Assembly (NCBI GenBank): GCA_946617675.1
Contig: CAMOKH010000097.1
Coordinates: forward strand, 23,611-87,610
Length of the DNA stretch: 64,000 nt
From: an uncultured Prevotellaceae bacterium
Lineage (GTDB): Bacteria > Bacteroidota > Bacteroidia > Bacteroidales > Bacteroidaceae
Reading direction: 5' to 3'
The translations under genes were made by a program, and so were the position numbers. Of this stretch, positions 1-64,000 are shown piece after piece (position 1 is the first letter of the stretch; each line of letters begins with the position of its first letter). The notes below the pieces were generated by a model that ran no database searches, had not been told where the DNA came from, and saw only the letters and a program-made list of their open reading frames with translations.

Positions 1-773
1 TGCTCGACGCGTTTATGAAGCACGAGGTGTACTTTCCTTACGTGGTGGCCGTCTCGGCCGGCGCCTGCAACGGCCTGAGCTACATGAGCCGGCAGCCGCG
101 GCGTGCCCGCTACTCGAATATCGACATGCTGCGCAAGTATGGCTATATCTCGCTGAAGAGTCTCGTCACCCAGGGCAGCATCTTCGACCCTGACATCCTC
201 TACGACCGGTTTCCCAACGAGATCGTGCCGTTCGACTACGACACCTACGGAAAGAACCCCGCCACGTTCGAGGTGGTCTGCACCAACTGCCTGACGGGGC
301 GCGCCGAGTACTTCACCGAGAAGCACGACCCCCGCCGCCTGACAGCCATCGTCAAGGCCAGTTCGTCGCTGCCCTACCTGGCCCAGATTACCGATGTCGA
401 CGGCGTGCCGATGCTCGACGGCGGCATCGTCGACAGCATTCCCGTGGTGCGCGCCGTCGACATGGGCTACTCGCCCAACGTCGTCGTGCTGACGCGCAAC
501 CGCGGTTTCCGCTCCTTCGAGCCCGACGTGAAGGTGCCGCGGCTCTTCTATCAGGACTATCCGCGGCTGCGCGTAGCCCTGAGCCACCGCGTCGAGGCCT
601 ACAACCGCCAGCTCGACCTCATCGAGCGCATGGAGGACTGGGGCGAGGTGGTCTGCATCAGGCCCCAGCGCCCGATGGAGGTCGACCGCATCTGCCGTGA
701 CACGCGCAAGCTCGAAGCACTCTATGAGGAGGGCTTCCAGCTGGGCGAAGACTTCTGCCGTCATGTCGGGTAG
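1..773 (+). CDS. Patatin-like phospholipase, 5' end cut by window edge
   Basis: A predicted patatin-fold lipid acyl hydrolase using a Ser-Asp dyad. The frame is open to base 3 and the upstream codons (LDAF) continue the homology to the paralog at 2352-3200, so the ATG at 15 is probably internal and the true start, with the GGGxRG oxyanion motif, lies before the window. The nucleophile elbow VSAGA is at about residue 14 of the visible part, and the catalytic Asp sits in LDGGIVDS at about residue 135. The C-terminal part matches the paralog (RPQRPMEVDRIC versus [12 protein letters not shown]). No signal peptide can be judged. Its stop overlaps the start of the next gene by 11 nt, suggesting translational coupling. 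Family call is firm; substrate is unknown. Confidence 0.85.
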   Translation, partial: LDAFMKHEVYFPYVVAVSAGACNGLSYMSRQPRRARYSNIDMLRKYGYISLKSLVTQGSIFDPDILYDRFPNEIVPFDYDTYGKNPATFEVVCTNCLTGRAEYFTEKHDPRRLTAIVKASSSLPYLAQITDVDGVPMLDGGIVDSIPVVRAVDMGYSPNVVVLTRNRGFRSFEPDVKVPRLFYQDYPRLRVALSHRVEAYNRQLDLIERMEDWGEVVCIRPQRPMEVDRICRDTRKLEALYEEGFQLGEDFCRHVG

Positions 774-1668
774 GGGGGTGCTCCTGGCCATGCTGGCCTC
801 GGCGCTGAGCGCCGGCGGGCAGACGCTCTACGAACGGGCGTCGGACCGCTACGATGTCGACATGCACTTCTATCTCGACTCCGTCGGTCAGCCCGGCAGC
901 CGGGGCGTGGCCCTGCGTCTGCCCGGCACGTTGAACGGCCGCCGGGCCACGTTCACCCTCGACACGGGGGCCAGCGTCAGCGTCGTCTCGCCCCGCCTGC
1001 TCGACCGCTACGGGCTGCATCCTACGGCCGACAGCACCCTCGTTGAGGGCACCGACACCGTGGTGGCGCGCCGCGTCGTGGCCGACTCCATCGAGCTGGG
1101 CAACCTGACGCTGCGCCACGTGCCCTTCGTCGTGGCCGACGCTGCCACCGGCGACGATGCCTACGACCGCTATCTCGACCACCTGCAGCTCATCATCGGA
1201 CGGCCGTTGCTTGACGTTTTGGGAAAGACGACCGTCGACTTCCGAAACCACACGCTGACGGCGCCCCGCCGTCCGAAGCACCGCCAGAAGCGCACGCGCC
1301 GCTCCAACCTCGCCGTCGTCGACAACGTGCTGCTCGTGACGGCCAGCGACACGCTACAGCTGATTCCCGACTTCGGGGCCACCCACTCGTCGCTCGACAG
1401 CGCCTACTTCAGTCGCCAGAGTGCCGCCATCGTGGCACAGGCCACCCCCGACACCGTCAGCTACGTCGGCATCGGCGGTGTGGTCACAGCCATTGAGTAC
1501 ACCTTGAATGATTTCTCGCTTACCATTGACCGTAAGCGACTTACGGCTCCGCATATTACCGTCCATGCCACCAGCGGCTACGAGAGCCGCTTAGGGCTTG
1601 ACTTCTTTACGCGCCAGAGCCGCGTCGTCTTCGACCTGCGGCGCTGGCGGCTGACGGTGGAGCCGTAG
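763..1668 (+). CDS. Secreted retropepsin-like aspartyl protease
   Basis: About 301 residues. I chose the ATG at 763 rather than the 697 of the track because MSGRGVLLAMLASALSAGGQ reads as a signal peptide, while the longer form starts inside the patatin gene in another frame. The first half has the aspartyl protease signature LDTGASVSVV at about residue 64 followed by a hydrophobic flap region; the second half has a degenerate counterpart, PDFGATHSS, with Phe where Thr/Ser is usual. The family (retroviral-type pepsins in Bacteroidota, gag-asp protease group) is periplasmic or surface located. It overlaps the patatin gene by 11 nt and ends 6 nt from the convergent trmD stop. Whether the second DFG site is catalytic is uncertain. 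Confidence 0.7.
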   Translation: MSGRGVLLAMLASALSAGGQTLYERASDRYDVDMHFYLDSVGQPGSRGVALRLPGTLNGRRATFTLDTGASVSVVSPRLLDRYGLHPTADSTLVEGTDTVVARRVVADSIELGNLTLRHVPFVVADAATGDDAYDRYLDHLQLIIGRPLLDVLGKTTVDFRNHTLTAPRRPKHRQKRTRRSNLAVVDNVLLVTASDTLQLIPDFGATHSSLDSAYFSRQSAAIVAQATPDTVSYVGIGGVVTAIEYTLNDFSLTIDRKRLTAPHITVHATSGYESRLGLDFFTRQSRVVFDLRRWRLTVEP

Positions 1669-1674
1669 ATATAG

Positions 1675-2361
1675 CTAAACTCCTCCCTTCTCCAGCAGGT
1701 CGGGCCTGAGCCGCCGCGTGCGCTCCAGCGCCTGTTCCAGTTCCCAGTTGCGTATCTTGGCCTCGTGGCCGCTGAGCAGCACGTCGGGCACCCGCCAGCC
1801 TTTGTAGTCGGCGGGGCGCGTGTAGATGGGAGCAGCCAGCAGGTCGTCCTGGAAGCAGTCAGAGAGTGCCGACTGCTCGTCGCCGATGACGCCAGGCACG
1901 ACGCGCACCACGGCGTCGGCAATCATCGCCGCCACCAGTTCGCCGCCCGTCAGCACGAAGTCGCCGATGCTGATTTCGCGGGTGATGAGGTGGTCGCGCA
2001 CGCGCTGGTCCACGCCCTTGTAGTGTCCGGCCAGGATGATGATGTTGCCCAGCAGCGACAGCTCGTTGGCCATGTGCTGGTCGAAGCGCTCGCCGTCGGG
2101 CGAGGTGAAGATGACCTCGTCGTACGAACGCTCGGCCTTCAGGGCCGTGATGCAGCGGTCAATGGGCTCGCACTGCATCACCATGCCGGCGCTGCCGCCG
2201 TAGGGGTAGTCGTCTACGCGGCGCCACTTGTCGAGCGTGTAGTCGCGCAGGTTGTGCAGGTGTATTTCGGCCAGGCCTTTCTTCTCGGCGCGGGCCAGTA
2301 TTGATTCGTGTACGAAGCCCTCGAGCATCTCGGGCAGTACGGTGATGATGTCTATTCGCAT
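1675..2361 (-). CDS. trmD: tRNA (guanine-N1-)-methyltransferase
   Basis: A cytoplasmic SPOUT-class methyltransferase that makes m1G37 in tRNA from S-adenosylmethionine and prevents frameshifting. The protein is 228 residues, the usual length, and starts [13 protein letters not shown], typical of TrmD; the track ORF is too long because it runs into the upstream patatin gene. The trefoil-knot motif [10 protein letters not shown] is at about residue 137. The start at 2361 lies inside the 3' end of the patatin-like gene (10-nt overlap), so the two are translationally coupled in an operon read right to left with the HExxH protein. Identification is firm. Confidence 0.96.
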
Positions 2362-3200
2362 AAGTATTCCTTTATTTCGTTGATTCTTCGTTCGCCGGCC
2401 TCGCGCCCCGTCTGGTAGACGCGCTCCATCTCCTCGGGGTCGTGGCACGTGTGGCCTATCTTGAGCGGGGCGTCGGGGCGTATGACGAGGCAGCGCCCCT
2501 CACGCTCGGCCTTGGCCACGTAGTCGAGCTGGGCGTTGTACATGGCCGGTCGGCGCTCCATGGCCTCAATCATGTGCGGATACTTCCGCAGTCCGAGGCG
2601 CATCAGGGGCATCAGCCGCAGCGGCTCCTTCCGGTAGCCGGCAGGCTGGGTCAGCACGACCACGTTGCGCCCGTAGCCGTTCCGCTCGGCCCACTCCAGG
2701 GGTATGCTGTCGCTGACGCCGCCGTCGAGCAGTGCCTGGCCGCTGATCCACACGGGCTTCGATACCAGCGGCATCGACGCCGAGGCGCGTATCCACTCGT
2801 AGGTGTCGTAGTTGCACTCGTCGAGCTGCCGGTAGACGGGCTTGCCCGTCATGACGTCGGTGCATACCACGGTGAACGTCATGGGGTTCTGCTCGAAGGC
2901 CTCGTTGTCGAACACGTCGTACTTCTTCGGCACGACGTGGTAGGCGAAGCGGGCGTTGAAGTAGTCGCCCGAGGCCAGCAGTGACTTCACGCCGCTGTAC
3001 CGTGGGTCGCGGGCGTAGCGCTTGTTGTAGCGTATGGCGCGCCCCGGCTGTCGCGACTTCATGTTGCAGCCGAAGGCCGCCCCAGCCGACACGCCGACGA
3101 GTCCGTCGGGCCACACCTGGTGCTCCATCATCACATCGATGATGCCCGCCGTGAACAGGCCGCGCATGGCGCCGCCCTCAAGTACGAGTCCTTTCTTCAT
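2352..3200 (-). CDS. Patatin-like phospholipase (full length)
   Basis: A 282-residue cytoplasmic-looking patatin family hydrolase without signal peptide. Visible motifs in order: oxyanion loop GGAMRG at residues 9-14, nucleophile elbow GVSAGA at about 40, catalytic Asp in LLDGGVSDS at about 160, and a C-terminal region ending in [10 protein letters not shown]. It resembles the YjjU-like branch. It is a paralog of the truncated gene at the window start, with conserved blocks such as SRQPGRA/SRQPRRA and NVVVLT. It overlaps both neighbours (HExxH gene by 23 nt, trmD by 10 nt), so it is the middle gene of a three-gene operon. Substrate is not predictable. Confidence 0.9.
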
Positions 3201-3654
3201 ATATCCGTCTTCTTTCCTTATAGTTCATTTTCGCGTAGCGCCGCCACTCCTGTGCACCGCCGTCCTTGCAGCGCTCGGCGTAGCCCAGGTCGTGGTCGTG
3301 GCGGTAGGCCTCCAGCTCAAAGGGGTTCAGCAGGTAGGCCGCGTTCTTCATGCGGCGGTTCCAGCCGAGGGCGCGCAGCCAGTACCAGCCGTAGCGCAGG
3401 TAGAAGCGCAGCCACGAGTCGCCCGTGGCCTGAGCCTGGCGCAGGTGTATCATCTCGTGGTTCTTCAGCGCGTCGTAGTGGCTGTTGAAGCGGTCGGCCT
3501 CCTCGCGTGAGTGTGTCACGATGAAGCCGAAGAACGTCAGGGCCTCATAGCCCCGGCGCAGCCAGAATGGGTCGCTCACGGCCACCATCATTCCCGTGCG
3601 GCTGGGCCTGACGGCCCTCGCCACGAGTCGCAGTATGCTAAGCGGGTTGTTCAT
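3178..3654 (-). CDS. HExxH-motif protein of unknown function (putative zincin-like)
   Basis: About 158 residues. I start it at 3654 (MNNPLSILRLVA) because a promoter lies 10 nt upstream at 3664-3694 and the longer track ORF would begin upstream of that -10 box. The single recognisable feature is NHEMIHLRQ at about residue 74, an HExxH metal-binding helix, followed by aromatic-rich segments (FYLRYGWYWLRALGW) that could be membrane-associated and a very basic C-terminus. I do not recognise the family by name. It heads the operon with the patatin lipase and trmD and overlaps the patatin start by 23 nt. A metalloprotease function is only an inference from the motif. Confidence 0.65.
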   Translation of the reverse strand: MNNPLSILRLVARAVRPSRTGMMVAVSDPFWLRRGYEALTFFGFIVTHSREEADRFNSHYDALKNHEMIHLRQAQATGDSWLRFYLRYGWYWLRALGWNRRMKNAAYLLNPFELEAYRHDHDLGYAERCKDGGAQEWRRYAKMNYKERRRIYEERTRT

Positions 3655-3663
3655 TTTGGAGGG

Positions 3664-3694
3664 CAAAGTTACACAAAAGATTCCTAACGCCAAA
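3664..3694 (-). promoter_or_regulatory. Bacteroidota-type promoter for the HExxH-patatin-trmD operon
   Basis: Read on the minus strand: TTTG (3691-3694), 19-nt spacer, TAACTTTG (3664-3671). This matches the Bacteroidota sigma-ABfr consensus exactly. It sits 10 nt ahead of the chosen start codon, implying a very short leader. Confidence 0.8.
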
Positions 3695-3776
3695 CTTTTT
3701 CCCTTGTTTTTTGTCGGCCGTGCCTTTTATCGTGGTCCAAATGCCTATAATGGATAGCGAAAGGGCAAAACACCCC

Positions 3777-3986
3777 GCACTTCCCGCACTTCTGGCCTAA
3801 CCTGTTGACGGTCAGCGTCCTTCGGCGCTCTGTCCTCGCCAGAACCTGCACCAGACCTGGCACCGGAACCTGCACCTCGACGTTCCCACGGCCTTGAATT
3901 TTTATTCACCGCCAGTGAACAATCGCCGCCTGCCGCGCCGTCGCGTATAGTCGGCTCCTCGCAGGTGTAAGAAGTGTGGGAAGTGC
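3777..3986. repeat. Long inverted-repeat intergenic element, copy 1
   Basis: This element fills most of the 450-nt gap between divergent genes at 3654 and 4107; no gene was seen there. Its ends are a 17-nt inverted repeat with one mismatch (GCACTTCCCGCACTTCT at 3777-3793; AGAAGTGTGGGAAGTGC at 3970-3986). Inside are AACCTGCACC-type repeats and GTTCCCACGGCCT (3882-3894). The same set of motifs recurs at 38766-39132, which argues for a dispersed element rather than chance. Minus-strand ORFs drawn across it have no protein character. Confidence 0.6.
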
Positions 3987-4068
3987 TGGTCCTTTTTTCC
4001 TTTTGCAACTATAGTGGCAATACGACAACTTTTCGGGGGAAATAGCGTGCCATATCAGAAAAAAGTTG

Positions 4069-4076
4069 TAACTTTG
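4069..4076 (+). promoter_or_regulatory. -7 promoter box (TAACTTTG) for secreted protease pair
   Basis: TAACTTTGCACC lies about 30 nt upstream of the start at 4107. No clear TTTG was found at -33. It probably drives 4107-6983, 7006-9324 and perhaps ligA, since no further promoter is visible between them. Confidence 0.6.
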
Positions 4077-4106
4077 CACCCCATATATAACTAAAAGCTG
4101 CAAGCA

Positions 4107-6983
4107 ATGAACGTAAAGCGACTACTGACACAGAGCATCCTCGCCATGATGGCCATGACCGCCACGGGGCAAGACTACTACGACTTGACTGATCACTACC
4201 TGACGAACGCCACGTTCGACAGCGAGTATGACTACGACCTCGGGCGCACAGGCAACGTGGCTGAGGAGATTCAGCCCGTGAACGGGTGGACCAGTGACCA
4301 CACGGCGAGTTACACCGTCGTGGGCGTCTATCAGGTGGGCACACCCATCACTTACAACGGCGCGTCGATACCCGCCACTAATGCCGACGGCCAGCAGGCC
4401 GGCGGCGTGCTCGCCCTCTCGACGGGGTGGGAGCAGGAACTGAGGCTCAACCAGACGGTGACGCTGCCCGCAGGCCAGTATAAGCTCACGGCAGCCTACT
4501 ACAACGGCGACCCCGCGAAGACGGGGGGCACGAGTCTGCTGGCCTGGGTGCCACAGAGTGGCACACGGGTAGCGTCGCGGGTGACGTCGTTCGCCGTGGG
4601 CCAGTGGACGCTCGACGAGCTGACGTTCACGCTGACCGCCACGCGTACGGGCAAGGTGCAGATAGGTTTCAAGGCTGTAGCGGGCGGCTCGGCCAACTCG
4701 GCCAAGATTGCCGTCGACTACGTCAGGCTGCTGCGCCAGACGCCCTATAGCACCGACGAGCAGAGCATGACGGGCAGCACGCCCACGGTGACCACCGACA
4801 CGCGCTTCGTCCGCGGTGCGACGTGGGCCTTCGGCCGCATGACGGTGGCCGCCAACGGGGCAACCATCCGCGAGCAGGGCTTTTGCTACAGCAGCGCGAC
4901 GGCCGAGCCGACCGTCAGCGACGGGCGCAGCACACGGGTGCTGTCGAACGGCGTCTACTGGCTGAAGCACCTGCAGCCCGCTACCAAGTACTACATGCGG
5001 GCCTACGCCGTCACCACCGGCGGACAGGTGGGCTATGGCGATGTCGTCAGTTTCTACACCGTTCCCAAGGGTAACGTCACCTACTCGTATAACAACGGCG
5101 GCGACGACGCGGCCAACGCCCGCATCACCAACGCGCTGAACGCGGCCTGCCACTACTTCAACAACATGACCTCGACCACCCGCCACTTCAACGTAGGCTA
5201 CAGCGCCGGCACCCCCACCGCCGACTGCAACTACCAGCAGCAGCCCTGGATCAACATCGGGGCGCAGGCGTCGTATCAGCAGACGGGCACCTTCATGCAC
5301 GAGATGCAGCACGGCATGGGCCTGCAGAACTACTCGACACAGTGGTCGAAGGCCAACCTGCGCTCAGGCAATGGTACGGGGCAGTGGACGGGCGACCGTG
5401 TGGCTGAGGCCCTCAACTTCTGGGACAACAACACGACGACCGTGCTCAACGGCGACAAGATACACATGTGGCCCTACGGCGTCAACGGCGCCAGCGAGGA
5501 CAACAAGACGGTAGAGCTCTATCTGGCCAACGCCATGCTCTGCCAAGCCTTAGGCGAGGACGGCCTGGAGCATAATGAGACCCATTTCGCCGAGCCTTAC
5601 TATGCCCTGAACCAGGAGGACGGCGTGAAGTACTACCTGAAGAGCGAGGCCGAGAGCCGCGGCCGTCTCACGGCGTTCCTCGTGGCCGAGGGCAGTACGC
5701 TGAAGTGGAAGGAAATGACGGCTACCGAGGCCGCCGCCGACGACCGCTCGGCGTGGTACATCACGTTCACGCCGCAGAATCAGTACTACCAGCTGCGCAA
5801 TGCCGAGACGGGGCAATACCTCTCTTATGGCAGCAATGCCGTCCGCACGGCCACGGCCAGCGACGACTGGCACCTCATGCGGGGTAGGGTCGACGTCGAC
5901 GGGCGCCGCGGCTACTGGATCATCCATCCCACCACGAACTGGACGCCGCCCTGTCTGCAGGCCAACGCCGGCGGAGCCACGGCGGCAGTGACGTTCAGCA
6001 TTGCCAACTCGGCCGAGACGCAGCGCTGGCTCATCATGACCGCCGACGAGGTGGAGCAGGTCGAGGCGCAGGCCATTGCCGCCCGCAAAGCCGGGCTCGA
6101 GCCCTATCGCCGTCTGCTCAGCGTGCCTCACGTAGAGGATGCCCGCCAGGCCGACGCTACGCTGCAGGCCGTGCTGGCCGACGTTGAGAGCCGCTTAGAG
6201 ACGGCCGCCACGTCAGCCGAGGTGGCCGCCCTGTTGGCCGAGGCCAAGACGGCCGCCGTGGCCTTCGTGCGGAGCGCCACGCCCACAGCGCCCGACCAGC
6301 CCTTCGACATGACGTGGATGCTCGAAAACCCCACCGTCGGCGAGACCATCGACGGCTGGACGACCACGGAGAGCATCACCGACCTGAGGGAGCAGAGCGT
6401 GGAGTTCTACCAGAAGACGTTCGACTTCTCGCAGACCGTCGAGGGCCTTCCCGCCGGCAGCTACGGCTTCGGCGTGCAGGCTTTCCAGAGGCCGGGCTGG
6501 CCCGGGTCGTGCAGCGGTGTGGCCGTCGCCGCCAGCCTCTATGCCGGCGCGGCGTCGCAGCCCGTGGCCCACGCCCTGAGCGACGCCCAGACGGGTCATG
6601 TCGGCGGCTCGGAGTCGGAGGTCGACGGCAAGTTCATACCCAACGACATGACTGCCGCGGCGCTCTACTTCGCCAAGGGCCTCTACACGAACACGGTCGA
6701 GACCCAGCTCACGGCCGACGGCAAACCGCTGAAGGTGGGCATCCGCTCAACGTCGTCGGCCGACTTCTACTGGACCATCTTCCGCAACTTCAGCCTCAGC
6801 TTCCATGGCGGCCTGACGGGCGACGTCAACCGCGACGGCACGGTTGACGGGACCGACGTCGACGTGCTGGCCCACTACCTCACGGGCGTCACGCCCGACG
6901 TCTTCGCCAGTAAGGCCGCCGACCTCGACGGCAACGGCGCGGTGGACATCGTCGACCTGACGCTACTGATAAAGAATCTATAA
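4107..6983 (+). CDS. Secreted HExxHxxG metalloprotease-like protein with C-terminal dockerin
   Basis: 958 residues. Order: signal peptide (MNVKRLLTQSILAMMAMTATGQ); a jelly-roll/CBM-like domain to about 215; an FN3-like strand domain (about 229-320) ending in VSFYTVPKG; a zincin domain with HEMQHGMGL at about 397, i.e. HExxHxxG of the metzincin type; a ricin-like beta-trefoil region (QYYQLRNAETGQYLSY); a helical stretch; a second CBM-like domain; and a type I dockerin with two calcium loops (DVNRDGTVDGTD and DLDGNGAVDIVD) at about 905-958. It is presumably exported to attack host or dietary glycoprotein; that substrate is inferred. The downstream gene at 7006 is a paralog lacking the N-terminal domain and bearing a different C-terminus. 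The proteolytic call rests on the motif only. Confidence 0.8.
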   Translation: MNVKRLLTQSILAMMAMTATGQDYYDLTDHYLTNATFDSEYDYDLGRTGNVAEEIQPVNGWTSDHTASYTVVGVYQVGTPITYNGASIPATNADGQQAGGVLALSTGWEQELRLNQTVTLPAGQYKLTAAYYNGDPAKTGGTSLLAWVPQSGTRVASRVTSFAVGQWTLDELTFTLTATRTGKVQIGFKAVAGGSANSAKIAVDYVRLLRQTPYSTDEQSMTGSTPTVTTDTRFVRGATWAFGRMTVAANGATIREQGFCYSSATAEPTVSDGRSTRVLSNGVYWLKHLQPATKYYMRAYAVTTGGQVGYGDVVSFYTVPKGNVTYSYNNGGDDAANARITNALNAACHYFNNMTSTTRHFNVGYSAGTPTADCNYQQQPWINIGAQASYQQTGTFMHEMQHGMGLQNYSTQWSKANLRSGNGTGQWTGDRVAEALNFWDNNTTTVLNGDKIHMWPYGVNGASEDNKTVELYLANAMLCQALGEDGLEHNETHFAEPYYALNQEDGVKYYLKSEAESRGRLTAFLVAEGSTLKWKEMTATEAAADDRSAWYITFTPQNQYYQLRNAETGQYLSYGSNAVRTATASDDWHLMRGRVDVDGRRGYWIIHPTTNWTPPCLQANAGGATAAVTFSIANSAETQRWLIMTADEVEQVEAQAIAARKAGLEPYRRLLSVPHVEDARQADATLQAVLADVESRLETAATSAEVAALLAEAKTAAVAFVRSATPTAPDQPFDMTWMLENPTVGETIDGWTTTESITDLREQSVEFYQKTFDFSQTVEGLPAGSYGFGVQAFQRPGWPGSCSGVAVAASLYAGAASQPVAHALSDAQTGHVGGSESEVDGKFIPNDMTAAALYFAKGLYTNTVETQLTADGKPLKVGIRSTSSADFYWTIFRNFSLSFHGGLTGDVNRDGTVDGTDVDVLAHYLTGVTPDVFASKAADLDGNGAVDIVDLTLLIKNL

Positions 6984-7005
6984 AAAAACAATATTATACA
7001 CGACT

Positions 7006-9324
7006 ATGAAACTTAAAGCATTATTCGCTGCCGGCCTGGCGACCATGATGGCCCAGCAGGCGGTGGCACAGACACCGAAAGTAACTACTGACACCCGTTT
7101 TGCACGCGGCGCCACGATGGCCTTCGGGCGCATCAAGGGGTCGGCCTCTGCCAATGGCGGCTCGGCCATCCAGAAGCGCGGTTTTTGTTTGAGTGAGACG
7201 ACGGAGCCGACGGTCGATGACATCATCAGCACCAAGCAGCTCTCGAACAACGGCATCATCTACTACTTCACCGACCTGAAGCCCGCCACGAAGTACTACA
7301 TGCGCGCCTACGCCACCAACAAGGACGGCGTGACGGGCTACGGCGACGTCATCAAGTTCTACACCCTGCCCATGGGCTCCATCAAGCTGTCGATGCGCGA
7401 CGGCGGCGACGAGGCCACCTACAACCGCATCAAGACGGCCGCCGAGACCGCCGTGAACTGGTGGAACAACCTGACCGAGATGAAGGGCTTCAACCCGAGT
7501 GTGGGCTATGCTTCGGGAACGGCCACCGCCGACTGCTCGTATGGCGGCTGGATCCGCGTGGGGCCGAACACCTCCTACCAGCGCTGCGGCACTATCATGC
7601 ACGAGATGCTGCACGGCATCGGCGTCATTCCCTGGGCCGACACCGAGTGGAGCCGCCACAACCTGCGCTCGTCGGTCAATGGCGACGGCTACGGCACCGG
7701 CTACTGGCTGGGCGACCGCGTGACCGAGGTGCTGACGTTCTGGGACAACAAAACGCAGCAGCTGAACGGCGACTACCAGCATATGTGGCCCTACGGCATC
7801 AACGGTGCTAACGAGGACAACGGCACCGACCTGCTCTACATCGGCAACTCACTGGTCTGCCAGGCCTTGGGTGAGGACGGCCTGCAGCACACGTCGTCGC
7901 TCTTTGCCGAGCCTTACTATGCCCTCAACCAAGAGGACACCATCAAGTACTACATCAAGAACGAGGCGCAGGACCGCGGGCTCTATACATCCTTCCTGAA
8001 GCCCAACGCCAGCGGACAGCTGAAGTGGGTGGAAATGACGAGCACCGAGGCTGCCGGGAACGACAGCACGGCCTGGTACATCACCTTCACCCCACAGAAC
8101 CAGTACTACCAGCTGCGCAATGCTGCTACCGGCCAGTATATGACCTATAGCGGCGGCATCAAGACGGCCGCGAAGACGGCTCTGACGGCCAACGAGAACT
8201 GGCACCTGATGCGCGGTCGCGTCGATGTTGACGGGCAGCGCGGCTACTGGATCATCCACCCCGAGTCGAACTGGACGCCGAAGTGCCTGCAGGCCAATGC
8301 TAACGGCAACACGGCTCAGGCAACGTTCAACATTGCCAACACTGCCGAGGCGCAGCGCTGGCTCATCATGACCGCCGAGCAGACGAAGGCCGCCGAGGCG
8401 AAGGCCGTCGAGCTGATGCGCACACAGGTCGCTGAGGCCCTGAACCAGGTGAAGGCGCTGACCGAGGTGCCCCACACGTGTGCCGACGCCGCTACCGACG
8501 CCTCAGTGCAGCTCCAGCTGGGCTCGCTCGAGGAGCGCATGGCCGCCGCCGTGAGCACCACCGAACTGCAGTCCCTCAAGGACGAGGTGCGCCAGGCCGG
8601 CATCGGCTTCCTCGCCGCCGGCGTGACGCCCACGGACCTGTCGAACCCGTTCGACCTGACCTATCTGCTGGCGAACCCCACCATCGATGAGGGCACCGAC
8701 GGCTGGTCGGGGGCTGCCACCGTCAACTACGGCTGCGGCGAGTTCTACGAGAAGACCTTCGACTTCAGCCAGACGGTCCGCGACCTGCCTCAGGGCACCT
8801 ACGCCTTCTGCGTGCAGGGCTTCCAGCGCCCCGGCTCGACGACGGCGTCCTACCAGGACTACAAGGCCGGCAACAACCGCGTGAACGCCATCCTCTATGC
8901 CGGCGCTAAGAGTCAGAAGCTGGCACATATCTGCGACACCATACTCAGCCGCAGGCTGAACAAGGGCAACGAGAGCGCCGTGACCAGCGGCAAGTACGTG
9001 CCCAACGACATGCAGTCGGCCAGTGCCTACTTCGAGCGCGGACTCTACGACAACCGCGTCCTGGGCACCGTCGGTACCGACGGCTCGCTCAAGGTGGGCG
9101 TCAAGTCGACCAACATGGCTACGGCCTACTGGGTCATCTTCGACAACTTCCGGCTCTACTACTACGGCAGCGCGACGGCCGACGAGGTGACGGGCGTTGA
9201 GGGGGTCGCGATGGAATCGCAACAAACGAGGAAGGAGACGGTCTACGACCTGCAGGGACGTCGCGTTGCCAACCCCCAGCGCGGACTCTATATCGTGAAC
9301 GGAAAGAAAATCGTGATTAAGTAA
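7006..9324 (+). CDS. Secreted HExxHxxG metalloprotease-like protein with T9SS-type C-terminal tail
   Basis: 772 residues, paralogous along most of its length to the preceding gene: signal peptide ending AVAQ, FN3-like domain from about residue 24 (TDTRFARGATMAFGR), zincin motif HEMLHGIGV at about 199, beta-trefoil-like QYYQLRNAATGQYMTY, helical linker and CBM-like domain. Instead of a dockerin it ends in VYDLQGRRV...GLYIVNGKKIVIK, the type A sorting tail typical of Por/type IX secretion cargo in Prevotella. It starts 22 nt after its paralog and ends 3 nt before ligA. Likely surface or extracellular; protease activity is inferred from the motif. Confidence 0.8.
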   Translation: MKLKALFAAGLATMMAQQAVAQTPKVTTDTRFARGATMAFGRIKGSASANGGSAIQKRGFCLSETTEPTVDDIISTKQLSNNGIIYYFTDLKPATKYYMRAYATNKDGVTGYGDVIKFYTLPMGSIKLSMRDGGDEATYNRIKTAAETAVNWWNNLTEMKGFNPSVGYASGTATADCSYGGWIRVGPNTSYQRCGTIMHEMLHGIGVIPWADTEWSRHNLRSSVNGDGYGTGYWLGDRVTEVLTFWDNKTQQLNGDYQHMWPYGINGANEDNGTDLLYIGNSLVCQALGEDGLQHTSSLFAEPYYALNQEDTIKYYIKNEAQDRGLYTSFLKPNASGQLKWVEMTSTEAAGNDSTAWYITFTPQNQYYQLRNAATGQYMTYSGGIKTAAKTALTANENWHLMRGRVDVDGQRGYWIIHPESNWTPKCLQANANGNTAQATFNIANTAEAQRWLIMTAEQTKAAEAKAVELMRTQVAEALNQVKALTEVPHTCADAATDASVQLQLGSLEERMAAAVSTTELQSLKDEVRQAGIGFLAAGVTPTDLSNPFDLTYLLANPTIDEGTDGWSGAATVNYGCGEFYEKTFDFSQTVRDLPQGTYAFCVQGFQRPGSTTASYQDYKAGNNRVNAILYAGAKSQKLAHICDTILSRRLNKGNESAVTSGKYVPNDMQSASAYFERGLYDNRVLGTVGTDGSLKVGVKSTNMATAYWVIFDNFRLYYYGSATADEVTGVEGVAMESQQTRKETVYDLQGRRVANPQRGLYIVNGKKIVIK

Positions 9325-11321
<1,997 letters not shown>

Positions 11322-11322
<1 letters not shown>

Positions 11323-11543
11323 TGAGAAATCTAAAGACTGTTATTATTGAGATTGACGGAGAGCGGCATCGCCTGGAGCCCGTAGACGATGATGCGTTTA
11401 TTTGCATTCCAGAGAAATGCTCCATGTACAAATGGTGTTATGAAGGCTATGGCAATGCCTATAAGAAATTGTGCGAAAAGTTCTTCAAACGGACAAAGTA
11501 CAAAAGCTATCATTTTGTTGATGAAGAAATAAAGCAATCATGA
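11322..11543 (+). CDS. Small hypothetical protein
   Basis: 73 residues, unrecognised. The start overlaps the ligA stop by one base (TAATG) and the stop overlaps the next start by 4 nt, a classic coupled arrangement supporting a real gene. The N-terminal half predicts beta strands (KTVIIEIDGERHRLEPV); the middle has four cysteines (CIPEKCSMYKWC...C), possibly metal or disulphide forming. It is visibly more AT-rich than ligA, which suggests later acquisition or weak selection. No function is assigned. Confidence 0.6.
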
Positions 11544-12229
11544 ACATCATCGTATCAAAGGAAATAGAACAGGTGTGCCCCGGATTCGTGGGGGCCGCCG
11601 TCGAGGCGCAGGTGGTTAACACGCCCTTCTGCGCCCCGCTCTGGGACGAAATACATGAGTGGGAGGAGCGCTTCCGACGCGAACTGACCACTGAATCGCT
11701 GAAGGAACTGAGCGGCATTGCTGCCACGCGCGCCGTCTATAAGCGGTGCGGCAAGGATCCTTCGCGCTACCGTCCGGCCTCCGAACAACTCGTGCGCCGC
11801 ATGCTGCAGGGCAAGGAACTCTACCAGATTGACACGCTCGTCGACCTGGTGAACCTCGCCTCTATCGCTTTCGGCTACAGCATCGGCGGCTTCGATGCCG
11901 ACCACTTCGTCGGCGACACGCTGACGCTCGGTGTGGGCCGCGAGGGCGAGCCCTACGAGGGCATAGGCCGCGGCCAGCTGAACATTGCGGGGCTGCCCGT
12001 CTACCGCGACGCCCAGGGTGGGGTGGGCACCCCGACCAGCGACCACGAACGTACGAAGATGACGCTCGCGACGACACACCTCGTGGTGCTCATCAACGGC
12101 TACGACGGCGACGCCGCCCGCGTGCGCCAGAATGCTGAGTTCATCCAGGCGCTGACACGCCGGTACTGCCAGAGCGACGGGGGCACCGTCACGCTATTTG
12201 GCCGTGATGTTCAGGCTGGCGGGCTTTAG
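11540..12229 (+). CDS. B3/B4 (tRNA-synthetase-beta-like) domain protein
   Basis: 229 residues resembling the stand-alone B3/B4 domain family, related to the editing module of phenylalanyl-tRNA synthetase beta subunit. Typical blocks are visible: AATRAVYKRCGKDPSRYRPASE near residue 55-75 and SIGGFDADHF near 115. Such proteins are proposed to act on mischarged tRNA or amino-acid derivatives; the activity of this one is unproven. It is coupled to the small upstream ORF (4-nt overlap) and its 3' end overlaps the convergent GH2 gene by 36 nt, so the last codons are antisense to the GH2 stop region. Confidence 0.75.
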   Translation: MNIIVSKEIEQVCPGFVGAAVEAQVVNTPFCAPLWDEIHEWEERFRRELTTESLKELSGIAATRAVYKRCGKDPSRYRPASEQLVRRMLQGKELYQIDTLVDLVNLASIAFGYSIGGFDADHFVGDTLTLGVGREGEPYEGIGRGQLNIAGLPVYRDAQGGVGTPTSDHERTKMTLATTHLVVLINGYDGDAARVRQNAEFIQALTRRYCQSDGGTVTLFGRDVQAGGL

Positions 12230-14641
12230 CTGGCTGGCCGAGCACGAAAGGCTGAGCACGGCCGGGGTGCGGCCGCTCTGTATGAGCACCTGGGCCAGAC
12301 CGTTGAAGGCGGGGATGCTGAACTCTCGGCAGTCAGCCTGGCGCGGGTGATCCTCGCCCAAGTAGGCTGGGTCGCCATTGCCGGCGCCGAGAATGCGGCC
12401 CTCGCCCTGGAGTGTCAGCGTCAGCTGTGGACAGGCGTCGGGGACGATGCGCCCACGGGCGTCCTGTACCTCGACGGTGACGACGCTCAGGTCGCGCCCG
12501 TCGGCCGTAATGGTCTGGCGGTCGGCCTTCATCACAATCTTTGCAGCAGGCTTTGTCGTCTCTATAGTCTCGGTGAGCAGTCGCTTGCCGTTCTTGTAGC
12601 CTGTGGCCACGACGCGGCCTGGCTGGTAGGTGGCCGTCCACTTCAGGTGGCCGCCCTTAGGCATCTGCTTGCGGCCCAGCCGCTTGCCGTTCACCGTCAG
12701 CTCTACCTCGTCGCAGTTGCTGTAGGCCCAGATTTCCACCTCCTCGCCCTCGTGGCCCTGCAGGTTCCAGTGGGGGAAGATGTGGAGCACGGGCTCTTCC
12801 GTCCACCATGCCTTCAGATACCATGCCTCGTCCTTAGGGAATCCGCAGTAGTCGAGAATGCCGAACTCAGAATCGTGGGCAGGATAGCTGAGCGGGTTGG
12901 GCTCGCCGCGGTAGTCGAAGCCCGTCCAGTAGAACAGGCCGGCCGCCCAGGGGCGCTCGTCGTAGAACTTCCAGCCGCGCTCGATGACGTTCTCTATGTG
13001 GTGGTGGGTGGTGTCGCGGTTCATCGATACCATGTGGCCGGGCTTGTCGGCGCTGTTGAAGTAGACGCCGCGCGTGCCGCAGCCCGTGGTCTCCTCGGTG
13101 CCCACAATCTTCCAAGCGGGGTTGGCCTTCTTCCGGTTGTCAACGTCGTTCTGCACGATGTAGTTGAAGCCCACCACGTCGAGACCCTTGATGAGCTCCG
13201 TGCCGCCGGCGTTGGCCACGGTGCTGGGGCGCGTGGGGTCGTAGAGGCGGGTGTACTCGCGCATGGCCTCGGCCACGCGGGTGCCCTGGATGGTGTTCTC
13301 GAGTCCCCACTCCTCGTTGCCGTCGCTCCAGAGGATGATGCTGGGGTGGTTGCGGTCGCGCTTGATCATCCGCTCCAGCAGTCGCAGGTGCTCGTCGTTG
13401 ATGCCCATGAGGCGGTTCTCGTCGATGACGAGCATGCCCTCGCGGTCGCAGATGTCGAGCAGTGCGGGCGTCATGGGGTTGTGCGAGGCGCGGTAGGCGT
13501 TGCAGCCCAGCTCCTTCAGCCGCTTGATGCGCCAGGCCTGCAGGGCGTCGGGGATGGCAGCCCCCACGCCGGCGTGGTCCTGGTGCATGTTGACGCCTTT
13601 CAGCTTCAGCGGCTGGCCGTTCAGCAGGAAGCCGCGGTCGGCCGTGAAGCTGATGTCGCGGATGCCCGTCGTCGTCTCGTAGACGTCGGTCACGCGGCCG
13701 TCGGCCTTGACCGTTGTCACCACCTTATATAAATAAGGGTCGGCCGTCGACCAGAGGTGGGGCTTGTTTAAGTGAAGAGTGAAAAGTGAAGAGTGAAGAG
13801 TTTGCTTCGCCTTCAAGGTGAGGGTCAAGGGGTTGGACTTGGCGACCTCCTGACCGTCAGCATCAAGCAGGCGGTGGTTGACTTCACACTGTTGCATGGT
13901 CAGTGAGTGGTTGCTGATGTCTGTCTCCACGTGGATGGTGGCCTCGGCATAGGGCGGCCTGAGCTCGGCCCAGACGAACGTGCCGAAGGGGGCCACGCTG
14001 ACGTCGGCCGACTTCACGAGCCACACGTCGCGGTAGATGCCGGCACCCTCGTAGAACCAGCCCTCCTCGAGCGAGGCGTCGGCGCGCACGCAGATGAGGT
14101 TCTCGTCGCCATACTTGACGTAGGGCGTGATGTCGTAGACCTGGGTGGCATAGCCGCTGGGCTCAGTGCCCATGTAGAAGCCGTTGAACCACACCTGGGC
14201 GTTGCGGAAGATGCCGTCGAAGCGCAGCATCAGCCGCTTGCCGAGGTCGTCGCGGCCGATGGTGAGCGTCTTGCGATACCAGCCGACGCTCGTGGCGGGA
14301 TATTTGTAGCCCACGGTCTTGTAGCCGTGCGAGTGGCTGGCCTCGCGGGCGTAGGGCAGGGTGGTGACCCAGTCGTGAGGCAGGCGCACGGTCTGCCAGG
14401 CCGAGTCGTCGAACTTCTGGGCGTAGGGGCCCTCGTTGTGTATGGAGTTGGCCTTCGTCAGGTAGTTGAAGTACTCCGTGCCGCAGCCGAAGTCCTGCTT
14501 CGGGTCGGCGGCGTGGCCGAGTGCGAAGCGCCACCCCTCGTCGAGCAGCGTTGCCTGGCGCAGGTTCTGCGTGTTGGCTGTGATGGTGGCTGCGCAGGCC
14601 AGTAGTGATGCGAGCAGCCGGTGGGTCAGTGTCTTGTTCAT
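12194..14641 (-). CDS. Glycoside hydrolase family 2 (beta-galactosidase-like), periplasmic
   Basis: 815 residues from the ATG at 14641; the track start lies upstream of the promoter. Signal peptide MNKTLTHRLLASLLACAAT..., N-terminal sugar-binding jelly roll, immunoglobulin-like domain, TIM barrel with the acid/base Glu in WSDGNEEW (about 442) and a likely nucleophile Glu in GTEETTG (about 516), then C-terminal DUF4982-like and GH2 Ig-like domains. The family removes beta-galactosyl, glucuronyl or mannosyl residues from glycans; exact specificity is not readable. The Ig-domain linker TLHSSLFTLHLNKP is coded by a 7-nt array (13771-13800). It is divergent from the ABC exporter. No SusC/D pair is adjacent, so it is an orphan glycosidase. 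Confidence 0.9.
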   Translation of the reverse strand: MNKTLTHRLLASLLACAATITANTQNLRQATLLDEGWRFALGHAADPKQDFGCGTEYFNYLTKANSIHNEGPYAQKFDDSAWQTVRLPHDWVTTLPYAREASHSHGYKTVGYKYPATSVGWYRKTLTIGRDDLGKRLMLRFDGIFRNAQVWFNGFYMGTEPSGYATQVYDITPYVKYGDENLICVRADASLEEGWFYEGAGIYRDVWLVKSADVSVAPFGTFVWAELRPPYAEATIHVETDISNHSLTMQQCEVNHRLLDADGQEVAKSNPLTLTLKAKQTLHSSLFTLHLNKPHLWSTADPYLYKVVTTVKADGRVTDVYETTTGIRDISFTADRGFLLNGQPLKLKGVNMHQDHAGVGAAIPDALQAWRIKRLKELGCNAYRASHNPMTPALLDICDREGMLVIDENRLMGINDEHLRLLERMIKRDRNHPSIILWSDGNEEWGLENTIQGTRVAEAMREYTRLYDPTRPSTVANAGGTELIKGLDVVGFNYIVQNDVDNRKKANPAWKIVGTEETTGCGTRGVYFNSADKPGHMVSMNRDTTHHHIENVIERGWKFYDERPWAAGLFYWTGFDYRGEPNPLSYPAHDSEFGILDYCGFPKDEAWYLKAWWTEEPVLHIFPHWNLQGHEGEEVEIWAYSNCDEVELTVNGKRLGRKQMPKGGHLKWTATYQPGRVVATGYKNGKRLLTETIETTKPAAKIVMKADRQTITADGRDLSVVTVEVQDARGRIVPDACPQLTLTLQGEGRILGAGNGDPAYLGEDHPRQADCREFSIPAFNGLAQVLIQSGRTPAVLSLSCSASQLKPASLNITAK
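13771..13800 (-). repeat. Heptanucleotide array inside GH2 gene
   Basis: Four units of AGTGAAG/AGTGAAA (7 nt) plus AG, within the coding frame between Ig-like domain and barrel. Same period as the arrays in ligA, the ABC gene and clpA. Confidence 0.8.
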
Positions 14642-14678
14642 AGGTCGTGTAGTGGGGTTCGTTTGTAGTTTACGGGTA

Positions 14679-14686
14679 CAAAGGTA
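14679..14686 (-). promoter_or_regulatory. -7 box (TACCTTTG) for GH2 gene
   Basis: Minus-strand TACCTTTGTAC, 37 nt upstream of the GH2 start codon; the -33 element is not clear. Confidence 0.6.
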
Positions 14687-14740
14687 AGACAATAACTCCA
14701 AAAACAATGCGACTTTCTTGTTTTTATTCTGTTTTTTTCG

Positions 14741-14748
14741 TATTTTTG
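14741..14748 (+). promoter_or_regulatory. -7 box (TATTTTTG) for ABC exporter operon
   Basis: TATTTTTGCACC, 24 nt before the ATG at 14772. A weak CTTG at 14717-14720 lies 20 nt upstream. It faces away from the GH2 promoter. Confidence 0.6.
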
Positions 14749-14771
14749 CACCAGAAAAGCTAAAACCAGAC

Positions 14772-16598
14772 ATGATAAAGACCCTTTACCGACAGATAGG
14801 CCGCTACTGGAAGGCCTCGCTGCTGACGCCCCTGTGGACGGCACTGGAGGTGGTGATGGACGTGCTCATACCCTACGTCACGGCCTCGCTCATTGACCGC
14901 GGCATCAATGCCGGCGACATCTCGCAGGTGTACTACTACGGAGCGATAATGATTGGCATGGCGTTCCTCTCGCTCGCCTTCGGCATCATGGCCGGGCGCT
15001 CGGTGGCCTACGCCGCCACGGGCTTTGCCGCCAACGTCAGGCGGGCGATGTACCGCAATATTCAGCGCTTCGCCTTCTCTGACATCGACAAGTACTCCAC
15101 CTCGGGACTCGTCACCCGCATGACTACCGATGTGTCGAACCTGCAGAACGCCTACCAGCAGATTCTGCGCATCACCGTCAGGGCGCCCTTCCGCCTGCTG
15201 CTCAGCATCGTGATGTGTCTGGTCATCGACGCCCGCCTATCGTTCATCTTCATCGTGGCGATGGTCGTGCTGAGCTTCTCGCTCTACAACATCATCTCGC
15301 GGGTGGCGCGGCTCTTCCGGCAGGTGTTCGAGAAGTACGACGACCTGAACCAGAGCGTGCAGGAAAACGTCCAGGCCATCCGCGTGGTCAAGGCCTTCGT
15401 CCGCGAAGACTACGAGAACCAGAAGTTCGGGCGTGCCGCCGAGGCACTATATAAGTTATATGTACGCGCGGAGAGCCTGATGGCGCTGAACCACCCCGTG
15501 ATGAACCTCGTGGTCTACGGCTGCATCATCGCCCTGTCGTGGTGGGGCGCCCACTTCATCGTCGGCGGCACGCTGACCACGGGCGAGCTGACCAGCCTCT
15601 TCACCTACGTGATGTCAATCCTGCAGTCGCTGATGATGCTCTCGATGATCTTTGTCATGCTGACGCAGAGTGCCGCCTCGGCGCGCCGCGTCTGCGAGGT
15701 CATCGACGAGCAGCCCGACATCGTGAACCCCGAGAATCCCGTCTACGAGGTCAGCGACGGCAGTGTGGAGTTCCGGGGGGTAAGGTTTGACTATAAGCCC
15801 ACCCCCGGCCCCTCCCCAAGGGAGGGGGGCGGAGAATACCAGACTCCCCTCCCTTGGGGAGGGGGCGGGGGTGGGCCTCACCGCCGCTCGGCCCTCTACA
15901 ACGTCACGTTCAGCATCGGCAGCGGCGAGACCATCGGCGTCATCGGCGGCACCGGCTCGGGTAAGTCGACGCTCGTCAGTCTGATTTCGCGACTCTACGA
16001 CGCCGGGCAGGGCGAGGTGCTGGTAGGCGGGCGCAATGTGCGCGACTACGACCTGGCGACGCTGCGCTCCTCGGTGGCCGTCGTGCTGCAGCAGAACACA
16101 CTCTTCAGCGGAACGGTGCTCGACAACCTGCGCTGGGGCAACCCCAAGGCCACGGTCGAGGAGTGCCGCGAGGCCTGCCGGCTGGCCCAGGCCGACGACT
16201 TCATCATGGAGATGCCCGAGCAGTACGACACCCGCATCGAGCAGGGCGGCACCAACGTCTCTGGCGGACAGAAGCAGCGCCTCTGCATTGCCCGCGCCCT
16301 GCTGAAGCGGCCGAAGGTGTTGGTGCTCGACGACTCCACGTCGGCCTGCGACACCCAGACCGACGCCCGCATACAGCGCGCCTTCCGCGAGGAGCTGCCC
16401 GACGTGACGAAGCTGATCATCGCCCAGCGCATATCGAGCGTGGAGCACTGCGACCGCATCCTCGTGATGGATGGCGGCGCCGTCACCGGCTTCGACACCC
16501 ACGAGCGGCTGCTCGCGACGAACGCCCTCTACCGTGAGATTTACGACATACAGACCGCCGACAGCGGCGACTTCGACGTGAAAGGAGGTGAACAATGA
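14772..16598 (+). CDS. ABC exporter half-transporter, degenerate-site subunit
   Basis: 608 residues: six-helix type IV exporter membrane domain followed by a nucleotide-binding domain. Start at MIKTLYRQIGRYW, just after the promoter. Walker A GGTGSGKST, signature VSGGQ; but Walker B is VLVLDDSTS (Asp in place of the catalytic Glu) and the switch motif is IAQRISS (Gln in place of His). It therefore supplies the degenerate ATP site, as TM287 does in TM287/288-type heterodimers. Right after the A-loop (RFDYKP) it carries about 27 foreign residues (TPGPSPREGGGEYQ...GGGG) encoded by a palindromic repeat, see 15797-15876. The stop overlaps the partner start by ATGA. Substrate (lipid, drug or peptide) is unknown. 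Confidence 0.9.
   Translation: MIKTLYRQIGRYWKASLLTPLWTALEVVMDVLIPYVTASLIDRGINAGDISQVYYYGAIMIGMAFLSLAFGIMAGRSVAYAATGFAANVRRAMYRNIQRFAFSDIDKYSTSGLVTRMTTDVSNLQNAYQQILRITVRAPFRLLLSIVMCLVIDARLSFIFIVAMVVLSFSLYNIISRVARLFRQVFEKYDDLNQSVQENVQAIRVVKAFVREDYENQKFGRAAEALYKLYVRAESLMALNHPVMNLVVYGCIIALSWWGAHFIVGGTLTTGELTSLFTYVMSILQSLMMLSMIFVMLTQSAASARRVCEVIDEQPDIVNPENPVYEVSDGSVEFRGVRFDYKPTPGPSPREGGGEYQTPLPWGGGGGGPHRRSALYNVTFSIGSGETIGVIGGTGSGKSTLVSLISRLYDAGQGEVLVGGRNVRDYDLATLRSSVAVVLQQNTLFSGTVLDNLRWGNPKATVEECREACRLAQADDFIMEMPEQYDTRIEQGGTNVSGGQKQRLCIARALLKRPKVLVLDDSTSACDTQTDARIQRAFREELPDVTKLIIAQRISSVEHCDRILVMDGGAVTGFDTHERLLATNALYREIYDIQTADSGDFDVKGGEQ
15797..15876 (+). repeat. GC-rich palindromic element inserted in frame in an ABC exporter gene
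   Basis: 80 nt bounded by perfect inverted ends GCCCACCCCC (15797-15806) and GGGGGTGGGC (15867-15876). Each half contains the internal near-palindrome CCCTCCCAAGGGAGGG-like core. It is translated as KPTPGPSPREGGG... without stop. Related copies are at 25319-25356 (partial) and 43791-43931 (longer). Confidence 0.85.
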
Positions 16599-18433
16599 GA
16601 CAACCCAGTTTTGGAGGCCCTCGCGGTCAGCGCGCACAGGCCGGATTTCAGAAGATAGACCGCCGGACGCGCAGCATCATCTGGCGCATGGCCCGCATGG
16701 TGCTCAGCGACTACAAGTTCTCTATCGGCGTGGTGCTCGTCTGCATCGTCGTGACGTCGGTGACGACGCTCGCCTCGACGCTCTTCACGCGTACGCTGAT
16801 AGACGACTACATCGTGCCGCTGACGCAGACGGACAACCCTGAGTACCACTCGCTGGCACAGGTGCTCTTCAAGCTCGGACTGGTGCTGCTCGTCGGCGTC
16901 GTCTGCTCGTATCTCTACAACCGCCTGATGATCAACGTCTCGCAGGGCACCCAGCTGCGCCTGCGCCGACAGCTGTTCGAGCGCATGGAGCGGCTGCCCA
17001 TCAGCTACTTCGACCAGCGGCAGCACGGCGACATCATGTCGGTCTATACCAACGACGTCGACTCGCTGCGGCAGATGATCTCGACGGCCCTGGCCCAGGT
17101 CTTCAACTCGGTCATCACCATTGGCGTCACGCTGGCCTCGATGGTGGTGCTCAGCGTGCCGCTGACGCTCGTCAGCTGTGTCATGGCCGTGGTGATGATG
17201 GTCACCACCACGCAGCTGGGCAAGCGGTCGCGCCGCTACTTCCGCACGCAGCAGGAGTCGCTGGGCCGCGTCAACGGCTTTATCGAGGAGATGATGACGG
17301 GCCAGAAGGTGGTTAAGGTCTTCTGCCGCGAGCAGCAGGCCATCAGCGACTTCGAGGCTATCAACGAGCAGCTGCGCTCGTCGGCCTGCAGTGCCAACCG
17401 CATAGCCAACATCGTGATGCCCGTCAACGGCAACCTGTCGAACCTCGGCTACGTGCTCATCGCCGTCGTCGGCGCCACGCTGGCCCTCGGCAACTTTTCA
17501 CTTTTCACTTTTCACTTATCACTTGGAACCATAGTTGCCTTCCTGACGCTGAACAAGAGCTTCACGCAGCCCATCACCCACGTCTCGCAGCAGATTAACT
17601 CGGTGCTCAACGCCGCCGTCGGTGTCGAGCGCGTGTTCACGCTGATGGACGCTCAACCCGAGGTGGACGAAGGGAAAACCGAGCTTGACAGCCCGAAGGG
17701 CGACGTCGACTTCCGTCACGTTGACTTCGGCTATGTGCCTGAGAAACAGGTGCTCTTCGACATCGACATCAATACGCAGCCCGGCCAGAAGATTGCCTTC
17801 GTGGGCGGAACGGGGGCCGGCAAGACCACTGTCATCAACCTCATCAACCGCTTCTACGAGGTGGGCAGCGGCGAGGTGCTCTACGACGGCATACCCATCA
17901 CCCACATCAGCAAGCAGTCGCTGCGCCACTCGATGAGTATCGTGCTGCAGGAGACGCACCTCTTCACCGGAACGGTGCTTGAAAACATACGCTACGGCCG
18001 CCTCGACGCCACCGACGACGACTGCATACGCGCCGCACAGATGGTAGGCGCCCACGACTTCATACGCCGTCTGGCCAATGGCTACCAGACGATGCTGCAG
18101 GGCGACGGCGGCAACCTCTCGCAGGGCGAGCGCCAGCTGCTGGCCATTGCCCGCGCCGCCGTGGCCGACCCGCCCGTGCTCATTCTCGACGAGGCAACCT
18201 CATCAATTGACACGCGCACCGAACAGCTCGTGCAGCGCGGCATGGACACCATCATGCAGGGTCGTACCACGTTCGTCATTGCCCACCGTCTCTCCACCGT
18301 GCGCAATGCCGACCAGATTATCGTCCTCGACCACGGCCGCATCGTCGAGCATGGCACCCACGCCGAGCTCATGGCTCAGCGCGGCCGCTACTATCAGCTG
18401 AACGTCGGCGGCGATACCGATTTGCTGAAGTGA
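16595..18433 (+). CDS. ABC exporter half-transporter, catalytic subunit
   Basis: 612 residues. An N-terminal cytosolic extension is followed by six membrane helices (SIGVVLVCIVVTSVTTLAS is the first) and the NBD: Walker A GGTGAGKTT, canonical Walker B LILDEATSS and switch His in IAHRLSTV, but an altered signature LSQGERQ. Together with the upstream subunit this gives one complete site (its Walker motifs with VSGGQ) and one degenerate site, the hallmark of a heterodimeric exporter. It is coupled by ATGA overlap. The last transmembrane region holds a 7-nt array (NFSLFTFHLSLG) at 17495-17524. Confidence 0.92.
   Translation: MRQPSFGGPRGQRAQAGFQKIDRRTRSIIWRMARMVLSDYKFSIGVVLVCIVVTSVTTLASTLFTRTLIDDYIVPLTQTDNPEYHSLAQVLFKLGLVLLVGVVCSYLYNRLMINVSQGTQLRLRRQLFERMERLPISYFDQRQHGDIMSVYTNDVDSLRQMISTALAQVFNSVITIGVTLASMVVLSVPLTLVSCVMAVVMMVTTTQLGKRSRRYFRTQQESLGRVNGFIEEMMTGQKVVKVFCREQQAISDFEAINEQLRSSACSANRIANIVMPVNGNLSNLGYVLIAVVGATLALGNFSLFTFHLSLGTIVAFLTLNKSFTQPITHVSQQINSVLNAAVGVERVFTLMDAQPEVDEGKTELDSPKGDVDFRHVDFGYVPEKQVLFDIDINTQPGQKIAFVGGTGAGKTTVINLINRFYEVGSGEVLYDGIPITHISKQSLRHSMSIVLQETHLFTGTVLENIRYGRLDATDDDCIRAAQMVGAHDFIRRLANGYQTMLQGDGGNLSQGERQLLAIARAAVADPPVLILDEATSSIDTRTEQLVQRGMDTIMQGRTTFVIAHRLSTVRNADQIIVLDHGRIVEHGTHAELMAQRGRYYQLNVGGDTDLLK
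17495..17524 (+). repeat. Heptanucleotide array inside ABC exporter gene
   Basis: TTTTCAC x3, TTATCAC, TT: 7-nt units in the coding frame within the loop before the last membrane helix. Confidence 0.8.
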
Positions 18434-18480
18434 GGAAACGGCACTGAACCGGCCCCATTCTGCCTCAGTGCATATAAATG

Positions 18481-18552
18481 AATTTCACGAATTATACGAA
18501 TTGAGCCATACCAGTAATCGGTGGGCGGTGAATTCGTATAATTCGTGAAATT
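18481..18552. terminator. GAATTATACGAATT-family inverted repeat between convergent genes, copy A
   Basis: Perfect 22-nt arms (AATTTCACGAATTATACGAATT at 18481-18502 and its complement at 18531-18552) with a 28-nt loop. It lies between the ABC exporter stop and the pheS stop, so it could serve as a bidirectional terminator. Related copies: 33528-33640 and 42174-42241. Confidence 0.7.
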
Positions 18553-18569
18553 CGTAGTCAGGACTCCGC

Positions 18570-19628
18570 TTAGTCGGCAGCCTCGAACTCCTCCAGGAAG
18601 CGGGTGTCGTTCTCGGAGAACAGGCGCAGGTCGTTGACGCGGTACTTCAGGTTGGTGATGCGCTCCACGCCCATGCCGAAGGCGTAGCCCGAATAGCGCT
18701 TCGAGTCGATGCCACACTGCTCAAGCACGTTGGGGTCGACCATGCCGCAGCCGAGGATTTCGACCCAGCCCGTGTGCTTGCAGAAGCCGCAGCCTTCGCC
18801 GCCGCAGATGAAGCACGAGATGTCCATCTCGGCACTCGGTTCCGTGAACGGGAAGTAGGAGGGGCGCAGGCGGATCTTCGTATCGGGGCCGAACATCTCC
18901 TTGGCAAACGAGAGCAGCACCTGCTTCAGGTCGGTGAACGAGACGTTCTCGTCGATGTAGAGTCCCTCCACCTGGTGGAAGAAGCAGTGGGCGCGGGCCG
19001 TGATGGCCTCGTTGCGATAGACGCGGCCGGGACAGATGACGCGGATGGGGGCCTTCAGCTGGCCGTCCTCGGTGTGCATCTGCTCCATGACGCGGGCCTG
19101 CACCGAACTGGTGTGCGAGCGCAGCAGAATGTTCTTGGTCACGTCGTCAGGATGCTGCGAGACGAAGAACGTGTCCTGCATGTCGCGGGCGGGGTGGTCG
19201 GCGGCGAAGTTCATTTTCGTGAAGACGTGGAGGTCGTCCTCCACCTCGGGGCCGTCGGCCAGCACGAATCCCATGCGCGAGAAGATGTCGATAATCTCGT
19301 TGGTGACGATGGTCAGCGGGTGGCGCGTGCCGAGCTTAATGGGGTAGGGCGTACGCGTCAGGTCGGTCTGCTCGTCGCCCGTCTCCTGAGTCTCGCACTG
19401 CTCGCGCAGCTGGTTGATGCGCTCCTGTGCCATCTGCTTCAGCTCGTTAATCTTCATGCCGATGGTCTTCTTCTCGTCGGCAGCCACGTTGCGGAAGTCG
19501 TTCATCAGGGCCGTAATCTCGCCCTTCTTGCTGAGGTATTTCAGTCGCAGTTGTTCTACTTCGTCAGCGTTGTTGGCGCTCAGCGTCTGTACTTCTTTCA
19601 GAAGCTGGTCTATCTTGTCGAGTATCAT
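18570..19628 (-). CDS. pheS: Phenylalanyl-tRNA synthetase alpha subunit
   Basis: 352 residues, normal length. Class II synthetase catalytic subunit charging tRNA-Phe in the cytoplasm with PheT (not in window). Visible: N-terminal coiled coil (about 1-90), then motif blocks DGPEVEDDLHVF, HPARDMQDTFFV, RSHTSSVQARVM, YRNEAITARAHCFFHQVEGL, and motif 3 GMGVERITNLKY near the C-terminus. It is transcribed divergently from the lipoprotein at 19765. The leader contains a degenerate 7-nt array. Confidence 0.97.
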   Translation of the reverse strand: MILDKIDQLLKEVQTLSANNADEVEQLRLKYLSKKGEITALMNDFRNVAADEKKTIGMKINELKQMAQERINQLREQCETQETGDEQTDLTRTPYPIKLGTRHPLTIVTNEIIDIFSRMGFVLADGPEVEDDLHVFTKMNFAADHPARDMQDTFFVSQHPDDVTKNILLRSHTSSVQARVMEQMHTEDGQLKAPIRVICPGRVYRNEAITARAHCFFHQVEGLYIDENVSFTDLKQVLLSFAKEMFGPDTKIRLRPSYFPFTEPSAEMDISCFICGGEGCGFCKHTGWVEILGCGMVDPNVLEQCGIDSKRYSGYAFGMGVERITNLKYRVNDLRLFSENDTRFLEEFEAAD

Positions 19629-19633
19629 GATTA

Positions 19634-19668
19634 TTTACGATTTACTGATTATCTATTTACGATTTTGT
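19634..19668. repeat. Degenerate heptanucleotide array in pheS leader
   Basis: TTTACGA, TTTACTG, ATTATCT, ATTTACG, ATTTTGT follow each other with a 7-nt period between the pheS -7 box and its start. Confidence 0.5.
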
Positions 19669-19679
19669 CAATTCGGCTG

Positions 19680-19687
19680 CAAAGGTA
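19680..19687 (-). promoter_or_regulatory. -7 box (TACCTTTG) for pheS
   Basis: Minus-strand TACCTTTGCAGCC, 51 nt before the pheS start. A TTTG lies 22 nt upstream (19710-19713), slightly wide of the usual spacing. Confidence 0.65.
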
Positions 19688-19731
19688 CGAAATAATTATC
19701 GATTTCTTACAAAGAATTAAGAATTATTTTG

Positions 19732-19739
19732 TAACTTTG
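19732..19739 (+). promoter_or_regulatory. -7 box (TAACTTTG) for lipoprotein-murB
   Basis: TAACTTTGCACG, 25 nt before the start at 19765. No clear -33. Confidence 0.65.
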
Positions 19740-19764
19740 CACGCTGAATTCAGAAAGACTGACA

Positions 19765-20616
19765 ATGAAGAGGCTTTCTTTGGTTGCATTGGCACTGGCT
19801 CTACTGATGCTTTCGTGCAAGGGTGGGCAGACGGCAGCACCGACCGACACCGCGTCGGCCGACTCTGCCGACACCGCCGCTACTGACAGCGTCGGCGAGG
19901 TGCTCGACACGCTGGAACAGCTCATCACCGAGACGCCTATGCCACGCGCCGCCGACGAGCTGTTCGACGACTTCCTGTTCAACTTCGCCGCCAACCGTAA
20001 GCTACAGATGGAGCGCATAGCCTTCCCCCTGCAGACGATACGTAACGGCAAGACGACCCGCGTGGGCCGCGGCGAGTGGCAGATGGAGCACTTCTTCATG
20101 CGCCAGGATTTCTACACCGTGCTCTTCGACGACCAGCAGCAGATGGAACTCGTGCGCGACACGTCGGTCAGCCAGGCTACGGTTGAAAAGATTTACTTCA
20201 ACACCAGGGCCGTGATACAGTACAAGTTCCGCCGTGTGAAGGGTGCCTGGATGCTGTTGGAGGTCGTCACAGAGCCGATAGCCCAGAACCGCAACGCATC
20301 GTTCCTGGAGTTCTACCACCAGTTTGTCACCGACTCGGCATTCCAGGCCGAGAGTCTGGGCCAGACTGTGACGTTCGTGGGTCCCGACCCCGACGACGAC
20401 TTCGCCCAGATGGAGGGCATACTGACGCCCGACACGTGGCCGGCCTTTGCACCGGAGCTGCCCGACCGCATGATTTACAACATCGTCTACGGCAAACCGC
20501 AGGGCGACTCCGACCAGAAGGTCTTCGTCATGCGCGGCATTGCCAACGGTCTGGAGGTTGAGATGACCTTCAGCCGCGACGGGGGGCAGTGGCGGCTCGT
20601 GAAGCTCGTGGAGTGA
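19765..20616 (+). CDS. Lipoprotein, DUF4348-like
   Basis: 283 residues with a lipobox LMLSC (Cys at about 18), followed by an Ala/Asp/Thr-rich linker (TDTASADSADTAATDS) and a globular domain from about 50. The fold resembles DUF4348 family lipoproteins of Bacteroidota (ELFDDFLFNFA..., and a C-terminal FSRDGGQWRLVKLVE strand pair); this family call is from memory. It is probably anchored in the outer membrane facing the periplasm. It is followed after 17 nt by murB in the same direction and likely cotranscribed. Function is unknown. Confidence 0.75.
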   Translation: MKRLSLVALALALLMLSCKGGQTAAPTDTASADSADTAATDSVGEVLDTLEQLITETPMPRAADELFDDFLFNFAANRKLQMERIAFPLQTIRNGKTTRVGRGEWQMEHFFMRQDFYTVLFDDQQQMELVRDTSVSQATVEKIYFNTRAVIQYKFRRVKGAWMLLEVVTEPIAQNRNASFLEFYHQFVTDSAFQAESLGQTVTFVGPDPDDDFAQMEGILTPDTWPAFAPELPDRMIYNIVYGKPQGDSDQKVFVMRGIANGLEVEMTFSRDGGQWRLVKLVE

Positions 20617-20633
20617 GGAGTGTGAATTGAGAT

Positions 20634-21635
20634 ATGTTAGATATACGCGATTATAGTCTTTTGGAGCATAATACGTTTGGCATCTATGCACGGTGCCGGC
20701 GTTTCATGAGCTTCCTGTCAATCGAGGAGGCCAAGGAGGTGGCAGCCCAGCTGCGAGCCGACGACGCTCCTTATATAATAATAGGTGGCGGCAGCAACCT
20801 GCTGCTCACCGGCGACTACGACGGTACGGTGGTGCGGTCGCGCATCTTTCTGGCCTGCGAGAAAGGCGATACCGTCAGCTGCGGCAGCGGCGTGAGGTTC
20901 GACGAACTGGTTGAGGAGACCCTCCGCCACGGACTCTACGGTCTTGAGAACTTGTCGTATATTCCCGGCGACGTCGGCGCTGCAGCCGTCCAGAACATCG
21001 GGGCCTACGGTGTCGAGGTAAAGGACCTGATAAAGCATGTGTGGGCCATCGAGATTGCCACCGGCGAGTTGCGGTGCTTCAGCGCCGAGGAGTGTGGCTA
21101 TGGCTACCGCTACAGCCGTTTCAAGGACGAGTGGCGCGGCCGCTACCTGATAACGCAGGTGGACTTCCAGCTGAGCCGTCAGTTCGTGCCTCATCTGGAC
21201 TACGGTAACATCAGGCGGGAGCTGGACGAGCGCCACATCACCGAGCCGACGGCTATGGAACTGCGAACCATCATCACCCTGATGCGCCAGGAGAAACTGC
21301 CCGACCCGCGCGTGCTGGGCAATGCCGGCAGCTTCTTCATGAATCCCGTCGTCAGCCGACAGCAGTATGAGCAGTTGGCGGCCCAGTATCCGCAGATGCC
21401 CCACTACTACGTCGACGAAGCCCACGAGAAGATTCCCGCCGGGTGGATGATCGAGCAGTGCGGGTGGAAGGGACGCTCCCTGGGCCGGGCTGGCGTTCAC
21501 GACCGCCAGGCACTGGTGCTGGTGAACCTCGGCGGGGCAACGGGCCGCGAGATTGTCGAGCTGTGCCACGCTATTCAGCACGACGTCAGCGAGCGGTTCG
21601 GCATCATGCTGCAGCCCGAGGTGAACATCGTGTAG
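20634..21635 (+). CDS. murB: UDP-N-acetylmuramate dehydrogenase
   Basis: 333 residues. FAD enzyme that reduces UDP-GlcNAc-enolpyruvate to UDP-MurNAc with NADPH, a committed step of peptidoglycan synthesis. Visible: FAD-binding IIIGGGSNLL at about 49, SYIPGDVGAAAVQNIGAYG at about 105-124, catalytic Ser in NAGSFFMNP at about 230, and a C-terminal domain with PEVNIV end. This is a type I MurB (long form). It starts 17 nt after the lipoprotein gene. Confidence 0.96.
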   Translation: MLDIRDYSLLEHNTFGIYARCRRFMSFLSIEEAKEVAAQLRADDAPYIIIGGGSNLLLTGDYDGTVVRSRIFLACEKGDTVSCGSGVRFDELVEETLRHGLYGLENLSYIPGDVGAAAVQNIGAYGVEVKDLIKHVWAIEIATGELRCFSAEECGYGYRYSRFKDEWRGRYLITQVDFQLSRQFVPHLDYGNIRRELDERHITEPTAMELRTIITLMRQEKLPDPRVLGNAGSFFMNPVVSRQQYEQLAAQYPQMPHYYVDEAHEKIPAGWMIEQCGWKGRSLGRAGVHDRQALVLVNLGGATGREIVELCHAIQHDVSERFGIMLQPEVNIV

Positions 21636-21665
21636 CTGTCGCCGACCGCCTTTTTCACCGATTTG

Positions 21666-21697
21666 TTTGGCGGTTTCGACTTTATTTCGTAATTTTG
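21666..21697 (+). promoter_or_regulatory. Promoter for the 1179-residue secreted protein
   Basis: TTTG (21666-21669), 20-nt spacer, TAATTTTG (21690-21697), then an 80-nt leader to the start at 21778. Confidence 0.75.
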
Positions 21698-21777
21698 CAC
21701 CGTCTTACGGGAACTCGGGTGTCCTCGCCCGCCTACAGCTAACAACCAATTTTTACTAACAATAAACAATTAAGCGT

Positions 21778-24700
21778 ATGAGAAAACTAAAACTATTCAT
21801 GGCAGCCTTCGCCCTCGTCGGCGGAAGCGTTGCGGCAATGGCGCAGACTGATGTCACGTCAACGTATCTCACTAATGCGGACTTCTCGCAGGGAACACCG
21901 ATTGGCAACCATCTGTGTGGCTATGGTAAGGATATGGAAACTAATGGAACCACCCACTATGGCATTCAAGATGTGACGGGGTGGACTAAAGTGGTCACTG
22001 ATGCTGATAATTCTAACGCTTCCTATCCTAATTCAGGTATGGGCGGTGCCATTTTCTCCTATGGAAGCAATTGGCAATTGAAGGGAAACAATAAGGCTGC
22101 TCCAGCTGAAGGTCCTAATGGTGCGACAGGCAATTGCCTCGGTTTCTTCGCCGTTTGGGGCTGTGGCGGCTATTATTATCAGGATGTAACTCTTCCTGCC
22201 GGTAAATACACCATCACCGTACCGATGTATAATCAAAGTGGTACACAGGAAAACACGACTTACACGGGCTTCTTCCCCACCGAAGGAACAAATAGGACTG
22301 TGGCCGTCAATCCCACTGTCGGTTCATGGGTAAACCAGACCGTGACATTCACCTTGGACGCCGAGACTGCCGGACAGATTCGCCTCGGTTATAAGTCTAC
22401 AGGCAGTGGCTCTGGTGCTAACCCTCATATCTTTATTGACTGCGTTAAGATTGAGTACACCGACATCGCATTAGGAGGTGCCCAAGATATACTTGAAGGT
22501 TTCATAAAGAAAGCTGAAGCCTTAAACGGTGTCCTTGGTAACGCAAACTTGACTTCAGCTATTAGTTCTGCAAAAACCACACTGGCAGAGGCTACATCCT
22601 CAACTGACGTTGAAGATGCAGCCAACGAACTTAAAAGTGCAATCGACGATGCATTGGATAATGCAGAGCCAGTGTCTTTGGTTAATGGAGACTTTAATAC
22701 ATCCCCCAATATAAAAAAAGATGGCAGTAGCAGTGTGTCGTTTATTGACCCTGCTACAGAAGAAAAACCGTATATTTATCCAGTCTCCGGTTGGACTCCA
22801 AATTTTAAATTTAAATCAACTGCTTCCCAAGGTACGACAGCTTCATACGGTGCAACAATAACAGGTGATAAAGGTAATAACGGGACAAATCCTCCTTCGG
22901 CAGACATGTTTGGTAGTTCTGAAGGAGCTGCGCTCCACTTGTCATCAGGCTGGGGTGATCAGGCTCGGTATAAGCAGGTAATTGAGTCTTTGTCCTCTGG
23001 TCGTTACCTGTTCTACTACGAGGCGAATAATCAGAATGCGAGCGCAACAACACTTGTCGACAACTTCTTTGGTGTAAGTGGATTAGCAGGCGACTTTTAT
23101 GGTACGTCTAATAGTTTTGTTTATTCAAATGCGAAATCATTCCCATATAACGAATGGGTTGCCAATGCTTTCGAGTTTGATGTTGCTAAAGAGTCAACTG
23201 TTACATTCCATGTCGGTGTTACGGGTTCAACAGGCGGTTCTGCCTCTGCACCAAAGCTTTGGGTAGATAATGTTCTGATATACCGTATAGCAGATATTAT
23301 TGTCACTGACGAAGATGCGAGCAAGATTATAGCTGAGGCTGAAGGCCTCTCCTCTGCTGCCATGAAAGCTGAATACAAGTCTGAAATCAATCAAACTTTG
23401 AGCGATTTCAAGGGCTCCCAAACGATGAGTAACTATATAAAACTTAACAGTGCACTCGCCAAAGCGCAGGAGAGCGCAAACATTTACAAGAAACTTGACG
23501 TTGCCATTAAAAACGCAGAAAGTTGGTCAACGCAGGGTACTGCTGCGACTCTTCGTTCAAAATATAATGCAGGTCAATATGATGACGAAGCAACTGAGAC
23601 CAGTATCTATGAAGAATATCAATCTGCGGAAATTTCTGCACTTGCCGATAACGATGCGTCAGACTGGACTTCAGCTTTATTGAACCCAAGTTTTGAAACA
23701 GGAGACCTGACGGGATGGAGCGCAGAAAAGCGTGATGATACCGGGGCTAAGGAGAATAGTAATAGCACATATACTATTACTGGTGCAGATGGTAAATATG
23801 TGTTTAATACATGGGGCGGCACTGCTGAAAATAATGTTTATCAGACTGTGAAAGGTTTACCCGCAGGCACCTATACGCTAAGTGCTCTGCTTGCAGGGTT
23901 TAAAGGAGAAAAACTCGTTTTAGCTGCAGGTGATGAGACCAGTTCTGTGACTGTTGAAGGTGATAAGACTGTAGGCTATACTGTAAATGTCGTATTTGAA
24001 CATTCTGGCGGCGATTTGCTTATTAAAGCAAGTAATACCAAGAGTCAGGAGACCAGCGACAGATCCTTCCTCAAGGCAGACAACTTTAGACTTATGGCAG
24101 GTGGCCTGGCTAATGATTACACAGCCCTTAATACCGCTATAGATCTTGCAGAGTCTAAGAAACTCGGCTTTGAAAGTGGGGAGTATGCACCTTATAATAA
24201 TGTTGAAGCTTTAGAGGCTTTAGTGAAGGCTAAGGCTATTGACCAAAAGGGAGATAATAGCCAAAGCTATATTGACGGCTTGGTAGAAAAACTGAACAAT
24301 TGGACAGCTAATTCTGGCGACGTAGATATTATCTTTAATGGGCATTTCGCTCAGGCAGATGGATGGAATCCTTTAGGATGGAGTCGTAGCAATGGTGCAT
24401 GGGGACAGCAGATATCAGGAATTGAAGCTTCTACAGGAGCAGAGAATGGTACTGCTTGGTACTACAATACAGAAGGTGCATGGGAATATGGTAAAGCAGG
24501 TGTTTACACCATGCCGCTTCTTGAAAACACCTGGTATACGCTGACCTTTAAATACCGTTCTCACGAGGATAATTCGAATAATTGGATGAAGGCTTCTGTC
24601 TTAAATGAAGAAGGAGAAGGCTTGTCTGAAACACAGTTCGAAAAGAACGGAAGTAAAACTAACTTTGTAACTGCGAAAGCAACATTCTGTACAGGTGCGG

Positions 24701-25317
24701 CAGGGAATTATATACTGAGACTTTATCAGTCTGGTAATACTCATTTGACAGATGTCTCTATCGTCAAGGCTACCCCCGAGAGCGTCACTGTCGGCTCTGA
24801 CGGCTATGCTACCTACGTCGGCGAATACGACCTCGACTTCTCGGCTACCGACATCAAGGCCTACACGGCTAAGGTTGCCGACGGCAAGGTGGTGCTGACC
24901 CAGATTGAGAAGGTGGCTGCCGGTACGCCCGTGGTGCTCTATTACGAAGGTGGCAAGACCGAGGATATTCCGTTCGCTGCTACAACTGACACGCCCGCCG
25001 AAAGCGACCTCGTGGCTGGTAACGGCGCAAAGGTTACTACCATCGACGGCACCTACACCAACTACATCCTGAATAACGGCAAGGGCATCGGCTTCTACCA
25101 GGCTAACAACCAGACCGTCGATAAGGGCCGTGCTTACCTGCACGTGGCTGGTACTTCAGAGGCTCGTCTGGCTGTCGTCTTCGGCGATGCCACTGGTATC
25201 AGCAGTGTGAAGGCTGCTGCCGACGGCGAGGCTGTCTACAACCTCAACGGTCAGCGCGTGAAGAACGCCTCGAAGGGTCTCTTCATCATTGGCGGCAAGA
25301 AGGTCGTGGTGAAGTAA
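21778..25317 (+). CDS. Large secreted multi-domain glycan-binding/adhesin-like protein with T9SS-type tail
   Basis: 1179 residues. Signal peptide MRKLKLFMAAFALVGGSVAAMAQ; repeated jelly-roll (CBM-like) modules beginning at about 30, 300, 640 and 860, each with an N/D-G-x-F type start such as LVNGDFNTSP or LLNPSFETGDLTGW; FIVAR-like helical spacers (LESK, ALVKAKAIDQ regions) between them; a conserved C-terminal beta domain (about 1000-1140); and the sorting tail VYNLNGQRVKN...LFIIGGKKVVVK. No catalytic motif is visible, so a binding or structural surface role is inferred. The first 60 and last 180 codons are GC-rich like the host, whereas the middle is markedly AT-richer, pointing to a mosaic origin. 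It is followed by the small peptide gene at 25419. Confidence 0.8.
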   Translation: MRKLKLFMAAFALVGGSVAAMAQTDVTSTYLTNADFSQGTPIGNHLCGYGKDMETNGTTHYGIQDVTGWTKVVTDADNSNASYPNSGMGGAIFSYGSNWQLKGNNKAAPAEGPNGATGNCLGFFAVWGCGGYYYQDVTLPAGKYTITVPMYNQSGTQENTTYTGFFPTEGTNRTVAVNPTVGSWVNQTVTFTLDAETAGQIRLGYKSTGSGSGANPHIFIDCVKIEYTDIALGGAQDILEGFIKKAEALNGVLGNANLTSAISSAKTTLAEATSSTDVEDAANELKSAIDDALDNAEPVSLVNGDFNTSPNIKKDGSSSVSFIDPATEEKPYIYPVSGWTPNFKFKSTASQGTTASYGATITGDKGNNGTNPPSADMFGSSEGAALHLSSGWGDQARYKQVIESLSSGRYLFYYEANNQNASATTLVDNFFGVSGLAGDFYGTSNSFVYSNAKSFPYNEWVANAFEFDVAKESTVTFHVGVTGSTGGSASAPKLWVDNVLIYRIADIIVTDEDASKIIAEAEGLSSAAMKAEYKSEINQTLSDFKGSQTMSNYIKLNSALAKAQESANIYKKLDVAIKNAESWSTQGTAATLRSKYNAGQYDDEATETSIYEEYQSAEISALADNDASDWTSALLNPSFETGDLTGWSAEKRDDTGAKENSNSTYTITGADGKYVFNTWGGTAENNVYQTVKGLPAGTYTLSALLAGFKGEKLVLAAGDETSSVTVEGDKTVGYTVNVVFEHSGGDLLIKASNTKSQETSDRSFLKADNFRLMAGGLANDYTALNTAIDLAESKKLGFESGEYAPYNNVEALEALVKAKAIDQKGDNSQSYIDGLVEKLNNWTANSGDVDIIFNGHFAQADGWNPLGWSRSNGAWGQQISGIEASTGAENGTAWYYNTEGAWEYGKAGVYTMPLLENTWYTLTFKYRSHEDNSNNWMKASVLNEEGEGLSETQFEKNGSKTNFVTAKATFCTGAAGNYILRLYQSGNTHLTDVSIVKATPESVTVGSDGYATYVGEYDLDFSATDIKAYTAKVADGKVVLTQIEKVAAGTPVVLYYEGGKTEDIPFAATTDTPAESDLVAGNGAKVTTIDGTYTNYILNNGKGIGFYQANNQTVDKGRAYLHVAGTSEARLAVVFGDATGISSVKAAADGEAVYNLNGQRVKNASKGLFIIGGKKVVVK

Positions 25318-25318
25318 A

Positions 25319-25356
25319 GCCCCACCCCCGGCCCCTCCCCCGTAGGGAGGGGGAGA
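25319..25356. repeat. GC-rich palindromic element, partial copy
   Basis: GCCCACCCCCGGCCCCTCCC... begins 2 nt after the stop of the large secreted protein and forms a CTCCCCC/GGGGGAG hairpin. It equals the left half of the element at 15797; the right terminal GGGTGGGC is missing. Confidence 0.7.
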
Positions 25357-25374
25357 ACTGGGAGTGGAAGGAAT

Positions 25375-25402
25375 AAGTGAAAAGTGATCAATGAAAAGTT
25401 AA
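25375..25402. repeat. Heptanucleotide array upstream of small peptide gene
   Basis: AAGTGAA, AAGTGAT, CAATGAA, AAGTTAA in a 7-nt period, immediately before the 53-codon ORF. Confidence 0.5.
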
Positions 25403-25418
25403 TAAGAAACGAAAGAAT

Positions 25419-25580
25419 ATGAAAAAGCAATATGAGATTCCCGCAGTGGAAGTAATGGAGACAACGACCGAGGCACTGCTCCAGGCCTCGCTGCCCCTGA
25501 TTGACGAGGGCGCCACTGGCTCTGGCATGAGTCGCGAGACAGAGGATGAGGTGGAACTGCCGAAGTTCATCTTCGAGTAG
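25419..25580 (+). CDS. 53-residue small protein (missed by ORF track)
   Basis: Begins MKKQYEIPAVEVMETTTEAL, continues LLQAS..., and ends ELPKFIFE. It has host-like GC-rich codons, lies 101 nt after the large secreted protein, and is followed within 22 nt by a strong terminator, which together support a real gene. I recognise the pattern MKKxYxxPxxEVxE...LLxAS from many unannotated small Bacteroidota/Prevotella ORFs found beside surface-protein genes; this is memory, not a search. The middle LLQASLPLIDEGATGSG could be a processing or leader-like segment. The acidic C-terminal part is hydrophilic. Function unknown. Confidence 0.7.
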   Translation: MKKQYEIPAVEVMETTTEALLQASLPLIDEGATGSGMSRETEDEVELPKFIFE

Positions 25581-25601
25581 TCCTCGCTTACCAGTAAGCA
25601 A

Positions 25602-25639
25602 GGCGGTCTGACCCACAAAGTGGGCAGGCCGCCGTTTTT
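25602..25639 (+). terminator. Rho-independent terminator
   Basis: Stem GGCGGTCTG-CCCAC / GTGGGCAGGCCGCC with an AAA loop followed by GTTTTTG. It closes the transcript of the large secreted protein and small peptide, directly before the next promoter. Confidence 0.85.
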
Positions 25640-25651
25640 GGTTCAGAAATA

Positions 25652-25683
25652 TTTGGCCGTCTGAGAATTGTTTTGTATCTTTG
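25652..25683 (+). promoter_or_regulatory. Promoter for GH128-like gene
   Basis: TTTG (25652-25655), 20-nt spacer, TATCTTTG (25676-25683), 27 nt before the chosen start. Confidence 0.8.
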
Positions 25684-25710
25684 TGCGCTGAAACATTATC
25701 CACTATTTAT

Positions 25711-28068
25711 ATGAAGAAACTACTGACAATCTTTCTCTTGGCCTCGATAGCCTGGCAGCCCGTCGTGGCTGCACTTAAGGACGGTGGCGAGTACTACATC
25801 TGGCTGAACATCTACGAGAAGCTGATAGGAACCAACGAGGCGGGCGATGGCCCGGCCTTGTCGGCGTATGGAACCAAGACCGACGGCTACGTGTTCGTGG
25901 CTGAGTCGTCGGGCGAGGCCGGCTACTTCCTGCTGCGGCAGAAGTCGAGCGGCAAGTATCTGGCTGCCAGCGGCAAAAACAACTGGAGCATTACCTTAGA
26001 GTCGAAGCAGACCGCCGACCGCTTCCGCTGGAAGATGACCGGCCCCGACAGCTATGCCTACCTGACCAACAAGAAGAATAGCAGCAGCTTCGTAGGTGTC
26101 GACGGTGCCAATAAGGGCTCTGAATATGTCGGCATCTACTACGACAAGCGCAAGAGCAGCCACGGGCAGTTCTCGGTCATTCCCGCCAGCGGGACGTGGG
26201 ACGAGGCGCGCCGGGCCTACTGCTCGGGCGACTACAAGAATGCGCAGGGCGTGAACGAGGTAGACTACTGTCAGCTCAGCGACATGGCCGTTGACCGCTC
26301 TGACGCCGTGGACATCCACATCACGGCCAACGACAACCCGATGCTGGGCAGCAGCACGGTGAACCTGGGCAGCGACCGCACGTGGCTCATCTTCGACAAC
26401 ATCGTGCCCAGCAAGGTCATCAGTACCTACCTGAAGTATGTCACCATCAACGGCGCAGCGGCCAAGAACGGCACGAACTGCCGCGTGGCCATCTACCTGA
26501 ACGGTGCCGCCGTCATCCCCCTGCCTGAGGTAGCTATGACGTGCGACGGCACCGAAGGCGAGTTCACCCTGGCCGTGGGCAACCACAAGGACTTGGCGGA
26601 ACAGGACCAGAGCAACACCATGACCAGCTTCACCCTGCGTCGCGGCTATATGGCCACGCTGGCCTGCGGCAGCAACGGCTCGTGGTACAGCCGTGTCTTC
26701 GTGGCTGACCATGCCGACCAGGTGGTCACGCTTCCTAATCCGCTGGCCAAGCGTGTGTCGTCGGTCAACATCAAGCCCTGGCAGTATCTGTCGAAGAAAG
26801 GGTGGGGAAACACAAGCGGCTCCAACGGCGGCCCCGGACTGAGGGCCACCTGGTTCTGGTCGTGGAGTGCCGGCTACAGCTCGACAACGGATATGGAGTA
26901 TGTGCCCTGTCGGCAACACGTATATTGGCCAAGTGCTGATGAAGTAAACAACAAGACGGCCACGGCTGCCATATCCATCAACGAGCCAGACCATCCGGAG
27001 CAGCATACGAAACACGAAACAAAACCATGTACCTGCCCTGTCGATAACAATAACAAAATCACAGAATGGACGGCATACGGCTATAACGATGACTTTCAGG
27101 CCAGTGGCGGCCGCATTGGCTCACCCCAACCGCAGAAGGATGGTGACTTCAGCTATCTGACACAGTATTTTAAGTATGTTGATGAGAATAACAATCATTC
27201 GCGTTGCGACATTGCCGTCAGCCATGCCTATCTGCCTATAGGAGGCCGCAATGCCAACGACTATGCTAAGTATGTTACCGACACTTACTGGAATCTTTGG
27301 AACAGCGTCAAGCGCCCCATCTGGCTGACAGAGCTGGAGGTGGGAGCAACCTGGAATAGCAACTCGTCGGTAATCAACACCGATGACAAGGCACGTGAAT
27401 ACCTGCAGGCCTTGTTGCAGCGTTTGGAGGAGAGTGATTACATAGAGCGCTACGCCATCTACGGCTTCGACTGGTGGCGTAATTATATGTACTGGGATGC
27501 CAATGTCAGCAAGGGGCTGACCCCCGCTGGCCAGGTCTACCGCGACCACCGCGCCGGCTTTGCCTACAATAAGAATAACATCAAGATTCCGGTCTGGTGG
27601 GCCGACAGTGCCAAGAAGCCCGGCCTGAAATACGAGGCCGCTGAGGATGGCGGCAGCCTGACCTTCACCGTCAGCAATACCAACGGCGATGCCACGGGCG
27701 ACATCATCATCGAGCATAAGCCTGCCGGCAGCAGCGAGTGGCAGGAGTTGGCCCGGTTTGAGGATAACCGAACGCTGCTTGAAGGCACGACGGTAGATAT
27801 CAGCGTGCCCATGAGCAAACTCCATCCCTTAGGCGGCACGTTCAGGGTCGTGTCGACGACACTCTATGGTGGCAGCCAGACCAGCGACGAGGCCGAGGGC
27901 TACGCCTATGCCGACTATGATGGCAGTGGCACGGTCGATGCTGCCGACGTGAAGCACCTCGTAGGCCGTGTCCTTGGCCTGACGTCCGGTGGCTATGCCG
28001 ACATCGACGGCAACGGCGTGGTCAACATTGCCGACGTGACGGCGCTCGTCAGTCTACTGCTTGAGTAG
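25711..28068 (+). CDS. Secreted GH128-like beta-1,3-glucanase with dockerin
   Basis: 785 residues from MKKLLTIFLLASIAW (the track start at 25681 overlaps the promoter). Order: signal peptide; ricin-like/beta-trefoil region to about 155; a beta-sandwich region; a GH128 (Asl1-like) TIM barrel with TWFWSW at about 380, the acid/base Glu in NEPDHPEQ at about 425 and nucleophile Glu in WLTELEVG at about 540; an Ig-like domain; and a dockerin (DYDGSGTVDAAD, DIDGNGVVNIAD) at about 735-785. GH128 enzymes cut beta-1,3-glucans such as laminarin, curdlan or fungal/cereal glucan; that substrate is inferred. The barrel section around 26,900-27,500 is somewhat AT-richer. The last 15 nt overlap the convergent aat gene. 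Confidence 0.85.
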   Translation: MKKLLTIFLLASIAWQPVVAALKDGGEYYIWLNIYEKLIGTNEAGDGPALSAYGTKTDGYVFVAESSGEAGYFLLRQKSSGKYLAASGKNNWSITLESKQTADRFRWKMTGPDSYAYLTNKKNSSSFVGVDGANKGSEYVGIYYDKRKSSHGQFSVIPASGTWDEARRAYCSGDYKNAQGVNEVDYCQLSDMAVDRSDAVDIHITANDNPMLGSSTVNLGSDRTWLIFDNIVPSKVISTYLKYVTINGAAAKNGTNCRVAIYLNGAAVIPLPEVAMTCDGTEGEFTLAVGNHKDLAEQDQSNTMTSFTLRRGYMATLACGSNGSWYSRVFVADHADQVVTLPNPLAKRVSSVNIKPWQYLSKKGWGNTSGSNGGPGLRATWFWSWSAGYSSTTDMEYVPCRQHVYWPSADEVNNKTATAAISINEPDHPEQHTKHETKPCTCPVDNNNKITEWTAYGYNDDFQASGGRIGSPQPQKDGDFSYLTQYFKYVDENNNHSRCDIAVSHAYLPIGGRNANDYAKYVTDTYWNLWNSVKRPIWLTELEVGATWNSNSSVINTDDKAREYLQALLQRLEESDYIERYAIYGFDWWRNYMYWDANVSKGLTPAGQVYRDHRAGFAYNKNNIKIPVWWADSAKKPGLKYEAAEDGGSLTFTVSNTNGDATGDIIIEHKPAGSSEWQELARFEDNRTLLEGTTVDISVPMSKLHPLGGTFRVVSTTLYGGSQTSDEAEGYAYADYDGSGTVDAADVKHLVGRVLGLTSGGYADIDGNGVVNIADVTALVSLLLE

Positions 28069-28692
28069 CTTCATGTATTCGTCGTAACTGATATACCGCC
28101 CGCCCATTGACTTGAGGTGGGCGGTTTCTAATTGGCAGTCGATGACCGTGCCGCCTAACCGCTCAAGGGTGCGAGCCAGATAGATGAGGGCCAGCTTCGA
28201 GGCACTGGGCACGAGCGAGAACATGCTCTCGCCGAAGAAGGCCCGCCCCAGGTTGACACCGTAGAGCCCGCCCACCAGCCGCTCGTCCTCCCACACCTCG
28301 ACGCTGGCGGCGAAGCCTTGGCGGTGGAGCTCGGTGTAGGCCCTGACCATGTCGGGGCCGAGCCAGGCTCCCTTCTCGAAGTATCGCAGTCGGCAGCAAT
28401 GGCCGATGACGCCCTCGAAGTCCTCGTTCAGGCTCAGGCGGTAGCGGTCTTTGTTCATCAGCGTGCGCATGGAGTGGCTGACGTGAATCTCGCTGGGGAA
28501 GATGACGAAGCGCTGCATGGGGCAGTACCAGACGGGGTCGATACGGCGGAAGTCGTACCACGGGAAGATGCCGTTCTGGTAGGCCAGCAGCAGGCGGTCG
28601 ACGCTCAGGTCGCCGCCCACGGCTATGCAGCCGTCGTCGTCACCATAGTGTGGGTCGGGGAACCACAGGTCGTCATCTAATTCGCAAACCAC
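28054..28692 (-). CDS. aat: Leucyl/phenylalanyl-tRNA--protein transferase
   Basis: 212 residues. Transfers Leu or Phe from tRNA to N-terminal Lys/Arg of proteins, creating N-degrons for ClpS-ClpAP. Typical blocks: LWFPDP, AVGGDLSVDRLLLAYQNGIFPW, YCPMQRFVIFP, EVWEDERLVGGLYGV and FFGESMFS. The start codon is GTG (28690-28692), lying one nucleotide past the clpA stop, so it is translationally coupled to clpA. With clpS and clpA it completes the adaptor-unfoldase-tagging part of the N-degron pathway in one operon. Confidence 0.95.
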   Translation of the reverse strand: MVCELDDDLWFPDPHYGDDDGCIAVGGDLSVDRLLLAYQNGIFPWYDFRRIDPVWYCPMQRFVIFPSEIHVSHSMRTLMNKDRYRLSLNEDFEGVIGHCCRLRYFEKGAWLGPDMVRAYTELHRQGFAASVEVWEDERLVGGLYGVNLGRAFFGESMFSLVPSASKLALIYLARTLERLGGTVIDCQLETAHLKSMGGRYISYDEYMKLLKQ

Positions 28693-28693
28693 C

Positions 28694-30931
28694 TTATGAA
28701 TTGAGAATTGAGAGATGAGAATTGAGAATTGATACAGTGACGTCGCCGCCCTCCTTGAGTCGGCCGAAGAGGATTTCGCGCATGAGCAGGGGCTTCAGCT
28801 GCTGACCGATGACGCGGTCCATCTCGCGTGCACCGTATTCGCGTGTAAAGCCCTGGTTGAGCAGATGGTCGAAGGCCTCGTCGGTCAGCGTCATCGTCAC
28901 CCCTCGGGCCGTCAGCTTCTGCTGCAGTTCGCCCAGCTTCTTGCGCAGGATGCGGGTGGCCATCGGGCGGTCCATGTCGTGGAAGACGACGGTGCCGCTG
29001 AGGCGGTTCAGGAACTCGGGCTTGAACGTCTTCTTCACCTGACTGAGCATGGCTTCGCCGCGCGACGTCGTCCCCTGGAAGCCGATGTTGGCCTGCGAGG
29101 CATACTGAGCACCGGCGTTCGAGGTCATGATGACCACAACGTTGCGGAAGTCGGCCCGCCGGCCCTTGTTGTCGGTCAGTCGGGCGTAGTCCATCACCTG
29201 CAGCAGGATGTTGTAGATGTCCTGGTGGGCCTTCTCAATCTCGTCAAGCAGCAGCACGCAGTTCGGCGTCTTGCGTATGGCGTCGGTCAGCAGTCCGCCG
29301 TCCTCGTAGCCCACGTATCCGGCGGGCGAGCCAATGAGCTTGGCCACGGTGTGCTTCTCGGTGTACTCGCTCATGTCGAAGCGCACCAGTTCGATGCCCA
29401 TCTCCTGTGCCAGCACGCGTGCCACCTCGGTCTTGCCCACACCGGTAGGTCCGACGAAGAGCAGGGCAGCCAGCGGCTTCTGGTCGTCGGTCAGTCCGGC
29501 CTTGGCCATCTGTACCGACTCCACCACCTGGCGCACGGCCTCGTCCTGGCCGTAGATGCGAGCCAGCAGTCGTTCGCTGAGCGTCTCGAGGGCGGCGTTG
29601 TCGTCCTGTCTCATGGCCAGTGCGTCCACCTTGCACGTCTTGGCCAGCGTGTCGGCGATGTGTGACTTTGTAACTAATTTAGAGTCTAAACTCTCCCCTC
29701 TGCACTCAAGAGCGGCTCCCGCCTCGTCGATGAGGTCGATGGCCTTGTCGGGCAGGAAGCGGTCGCTGATGTACTTGGCGCTGGCCTCCACGGCGTAGTC
29801 GAGGGCTTCGTCGTCGTAGACCACGCCGTGGAACTCCTCGTAGTGGGGCTTCAGCTGCCGCACGATGTTCTTCGTCTCGTCGATGGTCGGCTCGCCGATG
29901 TCAATCTGCAGGAAGCGGCGCACCAGTCCCTTCGAGCGTGCGAAGTGCCGGTTGTACTCCTCGTAGGTGGTCGAGCCGATGAATCGCGGGTTGCCGGCCT
30001 CGAGGTAGGGCTTCAGCATGTTCGAGGCGTCCATCGAGCTCTCGCCGGTGGCGCCGGCGCCGACGAGTGTGTGAATCTCGTCGATGTAGACGATGTTGTT
30101 CTGCGACTCCTGGCTGACGCCGTCCATGATGATCTTGATGCGGTTCTCGAAGTCGCCGCGGTACTGCGTGCCGGCTAGCAGCGTGCCCATGTCGAGCAGG
30201 TAGACGCGGCTGCCCTGCAGGCGCTGGGGCACGTTGCCACTCTTGATGCGGCTCACCAGCCCCCAGACGAGTGCCGTCTTGCCCACGCCCGGCTCGCCGA
30301 CGTGCAGCGGGTTGTTCTTCTCGCGGCGGCAGAGCACCTGAATGGTGCGCTCCAGCTCCTCGTCGCGGCCTATGAGCGGGTTGTGGCTCTCTACGTGGTC
30401 GTTCATGCAGGTGACGAGCCGTCGCCACGACTCTGGCTGTTCGGCGTCGTTGTCGTCGTCGAGCTGTCCGAACTCCTCGTCCAGGTGGTCGTCGAAGTCG
30501 ACGAAGTTGATGAGGTGGCTCATGAAGTGGCTCTCCTTGTCGCCGAGGGCGCTCTTCAGCAGGTAGCAGGCCCACGAGTCGTTCAGGCTGAGCAGCCCCG
30601 TCACGAGGTGTGGCGTGTCGAGTGCCGTCGCGCTGCTGTTGTTCACCTGCTGGCAGGCCGTCGCCAGCAGCTGCTGCATCTGGACCGAGAACGTCAAGGT
30701 GTAGTCATCGTCGCCGGGCACCGACTCTATGGCCGACAGCCTCTCCTCGACCTGCTCTTTGAGCTTCTCCGGTTGGTAGAAGATGTTCAGGGCCGAGTAG
30801 AAGTTGCCGTCGTTGATGAGGGCCAGCAGCAGGTGTTCGGGCATGACGAACTCATGGCGGTACTGCGCGCAGCATTGCATGGCGCTATTCAGCACCCTTG
30901 AGGTGCGCTCTGTCTGTTGGATGTCGGGCAT
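28694..30931 (-). CDS. clpA: ATP-dependent Clp protease ATP-binding subunit ClpA
   Basis: 745 residues. Clp N-terminal repeat domain (residues 1-145, [12 protein letters not shown]), first AAA+ module with GEPGVGKTA at about 213, second AAA+ module with GPTGVGKTE at about 492, and a C-terminal D2-small domain. The tripeptide IGF in QANIGFQG is in the position of the ClpP-docking loop, so it should work with ClpP (not in the window). It has no ClpB middle coiled-coil domain. The extreme C-terminus [11 protein letters not shown] is encoded by a 5 x 7-nt array and is unlikely to be ancestral. It lies between clpS (9-nt gap) and aat. Confidence 0.95.
28698..28732 (-). repeat. Heptanucleotide array forming the clpA 3' end
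   Basis: GAATTGA x2, GAGATGA, GAATTGA x2: five 7-nt units coding the last 12 residues of ClpA and running up to the aat start. Confidence 0.85.
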
Positions 30932-30940
30932 GTCTGTGGT

Positions 30941-31243
30941 TTATTCGGGTTCGTAGGTCAGCCTCAGCGGGAAGTGCTCCTCGCGGGCCATGTGGGTAGC
31001 CTTCTGCACTTTCGACACGGCGACGTCGTAGCTGTAGATGCCCACCACGGCCTTGTCGGAGTGGTGTACCTGCAGCATCAGGGCCTCTGCCTCGGCTTCG
31101 GCTTTGAAAAACACGGTGACGAGCACCTTGACGACGAACTCCATCGACGTGAAGTCGTCGTTGTAGATGGTCACCTTGTAGCGTCGCGGCTCGCGCAGGT
31201 CGGTGCGCTGTCGTTCGCGTATGGCTGATTGTTCTTTTGGCAT
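30941..31243 (-). CDS. clpS: ATP-dependent Clp protease adaptor ClpS
   Basis: 100 residues starting MPKEQSAIRERQR (31243). The track start at 31282 lies upstream of the promoter box. ClpS fold motifs are clear: YKVTIYNDDFTSMEFVVKVL (N-degron pocket with the NDD and M), the helix with VHHSDKAVVGIYSYDVA, and PLRLTYEPE at the end. It binds N-terminal Leu/Phe/Tyr/Trp and delivers substrates to ClpA, whose gene follows after 9 nt. Confidence 0.95.
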   Translation of the reverse strand: MPKEQSAIRERQRTDLREPRRYKVTIYNDDFTSMEFVVKVLVTVFFKAEAEAEALMLQVHHSDKAVVGIYSYDVAVSKVQKATHMAREEHFPLRLTYEPE

Positions 31244-31251
31244 ACTGGCTG

Positions 31252-31259
31252 CAAAAGTA
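31252..31259 (-). promoter_or_regulatory. -7 box (TACTTTTG) for clpS-clpA-aat
   Basis: Minus-strand TACTTTTGCAGCC, 8 nt before the clpS start, giving an almost leaderless transcript. It abuts the T-tract of the terminator of the preceding gene. Confidence 0.65.
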
Positions 31260-31262
31260 CGC

Positions 31263-31294
31263 AAAAAAAGCCACACCTGCAAGAGGCGTGGCTT
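31263..31294 (-). terminator. Terminator of the OmpX-like gene
   Basis: Minus strand: AAGCCACGCC...GGTGTGGCTT stem followed by TTTTTTT, about 30 nt after the stop at 31325. Confidence 0.8.
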
Positions 31295-31324
31295 ATTTTA
31301 AGACGTTTTATACTTCTGCTGGGT

Positions 31325-31882
31325 TTAGAACGAGTAGTACAGTCCGAAGGTGATGTTGCTGGCATCGAGGCTCACGCCGAACTTGCTGATGTTGTTGTCG
31401 TCGCCGTCGGGGTTGAACAGGTCGTAGCCGATGAAGCCGATGTGCGAGACGAAGCTCACGTTGTCGGTCAGGTTGACGGCCAGACCCGGCTGGAATCCGA
31501 TAGCCAGCTCAGTCCAGTCAGCCTTCGAGGCCGAGGTGAAGCCGAGGCCACCGTCGACGAAGAAGTTCACGCGGCCGAGCTTCGAGAAGGTGTAGCGGGC
31601 GTAGGGAGCAATCGAGAAGGCACTCTCGCTGGGAACGTTGACGTTGCCGAACTTCACGCCGTTGAACTTGTCGCTCTGATAGCCAATCACGGTACCGATG
31701 GCCCACTCCTCGTTCAGGTTGTAGCCAATCTCGGGCATCAGCTTGAAGACGGTCTCGCTCTTGTCGCCGGCCAGCTTCTGGCTGCTCCATGCCTCGACGG
31801 CCACGCTACCACCAATGTAAACCTGAGCGTTCATGCTCATTGCTGCAAAAGCAGCGACCAAAGTCATAAAAATCTTTTTCAT
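31325..31882 (-). CDS. Outer-membrane beta-barrel protein, OmpX-like
   Basis: 185 residues with a signal peptide ending SMNAQ, alternating amphipathic strands (eight predicted by eye: VYIGGSVAVEAW, FKLMPEIGYNL, WAIGTVIGYQS and so on), and terminal Phe (FGLYYSF), the outer-membrane barrel C-terminal signature. It has its own promoter and terminator. The family includes small abundant porin-like barrels in Bacteroidota; ligand unknown. The intergenic 229 nt to the next gene (divergent) holds only promoters. Confidence 0.85.
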   Translation of the reverse strand: MKKIFMTLVAAFAAMSMNAQVYIGGSVAVEAWSSQKLAGDKSETVFKLMPEIGYNLNEEWAIGTVIGYQSDKFNGVKFGNVNVPSESAFSIAPYARYTFSKLGRVNFFVDGGLGFTSASKADWTELAIGFQPGLAVNLTDNVSFVSHIGFIGYDLFNPDGDDNNISKFGVSLDASNITFGLYYSF

Positions 31883-31943
31883 GTTCTTTTTCCTTTCTTT
31901 TCTTTAATGAGTTATTACCTTTGTTAGATTCTCTTATCGACTG

Positions 31944-31951
31944 CAAAGATA
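31944..31951 (-). promoter_or_regulatory. -7 box (TATCTTTG) for OmpX-like gene
   Basis: Minus-strand TATCTTTGCAGTCG, 61 nt ahead of the start; no -33 TTTG was found. Confidence 0.65.
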
Positions 31952-32078
31952 AGCATACTTTGCGGTTCGTTGTTCTTTTTTTGTGTTTTTTTATGTTTTG
32001 TGCGCGCTAACATGACTTATGTCAATTAAAAAGCTATAAAAGAGCGGCGCCGATTGGCCGAATGTCGGCAGAAAAGCG

Positions 32079-32086
32079 TATCTTTG
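32079..32086 (+). promoter_or_regulatory. -7 box (TATCTTTG) for PepC-like peptidase
   Basis: TATCTTTGCATA, 25 nt before the start at 32112; a TTGG 21 nt upstream (32054-32057) may be the -33 element. Confidence 0.7.
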
Positions 32087-32111
32087 CATATTCTATATAT
32101 AAAATGTACGT

Positions 32112-33515
32112 ATGAAAAGATTTCCGATGATAGCCATCTGTGTGATGGGAACGGTGGGCGCAGCGTTCGCCCAGACCAAGGACGGCGGGCTCTCCGCCAG
32201 TATGTTACACGACATTATCAAGGAGCAGAAGCAGATGCCCGTCAGTCAGGCGCTGGCCAACGCCGTGGCCGCCAATGCCATCGACGACCTGGCCAAGAGC
32301 CGCGACAATGCTGCCGCGCTCGACACCTACTTCAGCATAGAGACGCGCCGGCAGTCGATTACCGACCAGAAGTCGAGCGGCCGCTGCTGGATGTTCAGCG
32401 GCTTCAACGTGCTGCGCTCCAACTATATGCTGCAGCGCGACTCCGTGCAGCTGGAGCTGTCAGAGGCCTACCTCTTCTTCTACGACCAGTTAGAGAAGGC
32501 CAACCTCATGCTGCAGGGCTGCGCCGACACGGGCACGAAGCCCATCGACGACCAGCGCGTGCAGTTCTTCTTCCACTATCCCATCAGCGACGGCGGCACC
32601 TTCTGCGGCGTGGCCGACCTGAGCGAGAAGTACGGCCTGGTGCCCCGCGAGGTGATGCCCGAGTCGTTCTCGAGCGACAACACGTCGAAGGCCCGCCAGC
32701 TCGTGGCCTCCAAGCTGCGCGAGTATGGTCTGCAGCTGCGCGACATGGTGCAGAAGGGAAAGAGCCAGTCGGCCGTCAACAAGGCCAAGGTGCGCATGCT
32801 GGCACAGATTTACCACATGCTCGAGATGACCATCGGCCAGCCGCCCCAGAAGTTTACCTATGCCTTCAAGACCCGCGACGGCCGCGCCGCAGGGCCTGCC
32901 CGCGAGTACACGCCCCAGCAGTTCTACCAGGAGGTGGTGGGCGGTCCGCTCAACGGCACGTTCATCATGGCCATGAACGACCCGCGCCGTCCTTACTACA
33001 AGACCTACGAGGTGGAGCTGGACCGCCACACCTACGACGGTCATAACTGGCGCTACGTCAACCTGCCGATGGACGACATCGAGCAGATGGCCATTGCCTC
33101 GCTGCGCGACGGCCGCAAGCTCTACTCGAGCTACGACGTGGGCAAGCAGCTCGACCGCAAGCGTGGCTTTGCCGACACGGGCAACTTCGACTACGCCTCG
33201 CTCTTCGGCACTACCTTCGGCATGGACAAGGCGCAGCGCATCTCGACCTTCGACAGCGGCTCTACCCACGCCATGACGCTCTGTGCCGTCGACCTCGACG
33301 CCAGCGGCAAGGCCACGAAGTGGAAGGTTGAGAACTCATGGGGTGCCGACTGGGGCCAGAAGGGCTGTCTCATCATGACCGACCGCTGGCTGCGCGAATA
33401 CCTGTTCCGCCTGGTGGTCGACAAGAAGTATGTGCCCGAGAAAATCCTGAAGGCCGCCGAGCAGGAGCCTATCATGGTAATGCCCGAGGATCCGCTCTTC
33501 CTGCCCGACGAGTAG
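32112..33515 (+). CDS. C1-family aminopeptidase C / bleomycin-hydrolase-like cysteine peptidase, secreted
   Basis: 467 residues. Signal peptide MKRFPMIAICVMGTVGAAFAQ, then a papain-fold C1B peptidase: catalytic Cys in SSGRCWMFSG at about 95, His in STHAMTLCAVD at about 385, Asn in VENSWGADWG at about 405. The signal peptide is unusual for cytosolic PepC but common in the Bacteroidota branch, placing it in the periplasm or outside. It is not in an operon. It converges on copA across an inverted repeat. Confidence 0.92.
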   Translation: MKRFPMIAICVMGTVGAAFAQTKDGGLSASMLHDIIKEQKQMPVSQALANAVAANAIDDLAKSRDNAAALDTYFSIETRRQSITDQKSSGRCWMFSGFNVLRSNYMLQRDSVQLELSEAYLFFYDQLEKANLMLQGCADTGTKPIDDQRVQFFFHYPISDGGTFCGVADLSEKYGLVPREVMPESFSSDNTSKARQLVASKLREYGLQLRDMVQKGKSQSAVNKAKVRMLAQIYHMLEMTIGQPPQKFTYAFKTRDGRAAGPAREYTPQQFYQEVVGGPLNGTFIMAMNDPRRPYYKTYEVELDRHTYDGHNWRYVNLPMDDIEQMAIASLRDGRKLYSSYDVGKQLDRKRGFADTGNFDYASLFGTTFGMDKAQRISTFDSGSTHAMTLCAVDLDASGKATKWKVENSWGADWGQKGCLIMTDRWLREYLFRLVVDKKYVPEKILKAAEQEPIMVMPEDPLFLPDE

Positions 33516-33527
33516 TCCTTTTCTGAA

Positions 33528-33640
33528 GACTACGAATTTCACGAATTATACTTATTTTTTTATAAGGAGTTTAGGAGTTTAGGAGTTTTGAAGACTCCTA
33601 AACTCCCAATAAATTCGTAAAATTCGTGAAATTCGTAGTC
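33528..33640. terminator. GAATTATACGAATT-family inverted repeat between convergent genes, copy B
   Basis: Outer arms GACTACGAATTTCACGAATT (from 33528) and AATTCGTGAAATTCGTAGTC (to 33640) are complementary. Nested inside is a second hairpin of (TTAGGAG)-type repeats, GGAGTTTAGGAGTT...GACTCCTAAACTCC. The right arm touches the copA stop codon. Probably a bidirectional terminator. Confidence 0.7.
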
Positions 33641-35595
33641 TACTTCAGCTTCAGCCTCAGGCTGTTGAGCACGACGCTGACGCTCGAGAAAGCCATCAGG
33701 GCCGAGGCCCACATGGGCGTTATCTGCCACTCGTAGCCTAAGAGGTAGGGTAGGCCGGCGGCCAGCGGTATGCAGACGACGTTGTAGACGAACGCCCAGA
33801 ACAGGTTCTGGCGGATCATGCCCACCGTGCTGCGCGACAGCGTGACGGCGTCAGCCAGGCGGCGCAGGTCGGTGCCCATCAGCGTCACCTGGGCCACCTC
33901 CATAGCCACGTCGGTGCCCTTGCCCATGGCAATGCTGACGTCGGCGGCAGCCAGCGCCTGCGAGTCGTTGATGCCGTCGCCCACCATAGCCACGTGGCGC
34001 CCCTCCTGTTGCAGCCGCCTGACGAGGTTCTCCTTGTCCTGGGGCAGCACTTCAGCGTCGTAGTGGTCGATGTGAGCCTCGCGTGCCACCTGGGCCACGC
34101 GCTCCTCGCGGTCGCCACTGATCATGTAGACCTCGATGCCCCGGGCCTTCAGGGCGTCCATGGCCTCAGGGGCGTGGGGCTTTATGTGCTCAGTGGTGCC
34201 ATCGGTCTGGGTGATGGTGCCCGTCTTGTCGACCACCATGGCGTCGACCAGCCGCAGCTGTTCCAGTGCGGTGGCATCCTTGATGAGTATGTTCTTCTCG
34301 GCAGCCTTGCCGATGCCCACCATGAGGGCTGTAGGCGTGGCCAGCCCCATGGCACAGGGACAGGCGATGACCAGCACCGAGACGGCCGACAGCACGGCCT
34401 CGGGCAGGTGCTCGGTGCCGCCGATGGCGAGCCAGAGCACGAACGTCAGCACGCTGATGGCAATGACCGTCGGCACGAAGACGAGGGCTATGCGGTCAAC
34501 CACGCGCTGCACGGGAGCCTTCGAGCCCTGCGCCTCCTGCACCATGCGTATGATGCCGGCCAGCACCGTCTGCTGGCCTACCTCGGTGGCGCGGAAGAGG
34601 AAAGCCCCGGAGCCGCTGCTGGGAGGGGTGGCTTGTGGCGGGGCGACGGCGATGGTGCCGGCCAGGACGCGGTCGCCGGGGCGCTTCGCTACGGGGGCGG
34701 GCTCGCCGGTGATCATCGACTCGTCGATGTGGGCGACGAAATCGCCCACCGCACTGGCCGAGGCGGGGGCGGCGCCCACCACGATGCCGTCGACGGGGGC
34801 CTTCTCGCCGGGCCTCACCTCGATGATGTCGCCCGGCTGAAGGGCTGCCACCGGCACCTCGACCGTTGTGTTGCCCTCAGCGCCGTCCCCCTTTCCTACG
34901 GGGCCGGAGCTGCTTACCCGCGCCGTCTTGGGCTGCAGCCCCATCAAGGCGCGAATGGCCGATGCGGTGCCGTGCTTGGCGCGCTCCTCTAAGAGGCGGC
35001 CTGTCAGCACGAAGGTGATGATCATGACCGAGGCGTCGAAGTAGGTGTGCCACGCTATGCCGCGGCTGCCCCAGACGGCGTCGCCCCAGAACGTGTTGAA
35101 CGTGCTGAAGCCGAACGACACGGCCGTCGAGAGGGCCACCAGCGTGTCCATGTTGGCCGAGCCGTGCAGCAGTTGCTGCCAGGCCGAGCGGTAGAACTGC
35201 CATCCGCAGTAGACGATGTTCAGCAGGGCAATGATGAGGCACACCTGGTTGGTCGTGTCGCGCGTACCTATATTTATCAGGCCCATCGAGACGGCCATCA
35301 CCAGCAGGGCGAAGCCCCACGAGAGCACCACCTTGCGGCGCAGCGTCGTGAGGGCCTGCTGCTCGATGGCCTCCACGTTGCGGTCTTGCTCGATGACCAT
35401 GTCGTAGCCTATCTTGCCGATCTCGTCCTTCATCTGCTCGAGCGTGATGCGGCTTTCGTCGTAGTCTACTAAAGCAGTTCGCGTCGGCAGGCTGACGCTT
35501 GCCGACGTGATACCTTCGAGTGAGTTCAGTTTCTGTTCGACGCGCGCCGAGCATCCGGCGCACATCATGCCGAGAACGGCTATCTGCTTCTTCAT
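33640..35595 (-). CDS. copA: Copper-exporting P-type ATPase
   Basis: 651 residues. One N-terminal heavy-metal domain (GMMCAGCSARVEQ, CxxC at about 11-14), membrane helices, ion-binding CPC motif (VIACPCAMGLATPTAL), phosphorylation site DKTGTITQTDG at about 455, HP-locus region and GDGINDSQALAAADVSIAMG near the end. It exports Cu(I) to the periplasm. Two low-complexity insertions are visible, SSSGPVGKGDGAEG (about 225-240) and PPQATPPSSGSG (about 320-332), neither expected in the family and both coded by GC-rich repeat-like DNA. The start overlaps the GH43 stop by ATGA, an odd functional pairing. Confidence 0.93.
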   Translation of the reverse strand: MKKQIAVLGMMCAGCSARVEQKLNSLEGITSASVSLPTRTALVDYDESRITLEQMKDEIGKIGYDMVIEQDRNVEAIEQQALTTLRRKVVLSWGFALLVMAVSMGLINIGTRDTTNQVCLIIALLNIVYCGWQFYRSAWQQLLHGSANMDTLVALSTAVSFGFSTFNTFWGDAVWGSRGIAWHTYFDASVMIITFVLTGRLLEERAKHGTASAIRALMGLQPKTARVSSSGPVGKGDGAEGNTTVEVPVAALQPGDIIEVRPGEKAPVDGIVVGAAPASASAVGDFVAHIDESMITGEPAPVAKRPGDRVLAGTIAVAPPQATPPSSGSGAFLFRATEVGQQTVLAGIIRMVQEAQGSKAPVQRVVDRIALVFVPTVIAISVLTFVLWLAIGGTEHLPEAVLSAVSVLVIACPCAMGLATPTALMVGIGKAAEKNILIKDATALEQLRLVDAMVVDKTGTITQTDGTTEHIKPHAPEAMDALKARGIEVYMISGDREERVAQVAREAHIDHYDAEVLPQDKENLVRRLQQEGRHVAMVGDGINDSQALAAADVSIAMGKGTDVAMEVAQVTLMGTDLRRLADAVTLSRSTVGMIRQNLFWAFVYNVVCIPLAAGLPYLLGYEWQITPMWASALMAFSSVSVVLNSLRLKLK

Positions 35596-37577
35596 TTCTT
35601 CTTTTTCGTGTTTAGCGGGGCAGGGCCGTCGGCCGTCGGCGTGACGGGCACGATGCGCCCCTCGCGGTCGAAGGTCATGCGGTCTATGCACACCTCGCGG
35701 TGGATGCCCGGCTCGTGGTTAATGAAGTTACGGTTTATGCGGTGGTAGACGATGTACCACTCGTCGCGGCCGGGAATCTGCAGTACGCTGTTGTGGGCCG
35801 TGCCGTAGATGTGCTGCTCGGGTCGCTGCTCAATGACGCGGTAGCTCTCGGGGTCGATGCTGATGGGGCCGAGCGGCGACGTCGACGTGCCGTAGCAGAC
35901 GTGGTAGTTGGGCGAGCCCGTGTCGTCGACGCTCCAGAGGAAGTAGTACTTGCCGCCCCGGTAGAAGACGTAGGCTCCCTCGCGCAGGGCCCACGTCTGC
36001 AGCGTGCCGCCCTTTGGCGTCAGGTTCACCGTCGTCTCCTTCTTGATTGAGCGCAGGTCGTCGTTAAGCTCGGCGCCGGCCATGAAGCCGTTGCCCCAGT
36101 AGAGGTAGTACTTGCCCGACTTCGGGTCGCGGAACACGTCGACGTCGATGGCCTGTCCGCCGCCCACGCCCTCGGGGCGGTCGGCGTCGGTGACGATCGG
36201 TGCGCCGCTGTCAACGAACGGTCCCGTCGGCGAGTCGCTTATGGCCACGCCTATCTCCTTGCGGTTGGTCTTCGGGTTGTGTGCCGAGAAGTAGAAGTAG
36301 TACTTGTAGCCGCCCTTCTCCTTACGCTCGATGATGGCCGGTGCCCAGGCGTTGCCCGTAGCCCAGCTTACCTGGTCGCCCTTGACGTCGAGCATCTTGC
36401 CCTCGTCCTTCCAGTCGATGAGGTTCGTGCTCGAGAAGACGCTGAAGTCGTGGCCGCCCCAGCCGGGCGTGCCGTCGGTGGTCGAGTAGATGTAGTACTG
36501 CTTCGTCTTCTGCGAGTAGAGCACCTCGGGGTCGGCGTGGAATCCGCTCAGAATGGGCTGGCGGTGGTTGGGAAAGGCCTTGAGTAGGCGCTCCTTCTCG
36601 GCCCGCGTGATGGGGATGATGGTGCCGTGGCGCGGCGTGAACTTGCCCTTGAGGGCGGTGTTGCGCTCAAACTTGAACGTCTTCAGGTCCTTTGAGCTGC
36701 AGAACTGGTAGTGGCCGCTGCCGTAGCAGTCGTACATGATGATCCACGACTGCCCGTCGATGGCTCGGCAGACGCCTACGCCCTCTACGGCCTCCTTCGT
36801 CTGCTCGACGTTGCCCGGCAGCATCTGCCACTTGTCGGTCAGCTGCTTGGCCACGGCCTGATAGATGCCGCGCCCCGACTCCTGCTTATAGAAGAGGTGG
36901 TAGAGCTGGTCGTCGGGGTTGAAGACGATGTCGCCGTCGATGGTGGCATTGCCGGCGTCGAAGAGCCACTGCGGCTCGCCCTCGAGGTCGGTGAAGTCGC
37001 TGTTGGCATACTGGTAGTAAATCTTGTCGTACGAGCCGGGGTCGCTCGTGCGCAGCGAGTAGAACACCATGTACTTGCCGGCCTTGTGGTCGTAGATGGT
37101 CTCGGGAGCCCAGACGCGGATGACGTTCTTCCACGTCTTCGTGTAGCGGGTGGGGAAGTTCACCGTCGAGTGCTGCCAGTTGATGAGGTCGGTCGACCGT
37201 AGCAGCACCATGCCGCGATTGCTCGACCAGCCCAGCGAGGAGCGCATGTCGGTGACGACCATGTAGAACGTCTTGCCGTCCTCGCCGCGCAGGATGTGCG
37301 GGTCGCGGACACACTGCGTCAGGGCTATCGTGTCGCTCTCGATGACGGGTGCCCCGTCGTTCAGCGGTGTGTAGTTATAGCCGTCGTCCGAGAGTGCGTA
37401 GCATATCTGCTCGTCGCGCGGGTCGTTGCTGTTGAAGTAGGTGAAGAGGTAGGCCACCATCTCGTTCGGGTCCTTGGGCTGCTCCTGTGGGGCGGCCGTC
37501 TTCTTCTTGGCGGCCAGCGAGGGGGCCGCCGCCACTGCCATCAGCAGTGCGGTCAGTAGGGTTTTGCTTCTGTTCAT
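35592..37577 (-). CDS. Tandem GH43 family glycosidase, secreted
   Basis: 661 residues from MNRSKTLLTALLMAVAAAPSLAA (signal peptide); an alternative in-frame ATG lies at 37586. Two five-bladed-propeller GH43-like units follow. The first (about 35-335) has VRDPHILR, WAPETIYD and DGDIVFNP; the second (about 340-650) has GFHADPEVLY at about 345 with the general-base Asp, AWAPAIIE and YGTAHNSV near 592. GH43 enzymes act on arabinose- or xylose-containing plant glycans; two domains suggest dual specificity, which is inference. It is followed directly by copA (ATGA). No transport or SusCD genes are adjacent. Confidence 0.85.
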   Translation of the reverse strand: MNRSKTLLTALLMAVAAAPSLAAKKKTAAPQEQPKDPNEMVAYLFTYFNSNDPRDEQICYALSDDGYNYTPLNDGAPVIESDTIALTQCVRDPHILRGEDGKTFYMVVTDMRSSLGWSSNRGMVLLRSTDLINWQHSTVNFPTRYTKTWKNVIRVWAPETIYDHKAGKYMVFYSLRTSDPGSYDKIYYQYANSDFTDLEGEPQWLFDAGNATIDGDIVFNPDDQLYHLFYKQESGRGIYQAVAKQLTDKWQMLPGNVEQTKEAVEGVGVCRAIDGQSWIIMYDCYGSGHYQFCSSKDLKTFKFERNTALKGKFTPRHGTIIPITRAEKERLLKAFPNHRQPILSGFHADPEVLYSQKTKQYYIYSTTDGTPGWGGHDFSVFSSTNLIDWKDEGKMLDVKGDQVSWATGNAWAPAIIERKEKGGYKYYFYFSAHNPKTNRKEIGVAISDSPTGPFVDSGAPIVTDADRPEGVGGGQAIDVDVFRDPKSGKYYLYWGNGFMAGAELNDDLRSIKKETTVNLTPKGGTLQTWALREGAYVFYRGGKYYFLWSVDDTGSPNYHVCYGTSTSPLGPISIDPESYRVIEQRPEQHIYGTAHNSVLQIPGRDEWYIVYHRINRNFINHEPGIHREVCIDRMTFDREGRIVPVTPTADGPAPLNTKKKK

Positions 37578-37624
37578 AGTTATCATTGCTTTACGTTTTG
37601 TTGTGCTTGTTCCGTTACGGTGTG

Positions 37625-37632
37625 CAAAGATA
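37625..37632 (-). promoter_or_regulatory. -7 box (TATCTTTG) for GH43-copA
   Basis: Minus-strand TATCTTTGCACACC, 47 nt before the GH43 start; an ATTG at about the -33 position is a weak match. Confidence 0.65.
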
Positions 37633-37699
37633 CAACAAAAAAACGTAACCCGCAATCCTTCCCGTCTTTTTTTCGCGCGAAAAATAACGTGCCGAAAGC

Positions 37700-37730
37700 T
37701 TTGCGCTTTCGCCTTTTATTCGTATCTTTG
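37700..37730 (+). promoter_or_regulatory. Promoter for toxin-antitoxin module
   Basis: TTTG (37700-37703), 19-nt spacer, TATCTTTG (37723-37730); exact consensus. The start codon is 32 nt downstream. Confidence 0.85.
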
Positions 37731-37762
37731 CAGCCGAAACGTTTCATCTAATTAATACGCTT

Positions 37763-37975
37763 ATGTGTACAGTAACATTAGAGTATGATCATAACAGTGC
37801 TTTGGCGCGGCGCAAGCTCGCTGCGTTGCTGGCTACAGGGCTTTTCCTAAAGGTTGATGAGAAACCGCAAGAGCCTACACCCGATGAGGCGGAGGCTCAC
37901 CGTAAGTGCAGAGAGGAGTTTCTCTACGCGTCAAAGATAATGTCTGCTAAAGCCTTTGCCCGCCATCTGAAATGA
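37763..37975 (+). CDS. Putative antitoxin of a PemK/MazF-type module
   Basis: 70 residues: MCTVTLEYDHNSALARRKLAALLATG... A short N-terminal strand (TVTLEYD) is followed by helices, then an acidic/proline linker (KPQEPTPDEAEAH) and a C-terminal helix with basic end. The layout (DNA-binding/structural N-part plus flexible neutralising tail) and its 4-nt overlap with a PemK-like ORF suggest an antitoxin. I do not recognise a named antitoxin family. Codon use is more AT-rich than the flanks, consistent with a mobile module. Confidence 0.65.
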   Translation: MCTVTLEYDHNSALARRKLAALLATGLFLKVDEKPQEPTPDEAEAHRKCREEFLYASKIMSAKAFARHLK

Positions 37976-38310
37976 AATACCACCAGAGAGACATCGTAGA
38001 GATAGACTTCCCGATTCCTGGTGAAGGCTATAAGGTTCATCCAGCAGTCATTGTGTCTAATGATGACCTGCAATTGGACGAGGGCTTTGTGTATGTTGCA
38101 CTGATTTCGTCGCAGGATTTTGTTTACAGCCGTCACTATGCTTATAAGTTGACCGACGAGATGCTTTCGTTCAAAATGGCTAAGCAGAGTTATGTCAAGT
38201 GTCAGGTACTTGCTGTCACGGTTGACGACGGAATTCTTCGCCGACTCGGCAGTGTCAAGCAGAAGTATTTTGACGAGATTGTTGACAAGATTATTGATTC
38301 GATATTCTGA
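37972..38310 (+). CDS. PemK/MazF-like toxin (type II TA)
   Basis: 112 residues with the PemK/MazF SH3-like start QRDIVEIDFPIPGEGYKVHPAVIVSN (here quoted in part: RDIVEIDFP and HPAVIVSND), a central strand VYVALISSQDF, and C-terminal helix. In the family the R-P pair after the second strand contributes to RNA cleavage; here it is H-P (VHPAVIVS), a substitution that could weaken RNase activity. It overlaps the upstream antitoxin-like gene. It is AT-richer than its surroundings. Confidence 0.75.
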   Translation: MKYHQRDIVEIDFPIPGEGYKVHPAVIVSNDDLQLDEGFVYVALISSQDFVYSRHYAYKLTDEMLSFKMAKQSYVKCQVLAVTVDDGILRRLGSVKQKYFDEIVDKIIDSIF

Positions 38311-38329
38311 CAGCCCTCATAACAATTAT

Positions 38330-38683
38330 ATGAATACCAGTGACAATAACATCAAGAGTCGCCTACAGCGCATGGCAGCCTTGCTGCTGATGCTGATTGC
38401 GGTCACGGCCACGGGCCTGGCTCAGGAGCCCGACGTGACCGTCACCCTGAAGCGAGGCGACGTCAGCGGCGACGGCCAGGTGAACGGCGGCGACCTGTCG
38501 CTGCTGACCGACCATCTGCTGGGCCGCGCCAAGGCTCCGTCGCCCGACGTCAACGGCGACGGCACGGCCAACATCGCCGACGTTACCGCCCTCGTCGCCC
38601 TTCTCCTAGCCGGTCCCGGTTCCGACGACCTGCCCCTTATCGACTCCGCCGACCAGATATCCAGTAGCGACGACGTGGAGTGA
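38330..38683 (+). CDS. Free-standing secreted dockerin-domain protein
   Basis: 117 residues from MNTSDNNIKSRLQRMAALLL; a shorter start at 38372 would also keep the signal peptide (LLLMLIAVTATGLAQ). The mature protein is essentially one type I dockerin with calcium loops DVSGDGQVNGGD and DVNGDGTANIAD, followed by an acidic tail (DSADQISSSDDVE). No catalytic or binding domain is attached. It returns to host-like GC-rich codons right after the AT-rich TA pair, 19 nt downstream of the toxin. It may be the remnant C-terminus of a larger enzyme whose 5' part was lost, or an independent dockerin. Confidence 0.75.
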   Translation: MNTSDNNIKSRLQRMAALLLMLIAVTATGLAQEPDVTVTLKRGDVSGDGQVNGGDLSLLTDHLLGRAKAPSPDVNGDGTANIADVTALVALLLAGPGSDDLPLIDSADQISSSDDVE

Positions 38684-38880
38684 AGTAAGATTTGTGGTTG
38701 ACCTGCTCGACCACCGTGAGTTCACAAAAAGAGTGGTATGATAGGTGAATGGCAAAAAAGAACCTGCACTTCCTGCACTGAGCCTCATTCTCAGGAGGTT
38801 ATGTCACTAAACCGGCACCTGAACCTGCACTTGAACCTGCACCTGAACCAGCACCCGAGATGAGCGGCGGTCTATAGCCA

Positions 38881-38940
38881 AGACCCGCCGCGCCTTTCCG
38901 AAAACCCGCCGCGTTTTACCGAAAACCCGCCGCGTTTTGT
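38881..38940. repeat. Three tandem 21-nt repeats
   Basis: Units built on CCCGCCGCG plus TTTTACCGAAAA spacers recur at 38884, 38905 and 38926, giving a 21-nt period. Confidence 0.7.
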
Positions 38941-38941
38941 T

Positions 38942-38981
38942 GTTCCCACGGCCTGGGACAAATGTCCCAGGCCGTGGGAAC
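38942..38981. repeat. Perfect 19-nt-arm hairpin
   Basis: GTTCCCACGGCCTGGGACA, loop AA, then the exact complement. It is centred in the long inverted-repeat element. Half of the arm also occurs at 3882-3894. Confidence 0.85.
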
Positions 38982-39148
38982 GCTCTTTTGGTGCCGCCAA
39001 ACTACTGGTTTGGAAGCCCTTTCCGACCATTGGTGCAGGTTCAGGTGCAGGATTCAGTGCAGGTTCTGGGCCGGAACAGGATTTTGAATAGCTTGATTGT
39101 TAGCCTGTTAGGTGGCTAAGTGCTGGAAGTGCGGGTAATTTCCGGTCT

Positions 39149-40744
39149 TCAGTCTACTATAGTGATGCGGCCCTGGGGCTTGGCGTAGGTGGCGCCGGTT
39201 CGGCCCTGCAGACTCTTCTCCATGAAGCTGGCCACGACGTTGCGCGTCAGCTCGCTGCCCTGCTTCAGTACCTTGCAGCCCTTCAGGGCGTCGTAGAAGC
39301 CGCCACCCTTGTAGTAGGTCGTCACGGCCACGGTGTACGAGCGCGCGGGGTCGATGTCGGCATACTGGCCCGTGGCCTTGTCGAGCACGCGCACGTCGCT
39401 GACGGTGTGGCTCGCCGTGTGTATGGTGTAGCTGATGCCCGAGCACTGCGGGAAGTTGCCGTCGAAGTCGGGCGTCTTGGCCGTACACTTACGCAGCAGG
39501 TCGAGGATGGTGGCCCCCGTTACCTCGAGCATCACCAGCGCCTGGTCGTAGGGCGAGAGAGCGGCGATGTGGCCGTAGGTGATGTCGCCCGGCTGCACGT
39601 CGTTGCGTATGCCGCCGCCGTTCTCGAAGGCGATGTCGGCACCCATAGCCTGCCGGTAGGCGTCGGCTACGAGGTCGCCGGCGTTGGTCTCGGCGCGTCG
39701 CACGTACATCTGTCCGGCCTCGTCGGTGACCACCAGTCGGTAGTCGCTGCGGCAGACGACGCGGTTGACGATCTGGTCCATCAGCCGCTTGATGCTGTCG
39801 GTGGCGGCCGTCACCTGCGGGTTCTCGTACGCCACCTCGGCGGCTGGCACGAGCACGGTCTGCATCCGTCCGTCGGGCGTGATGATGAGCTTGCCGATGT
39901 TGGCAAACTGCGTGCCGGTCTGGCTGATGCCTATGGGCTTGCCTGCCAGGTTTGCCTGGGTGTCGTGGGGAATGGTGTTGTGGCTGTGGCCGTCGAGCAC
40001 GACGTCGATGCCCTTTGTGGCGGCAATGAGGCGGTGGGAGTCGAAGCCCATGGACTGCGTCTCCTCGCCGACGTGCGAGATGAGCACCACGTAGTCGGCA
40101 CCCTCGCGGCGGGCGTCGTCGACGGCCTGCTGTATGAGCTGGTAGAAGAGCTCGGGCTTCAGGTCGTAGACCACGTTGCCGCCGTCGTCGTGGAAGGCGT
40201 AGCTCTCGAGCAGCATCGTCTCGGGCGTGACGGCCCCGACGAAGGCCACGCGCTTGTCGCCGACGCGGTAGATGACGTAGGCGGGGTAGTAGGACTTGGT
40301 GGCGCCGCCGTCGAAGAAGTTGGTGCAGACGACGGGGGCCTCCATCTGGCCGAGCAGCTCCTTCATGCGTGGCACGCCGTAGTCGAACTCGTGGTTGCCC
40401 AGCGTGACGGCGTTGTAGCCCACGCGGCGCATGATGTCGACCACGTACTGACCGCGCGAGACGGCGCCCGCCGTGCCGCCCTGCAGGAAGTCGCCCACGC
40501 AGACGGCCAGGGCGTGGGCCGTGTCGCTGCGGTTGATGGCGTCGCGCAGTCCGGCAATCTTCGTGTAGCCGTCGATGTTGCAGTGGACGTCGTTCTCGTA
40601 GAGCACGACGATGCTTCTCTTCTTTGCCAGCTGCTGCGTCGTCGGCTGCTGTTCAAGGGTTCTGCACGAGGCGAGGGTCACGAGGCAGCCCACCAGGGCT
40701 ACGGCCAGTTGTTTTGGGGTAAAGGTTGTAACCATATTCTTCAT
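39149..40744 (-). CDS. 5'-nucleotidase/2',3'-cyclic phosphodiesterase-type metallophosphoesterase lipoprotein
   Basis: 531 residues. The start at 40744 (MKNMVTTFTPKQL) is chosen because the -7 box overlaps the longer track start. Lipobox TLASC at about 28. Calcineurin-like metal motifs: ENDVHCNIDGY, GDFLQGG, GNHEFDYG, SHVGEE and DGHSHNTI; then the 5'-nucleotidase C-terminal domain with ENGGGIRND, ITYGHIAALSPYDQ. The family dephosphorylates nucleotides or UDP-sugars in the periplasm or at the surface for salvage. It is a single-gene unit divergent from rmuC. Confidence 0.93.
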   Translation of the reverse strand: MKNMVTTFTPKQLAVALVGCLVTLASCRTLEQQPTTQQLAKKRSIVVLYENDVHCNIDGYTKIAGLRDAINRSDTAHALAVCVGDFLQGGTAGAVSRGQYVVDIMRRVGYNAVTLGNHEFDYGVPRMKELLGQMEAPVVCTNFFDGGATKSYYPAYVIYRVGDKRVAFVGAVTPETMLLESYAFHDDGGNVVYDLKPELFYQLIQQAVDDARREGADYVVLISHVGEETQSMGFDSHRLIAATKGIDVVLDGHSHNTIPHDTQANLAGKPIGISQTGTQFANIGKLIITPDGRMQTVLVPAAEVAYENPQVTAATDSIKRLMDQIVNRVVCRSDYRLVVTDEAGQMYVRRAETNAGDLVADAYRQAMGADIAFENGGGIRNDVQPGDITYGHIAALSPYDQALVMLEVTGATILDLLRKCTAKTPDFDGNFPQCSGISYTIHTASHTVSDVRVLDKATGQYADIDPARSYTVAVTTYYKGGGFYDALKGCKVLKQGSELTRNVVASFMEKSLQGRTGATYAKPQGRITIVD

Positions 40745-40759
40745 TCGTCTTTTATTGTG

Positions 40760-40767
40760 CAAAGATA
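40760..40767 (-). promoter_or_regulatory. -7 box (TATCTTTG) for 5'-nucleotidase
   Basis: Minus-strand TATCTTTGCAC, 15 nt before the start; no -33 TTTG was found. Confidence 0.65.
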
Positions 40768-40811
40768 AGAATTATTTGCCTAACGGCAGCATGGAATTAA
40801 GAATATTTTCG

Positions 40812-40819
40812 TAATTTTG
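40812..40819 (+). promoter_or_regulatory. -7 box (TAATTTTG) for rmuC
   Basis: TAATTTTGCAGCC, 31 nt before the rmuC start. Confidence 0.65.
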
Positions 40820-40850
40820 CAGCCCATACGCGAAAAAACAGGAGAAATAT

Positions 40851-42203
40851 ATGCTTGAAGTCATCATAGCTGCCCTTGTGGGCATTGCCGTCGGCGTGGT
40901 GGCAGCCTACCTTGCGGCCAACCGCCGCTACACGGCGCTGCGCATCACGGCCGAAGCCACGGCGACGTCGCTCCGCCACACCGTCGCCGACCTGAAAGGC
41001 AAGACCGAGCTCGTGGCCAGTCTGCAGGCCGAGAACCGCCACCTCAACGCCCTGAGCCTCTCGCAGGAGAACGAGATCAGCCTGCTGAAGGAGCAGAGCG
41101 CCGCCGAGACGCGGCTGCGCCAGGAGCAGTTTCAGGAGCAGCTGAACGTCGTGCGCGAGCAGTTCCACAACCTGGCCGCCAACGTGCTGGCCAAGACCAG
41201 CGACCGCCTGAGGGACGAGAACCGCGAGGCCATGGAGCACATTACGCGGCCCATCGGCGACAGCTTCGCCGAGCTGCAGAAGGCCATCATGGAGAGCGAC
41301 CGCGAGGCCGCCAAGACCGCCGCCTCGCTGACCGAGCGGCTGCGGCAGGTTGGCGAGCAGGCCGAGCGCATGGACCGCACGGCGACACGGCTGACCAACG
41401 CCCTGCGCGGCGACTCGAAGCAGGCCGGCGACTGGGGCGAGCTGGTGCTGCAGGAGCTGCTCGATGCTCAGGGCTTCAAGCGGGGCCTTGACTACGACGT
41501 GCAGGACACCATCACCGACCAGGACGGCTTCGTCGTGCGCAACGACGACACGGGCCGCTCGATGCGCCCCGACGTGGTGCTCCACTACCCGGGCCACCAG
41601 GACGTGGTCATCGACGCGAAGGTGTCGATCAAGGCCTACTACGACTACGTGAACGAGCCGGCCGAGAGCGTGCGCCAGCAGATGCTCGACCGCCACGTGC
41701 AGAGCCTGCGCTCACACGTTAAGGAGCTGGCTGCGAAGGACTACAGCCGCTACATACAGCCGCCGCGGACGGCCATCGACTTCGTCATCATGTACGTGCC
41801 CAACGAGGCGGCCCTGCAGGTGGCGCTGAACCGCGACCCGAAGCTGTGGGCCGAGGCCTTCGACAAGAAAGTCTTTATTTCGAGCACGCAGAATCTCTTT
41901 GCCATTCTGCGCATGATACAGATTGCCTGGCGGCAGCACAACCAGACGGAGAACCAGAAGCGGATAGTGGGGCTGGCCGAGCAGCTCGTCTCGCGCATCG
42001 GACTCTTTGCCGAGCGTGCCGCCAGGGTGGGGCGCGACATCGACACACTGACGTCAGACTTCGCCGACATGCAGAAGTCGGTCGACGGCACGCGCGGCAT
42101 CCTGCAGAAGGCTAACGAGATGAAGCAGCTGGGCATCAAGGAGGACGTCAAACACCCGCTGCCGCCGACGGATACTACGAATTACACGAATTATACGAAT
42201 TAG
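40851..42203 (+). CDS. rmuC: DNA recombination protein RmuC
   Basis: 450 residues. An N-terminal membrane helix (LEVIIAALVGIAVGVVAAYLA), a long coiled coil (about 30-170), then the RmuC endonuclease-like core with GDWGELVLQELLDAQGF, RPDVVLHYPG, VIDAKVSIKAYYDY (PD-(D/E)xK-like D..DAK). It limits inversions at short inverted repeats, which is notable in a genome this rich in palindromes. The C-terminus TTNYTNYTN is encoded by the left arm of the palindrome at 42174-42241 and is probably not ancestral. Confidence 0.93.
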   Translation: MLEVIIAALVGIAVGVVAAYLAANRRYTALRITAEATATSLRHTVADLKGKTELVASLQAENRHLNALSLSQENEISLLKEQSAAETRLRQEQFQEQLNVVREQFHNLAANVLAKTSDRLRDENREAMEHITRPIGDSFAELQKAIMESDREAAKTAASLTERLRQVGEQAERMDRTATRLTNALRGDSKQAGDWGELVLQELLDAQGFKRGLDYDVQDTITDQDGFVVRNDDTGRSMRPDVVLHYPGHQDVVIDAKVSIKAYYDYVNEPAESVRQQMLDRHVQSLRSHVKELAAKDYSRYIQPPRTAIDFVIMYVPNEAALQVALNRDPKLWAEAFDKKVFISSTQNLFAILRMIQIAWRQHNQTENQKRIVGLAEQLVSRIGLFAERAARVGRDIDTLTSDFADMQKSVDGTRGILQKANEMKQLGIKEDVKHPLPPTDTTNYTNYTN

Positions 42204-42241
42204 GGTGGGGCGTAATTCGTATAATTCGTGTAATTCGTAGT
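42174..42241. terminator. GAATTATACGAATT-family inverted repeat between convergent genes, copy C
   Basis: Perfect 29-nt arms (42174-42202 and 42213-42241) with a 10-nt loop. The left arm codes the last residues and stop of rmuC; the right arm abuts the stop of the convergent symporter. Likely a bidirectional terminator. Confidence 0.8.
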
Positions 42242-42260
42242 CGTGACTAAGCCGCGATTC

Positions 42261-43784
42261 TTACTTGTAGCACTCGAAGATGCTGTCTACCGTCTGGGCG
42301 GGCAGCTTCTTGCTGAGCAGACTGACAATCCAGACCACGGGGAAACCGCCCACCATGGCGATGGCACCGCAGTTGATGGGGTTGATGGGGTTGCCCAGCA
42401 GCATGTTGACCACCGTCAGGCCGACGCCCCAGATGAAGCAGGCCCAGACCGAGGCCGTCGTCACGCCGCGCCAGTAGAGGCCCAGCATGAACGGTGCGAG
42501 GAATGCACCGGCCAGCGCGCCCCACGAGATGCCCATGAGCTGGGCGATGAACGTCGGCGGGTTCAGCGCTATGAGCAGCGAGATGGCTATAAAGAACATA
42601 ATAAGTACGCGCATGACCACCACCTTGCGGCGCTCGATCTTCTCGGAGACGATGTCGTCGATGGTGCCTTCCTCGACCTCGCCCGGCAGCGACTTCTTGT
42701 CGCGGTAGATGAGGTCGAGCGTCATCGTCGAGCTCGACGTGAGCACCAGCGAGGCCAGCGTCGACATTGATGCCGACAGCACCAGCAGCACCACGAGGGC
42801 AATGAGCACGTCGGGCAGCGTGACGAGCATGGCCGGCACGATGGAGTCGAAGGCTATCTTGCCGTTGGCGCCAATCACGGGGTCGTACAGACGGCCGAAG
42901 CCGCCGAGGAAGTAGCAGCCGCCGGCCACGATGAAGGCGAAGACGGTAGAGATGACGGTGCCGCGGCGAATGGCGCTCTCGTCGGTGATGGAGTAGAACT
43001 TGCCCACCATCTGCGGCAGGCCCATCGTGCCGAGCGACGTCAGCACGACCACGCCGAGCAGGCCCCAGGGGTCGGGGCCGAACCAGGTGGCAAACAGGCC
43101 GCTGCCGGGCTCCGTCGAGCCGTCGGCGGGCAGCTGCGCCAGCTTCGTGACGGCCTCAGAGAGTCCGCCCTGGGCGGCGATGACGGCCACGATGACGGCC
43201 ACGATGCCGAAGAGCATGATGATGCCCTGAATGAAGTCGTTCATGGCCGTGGCCTTGTAGCCGCCGAGAATGACGTAGACGGCGGTGAGTATGGCCATGA
43301 TGACCACGCAGTACTCATAAGGTATGCCGAAGCCCATCTCGAAGAGGGTCGAGATGCCTTTGTAGACACCGGCGGTGTAGGGAATCAGGAACACGAAGGC
43401 AATAATCGAGGCCACCACGCGCAGGCCCTGGTCCTGGAAGCGGGTGCCGAAGAAGTCGGGCATGGTGCGGCTCTCGATGTGCTGCGTCATGAGCTTCGTG
43501 CGGCGGCCTAACAGCAGCCAGGCCAGCAGCGAGCCGATGACGGCGTTGCCCACGCCGATCCACGTTGAGCTGAGGCCGTACTTCCAGCCGAACTGTCCGG
43601 CGTAGCCCACGAAGACCACTGCCGAGAAATAAGAGGTGCCGAAGGCGAAGGCCGTCAGCCAGGGGCCCACGGCGCGCCCGCCGAGTACAAATCCGTCGAC
43701 ACTGCTGGCCTGCTTGCGGGTGTACACACCCACGCCAATCATCACGGCCAGGAAGATGATGGTTAAAAGAACCTTGATAATCAT
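42261..43784 (-). CDS. Sodium:solute symporter (SSS family)
   Basis: 507 residues from MIIKVLLTIIFLAVMIGVGV; the longer track start is coded by a repeat element. About 13 hydrophobic helices; SSS signatures: GGRAVGPWLTAFAFGTSYFSAVVFVG in TM2 region (quoted in part: GTSYFSAVVF), and GLPQMVGKFYS. The PutP branch usually imports proline or related amino acids with Na+, but the substrate cannot be read here. The start codon follows only 6 nt after a 141-nt palindromic element, and it lies downstream of the porin gene in the same direction, so it may be read through from the porin promoter. Confidence 0.9.
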   Translation of the reverse strand: MIIKVLLTIIFLAVMIGVGVYTRKQASSVDGFVLGGRAVGPWLTAFAFGTSYFSAVVFVGYAGQFGWKYGLSSTWIGVGNAVIGSLLAWLLLGRRTKLMTQHIESRTMPDFFGTRFQDQGLRVVASIIAFVFLIPYTAGVYKGISTLFEMGFGIPYEYCVVIMAILTAVYVILGGYKATAMNDFIQGIIMLFGIVAVIVAVIAAQGGLSEAVTKLAQLPADGSTEPGSGLFATWFGPDPWGLLGVVVLTSLGTMGLPQMVGKFYSITDESAIRRGTVISTVFAFIVAGGCYFLGGFGRLYDPVIGANGKIAFDSIVPAMLVTLPDVLIALVVLLVLSASMSTLASLVLTSSSTMTLDLIYRDKKSLPGEVEEGTIDDIVSEKIERRKVVVMRVLIMFFIAISLLIALNPPTFIAQLMGISWGALAGAFLAPFMLGLYWRGVTTASVWACFIWGVGLTVVNMLLGNPINPINCGAIAMVGGFPVVWIVSLLSKKLPAQTVDSIFECYK

Positions 43785-43790
43785 AAAAAA

Positions 43791-43931
43791 GCCCACCCAA
43801 GCCCTCCCCAAGGGAGGGGTGTTTGATGACATGATACGGTGGGAATATCTTTTATTTGTTAAACTTACAATTCTTTGTCTTATTTGCCCTTACATTCAGA
43901 CATCCCTCCCTTGGGGAGGGCTTGGGTGGGC
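43791..43931. repeat. MITE-like GC-rich palindromic element, long copy
   Basis: 141 nt with perfect 28-nt terminal inverted repeats (43791-43818 and 43904-43931) starting GCCCACCC and ending GGGTGGGC, and an 85-nt AT-rich interior without an ORF. It occupies exactly the gap between the porin stop and the symporter start. It has the same ends as 15797-15876. Confidence 0.85.
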
Positions 43932-43932
43932 C

Positions 43933-45021
43933 TTAGAATGCTACCTGTACTTGGGCCTGCAGCCAGTTATAGTCGTCGCCAATCATGTCGCCGCAGAGGC
44001 AGCGCGTGTACTGCAGCTGCAGGCGGCACTTCTTGTAGTACCAGTACTGCAGGCCGACGGTCAGGTTGGTCTGGTCCCAGCCGTCGACGCCGGTGTTGCG
44101 GTCGAAGGTCTCGCCGCTGGCCACCACGTCGAGGGCGTCGACCACGGGTATACAGAGTGTGGCGTAGCCGCCCTGGCTCTTCACGTCGCCGTCCTTGCCG
44201 CCGAGCCACTCGGCCCTGATGCTGGCCGGCCGTGCCTCCTTGTACTTGCTGCCGGTGTAAGGCTGCGTCTTATACTCGGCGCCCACCGAGTAGCGGTTGC
44301 GCTTGTAGTTGTCGCCCACCTCGATGTCGGGGTTCCAGCGTGCCGTGCCCACGGCGTTGCCCGTGCCGAGATAGCCCGAGCCCACGACGCGCAGGCCGTC
44401 GATCGGCCGTACCTCGAGCTTGGCGATGAAGTCCTTCTGGTTGTTCTGGTCGCGGCGGTTGATACCCTGTCCGCTCATCAGTGCCAGCTCATAGTGGATC
44501 TTGTTTTTGACAAGATCGCCATACACCATCAGTCCCATGTCGCGGCCGTAGTTGACGCCGTTCAGCGGGTCGGGACCCTCGCCGGCCAGGTAGAGCACGG
44601 CCTGCGAGTAGACGTCAATCAGTTCGAGGGCTGTGGGCGACAGCGGGTTCTCCATGGTGTAGGAGTGCTTGAACTGTCCCAGCCTGACGTTGAGAGATTT
44701 GTCGTTGCTGATGCGGTAGTCGGTGTAGAACTCTTGGACTACGCTTGAGAAGTCGTGCATAAACAGGAACGACCATCGGTCAGTGATGCGGGCCTTGGCC
44801 CATAGAAGCGTCCGCTTCAGGTTGTAGGAGTTCTGGCTCTTTCCGCCTGGGTCTTGGTACGACCATCCTCCTTGTGCATAACCATTGAGTGTGATGCGGC
44901 TGGTGAGCTCTTTCATCCAGTCTGTTTCTGAGTCACTCTTCTGTTGCCCCATGGCAGCAGTACTGCTGAACGCTGCCAGCACGGTGGCCAGCGTCAGGCT
45001 TTTCAAACATTCTTTTTTCAT
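43933..45021 (-). CDS. Phosphate-selective-porin (OprO/P)-like outer-membrane protein
   Basis: 362 residues. Signal peptide MKKECLKSLTLATVLAAFSSTAAMGQ, then a porin_O_P-type barrel: ITLNGYAQGGWSY, WAKARITDRWSFLFMHDF, VRLGQFKHSYTMENPLSP (the conserved Fxxx-ENPLSP block), and the C-terminal LQAQVQVAF ending in Phe. It would form an outer-membrane anion channel; selectivity for phosphate is family knowledge, not visible. It probably heads a two-gene unit with the symporter. Confidence 0.85.
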   Translation of the reverse strand: MKKECLKSLTLATVLAAFSSTAAMGQQKSDSETDWMKELTSRITLNGYAQGGWSYQDPGGKSQNSYNLKRTLLWAKARITDRWSFLFMHDFSSVVQEFYTDYRISNDKSLNVRLGQFKHSYTMENPLSPTALELIDVYSQAVLYLAGEGPDPLNGVNYGRDMGLMVYGDLVKNKIHYELALMSGQGINRRDQNNQKDFIAKLEVRPIDGLRVVGSGYLGTGNAVGTARWNPDIEVGDNYKRNRYSVGAEYKTQPYTGSKYKEARPASIRAEWLGGKDGDVKSQGGYATLCIPVVDALDVVASGETFDRNTGVDGWDQTNLTVGLQYWYYKKCRLQLQYTRCLCGDMIGDDYNWLQAQVQVAF

Positions 45022-45065
45022 TGTCTTTTCTCCATTTGGTAACGTTTTTGTCTGTTTATGCGCTG

Positions 45066-45073
45066 CAAAGGTA
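45066..45073 (-). promoter_or_regulatory. -7 box (TACCTTTG) for porin-symporter
   Basis: Minus-strand TACCTTTGCAGCG, 45 nt before the porin start; CTTG at about -33 (45092-45095) with an 18-nt spacer. Confidence 0.65.
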
Positions 45074-45236
45074 CATCTTTTTCGTGAATAACAAGCATTT
45101 TATTCGTAAAAATCGCAAAAATCTTACATTCTGCTATTCGGGTGGCTCCGGCCGCCGGCATCCCCACGCTTAGGTATATTTGCCGGCAGAACGTATTCGG
45201 CGAAAAATTCGACGTCGGTTTGTTGTAGAAAATGTT

Positions 45237-45244
45237 TAATTTTG
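45237..45244 (+). promoter_or_regulatory. -7 box (TAATTTTG) for the AraC-led FAS-like cluster
   Basis: TAATTTTGCACCC, 28 nt before the AraC-family start. The nearest TTTG is too close (14-nt spacer), so the promoter may need an activator. Confidence 0.6.
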
Positions 45245-45272
45245 CACCCGTTATTTACAAGAAGCACTATCT

Positions 45273-46157
45273 ATGGCAAATACGAATACAATCTTAGCCC
45301 AGCACGAACCGACGGCTGTCATTGAGGACGAGGTGATATTCCTGGAGAGCCTGAGCGAGGTGGAGCGGATACCGATGGACTCGCCGGTCAAGATGGAGTA
45401 CAACGCCATCATCCACTGCCGTCGGGGGCGCGTGTTGATCGAGCTCGGCGGCAACCAGCAGGTGAGGGTGGCTGAGAGTCAGATACTGCTCATACCGGCG
45501 CAGAAGTTGATGCAGCCCATGATGGCGAGCACCGATGTCGAGGTGGGCGTGCTGCTGGTCAGCGACCGCGTGCTGAAGTCGCTCCTTGGTCCGCAGATAG
45601 ACATTTGGAACCGCGCCATGTACCTGCACGAGACTTTCGTCATCGACACCAAGCGCTGGAGCGACGTGCTGCAAGGCCATACCCACAGCGTCTTCCGTGG
45701 CGAGAAGCCGATTCTGTACCGCGAGTTTGTGCTGACGTCGCTGCGCCTGTTCCTGCTGATTATCTGCGAGGAACTGTTGCACCTTGACACAACCGGGAAG
45801 ACGGACGACGGCGCGTCGTCGAATCGTGAGAAGATGCTCTTCAACCAGTTTCTCGACCTGCTGAAGCACGAGCCGCAGAAGCGGCGCCAGGTGGCCTACT
45901 ATGCCAACCAGCTCTGCATCACGCCGAAGTACCTGTCGACGCTGTGCCGAAACGTCAGCGGCAAGTCGCCCCTGCGCTGGATTACGGAGAGCGTGATGGA
46001 GGTCTGCTACCAGATGCTGCGCAATACCGACCTGACGGTGAAGGAAATTTCCAACCGTCTGGGATTCCCCAACTCGTCGTTCTTCGGCCAGTACTTCCGC
46101 GAGCAGGCCGGCATGACGCCGGTGGAATACCGTATTAAATATAAGAACCGACTCTGA
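45273..46157 (+). CDS. AraC-family transcriptional regulator
   Basis: 294 residues. An N-terminal cupin-like sensor region (about 30-130, with MEYNAIIHCRRGRVLIELGG) and a C-terminal double HTH: KRRQVAYYANQLCITPKYLSTLCRN and LTVKEISNRLGFPNSSFFGQYFREQAGMTP (in parts ITPKYLSTLC and ISNRLGFPNSSFFGQYF). No membrane or receiver domain, so it likely senses a small molecule. It lies 4 nt upstream of the GNAT gene and heads the whole FAS-like cluster in one direction, making it the probable local, autoregulating activator. Confidence 0.92.
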   Translation: MANTNTILAQHEPTAVIEDEVIFLESLSEVERIPMDSPVKMEYNAIIHCRRGRVLIELGGNQQVRVAESQILLIPAQKLMQPMMASTDVEVGVLLVSDRVLKSLLGPQIDIWNRAMYLHETFVIDTKRWSDVLQGHTHSVFRGEKPILYREFVLTSLRLFLLIICEELLHLDTTGKTDDGASSNREKMLFNQFLDLLKHEPQKRRQVAYYANQLCITPKYLSTLCRNVSGKSPLRWITESVMEVCYQMLRNTDLTVKEISNRLGFPNSSFFGQYFREQAGMTPVEYRIKYKNRL

Positions 46158-46161
46158 AGCC

Positions 46162-47295
46162 ATGGAAAAAATAGACGTTGTAAAAGTCAGCAGCAAGCGC
46201 CAGCTCGACGACTTCATCGGCCTGCCTGACACCATCTACCGCGACTGTCAGCAGTACGTGCCCGACCTGGAAAGCGACACGCGCAGCCTGCTCGACCCCA
46301 AGCGGAATCCAGCCTTCGAGTTCTCAGCCATTCAGCCCTTTTTGGCCTATTGCGGCGGCAGCGCCGTAGGGCGCATCGTCGGCATCATCAACCGCAAGGC
46401 CAACGAGCGGTGGCAGACGCGCAACGTGAGGTTTGCACTCATCGAGTTCGTCGACGACCGCCGTGTCTCGGCCGCCCTGCTGCAGGCCGTCGCCGAGTGG
46501 GGACGCTCGCTGGGCATGGACCGCATAGAAGGTCCGCTGGGCATCACCGACTTCGACAAGGAGGGTATGCTCATCGAGGACTTCGACCTGACGGGAACGA
46601 TGAGCACCATCTACAATCCGCCCTACTACCACCTCCACTTAGAGGCCCTGGGCTTCGGGAAGGAGGTCGACTGGCTGCAGGTGCGCATCGAGGTGCCCCG
46701 CGAGGTGCCCGCCCGCTATGCCCGAACGGCACAGTACGCCCGTGAACAGATAGGGCTGCGCGTGGTCAAGCTGACCAACGGCCAGATTCTCCGTGGCGGC
46801 TATGGCAAGAAAGTCTTCGACCTGCTGAACACGGCCTACAGTCCGCTCTTCGGCTTCTCGCAGCTGTCGGAGCGGCAGGTCGACGACTTCCTGCGGAAGT
46901 ATCTGAGCCTGATAGACAAACGCCTCATACCCGTCGTGCTCAACGCCGAGGGCGAGGTGGTGGGCGTGGCCGTCACGATGGGCTGTCTGTCGCAGGCCAT
47001 GCGCAAGGCCCGCGGCCGTCTCTGGCCGATGGGCTGGTGGCACCTGCTCAAGGCGCTGAAGTGGCGCCGCGAGGGCAGTGCCGAGATGCTGCTCATCGCC
47101 GTGCGCCCCGACTATCAGGGTCTGGGCGTCAACGCGCTGTTCTTCGACGACCTTATACCTATATATAATCAGTTAGGGTTCCGCTGGGCCGAGACGGGGC
47201 CTCAGCTCGAAGACAACGTCCGCGAACTGTCGCAGTGGAAGCCGCTGAAGCCGCAGTACGTCAAACGCAGAAGATGTTACACTAAAAAGATATAA
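46162..47295 (+). CDS. GNAT-fold acyltransferase-like protein
   Basis: 377 residues. I see an N-terminal domain (DTIYRDCQQYVPDLESDT, RNPAFEF) and a GNAT-like C-terminal half with the acetyl/acyl-CoA loop LLIAVRPDYQGLGVNALFF at about 312-330. Members of this Bacteroidota family commonly sit beside KS/ACP genes; the acyl donor could be acyl-ACP, which is inference. The start lies 4 nt after the AraC gene and the KS gene starts 15 nt downstream. Role in the cluster: possibly attaches the finished chain to an amine. Confidence 0.7.
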   Translation: MEKIDVVKVSSKRQLDDFIGLPDTIYRDCQQYVPDLESDTRSLLDPKRNPAFEFSAIQPFLAYCGGSAVGRIVGIINRKANERWQTRNVRFALIEFVDDRRVSAALLQAVAEWGRSLGMDRIEGPLGITDFDKEGMLIEDFDLTGTMSTIYNPPYYHLHLEALGFGKEVDWLQVRIEVPREVPARYARTAQYAREQIGLRVVKLTNGQILRGGYGKKVFDLLNTAYSPLFGFSQLSERQVDDFLRKYLSLIDKRLIPVVLNAEGEVVGVAVTMGCLSQAMRKARGRLWPMGWWHLLKALKWRREGSAEMLLIAVRPDYQGLGVNALFFDDLIPIYNQLGFRWAETGPQLEDNVRELSQWKPLKPQYVKRRRCYTKKI

Positions 47296-47310
47296 ACAGA
47301 AAGAAAAGAA

Positions 47311-48531
47311 ATGCAACAAAGAGTAGTAATCACGGGAATGGGCATCTGGTCGTGCATCGGAACGACGCTCGACGAGGTGCGGCAGTCCCTGTTTGAGGGG
47401 CGCAGCGGCATCGTCTTCAGCCAGGAGCGCCGCGACGCGGGCTTCCGCTCGCCCATCTGCGGCAACGTGCCGCGCCCCGACCTAAAGAAAGTGTTGAGCC
47501 GCAACGTGCGGCAGATGATGCCCGAGGAGGCCCAGTATGCCTACATGGCCACCGTGCAGGCTCTTGAGCAGGCGCGGCTCACGCAAGACTATATCGACGC
47601 TCACGAGGTGGGCGTCATCTACGGCAACGACTCCGTGGCCGAGTCGACGATGGTGGCCATGGACAAGTTTCGGCAGGCCGGCTCGACGGCCGCCTGTGGC
47701 TCGGGAGCCATCTTCCAGTCGATGAACTCGACGGTGACGATGAACCTGGCCACGCTGTTCCACCTGAAGGGCATCAACCTGACGGCCTCGGCAGCCTGCG
47801 CCAGCGGGTCGCAGTCGCTGGGCCTGGGCTTCCTGCTCATCAAGAACGGCCTGCAGGACTGCATCGTCTGTGGCGGTGCTGAGGAGAACAATATGTACGG
47901 CATCGCATCGTTCGACGCCCTGCAGACGTTCTCAACCCGCATCGACGACCCCACGAAAGCCAGCCGACCCTTCGACCGCGACCGCGACGGGCTCGTGCCC
48001 AGCGGCGGTGCCGCCACGCTCGTCATCGAGAGCTACGACCACGCCGTGCGCCGCGGTGCGCCCATACTCGCCGAAATTCTGGGCTGGGGCTTCTCGGGCA
48101 ACGGCGACCACATCTCGACCCCCAACGTCGAGGGTCCTGCACGCTCGCTGCTGCGCTGTCTTGAGAGTGCCGGCGTCGAGCCCAGCGCCATCGGCTACGT
48201 CAACGCCCACGCCACGTCGACGCCCATCGGCGACAGCCGCGAGGCCGAGGCTATTGCCCGTGTGTTCGGCGACTACCGCGTGCCGGTGACGTCGACAAAG
48301 AGCCTGACGGGCCATGAGATGTGGATGGCCGGTGCCTCGGAAATCATCTATTCGATGCTGATGATGAAGAACGACTTCATCGGCGGTTCGCTCAACTTCG
48401 AGAATCCTGACGAGGTGACGCAGTGCATCAACGTCGTCGGCGAGACCCGCCAGCAGCACTTCGACACCTTCCTGAGCAACTCCTTCGGCTTCGGCGGCAC
48501 TAACTCGACGCTGATCATCAGGAACCTTTGA
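47311..48531 (+). CDS. Beta-ketoacyl-ACP synthase (FabF/KAS II-type)
   Basis: 406 residues. Condensing enzyme with the full Cys-His-His triad: ASAACASGSQS (Cys at about 165), NAHATSTPIGD (about 300) and TKSLTGHEMWMAGAS (about 335). It is a single KS without a chain-length-factor partner. It would elongate a chain on the adjacent ACP. It belongs to the cluster rather than to housekeeping fatty-acid synthesis, given its neighbours (ACP, dehydratase-like, exporter, FabG). Confidence 0.9.
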   Translation: MQQRVVITGMGIWSCIGTTLDEVRQSLFEGRSGIVFSQERRDAGFRSPICGNVPRPDLKKVLSRNVRQMMPEEAQYAYMATVQALEQARLTQDYIDAHEVGVIYGNDSVAESTMVAMDKFRQAGSTAACGSGAIFQSMNSTVTMNLATLFHLKGINLTASAACASGSQSLGLGFLLIKNGLQDCIVCGGAEENNMYGIASFDALQTFSTRIDDPTKASRPFDRDRDGLVPSGGAATLVIESYDHAVRRGAPILAEILGWGFSGNGDHISTPNVEGPARSLLRCLESAGVEPSAIGYVNAHATSTPIGDSREAEAIARVFGDYRVPVTSTKSLTGHEMWMAGASEIIYSMLMMKNDFIGGSLNFENPDEVTQCINVVGETRQQHFDTFLSNSFGFGGTNSTLIIRNL

Positions 48532-48579
48532 CACATCGAAACATCGAAACATCAGAATAACAACAAAACAACGAAAGCA

Positions 48580-48822
48580 ATGACAAGAGAAGACATTATC
48601 GCAAAAGTGAACAGCCTGCTGGCTGAAGAGTTTGAAATCGACGAGAGCGAGTTCGCCCCCGAAGCTAACCTGAAAGAGACGCTCCAGCTCGACAGTATCA
48701 ACCTTGTTGACCTCATCGCCCTGGTGCAGTTCAACTACAAGATTACCATCCCCGTAGAGGACCTGAAGAAGATTCAGACCTTCAACAACCTCTATGACTA
48801 CATTGAGGAGCACCAGAGTTGA
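48580..48822 (+). CDS. Acyl carrier protein
   Basis: 80 residues, acidic, four-helix ACP. The phosphopantetheine serine is Ser39 in LQLDSINLVDL (DSI instead of the usual DSL). The C-terminal helix is NNLYDYIEEHQS. The stop overlaps the TTG start of the dehydratase-like gene. Dedicated carrier for the KS upstream. Confidence 0.92.
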   Translation: MTREDIIAKVNSLLAEEFEIDESEFAPEANLKETLQLDSINLVDLIALVQFNYKITIPVEDLKKIQTFNNLYDYIEEHQS

Positions 48823-49235
48823 AAGGCTACGACATTGAACGGCTGATACCACAGCGCTACCCGTTCGTCATGGTAGACCAGGTGGAGGTGCTGGGCGACA
48901 ACAGCGCCGCCACCACGCTGGCCGTGCGGGCCGACAACTACTTCATGCTGCCCGACGGCACACTGGCCGAGACGGGACTCATAGAGCACATCGCACAGTC
49001 GTGTTCGGCCCTGGCAGGCTGGCAGGCACTCGGACAGGCGGCCCAGGCCCCGCCGGTTGGCATCATCGGCGAGGTCAGGCACTTCGTCTGTCACCGTCGG
49101 CCCTGCGCCGGCGAGTGTGTCGCCACCACCGTGACCTTCGACATGACCTTTGGCAGTGTAACCCTGGCTACCGGCAAGTCGTTTGTCGGCGATGAGCCGA
49201 TAGCCGAAATCAGTCTGAAAATATTCATGCAATGA
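48819..49235 (+). CDS. FabZ/ApeP-like hotdog dehydratase with altered active-site His
   Basis: 138 residues. Start is TTG (48819-48821) inside the ACP stop (TTGA), indicating coupling; the first residues MKGYDIERLIPQRYPFVMVD align with FabZ LPHRYPFLLVD. The catalytic His of FabZ is replaced by Gln12, while the partner Glu is kept in GLIEHIAQSCSA. A conserved Bacteroidota subgroup with PQR/PQ(x)PF is known to me, so it may bind rather than dehydrate or may use other residues. Followed by ATGA overlap with the MMPL gene. Confidence 0.8.
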   Translation: MKGYDIERLIPQRYPFVMVDQVEVLGDNSAATTLAVRADNYFMLPDGTLAETGLIEHIAQSCSALAGWQALGQAAQAPPVGIIGEVRHFVCHRRPCAGECVATTVTFDMTFGSVTLATGKSFVGDEPIAEISLKIFMQ

Positions 49236-51655
49236 CCAACCTGTTTATCCGTCTGGCCCGCTACTTCGGTCGCCACAGGGCCGTCTGCTGGCTGTCGATG
49301 GCAGCCCTGTTTGCCGTGCTGGGCTATTTTGCCGCCCAGATTCACTTAGAGGAGGACATCAACAAGCTGATGCCCTCGTCGAAGAACGCCGACGGCACGA
49401 CGAAGCTCGCCTTTGCCGACCTGAAGATTAAGGACAAGGTGTTCCTGACGTTCGAGGGGGCCGACGCCGAGACACTTGGCCAGACGTGCGACGCCTTCGT
49501 CGAGGCACTGCTGGCCGCCGACTCGGCGACCCACGCCGTCGGCGACGTCTTCTACCGGTTAGACGACGACCTGCTGCCCGACGCCATCGACTACGTGTCG
49601 GCCCATCTGGCAGCCTATATCGACACGACGGCCTACGCCCGCTTCGACACCCTGCTGACCCGCGAGCACATGGCGGCGCAGATGCTGCAGAACCGCGACG
49701 ACCTGACGGGTGAGTTCGGCGAGATGTTTCCCGAGCTGATACAGCTCGACCCGCTGGGCATGCGCACGGTGCTCGCCGAGCAGCTGCCGCTGGCCCAGGG
49801 GCAGTACACGACCGTCGATGGCCACTTCTTCGTGCCTGACTCCACCGTCTGCATTGCCTTCATCACGCCCCGCTACTCGTCGACCAACACGGGCCAGGGG
49901 TCGGCGCTGTTTGAGACCATCAACACGCTGACCGGGCAGTTTGCCGCCACCCAGCCCGACGTGCGCATCAGCTACCACGGCACGCCGGCCAGCGGATATT
50001 ACAACTCCACGCAGATTAAGCACGACCTGACCACCACCATAGCCGGGGCACTGCTGCTCGTGCTGGCGCTGCTCGTTGCGAGCTTCCGCCGCTGGGACAC
50101 CGCCCCCCTGCTGCTCCTGCCCGTGGCCTTCGGCACGCTGTTCGGACTGGCTGTCATGTACTGGCTCAAGGGCGAGTTCTCGCTGCTGGCACTGGGCATT
50201 GGCGGCGTCGTGCTCGGCGTGGCCATGAGCTACGTGCTCCACGTGCTGACCCACCACCGCTACGTCGGCGATACCGAGCAGTTGCTGCGCGACCAGGTGA
50301 AGCCCGTACTGCTGGGCTGCATCACCACCATCGGAAGTTTCGCCGGACTGCTCTTCGTCAATACCGACCTGCTGCGCGACTTCGGACTCTTTGCCGCCTT
50401 TGCCATTCTCGGCACGACGCTCTTCTCGCTGGTTTACCTGCCGCAGATGCTCGCTCCGGCGGTGCGTCCGCTGCCGGCCTTCCTCGACCGCGTCGTCGGC
50501 TATCCCTTCGACCGCAAGCGACCGCTGATAGCCGCCATCCTGGCACTGACGCTCGTCGGCGTCGGCGCCTATCTTGCCGGCGGCACCCACTTCGACGCCG
50601 ACATGCACAACCTGGGCTATGAGGCCGAGATTACCAAGCACTCCGAGGACCTGCTCCGCGAGAAGACCTACACCGGCGACAAGACCAAGTACTTTGCCAG
50701 TCAGGGGCGCACCATGGAGGAGGCTATAGAAAGTTTCAAATTACTCGACCGCAAGCTCGACTCACTGCAGCGCATCGGACTGGTGAAGGGCTACACACGC
50801 ACCAACCAGCTGCTCGTGCCGCTCAGCGTGCAACGACAGCGTATCGAGGCCTGGCACCGTTTCTGGACATCAGAGCGGCTGGCCACTGTCCGCCGACTCA
50901 TCGGCGAGACGGCACCACAGGCCGGACTGCGCCCCGAAGCTTTCGCCTCCTTCTTTGACGCCGCCACCGCCGACTACCAGCCCGACCCGCTCTACAAGGC
51001 GGGCATCGTGCCCGAGGGCTATCTCTCGACGCTCACCGAGCAGTCGTATGGCGGCGACTACCTGGTGTTTACCGCCGTACGCTGCGCCAACGACTCAGTG
51101 CGCAGCAGCGACAGCGACTATATGCGCATCTGCGACGCCATCGCCAGCGACCCTCATCTGCTGGTGCTCGACACCTATTATTATACCACCGACACGCTGC
51201 TGCAGATGAGCCGCGACTTTGACACCCTGCAGTGGCTGTCAATGGCCTTCGTCTTCGTGGTGCTGCTGGTGTCGTTCCGCTTCAACTGGCGCTACACGCT
51301 GTTAGGCTTTGCGCCCATCCTGCTCAGCTGGCTTGTCGTACTGGGCGTGATGAATCTGTTCGGCGTGCAGTTCAACCTTATCAGTATCATCATCTCGACC
51401 TTCATCTTCGGCATCGGTGTCGACTACAGCATCTTCGTGATGAACGGACTGACGCAGGGCAACCTGCAGTACCACAAGACAGCCGTGCTGCTCTCAGCCG
51501 TCATCCTGGTGGTCACCGTCAGCAGCCTGCTCATGGCTCGCCATCCGGCCATTCGCAGCGTCGGCTTCTCGACGCTCGTCGGCCTGCTCTCTGCCGTCGT
51601 CCTGTCCTACGTGCTGCAGCCCGCCGTATGGAGGCTCATCCACAGAAAATCGTAA
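49232..51655 (+). CDS. MMPL/RND-family lipid exporter
   Basis: 807 residues. Two halves, each with one helix, a large periplasmic domain and five helices; hydrophobic blocks at about 17-35, 265-300, 320-345, 650-680 and 700-800. The MMPL proton-relay type motif is visible as FGIGVDYSIFVMNG. It probably moves the product of the KS/ACP cluster across the inner membrane, with the LolA-like protein as periplasmic carrier. Translation is coupled to the dehydratase-like gene. The last two codons lie within a heptanucleotide array. Confidence 0.88.
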   Translation: MTNLFIRLARYFGRHRAVCWLSMAALFAVLGYFAAQIHLEEDINKLMPSSKNADGTTKLAFADLKIKDKVFLTFEGADAETLGQTCDAFVEALLAADSATHAVGDVFYRLDDDLLPDAIDYVSAHLAAYIDTTAYARFDTLLTREHMAAQMLQNRDDLTGEFGEMFPELIQLDPLGMRTVLAEQLPLAQGQYTTVDGHFFVPDSTVCIAFITPRYSSTNTGQGSALFETINTLTGQFAATQPDVRISYHGTPASGYYNSTQIKHDLTTTIAGALLLVLALLVASFRRWDTAPLLLLPVAFGTLFGLAVMYWLKGEFSLLALGIGGVVLGVAMSYVLHVLTHHRYVGDTEQLLRDQVKPVLLGCITTIGSFAGLLFVNTDLLRDFGLFAAFAILGTTLFSLVYLPQMLAPAVRPLPAFLDRVVGYPFDRKRPLIAAILALTLVGVGAYLAGGTHFDADMHNLGYEAEITKHSEDLLREKTYTGDKTKYFASQGRTMEEAIESFKLLDRKLDSLQRIGLVKGYTRTNQLLVPLSVQRQRIEAWHRFWTSERLATVRRLIGETAPQAGLRPEAFASFFDAATADYQPDPLYKAGIVPEGYLSTLTEQSYGGDYLVFTAVRCANDSVRSSDSDYMRICDAIASDPHLLVLDTYYYTTDTLLQMSRDFDTLQWLSMAFVFVVLLVSFRFNWRYTLLGFAPILLSWLVVLGVMNLFGVQFNLISIIISTFIFGIGVDYSIFVMNGLTQGNLQYHKTAVLLSAVILVVTVSSLLMARHPAIRSVGFSTLVGLLSAVVLSYVLQPAVWRLIHRKS

Positions 51656-51720
51656 GTCGTCAATCGTCAATCGAAAATCGTCAATCGAAAATCGTCAATC
51701 GAAAATCGTAAATCGTAAAT
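51645..51720. repeat. Heptanucleotide array between MMPL and FAD genes
   Basis: About eleven 7-nt units (GTCAATC, GAAAATC, GTAAATC, GTAAGTC) from the last codons of the MMPL gene to the ATG of the next. It forms the whole intergenic gap. Confidence 0.85.
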
Positions 51721-53025
51721 ATGTATGATGTCATCATTATAGGAAGCGGATTCGGCGGACTGGTCTGTGCCCACCAGCTGGCACAGGCGGGGCGGCGCGT
51801 CCTGGTGCTCGAGGCCCACTGGCAACCCGGAGGCTGTCTGCAGAGCTATCAGCGCAAGGGCCACACCTTCGACACCGGACTGCACTATATCGGCGGACTC
51901 GGCGAGGGCGAGCCGCTGCACGACATCTTCCGGCGTCTCGGCCTGCTCAGGCTGCCCTGGCAGCGCCTCGACCCCGACGGCTTCGACCGCATCACCATCG
52001 GCGACCGGACCTTCAGGCTGGCTGAGGGCTTCGACCGCTTTGCCGACGCGCTGGCCGACGAGTTTCCCCGTCAGCGGCAGGCGTTGCAGCGCTACACCGA
52101 CATGCTGCAGGGCCCTGACCCTGACCCCACGGTCAACGCCTGGCAGTGGCTCAACCAGAACTTCGACGACCCGCTGCTCGTCGACGTGCTCTCGGGCTCC
52201 TGCCTCAAGACCGAGCTGCGGCGCGAGTCGCTGCCCCTCTTCGCCTTTGCCCACAGCCAGAAAAGCTACATACAGAGCAGCTGGCGACTGCGCGGCGACA
52301 GCAGTCTCATCGTCAGCTCGCTGGTCGGCGACATACGCCGCATGGGCGGCGAGGTGGTCTGCCGGGCCGAGGTGGTGCAGCTCGTCGGCCACGACGGCCG
52401 CCTCACCGCTGCCCGCTGCAGCAACGGCGAGGTCTACGAGGGCTCGTGGTTCGTCAGCGACATCCACCCTGCCAGCGCGCTGGCCCTGGTCGCCGACGAG
52501 CGCATACAGCGGAGCATGTTCCGCCGTCAGCTGGCCATGCTTCAGAACACCTACGGCCTATACACCCACTCGCTGGTGCTGAAGCCTGGCGCACTGCCTT
52601 ACTTCAACCACAACAAGTTCGTCTATCGTGGCGGCAGTCCGTGGGACGAGGCCACGGAGCGCGTGATGCTGAGTTGTCGCGTGCCTGACGGCGATTCCAC
52701 CGGTGCGCTGCTCTTAGACCTGCTCACGCCCTCGTCAGCCGACCCAACGGCGCTGGCCGAGACGGTCGTGCCGGGACTGCGCGATATGGTGAGCGAACGG
52801 TATGTCAGCACGCCGCTGACGTGGCAGCGCTTCACGCGGACGCCCGGCGGCTCGGCCTACGGCATACGCAAGGACAGCCGCCAGCCGCTGCTCACCATAC
52901 TCTCGCCGCGGACACCCGTGGCCAACCTGCTGCTGACGGGGCAGAACGTCGTGCTCCACGGTCTGGAGGGCGTGGCCATGACGGCGCTGCAGACTATCGG
53001 TATCGTGTTAAATGGAAAAACGTGA
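51721..53025 (+). CDS. FAD-dependent oxidoreductase, phytoene-desaturase-like
   Basis: 434 residues. N-terminal dinucleotide-binding IIIGSGFGGLVCAHQLAQAG with VLVLEAHWQPGG (quoted apart) typical of the CrtI/retinol-saturase family; C-terminal LLLTGQNVVLHGLEGVAMTAL closes the FAD site. No signal peptide. In polyene and carotenoid-like pathways such enzymes desaturate or saturate isolated double bonds; here it could act on the KS-derived chain. The ATG follows a heptanucleotide array with no ordinary leader. Confidence 0.85.
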   Translation: MYDVIIIGSGFGGLVCAHQLAQAGRRVLVLEAHWQPGGCLQSYQRKGHTFDTGLHYIGGLGEGEPLHDIFRRLGLLRLPWQRLDPDGFDRITIGDRTFRLAEGFDRFADALADEFPRQRQALQRYTDMLQGPDPDPTVNAWQWLNQNFDDPLLVDVLSGSCLKTELRRESLPLFAFAHSQKSYIQSSWRLRGDSSLIVSSLVGDIRRMGGEVVCRAEVVQLVGHDGRLTAARCSNGEVYEGSWFVSDIHPASALALVADERIQRSMFRRQLAMLQNTYGLYTHSLVLKPGALPYFNHNKFVYRGGSPWDEATERVMLSCRVPDGDSTGALLLDLLTPSSADPTALAETVVPGLRDMVSERYVSTPLTWQRFTRTPGGSAYGIRKDSRQPLLTILSPRTPVANLLLTGQNVVLHGLEGVAMTALQTIGIVLNGKT

Positions 53026-53053
53026 AAAGAATAACATTAAATCGTAAACACTC

Positions 53054-53773
53054 ATGAGATATGCTTTAGTAACAGGAGGCAGCCGCGGCATAGGCCGGGC
53101 CGTTGCCGTGAGACTGGCCCGCGAGGGCTACCACGTTCTGATAAACTATGCCACCAACGAGGCCGAGGCGCAGCAGACGCTGCAGCTCTGCGGCGGACAG
53201 GGCGAACTGCTGCCCTTCGACGTCAGTGACAGTCGGCAGACGCGCGACGCCCTGGCACGCTGGCAGGACAGCCACGACGGTGAGTATATCGCCGTTGTCG
53301 TCAATAACGCCGGCATACGCCGCGACAGTGTGATGGCCCTGATGGCCGAGGCCGACTGGCACCGCGTGCTCGACATCACGCTGTCGGGGTTCTACAACGT
53401 CACGCAGCCGCTGCTGCCCGCCATGCAGCTCCATAAGTTCGGGCGCATCGTCAACATGGCCAGCGTCAGCGGACTGAAGGGCTTGCCCGGGCAGACCAAC
53501 TACTCGGCAGCCAAGGGCGGCATCATCGCCGCCACCAAGGCTCTGGCCCAGGAGGTGGCGCGCCGGGGCATCACCGTCAACGCCGTCGCCCCGGGCTTCA
53601 TCCGTACCGACATGACCGAGGGCCTCGACGAGGCCGAGCTGAAGAAGCTCATACCCATGGGCCGTTTCGGTAAGCCCGAGGAGGTGGCCGATGCCGTCGC
53701 CTTCCTCGCTTCCGAGCAGGCCGGCTACATTACAGGTAACGTTTTATCAATCAACGGAGGACTATACACATGA
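53054..53773 (+). CDS. fabG: 3-oxoacyl-ACP reductase (SDR)
   Basis: 239 residues. Rossmann start VTGGSRGIGRAVA, NNAGIRRDSVM, catalytic Ser-Tyr-Lys with NMASVSGLKGLPGQTNYSAAKGG (Tyr at about 152, Lys at about 156), and C-terminal GNVLSINGGLYT. Reduces 3-oxoacyl-ACP made by the KS. It overlaps the LolA-like gene by ATGA. Cluster-specific copy likely; housekeeping fabG is presumably elsewhere. Confidence 0.92.
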   Translation: MRYALVTGGSRGIGRAVAVRLAREGYHVLINYATNEAEAQQTLQLCGGQGELLPFDVSDSRQTRDALARWQDSHDGEYIAVVVNNAGIRRDSVMALMAEADWHRVLDITLSGFYNVTQPLLPAMQLHKFGRIVNMASVSGLKGLPGQTNYSAAKGGIIAATKALAQEVARRGITVNAVAPGFIRTDMTEGLDEAELKKLIPMGRFGKPEEVADAVAFLASEQAGYITGNVLSINGGLYT

Positions 53774-54264
53774 AAAGACTCATCATCCTTTTAGCGTTCG
53801 TCATTTGCCAGGTGTCGTTGAGCGTAGCGCAGACCGTCACCCGCACACAGCACCGCGCAGCCGTCACGAAGGACGCCGTGACCACCGGCTCGATGACCAT
53901 CCGCAAGCCCGGCTACATCAGCATAGCCACCGACGGCGGCAAGGAACTGCTCATCATGGACGACACGAAGTTCACCATGACCCTGGGCGGTAAGAAGCAC
54001 ACCACCGACAGCCGGAAGAACGCCCAGTTTGCCACTTTCCACACGGTGCTGAAGGCCGTCATCAACAACCAGCCCATCCCTGCGGGCGACGACCTGACCG
54101 TCAGCGACAAGAACGGGCTGAAGACCATCACCATCACGCCCGAGAAGAAGCGACGCCAGCTCTTCACCTCGTTCGTGCTCGTCGTCGACGCCAAGACCTC
54201 GGCCATCCGTCAGCTGCGCATGAACGGACGAGGCGGCGACTATACCGAGTACAAGATGAAGTGA
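53770..54264 (+). CDS. LolA-like periplasmic lipid carrier
   Basis: 164 residues. Signal peptide MKRLIILLAFVICQVSLSVAQ followed by beta strands forming a half-barrel: GSMTIRKPGYISIAT, ELLIMDDTKFTMTLGG, TITITPEKKRRQLFTSFVLVVD. This pattern is typical of LolA-fold proteins found at the ends of aryl-polyene and related lipid clusters, where they carry the product across the periplasm. It is the last gene of the cluster. The LolA call is from strand pattern and context. Confidence 0.75.
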   Translation: MKRLIILLAFVICQVSLSVAQTVTRTQHRAAVTKDAVTTGSMTIRKPGYISIATDGGKELLIMDDTKFTMTLGGKKHTTDSRKNAQFATFHTVLKAVINNQPIPAGDDLTVSDKNGLKTITITPEKKRRQLFTSFVLVVDAKTSAIRQLRMNGRGGDYTEYKMK

Positions 54265-54326
54265 CGACAATTGACGGCTATTTGAAAAAACTCGGCCAAA
54301 TTGTTGGCTGTTTGCAGAAAAAGACT

Positions 54327-54334
54327 TACTTTTG
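54327..54334 (+). promoter_or_regulatory. -7 box (TACTTTTG) for ilvD
   Basis: TACTTTTGCAAGG, 29 nt before the ilvD start at 54364. Confidence 0.65.
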
Positions 54335-54363
54335 CAAGGTCTAAGCAAATATTTTACGTCTTT

Positions 54364-56166
54364 ATGAAGCATCAGTTACGCAGTGCCGTGTGCACAGAAG
54401 GCCGCCGCATGGCGGGAGCCCGCGCCCTTTGGGTGGCTACGGGCATGAAGCAGGAACAGTTTGGCAAGCCCATCATTGCCATCGTCAATTCGTTTACACA
54501 GTTCGTACCAGGACATACTCATCTGCACGAGATTGGTCAAATCGTACGCGAGGAAATCGAGCGCATGGGCTGCTATGCCGCTGAGTTCAACACCATAGCC
54601 ATCGACGACGGCATCGCCATGGGCCACGACGGCATGCTCTACTCGCTGCCCTCACGCGACATCATTGCCGACTCGGTGGAATACATGGTCAACGCCCACA
54701 AGGCCGACGCCATGATCTGCATCTCGAACTGCGACAAGGTGACGCCAGGCATGCTCATGGCCTCGATGCGTCTGAACATTCCTACCGTCTTCTGCAGCGG
54801 AGGCCCAATGGAGGCCGGACGCTGGCGCGGCGAGAATGCCGACCTGATAACGGCTATGGTGAAGGGTGCCGACCCCACCGTCAGCGACGAGGAACTCAAC
54901 CAGATTGAGCAGTGCGCCTGTCCCGGCTGCGGCTCCTGCTCGGGCATGTTTACGGCCAACTCAATGAACTCGCTGACCGAGGCCATCGGACTGTCGCTGC
55001 CCGGCAACGGCACCATTCTGGCCACCCATACCAACCGTGTAGAACTGTTCCGCCAGGCCGCTCGCCAGGTGGTGAAGAATGCGCTGGCCTACTACGAGCA
55101 GGGCGACGAGAGCGTGCTGCCCCGCTCGATAGCCACCCGCCAGGCTTTCCTCAACGCCATGACGCTCGACATCGCCATGGGCGGATCTACCAACACCGTG
55201 CTCCACCTGCTGGCCGTGGCACAGGAGGCAGGTGTCGACTTCACCATGAGCGACATCGACCGCCTCAGCCGTCAGACGCCCTGCCTCTGCAAGCTGGCTC
55301 CCAACACCCAGAAGTACTCGGTTCAGGAGTGTGGCCGCGCCGGCGGCATACTCGGTATCCTGAACGAGCTGAGCAAAGGCGGCCTGATCGACGGTTCGGC
55401 CCGCCGCGTTGACGGGCTGACGCTGGGCGAGGCCATGCGTAAGTATAGCATCGTCGACGGCGACATCGATGCTGAGGCCAACCGCATCTACCAGAGTGCC
55501 CCCGCCGGACGATTCTCGACGAAGATGGGCTCGCAGTCGGCAGAGTGGGGGACACTCGACACCGACCGCGCCAACGGCTGCATACGCGACATCGCTCACG
55601 CCTACACCAAGGACGGCGGACTGGCCGTGCTCTTCGGCAATATCGCCCAGGACGGCTGCGTCGTCAAGACGGCCGGCGTCGACGAGTCGCTGTGGCACTT
55701 CGAGGGCCCCGCCGTGGTGTTCGATTCTCAGGAGGACGCCTGCGAGGGCATTCTCGGCGGCCGCGTGAAGAGCGGCGACTGCGTGGTCATCACCCACGAA
55801 GGCCCGAAGGGTGGCCCCGGCATGCAGGAGATGCTCTATCCCACCTCGTATATCAAGTCGATGCACTTAGGCAAGGAGTGCGCCCTGATTACCGACGGCC
55901 GCTTCTCGGGCGGCACGAGCGGCCTCTCCATCGGCCACATCTCGCCCGAGGCTGCCAACGGCGGCAACATCGGTAAGGTGAAGGACGGCGACATCATCGT
56001 CATCGACATCCCCTCGCGCACAATCAGCGTGAAGCTCAGCGACGAGGAACTGGCCGTCCGTCCCCAGCAGCCGTTGAAGCGCAACCGCCAGGTGTCGAAG
56101 GCCCTGCGTGCCTACGCCCAAAGCGTCAGCTCGGCCGACAAGGGCGGCGTCCGCGTGATAGAGTAA
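54364..56166 (+). CDS. ilvD: Dihydroxy-acid dehydratase
   Basis: 600 residues from [16 protein letters not shown] (the track start lies before the promoter). Fe-S enzyme of valine, leucine and isoleucine synthesis. Cluster cysteines in [12 protein letters not shown] at about 120 and [17 protein letters not shown] at about 190; late motifs [22 protein letters not shown] and [11 protein letters not shown]. It is alone here, without other ilv genes in the window. Confidence 0.97.
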
Positions 56167-56170
56167 GACC

Positions 56171-56266
56171 AGCCGGGTAACGCGTCTCAACCCACCGGGT
56201 AACGCACCTCAACCCGGCGGGTAACGCCGCTCTACCCGCCGGGTAACGCCGCTCGACCCGCCGCCT
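56171..56266. repeat. 22-nt tandem repeat downstream of ilvD
   Basis: Four copies of (C/A)(G/A)CCGGGTAACGCxxCTCxACC with an exact 22-nt period. It opens a 498-nt gap without gene (56167-56664). Confidence 0.8.
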
Positions 56267-56325
56267 CCGTATCATGAGCAGCCGCCTTAGCTTACTGAAC
56301 CGCCGCCGTCAGAAACAGAGCCACT

Positions 56326-56530
56326 AACCTCCCGTCAGCCCTATAAATCGTTGATATGCAGACGGTTTGTGAATCATCGTCCTCCCGCCAGACCTCCCGT
56401 CAATCTCCCGTCAACCTCCCGCTTGCCTATAAGTGAGGTCCGACGGGACCTCAACGGGAGGTCTCGCCGCCCAACCTCCCGTCGCGTAACCCCTCTGTAC
56501 ATCGGCGTTTCAAGCGAATGCGGGAGGTCA
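56326..56530. repeat. Cluster of direct and inverted CCTCCCGTCA repeats
   Basis: (A)CCTCCCGTCA or CCTCCCGCCA occurs at least six times in direct and GGGAGGT several times in inverted orientation within this non-coding stretch. A multi-branched secondary structure is possible. No ORF character. Confidence 0.55.
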
Positions 56531-56569
56531 GGAGGTTAAAATCAATTGTCTTACACTGAGAAAACTTTT

Positions 56570-56611
56570 CTCCGAATCGCTTGGCGCTTCGGAGTTTTTT
56601 TTGTATCTTTG
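56570..56611 (+). promoter_or_regulatory. Terminator-promoter composite, copy 1
   Basis: Hairpin CTCCGAATCG / CGCTTCGGAG (56570-56594, one mismatch), T8 tract (56595-56602), then TATCTTTG (56604-56611); TTGG at 56581-56584 in the hairpin loop sits at the -33 position. It can terminate incoming transcripts and start the antitoxin transcript. Copy 2 is at 57065-57105. Confidence 0.7.
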
Positions 56612-56664
56612 CACCGTCGCTTAGTCAGCCCACTTGTGGGCGGCGTATAATAATATTGAATGCA

Positions 56665-56907
56665 ATGAATGAAAGAATAACAGAAGGACAAGCTTCAGTT
56701 CTCAACCCTGTACAACTGCATCTATTGAGAATGTTTTCGTACATGAAAAGTGAGGCTCAGTTGAAAGAACTTAAAAAAGTGCTCGCCGAATACTATTTCA
56801 ACGAGGTGGAAAAAGGTATGGCCAACCTTGAAGACCAAGGACTTTGGGGGCGCGAGCAGAGCGATGCGGTAATGAACGAACATTTGCGCACACCATACGA
56901 ATCCTGA
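56665..56907 (+). CDS. Small antitoxin-like protein (partner of PIN-type toxins)
   Basis: 80 residues from MNERITEGQASVLNPVQ; the track start runs upstream into the promoter. All-helical: VQLHLLRMFSYMKSEAQLKELKKVL..., ending NEHLRTPYES. I recognise this as a family usually paired with a PIN-domain ribonuclease toxin in Bacteroidota; that pairing is from memory. Here the partner is reduced to a remnant at 56912-57019. AT-rich relative to ilvD. It may persist as an orphan antitoxin. Confidence 0.7.
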   Translation: MNERITEGQASVLNPVQLHLLRMFSYMKSEAQLKELKKVLAEYYFNEVEKGMANLEDQGLWGREQSDAVMNEHLRTPYES

Positions 56908-56911
56908 ATAC

Positions 56912-57019
56912 ATGAAGCGCATCGTTCTCAACGACAAACATTTCAAACCACTGGACAATATCAGTTTCCCAAAACTGTTCGTACTAAAACTCATGGAGTT
57001 TGTCGAACGGCTAAAATAA
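56912..57019 (+). pseudogene. Remnant of a PIN-domain toxin (C-terminal 35 codons)
   Basis: A 35-residue ORF starting MKRIVLNDKHFKPLDN that begins 4 nt after the antitoxin-like stop. The segment LNDKHFKPLDNISFPKL resembles the C-terminal end of PIN-family toxins (pattern T-x-D-x-H-F-x-x-L-x-x-I-x-F-P), where it would be preceded by about 100 residues carrying the acidic catalytic residues. All of that is missing, while the start codon and frame are intact, consistent with an internal deletion that fused the initiator region to the C-terminus. Too short to be an active RNase. Confidence 0.6.
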
Positions 57020-57064
57020 GAAAAGAAAAGAAAAGACTGATTAACAACAGTTCAAAAATTTTTC

Positions 57065-57105
57065 TCCGAATCGTTTGGCGGTTCGGGGATATTTTTGTAT
57101 CTTTG
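57065..57105 (+). promoter_or_regulatory. Terminator-promoter composite, copy 2
   Basis: Hairpin CTCCGAATCG / CGGTTCGGGG (with G-U pairs), ATATTTTT tract, then TATCTTTG (57098-57105). TTTG at 57074-57077 gives an exact 20-nt spacing. It closely resembles 56570-56611. The transcript it would start contains no long ORF for about 300 nt. Confidence 0.75.
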
Positions 57106-57402
57106 TCGCCGACTCAGGTAGCCCGTAAGGGTGAGCGGGTCGAAACTTAGTGGTAAAAGGACGTTTACGAACGTTATCTTCAGCATCTGAATCTCGCAAA
57201 TTCAAGCACTTGAAGATACGCAACCGAAGCGTCCACTTTGGGTGTATTGTACCCTGTTCATCTTTGAACAGCTTCAATATATCTCGGCGTGGGCTATCGA
57301 GTTGCTTATCCTAGTGCGAGGCAATGCGAGAGCCCAGATGCGGGATAGGCGAAGTAGAGCACCCACGTCTTTACGTTTAACACATTCAATCGCTGAATCG
57401 GG
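57106..57402 (+). ncRNA. Candidate non-coding RNA or long leader upstream of the island operon
   Basis: This 300-nt stretch follows a consensus promoter and precedes the first island ORF. It has no convincing ORF on the plus strand. Short complementary segments are visible (GTAGCCCGTAAGGGTGAGCGGG; TGGGTGTATTGTACCC; CTGTTCATCTTTGAACAG; GCTTATCC...GGGATAGGC). I recall similar sequence in other Bacteroidota intergenic regions, but cannot confirm. It could be a structured RNA, a 5' leader, or a decayed gene. Confidence 0.35.
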
Positions 57403-57621
57403 GTGGCTATAGGCAGACGGTTTATGGCGTATGGCAAACATAATGAAACGACAGAGCATTCTAATCCTACTTCCCATGCCTTAAAAAGCTGTGATAATGA
57501 CAGAAAGGCTTTTGAAGCGCAGCAAGTACAACTTAACAATACGATGAATGCTGTTGAAAACTATATCAAACAACTTGAAATACTAAATACAAACCCTTTT
57601 CAAAATAACAAAGTATTATGA
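57403..57621 (+). CDS. Small hypothetical protein at island start
   Basis: 72 residues if started at 57403 (MAIGRRFMAYGKHNETTEHS...); alternative ATGs at 57424 or at MNAVENYIKQLEIL would give about 65 or 25 residues. The C-terminal half is helical (QVQLNNTMNAVENYIKQLEIL). Its stop overlaps the next ORF (ATGA), which supports translation of at least the C-terminal part. The N-terminal half may be untranslated and belong to the preceding non-coding element. Confidence 0.4.
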   Translation: MAIGRRFMAYGKHNETTEHSNPTSHALKSCDNDRKAFEAQQVQLNNTMNAVENYIKQLEILNTNPFQNNKVL

Positions 57622-57758
57622 ACAAAATAGAGAAGACTTTAGAAGAAAGACGTGCGGAACTCAAGCGTAAATTACCTGAAGGTGGTAACATTTCTCTTAT
57701 AAAGGACAAAGAAAAAGATGGGGATTGTATTCAACTCCCCACTACCATTTATTGTTAA
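57618..57758 (+). CDS. 46-residue ORF with a diverged copy of the E2-protein repeat
   Basis: Too short for the track. It contains ERRAELKRKLPEGGNISL followed by IKDKEKDG, which parallels KRAELKRKLLEGGKITLKKD in the tandem repeats of the next protein. Start overlaps the upstream stop (ATGA); it ends IQLPTTIYC 39 nt before the E2-like gene. Because the core RAELKRKLxEGG is conserved at protein level, it is likely coding. It may be a stand-alone repeat unit, or a 5' fragment of an older version of the E2-like gene. Confidence 0.55.
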   Translation: MNKIEKTLEERRAELKRKLPEGGNISLIKDKEKDGDCIQLPTTIYC

Positions 57759-57797
57759 CTCATATAGTTTACTTTAATTATAAAATACAATATACAA

Positions 57798-58613
57798 ATG
57801 AATACTATTATCATTCCTCAAGGTCGTTTAGCAGACGATGCTGCCCTTGCAGCAAAACGTGCAGAACTGAAGCGTAAGTTACTCGAAGGTGGTAAAATCA
57901 CTCTTAAAAAAGATGGTAATGCCACAGGTGCTGCTGGTGAAGCATCTACTATCAGCATTCCTCAAGGAAAGCTGGCAGATGACGCAGCTTTGGCAGCAAA
58001 ACGTGCAGAACTGAAGCGCAAGTTGCTTGAAGGAGGTAAAATCACTCTTAAAAAGGATGGAAATGCTACAGGTGCTGCTGGTGAGGCATCTACAATTAGC
58101 ATCCCACAAGGAAAATTGGCAATGCCTCAATGGTACGAACGTGATCCAGAACTACTTGAAGCAGAGAAGATAGCTATGGGGCGTGCATTCAGCAATTTTG
58201 AACTCGGAATACTGGACGATGGCCGCTTGTATTGGCAAGGAACCGTTTCGCCGGGTATATATGAATCCAAATTCGGCGAAAAACGTATCTACCATTTGAT
58301 GGCTGTTTACCAACAGAACCATCCTGAACAGAGAATGGGATCAACAGTATTTGTTTATCCCTTGTTACCTGATGCTGAAGAACTCATGGAAGAATTGCAT
58401 CGAAAGACAGGTCAATACCCTTCTCATATATTAAGAGACTCAAACAATCAGCGATACCTGTGTACTGCGGAATCTTCTGATATAAAAGTTGGCAATACAG
58501 TTACTACTGCTGCATCTGTAATTGGCTGGGCTGTGAAATGGCTTATGGCTTTTGAACTTGTGTTAACAGGAGACCTTCCCGTAGAGAAATTCAATCAACA
58601 TCACGGTATATAG
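57798..58613 (+). CDS. E2/UBC-like protein with two N-terminal 48-residue repeats
   Basis: 271 residues. Residues 4-99 are two 48-residue repeats (ISIPQGKLADDAAL... to ...GAAGEAST) plus the start of a third; the rest is a globular domain I read as a prokaryotic E2 (ubiquitin-conjugating) fold: LYWQGTVSP and YHLMAVY strands, VYPLLPDAEELM, then H...RYLCTAES with the presumptive catalytic Cys222, and the C-terminal helix VKWLMAFELVLTGDLP that resembles the W-x-x-x-(Y/F)-E-x-x-x-x-TG-x-x-P ending of bacterial E2-like proteins. The next genes encode a JAB isopeptidase (1 nt away) and a ThiF/E1-like enzyme, which strongly supports the E2 call. AT-rich, foreign to the chromosome. No separate ubiquitin-like gene is visible. 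Confidence 0.7.
   Translation: MNTIIIPQGRLADDAALAAKRAELKRKLLEGGKITLKKDGNATGAAGEASTISIPQGKLADDAALAAKRAELKRKLLEGGKITLKKDGNATGAAGEASTISIPQGKLAMPQWYERDPELLEAEKIAMGRAFSNFELGILDDGRLYWQGTVSPGIYESKFGEKRIYHLMAVYQQNHPEQRMGSTVFVYPLLPDAEELMEELHRKTGQYPSHILRDSNNQRYLCTAESSDIKVGNTVTTAASVIGWAVKWLMAFELVLTGDLPVEKFNQHHGI
57807..58121 (+). repeat. 144-nt coding tandem repeat (2 full copies plus 27 nt)
   Basis: Unit 1 57807-57950, unit 2 57951-58094, partial unit 3 58095-58121. Units 1 and 2 differ in 19 codons, of which I count 17 synonymous and 2 amino-acid changing, so the protein sequence is being preserved while the DNA drifts. Each unit contains KLLEGG followed by Lys. Confidence 0.9.
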
Positions 58614-58614
58614 T

Positions 58615-59676
58615 ATGGACGGAAATTGCCAAATAGTTGTTTTCTCAGATAAGGCATACAACGCTATTATCAGAGAGACATTTGAGTGGGAACCAGTTGA
58701 GACTGGTGGTATCTTACTCGGCCACATCCTTGACAATGGATGTTGGATAGTCATGGACGTACTTCCTCCCGGATATGGTGAAGGTCGCGAAGGGGACAAC
58801 GTATATCACGAATATGGCTATTTTGAGTACAATCGAAAATTTGTCAACTATCTAGCGAAGTCTGTGGCTGAACAATATGAAATTCCATTGGAGTTGTTGG
58901 GCCTGTGGCATAGACATCCGGGGAGTATGGATCACTTTTCTGGTACTGACGACGGAACAAACGCTACCTTTGCCCAACAAAATCCACAAGGAACTATTTC
59001 AGGCTTAATAAATGTTGATCCTCAACTTAGAATGACTATGTATTATCTATCTCATGCTGATGCAATCAACAGAAGTAGAGGTTCACTTAATTATCAAGAA
59101 GTTCAGATTGAAGTAGGTTCCGACTTGATTCCTGAAGAGTATTTCAGATTGCGCTATTATCGTGGTGAAGAAAAAGACAAACACCCATATCCTCCCCTTC
59201 GTCCAAAGACTACTCGTTTTTCAAGATACAACAACGAGGAAAGTGCTGGACATAGTGATGGAACCGCTGAAGGAAGAAATAACGCAAATAGCACTGTAAG
59301 TGAACTTAATGGAATCCATGTGGTATCCACTACGAAAGGTGAGCAGTTATCTGCAATCTCTGATATTACAGAAGCATTAAAAAAAAACAAAAATCTTCTA
59401 GCTCTTCTAGTAATAGCGATAGTGGTATTCGTTTTATCACTCTTCTCGATTAAGAAATATTATTCGAGATTATTTGAATTCTTTTGTGGGGATAAGCCTT
59501 CTATAGAGAATCCGATACAAAAATCTCTACCTGATGGATCATCTCAAAATGGCTCTGCGTCAGAACAAGAAGACAAAACGAAAGGTGATACCATAGAGAA
59601 GAAAGAGGATAAAGTTTCAGAACCTTCCAAAGATTCAGGGAAGTCTGGAGAGGAAAAAGGTAATTTAAACGTTTGA
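58615..59676 (+). CDS. JAB/JAMM isopeptidase with C-terminal membrane anchor
   Basis: 353 residues. The JAMM zinc site is complete: Glu29 in VETGGILLG, His99-x-His101-Pro in LWHRHPGSM, then Ser109-x-x-Asp112 (FSGTD), an exact HxHPx6SxxD. The catalytic domain spans about 1-185. A Ser/Asn-rich linker follows, then one membrane helix (LLALLVIAIVVFVLSLFSI, about 263-282) and a highly charged tail (EEKGNLNV end). In Ubl systems such enzymes remove or mature the modifier; here the topology puts the protease domain N-terminal to a single helix with no signal peptide, so presumably in the cytoplasm. It is 1 nt from the E2-like gene and 17 nt from the E1-like gene. Confidence 0.88.
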   Translation: MDGNCQIVVFSDKAYNAIIRETFEWEPVETGGILLGHILDNGCWIVMDVLPPGYGEGREGDNVYHEYGYFEYNRKFVNYLAKSVAEQYEIPLELLGLWHRHPGSMDHFSGTDDGTNATFAQQNPQGTISGLINVDPQLRMTMYYLSHADAINRSRGSLNYQEVQIEVGSDLIPEEYFRLRYYRGEEKDKHPYPPLRPKTTRFSRYNNEESAGHSDGTAEGRNNANSTVSELNGIHVVSTTKGEQLSAISDITEALKKNKNLLALLVIAIVVFVLSLFSIKKYYSRLFEFFCGDKPSIENPIQKSLPDGSSQNGSASEQEDKTKGDTIEKKEDKVSEPSKDSGKSGEEKGNLNV

Positions 59677-59693
59677 CTTAAAGCAGATATGAT

Positions 59694-60866
59694 ATGACAA
59701 ATATAAAAATAGATCCTAATCTATTCATGAAGGGAAAAAGGCGCAAACCAACTATTTGTTACCCTGATGGAATTAAAAATGAATACTCCACATTATGGGG
59801 TTACTATATAGAAGAAAGTAATTACTACAACATTGTTGGAGTAAATCATGCTCCTGAAGGTCTTGGTGGTATCACTCCTAAATGTGTGGGCCACTTCTAT
59901 CCCAATAGACCGACTGAAGTCAATGATGATTTGATTTATGGCTATTACGAAGGTGATGAGGTGGTGTTCTATGACCTTTCCGGTACGCTGTGTGAACTTG
60001 AACCAGTAAGGTTGAAGATGGATATATTCTCAAGAAACACAGGCATCTTGGAATCAGACATAATGTTGAAGAAAGGTGCTATTATCCTTGGATGTGGCTC
60101 CGTCGGCAGTCTTGTCGCCTTAGAGCTGGCCCGTGCAGGTGTGGGACGATTTTTCTTAATTGATATGGATATTTTAGGATATCACAATATCTGTCGGCAT
60201 CAATGCGGTATCCAGGATGTAGGAAAATACAAGACTACTGCCATTAAGGAACGTATTCTTCAGATTAACCCGACTGCTCAAGTCATAACGGAACACAATA
60301 GGATTCAAGAAGTACCGCTTGACAAAATAGCACCATTCTGTAACAGTGATACGATTATAGTGGGGTGTGCAGACAACAGGGAGGGCGATCTCTATGCTGA
60401 TACAATTCTTGGCAAGCCCTATAAGATGCCTTTTATCTCCATTGGCTGTTGGGAGCGAGCTTTTGCTGGAGAAATTTTCTACTGTTTGCCAGAAGGTATG
60501 CCCGCCTATTCTGATTTTATAGATGCATTAGGTGAATCTTCTGGGCGAGTAAATGCCAATACTCATTTGTATATGGGTGAAGTGGGTACATTCGAGCCGG
60601 GTATATCTGTTGATATCAATTTCGTCACCACTATAGCGATCAAAATGATATTGGATTTGTTAAACCGTGATAATGAACACTATACGCAACGATTGATACA
60701 CAATCTTAGCCAATATACACTAATCTGCAATACAAACAATCCAAAGATTGGAGGTGAGATGGCTGAAATATTTTCTTACCCACTTCAGGTTACAACGAGT
60801 ATAGAGGTTGAATATGCTCAAAAAGAAGATGAACGAGAGTCAAAACATGAAGAAATGTCTCAATGA
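59694..60866 (+). CDS. ThiF/E1-like ubiquitin-activating-type enzyme
   Basis: 390 residues. The N-terminal 125 residues form a separate domain that I do not recognise (GLGGITPKCVGHFYPN could be a degenerate JAB-like fold). The Rossmann E1 core follows: ILGCGSVGSLVALELARAG (about 130), FLIDMDILGYHNICRHQ with the conserved D and N-x-x-R, DVGKYKTTA with the adenylation Lys, INPTAQVI, and VGCADNREGD. A candidate thioester Cys is in SIGCWERAF (about 251). It would adenylate a Ubl C-terminus and pass it to the E2-like protein. It overlaps the next gene by ATGA. No cyclase (CD-NTase) is in the window. Confidence 0.85.
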   Translation: MTNIKIDPNLFMKGKRRKPTICYPDGIKNEYSTLWGYYIEESNYYNIVGVNHAPEGLGGITPKCVGHFYPNRPTEVNDDLIYGYYEGDEVVFYDLSGTLCELEPVRLKMDIFSRNTGILESDIMLKKGAIILGCGSVGSLVALELARAGVGRFFLIDMDILGYHNICRHQCGIQDVGKYKTTAIKERILQINPTAQVITEHNRIQEVPLDKIAPFCNSDTIIVGCADNREGDLYADTILGKPYKMPFISIGCWERAFAGEIFYCLPEGMPAYSDFIDALGESSGRVNANTHLYMGEVGTFEPGISVDINFVTTIAIKMILDLLNRDNEHYTQRLIHNLSQYTLICNTNNPKIGGEMAEIFSYPLQVTTSIEVEYAQKEDERESKHEEMSQ

Positions 60867-61363
60867 ACAGGTATCATGTAAAAATAGAGGAATCGATTCT
60901 GCCTGAAACCTACTCTTTTGACGAGTTGATAGAGAATGGACTCTTAGATGAAAGAGACGAACATATTCAGGTAAGGCTTATGGGGGAAAGCGATTGGGTA
61001 ATTGCTCGTGATTATCCATTCTCAGCCTCAGAAGCTCCACCCTTAAGTACTAATCGTAATATAGGAAACATATCTGGAAATTATACAATTAACGACGATG
61101 GGTCGATTAACAGACCCGGAAACTATGACAGGCCGCCCAAGCCGGACAGCAATCTTATCTGGTCTATTATTTGTATCTCAGTATGTCTGCCTTTTGGATT
61201 GCTCGCGTTGGTGGAGTCTGTCAAAGTAGATTCTCTGTATTCCAATGGGGAATACGATGCAGCTATAAGAGCATCAGAAAACTCAAAGAAATGGTCAATG
61301 TGGTGTCTGTGGTCTTGGCTCATTATATTGGGAATAATCTTTATTGCGGCAATAGCAAATTAA
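60863..61363 (+). CDS. GYF_2-like plus CD225/dispanin membrane protein
   Basis: 166 residues. Residues 1-58: a GYF_2-like domain (YHVKIEESILPETYSFDELI, GLLDERDEHIQVRLMGESDW in parts) shared with the proteins at 62057 and 62511. Linker with YTINDDGSINRPG. Residues about 90-166: a CD225/dispanin domain (DSNLIWSIICISVCLPFGLLALVESVKV, then VDSLYSNGEYDAA and KKWSMWCLWSW) with two membrane segments, related to eukaryotic IFITM. Coupled to the E1-like gene by ATGA, so it is part of the same system. Confidence 0.8.
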   Translation: MNRYHVKIEESILPETYSFDELIENGLLDERDEHIQVRLMGESDWVIARDYPFSASEAPPLSTNRNIGNISGNYTINDDGSINRPGNYDRPPKPDSNLIWSIICISVCLPFGLLALVESVKVDSLYSNGEYDAAIRASENSKKWSMWCLWSWLIILGIIFIAAIAN

Positions 61364-61399
61364 ATATATTTATATTAACACTTTAAAACATCAGTTACA

Positions 61400-61648
61400 A
61401 TGGGAAATCAAAACAAACCTGACAACAACATGCTTTGGGCAATCCTTAGCACTCTGTTCTGTTGCCTTCCGTTAGGCATCGTGTCAATTATCAATGCAGC
61501 TAAAGTCGACGGGCTTTATAGAGCTGGTGATTATCAAGGAGCACAAGATGCTGCCGACAATGCAAAGAAATATGCTCAGTATGGTGCTGTGTGTGGCTTG
61601 ATTGTGTTTGTCATCTACTTCTTTATTGGAATGGCAGGAGCAATGTAA
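61400..61648 (+). CDS. CD225/dispanin-domain membrane protein (minimal)
   Basis: 82 residues consisting of the dispanin domain alone: NMLWAILSTLFCCLPLGIVSIINAAKV, VDGLYRAGDYQGAQDAADNAKKY, then a second membrane helix (GLIVFVIYFFIGMAG). It has the paired cysteines FCCLP that in IFITM proteins are palmitoylated; whether that happens here is unknown. It lies 36 nt after the GYF-dispanin gene. Confidence 0.85.
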   Translation: MGNQNKPDNNMLWAILSTLFCCLPLGIVSIINAAKVDGLYRAGDYQGAQDAADNAKKYAQYGAVCGLIVFVIYFFIGMAGAM

Positions 61649-61660
61649 AAAGTTTGAGCA

Positions 61661-62047
61661 ATGGTTAGTGTTGACAAGATAATGCCGTATGTGTTCCCAT
61701 TAGTAATAGCGGGGGTGTTCATATTGTATTATCTTGTCAATCCATTGCAATCGACCTTTCCAATTCAGTGTCCTTGGCATCTATTAACAGGTACACAATG
61801 TCCTGCATGTGGATTTCAAAGGGCACTTTACTCTCTGTTGCATGGTAATTTTCTTGATGCTCTAAGTTATAATTATTTCTTTATATTCTCTATTCCTTAT
61901 GCCTTCTTAGCAATTGTTGCAACTTGGTATAACTACCATCATGTGTTCGACGGGTTACGTACTTTTGTATATCACCGCCTTACTTTACAGACATATATAG
62001 TGTTGTACTTTGGATGGTGGATTATAAGGAACTTGTACAATATCTAA
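61661..62047 (+). CDS. DUF2752 membrane protein
   Basis: 128 residues. Diagnostic DUF2752 block CPWHLLTGTQCPACGFQRAL at about 37-56, with membrane helices before it (YVFPLVIAGVFILYYLV) and after it (YFFIFSIPYAFLAIVATW, TYIVLYFGWWIIRNL). The family is common in Bacteroidota and is often next to dispanins; its function is unknown. The CPxCG could bind metal or form a disulphide. 12 nt after the dispanin gene. Confidence 0.88.
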   Translation: MVSVDKIMPYVFPLVIAGVFILYYLVNPLQSTFPIQCPWHLLTGTQCPACGFQRALYSLLHGNFLDALSYNYFFIFSIPYAFLAIVATWYNYHHVFDGLRTFVYHRLTLQTYIVLYFGWWIIRNLYNI

Positions 62048-62056
62048 CAATGCCTT

Positions 62057-62497
62057 ATGAAGAAATATCAAGTAATGATTGAAGGAGAGATAGCATCACA
62101 AACATTCACACTCGACGAGATGCTTGAATTAGGTTTGTTGGATGATTACGATGAGAATATAAAGATAAAACTCTATGAGGAATTCGTATGGCAGGTTGCA
62201 CGTGATTATCCATTCCATATCTCCGAAGCTAATTCTTCGGGTTCCAGTTTTGTTGTAAACAATGATGGTACCGTTACCCGAAAGAAAAATAACAAGAACA
62301 ATAGAGGATACACAATTGACGAATATGGACAGATTAAAAGGAGAGGAAATAGTACACAAGTTGAATCGTCTACAGATACGAATAACACAACAGTTTCAGG
62401 GACTTCTCAATCTAACACGAGTGGCAATGATAAAAGCGGATGTATTTGGGCTGTTATTATTGCTATAGGAATAATGGTGCTAGCAGCAATTTTATAA
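62057..62497 (+). CDS. GYF_2-like domain protein with C-terminal membrane anchor
   Basis: 146 residues. The N-terminal GYF_2-like domain (YQVMIEGEIASQTFTLDEML...FVWQVARDYPF) is followed by two copies of the motif (F/Y)(V/T)(V/I)(N/D)xxGx(V/I)xR: FVVNNDGTVTRKK and YTIDEYGQIKRRG. Then a Ser/Thr/Asn-rich linker and one C-terminal helix (CIWAVIIAIGIMVLAAIL), i.e. a tail anchor with cytoplasmic N-domain. Part of the island operon; gap 9 nt upstream, 13 nt downstream. Confidence 0.75.
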   Translation: MKKYQVMIEGEIASQTFTLDEMLELGLLDDYDENIKIKLYEEFVWQVARDYPFHISEANSSGSSFVVNNDGTVTRKKNNKNNRGYTIDEYGQIKRRGNSTQVESSTDTNNTTVSGTSQSNTSGNDKSGCIWAVIIAIGIMVLAAIL

Positions 62498-62510
62498 AAA
62501 GCAAATTAAT

Positions 62511-63149
62511 ATGCCGAATAAATATCAAGTAAAAATTGAAGAAACCATCCTGCCTCAGTTATATACATTTGATCAGCTGATTGACGCAGGATTGTTAGAT
62601 GAGGTTGATGAGAATATTAAGGTGAGGCTTATTGGAGATTCAACTTGGGTTACTGCACGAAGTTTTCCTTTCTCAGATTCAGAAAGCAATCAAGCAAACA
62701 ACTGTGTTTCAGCAAGTAAAAGTAAGAGAGAGGCATTTGCACATGTAAGAACGACCACCATCTATAATGAAACTATGGAGCAATCCCCCAATCAAGCATC
62801 TATATCTAACATATCACAACTTCAACAAGAATATCCTCCTATTATTGAAGTTTGGAACTGGGGGGCTTTTAGCCTTTCTTGGATTTGGGGTGTCTTTAAT
62901 GGCTTGTATTGGCCATTAATTATAATTGTAATTAACTTTATTCCATACGTTGGCGTGATAATCTCACTTTGTATCTGTGTACTTTTGGGAAAGAATGGCA
63001 ACCTCTATGCATGGAGAAAGGCAAGGCAGAAAGGGGATACTGTAGAACATTTCACTTTTATCCAGTCTAAGTGGAATACTGCTGGGCAGATAGGAGTAGT
63101 TGTTTTTCTGCTTCTCCTTTTGGTACTACTAATGATTTACGCGTTGTAA
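62511..63149 (+). CDS. GYF_2-like domain fused to a multi-helix membrane domain (DUF2628-like)
   Basis: 212 residues. The N-terminal domain is the third copy of the family (YQVKIEETILPQLYTFDQLI...DSTWVTARSFPFS). A linker of about 50 residues precedes a membrane domain with WNWGAFSLSWIWGVFNGLYW, PLIIIVINFIPYVGVIISL, NLYAWRKARQ and a last helix GVVVFLLLLLVLLMIYAL. The WxWGAFxLxWIWG block is typical of DUF2628-like small membrane proteins (recalled, not searched). Ends 1 nt before the BACON gene. Confidence 0.75.
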   Translation: MPNKYQVKIEETILPQLYTFDQLIDAGLLDEVDENIKVRLIGDSTWVTARSFPFSDSESNQANNCVSASKSKREAFAHVRTTTIYNETMEQSPNQASISNISQLQQEYPPIIEVWNWGAFSLSWIWGVFNGLYWPLIIIVINFIPYVGVIISLCICVLLGKNGNLYAWRKARQKGDTVEHFTFIQSKWNTAGQIGVVVFLLLLLVLLMIYAL

Positions 63150-63150
63150 A

Positions 63151-63918
63151 ATGTATACAATAAATGAAGATGGTACTGTAACTAGAAATGCGAGCTCGCA
63201 TAACTCTAGTTCTCCTCAACCTTCTGGAGGTTCTGATGACAACACAGGTTGTTGGGTAACATGTTTCATAGCTGTTGTTATTGGAATTATAGTTTTTGCA
63301 CTAGCAAACAAGAATGATAAATCATCGGGCCACGAAACATCAGAAGGACCTGCTTATGAAGAAGTTGTTGATAGTGTGGTAGAAAACAACAATACTGACA
63401 CATATCTAGATATTTCTGCATCATCAGTTTCGTTCGATGCAGATGGCGGTTTTTATACATTTACAGTAAGTAGTAACTCCACATGGAACATTAGTACCGA
63501 CACATACGATTGGGGACATTTAGCCAGGTCTGGAAATCAGCTGACTCTTAGGGTTGATGCAAATCCTTCGATGGAATCAAGAACAGACTATTTTATATTA
63601 TCCGCAGGAAACGAGACAGCGCGTGTTGACATATCACAAGAAGGTAAGGTTGAAACGTATTTAAATGTGTCACCTTCTGATTTGTATTTTACTTCTTCTG
63701 GGGGAACTCAAACCCTCAATGTTGAAACAAATTCCAATTGGATTATATCTGTTGACACAGATAATTGGGTACATTTGAGCAAGTCTGGAAATCAGCTGAG
63801 TCTCAGAGTTGATGCCAACAATTCTTCTGCTTCACGAACGGATTATTTTTGTATTAAATCAGATGGAATAGAGAGAAGAGTAAACATAACACAGGAAGGT
63901 GTTTCTTCATATCACTAG
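63151..63918 (+). CDS. Membrane-anchored protein with two BACON domains
   Basis: 255 residues. It starts directly with MYTINEDGTVTRN, the same motif that follows the GYF_2-like domain in its neighbours. One membrane helix (CWVTCFIAVVIGIIVFALA, about 32-50) and then two BACON domains: about 85-165 (LDISASSVSFDADGGFYTFTV...) and about 170-252 (LNVSPSDLYFTSSGGTQTLNV...), each ending (D/N)I(S/T)QEG. BACON modules usually bind carbohydrate or mucin at the cell surface in Bacteroidota. With a short N-tail and single helix the BACON part should be periplasmic, so the protein could link the cytoplasmic motif to the envelope. Confidence 0.85.
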   Translation: MYTINEDGTVTRNASSHNSSSPQPSGGSDDNTGCWVTCFIAVVIGIIVFALANKNDKSSGHETSEGPAYEEVVDSVVENNNTDTYLDISASSVSFDADGGFYTFTVSSNSTWNISTDTYDWGHLARSGNQLTLRVDANPSMESRTDYFILSAGNETARVDISQEGKVETYLNVSPSDLYFTSSGGTQTLNVETNSNWIISVDTDNWVHLSKSGNQLSLRVDANNSSASRTDYFCIKSDGIERRVNITQEGVSSYH

Positions 63919-64000
63919 TGTCCACTAAAAAATGGACGAGTTAAAAATTAAATAAATTAGGTTCACTTGAACCGCTTCGGTCTTTGTCTTTTTTGAATAT
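63919..64000. other. AT-rich tail of window, possible insertion-element end or terminator
   Basis: After the BACON gene comes GTGTCCACT...AATGGAC, a small imperfect hairpin (GTCCA/TGGAC), then GGTTCACTTGAACC (a perfect 14-nt palindrome) and a CTTCGGTCTTTG stretch followed by TTTTTT. It could terminate the island operon or be the start of another element; the window ends before this can be decided. Confidence 0.3.

Follow-up and report, generated by a model that had tools for sequence, protein, structure and literature searches.

The window, by which we mean the entire 64,000-nucleotide stretch of DNA analyzed here, ends in an operon of nine genes on the plus strand that spans positions 57798 to 63918 and whose open reading frames are separated by -4 to 36 bp. 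The encoded products are, in order, an E2-like protein, a JAB peptidase, an E1/ThiF enzyme, a GYF-dispanin fusion, a solo dispanin, a DUF2752 protein, two GYF-domain proteins and a membrane protein with BACON domains. The end of the window is also the end of the contig, such that the operon is visible only up to the gene that finishes at 63918. The features that matter for the argument are as follows.

57403..57621, plus strand: what is probably left of the C-terminal end of a dynamin-like protein (35% identity over 54 residues to its counterpart in locus L010)
57798..58613, plus strand: E2-like protein with N-terminal tandem repeat units, then an E2/UBC-like domain with an invariant Cys222, and a C-terminus ending in HHGI
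57834..57977, plus strand: E2 gene, first repeat unit (48 residues), with QGKLA at its end
57978..58121, plus strand: second 48-residue repeat unit of the E2 gene, identical in protein sequence to the first
58615..59676, plus strand: Prok-JAB (JAMM) peptidase with the motif HRHPGSMDHFSGTD and a C-terminal membrane segment (Prok-JAB E 5.6e-8)
59694..60866, plus strand: E1/ThiF-type adenylating enzyme (ThiF E 2e-23), overlapping the GYF-dispanin gene by 4 bp
60863..61363, plus strand: GYF-dispanin fusion, with an operon-type GYF domain (residues 1-58), the tail motif INDDGSIN and a C-terminal CD225 domain (E 1.3e-16)
61088..61111, plus strand: the tail motif INDDGSIN of the GYF-dispanin, located before the first membrane segment
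61400..61648, plus strand: solo dispanin (CD225) of 82 amino acids with an FCC pair and without the tail motif (CD225 over 68/68 positions, E 1.4e-25)
61661..62047, plus strand: DUF2752 membrane protein (E 3.3e-17)
62057..62497, plus strand: GYF-domain protein with two tail motifs (VNNDGTVT and IDEYGQIK) and a C-terminal membrane segment
62511..63149, plus strand: GYF-domain protein with a conserved membrane region common to L009-L012 and L021, without the tail motif
63151..63918, plus strand: BACON protein with the tail motif INEDGTVT, a membrane segment and then BACON domains (Pfam BACON above cut-off); the final gene before the contig end

A low-GC island carrying an E2-JAB-E1 operon

An earlier note on this DNA had described a solo dispanin, a DUF2752 gene and a GYF-fused dispanin in one tight operon behind E2, JAB and E1 genes, and both the open reading frames and the Pfam matches bear this out. 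The two dispanins score 89.6 and 60.9 bits against a Pfam cut-off of 27.1 for CD225, and the DUF2752 protein scores 62.7 bits against a cut-off of 27. The identities given to the three enzymes are likewise supported, by the ThiF and Prok-JAB matches listed above and by the PADLOC E2 profiles, which match the product of 57798..58613 with E 7e-8. Cys222 of the E2-like protein lies in the context YLCT and is invariant across 12 homologues. A sequence search of the PDB with this protein yielded no relevant match; the leading credible fold matches of its predicted model are UEV/UBC folds, and these are weak (E 0.03). The closest PDB matches of the E1 adenylation domain are TcdA, MccB, Cap2, UBA5 and ThiF.

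The GC content is 0.39 inside the operon versus 0.60 for the remaining window. The drop, from about 0.64 to about 0.40, occurs near 56.5-57 kb, and the interval 56500-57500 is probably the left edge of an island acquired horizontally; the genome in which the island resides is 56% complete. Short direct repeats of the type acccgccgggtaacgccgctc are present at 56172-56270, near the GC break, where they sit between the island and a dehydratase gene ending at 56166. Directly after the dynamin-like remnant, a 46-residue open reading frame (57618-57758) resembles a single E2 repeat unit. Together, the remnant and this reading frame are probable signs of an upstream module that has been lost.

Relatives of the E1 are scarce. 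The window's E1 occurs in only one of 301 genomes of the window's family, namely the window's own, and four others have distant ThiF proteins. A tblastn search of plasmids retrieved only distant ThiF proteins, from two Bradyrhizobium plasmids. Viral contigs gave no match to the single E1 sequence, and an alignment-based search of the same collection returned one locus (L139, 44% identical), on a contig that also encodes a phage terminase and portal. The operon is rare and was probably acquired horizontally.

The dispanin-DUF2752 cassette elsewhere in Bacteroidales

Two traits mentioned in the earlier note, the small size of the solo dispanin and its FCC pair, are indeed present in this 82-residue protein. 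A CC pair is found in 56 of the 59 CD225 domains examined (the three that lack it include the window's GYF-fused dispanin), and the FCC pair is therefore ordinary. We rejected both the pair and the size as special features, because both are standard for dispanins.

The pairing with DUF2752 is also common. Among 198 Bacteroidales genomes, 22 encode CD225 and 121 encode DUF2752. Outside the window, DUF2752 stands alongside 20 of 29 dispanins, on the same strand and at most 1.2 kb away, as is the case in 19 of 21 genomes; the window shows this same arrangement, its dispanin gene being followed immediately, on the same strand, by DUF2752. A literature search on DUF2752 found no paper. Of 19 dispanin loci read from the family or genus, five (L118, L119, L120, L122 and L123) carry a GYF-dispanin, a solo dispanin and DUF2752 in the same order as the window.

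The nearest relatives of the window's pair lie in a similarly free-standing setting. Genes of L124 share 73.6% identity with the window's DUF2752 and 68-72% with its solo dispanin; in L124, three solo dispanins and a DUF2752 gene are flanked by housekeeping genes (a prephenate-dehydrogenase-like gene and a sigma-factor-like gene, both named by eye). A CD225 tree groups the solo dispanin with those of L124 (support 97/91), and places the GYF-fused copy on a long branch whose position is unresolved. From these identities and this grouping it follows that at least the solo dispanin and DUF2752 derive from a free-standing lineage. A search of viral contigs with the window's GYF-dispanin gave no match.

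We therefore consider it highly probable that a dispanin-DUF2752 cassette, ordinary in Bacteroidales, was captured by the E2-JAB-E1 operon, because the nearest relatives of the pair (about 70-74% identical) stand alone among housekeeping genes, and because dispanin pairs occur elsewhere without the E2-JAB-E1 trio just as trio loci occur elsewhere without a dispanin. No relatives of the window's E1, E2 or JAB were found around 26 dispanin loci of the survey (up to 8 kb on each side), nor was the trio found in the 19 dispanin loci from the family or genus (flanks of about 6 kb). An above-cut-off Prok-JAB lies near a dispanin in 0 of 79 other dispanin-bearing genomes, leaving the window's genome alone among 80, with the proviso that the JAB and E1 searches see only proteins that profiles can recognize. 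The nearest other case (G270) is a sub-threshold match about 10 kb from a dispanin, and the 236-residue frame that holds it is possibly RadC. From the opposite direction, CD225 or DUF2752 is present in 0 of 16 other trio loci, so that a dispanin in a trio operon is a single example, confined to the window's genome. The scan for loci used exact peptide patterns and will miss divergent ones, and some contigs are short.

These counts bear on another reading, in which the dispanin genuinely works together with ubiquitin-like conjugation, acting against viruses as IFITM does and being controlled by tagging. Its position in the operon, the 4-bp overlap of the E1 and GYF-dispanin genes and the GYF fusion would all fit such a partnership, as would the report that influenza virus is restricted in human cells made to express IFITM homologues from mycobacteria (PMC4488726). 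However, the association is seen at one locus only, with no trio beside any other dispanin whose surroundings were read, no qualifying JAB near the dispanins of other genomes and no dispanin among the other trio loci, and we regard the partnership, an argument by analogy, as unlikely.

The idea of a dispanin-ubiquitin connection in the earlier note thus divides in two. What stands is the shared operon, together with the GYF fusion that ties one of the dispanins to it; what finds no support is a general bacterial link. Dispanins occur in 87 of the 301 genomes of the window's family (29%), and for this reason mere co-occurrence in a genome is no evidence, although a shared operon does count. That note had also proposed a survey of dispanins near ThiF/JAB genes, in which random placement of the dispanin-DUF2752 pairs would speak against its idea. 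The result comes close to that outcome: the pairs are common, and in all other cases examined they are located apart from E1/E2/JAB genes. The suggested parallel between IFITM and ubiquitin is, on the available sequences, apparently not general, and the comparison with animal IFITM proteins is a loose one that draws on family membership, on the mycobacterial activity cited above and on a single locus. In current data, dispanin-DUF2752 is a common and independent pair whose link to E1/E2/JAB is a one-off capture.

GYF domains, tail motifs and exchangeable cargo at trio loci

The noteworthy part of the locus is the operon that made the capture, which combines a compact E2-JAB-E1 core with exchangeable membrane partners and a common tail motif. 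We found 14 further trio loci in GTDB genomes (L009-L022; 53-81% identity in the best segment), one more in the same phylum (L116) and one on a contig from a viral collection (L139). The E2-JAB-E1 order is kept in all of these while the other genes vary, and in L017 and L018 one gene is inserted between JAB and E1. The exchangeable cargo includes PrsW proteases, TonB_C, SH3_3, Sel1, Macro-TIR and NACHT proteins, and dynamin-like GTPases with Hsp70; the JAB of L010 itself carries Big_2 domains.

Several of these neighbors are of the conflict type. A Macro-TIR protein is encoded shortly downstream of E1, in the same gene run, at L020:5420-6520; a NACHT gene lies in or beside L016; and in Bacteroides nordii the genes immediately before the trio encode two dynamin-like GTPases and an Hsp70-like protein (L010:2520-7500). 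By analogy with such neighbors in related loci (Macro-TIR, NACHT, and dynamins with Hsp70), the role of the operon would probably be defence against phages or rival bacteria. In Bacteroides congonensis, several genes that look to be of the radical SAM/SPASM and MiaB/RimO types are located just downstream of the E1 operon (L022:11894-17133), and a by-eye reading suggests that these enzyme genes are possibly a peptide-modification cluster.

The GYF domain of the fused dispanin permits a sharper view of how the cassette is joined to the operon. Many ordinary dispanins have an N-terminal GYF_2 domain, and a GYF-dispanin fusion as such is accordingly no more distinctive than the traits discussed above. 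The GYF domain in the window is 65% and 50% identical to those of the operon's two GYF genes and about 32% identical to the operon GYF domains of L010 and L021, and it matches the GYF_2 domains of ordinary dispanins with E 0.015 at best. By sequence, the fused domain is of the operon's own subtype; we rejected the proposal that it was brought in by ordinary GYF_2-dispanins because of its poor match to their domains. No window protein has a Pfam GYF match, but the GYF-like assignment of the earlier note is probable from profile comparison: the L010 homologue matches GYF_2 in Pfam, and hhalign links the window-type domain to GYF-containing relatives (E 1e-12) and to the GYF_2 domains of other dispanins (E 2e-5), an alignment that shows a likely common GYF ancestry for the two subtypes. 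A fold search with the model of a neighboring GYF gene matched GYF structures weakly, and these were almost alone among the sensible matches.

A second link is the tail motif, approximately [IVF]x[DN][DE]G[ST][IVF][TF]. It occurs in 39 of 85 open reading frames downstream of E1 at trio loci versus 6 of 372 around ordinary dispanins (Fisher p ~2e-26), against an expectation from shuffles of 0.8, with a pattern composed after some of the counted proteins had been seen. Of 40 proteins, 35 have the motif ahead of their first predicted membrane segment, and four have no such segment; the DGS/T tails probably face the cytoplasm. It is found also in the distant L116 and, by reading of the sequence, in L139. 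Within the window it is carried by the GYF-dispanin, the first GYF gene and the BACON protein, and is absent from the solo dispanin, DUF2752 and the second GYF gene.

The GYF-dispanin is thus, by its sequence features, wired into the operon through an operon-type GYF domain and a tail motif that its first membrane segment follows. Neither the domain nor the motif is present in the solo dispanin or DUF2752, and these two therefore may simply have come along. One could extend this last point to the entire cassette and view it as a passenger, a dispanin-DUF2752 pair that landed in the operon and is co-transcribed with no functional coupling. The pair is common, independent and here in its standard order, and two of its members are missing the operon's tail motif, as a passenger might be. 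Yet a pure landing would have retained the usual GYF_2, whereas the first dispanin has a GYF domain of the operon subtype, accompanied by the motif. We judge the passenger reading to be improbable, albeit a stronger contender than the antiviral partnership. Our preferred explanation as a whole, in which the cassette was captured by a mobile, membrane-linked conjugation operon and wired to it, carries a probability of roughly one half.

Another possibility is suggested by genes that accompany some of the trios. A GYF_2-FtsK/SpoIIIE ATPase, followed by WXG100-like genes, is encoded upstream of the trio in L013:1030-4875, L015:1428-5252 (a record labelled Clostridiales) and L019:2505-6879. In L016 the contig starts partway through an FtsK gene (L016:73-2164), L014:2341-6187 holds a homologous-looking 1087-aa gene whose identity as the ATPase is judged by likeness in length and start only, and in L139 an FtsK gene and a WXG100-like gene with a weaker match lie downstream. 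These arrangements would fit a trio that serves a type VII-like machine for export or envelope assembly, with the dispanin cassette of the window replacing the export part. Against this, the WXG100 matches all fall below the Pfam cut-off, and the FtsK/WXG100 genes are absent from the other trio loci with readable upstream sequence. The window's genome as assembled (56% complete) yields one weak FtsK match only, an 823-aa frame that we take to be the cell-division FtsK, and no WXG100. The export-machine reading is the least probable of those considered. The FtsK/WXG100 version of the locus is a possible type VII-like machine in Bacteroidota. A review describes type VII secretion for Bacillota and Actinomycetota (PMC11217815), and the FtsK and WXG100-like genes at these loci occur in a phylum for which the literature consulted gives no such secretion.

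E2 repeat units, a proposed mechanism and known systems

The two repeat units at the start of the E2 gene differ at 20 of 144 nucleotides, and all of these differences are synonymous. Units of the E2 gene differ at 11 nucleotides in L015 and at 4 in L022, again with the protein unchanged, and between loci the units diverge strongly. Across loci the E2 starts with one or two units of 45-52 residues, each with a GKLA end; in L010, where the frame is broken, there are apparently three. L139 instead encodes the unit on its own, as a 63-residue gene with a GKLA end (L139:6434-6625) directly upstream of the E2 gene. Identical protein units with synonymous differences are the pattern of polyubiquitin genes, and the E2 repeat units are, to judge by their codons, under a polyubiquitin-like constraint.

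This pattern makes the units a candidate for the modifier of the system, encoded as a polyubiquitin-like precursor that would be cut by JAB, activated by E1 and put on membrane proteins with GYF domains or DGS tails, the dispanin included. For other systems, Kaur et al. (2020; PMC7159879) have proposed that a Ubl-E2 protein is coupled with a JAB able to free the Ubl. The unit is modelled, with low confidence, as one helix and two strands and with no beta-grasp, and the candidate would differ from ubiquitin in both length and predicted fold. No ubiquitin-like gene or beta-grasp modifier was recognized in the operon by Pfam/NCBIfam profiles, which a highly diverged gene would escape. We regard the modifier proposal as a lead of low probability; if correct, the units would constitute a ubiquitin-like tag of a new kind. 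In a membrane cargo protein of L019 (11414-12067), a repeat segment of the E2 type (EDAAAKKRRELKERL) occurs together with the tail motif, which links the two modules.

Taken together, the components suggest a tentative functional chain. E1 would activate a modifier, and E2 would transfer it to the operon's membrane proteins, docking via GYF domains or DGS/T tails. The membrane-anchored JAB would remove the modifier. The dispanin-DUF2752 pair would be the membrane-embedded output of this switch and would make a membrane change under its control. The function given here to the dispanin in this operon is one that we infer, and the chain as a whole is a proposal to which we give clearly less than even odds.

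Comparison with known systems places the operon among several familiar arrangements. Like type VII secretion systems, with their FtsK/EssC ATPase and WXG100 proteins, some relatives of the operon encode FtsK/SpoIIIE and WXG100-like proteins, but in these relatives the ATPase bears a GYF_2 domain and the E2-JAB-E1 set is complete, and the machine is absent in the window. To our knowledge, type II CBASS needs no separate modifier. The window shares with the Cap2/Cap3 proteins of that system a related E1 adenylation domain (Cap2 chains are among the PDB matches) and the E2 and JAB profiles. Unlike the E1-E2 fusion Cap2, however, its E1 and E2 are separate genes, and no CD-NTase was seen among the operon's proteins.

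The BilABCD anti-phage operon is similar in that E1, E2 and JAB genes are located together in one operon. It differs in that the window has no recognized ubiquitin-like BilA and has many membrane cargo genes, and in that Cys222 of the window's E2, in YLCT, is not followed by the Glu and the His pair that complete CEHH, the motif that BilB is described as having (PMC11354881). The Ubl-conjugation conflict systems (PMC7159879) also join E1, JAB and E2 to conflict-type modules, and include an E2 whose N-terminus is fused to a module that JAB could set free; they have Ubl, RING E3 and vWA-MoxR-FtsH parts, none of which was seen at the window's operon.

On the dispanin side, the solo protein conforms to the CD225/dispanin family (PF04505, which includes animal IFITM) in its full-length CD225 domain, its CC pair and its form as a small membrane protein with two segments, whereas the other copy in the window is fused to an operon-specific GYF domain. 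The standard Bacteroidales cassette of the five loci named above has the same three genes in that order and at similar sizes, but has no E2/JAB/E1 within about 6 kb and carries an ordinary GYF_2 as its fused domain. Set beside these systems, the E2-JAB-E1 operon with exchangeable membrane cargo looks to be a new variant of the bacterial ubiquitin-like conjugation systems.
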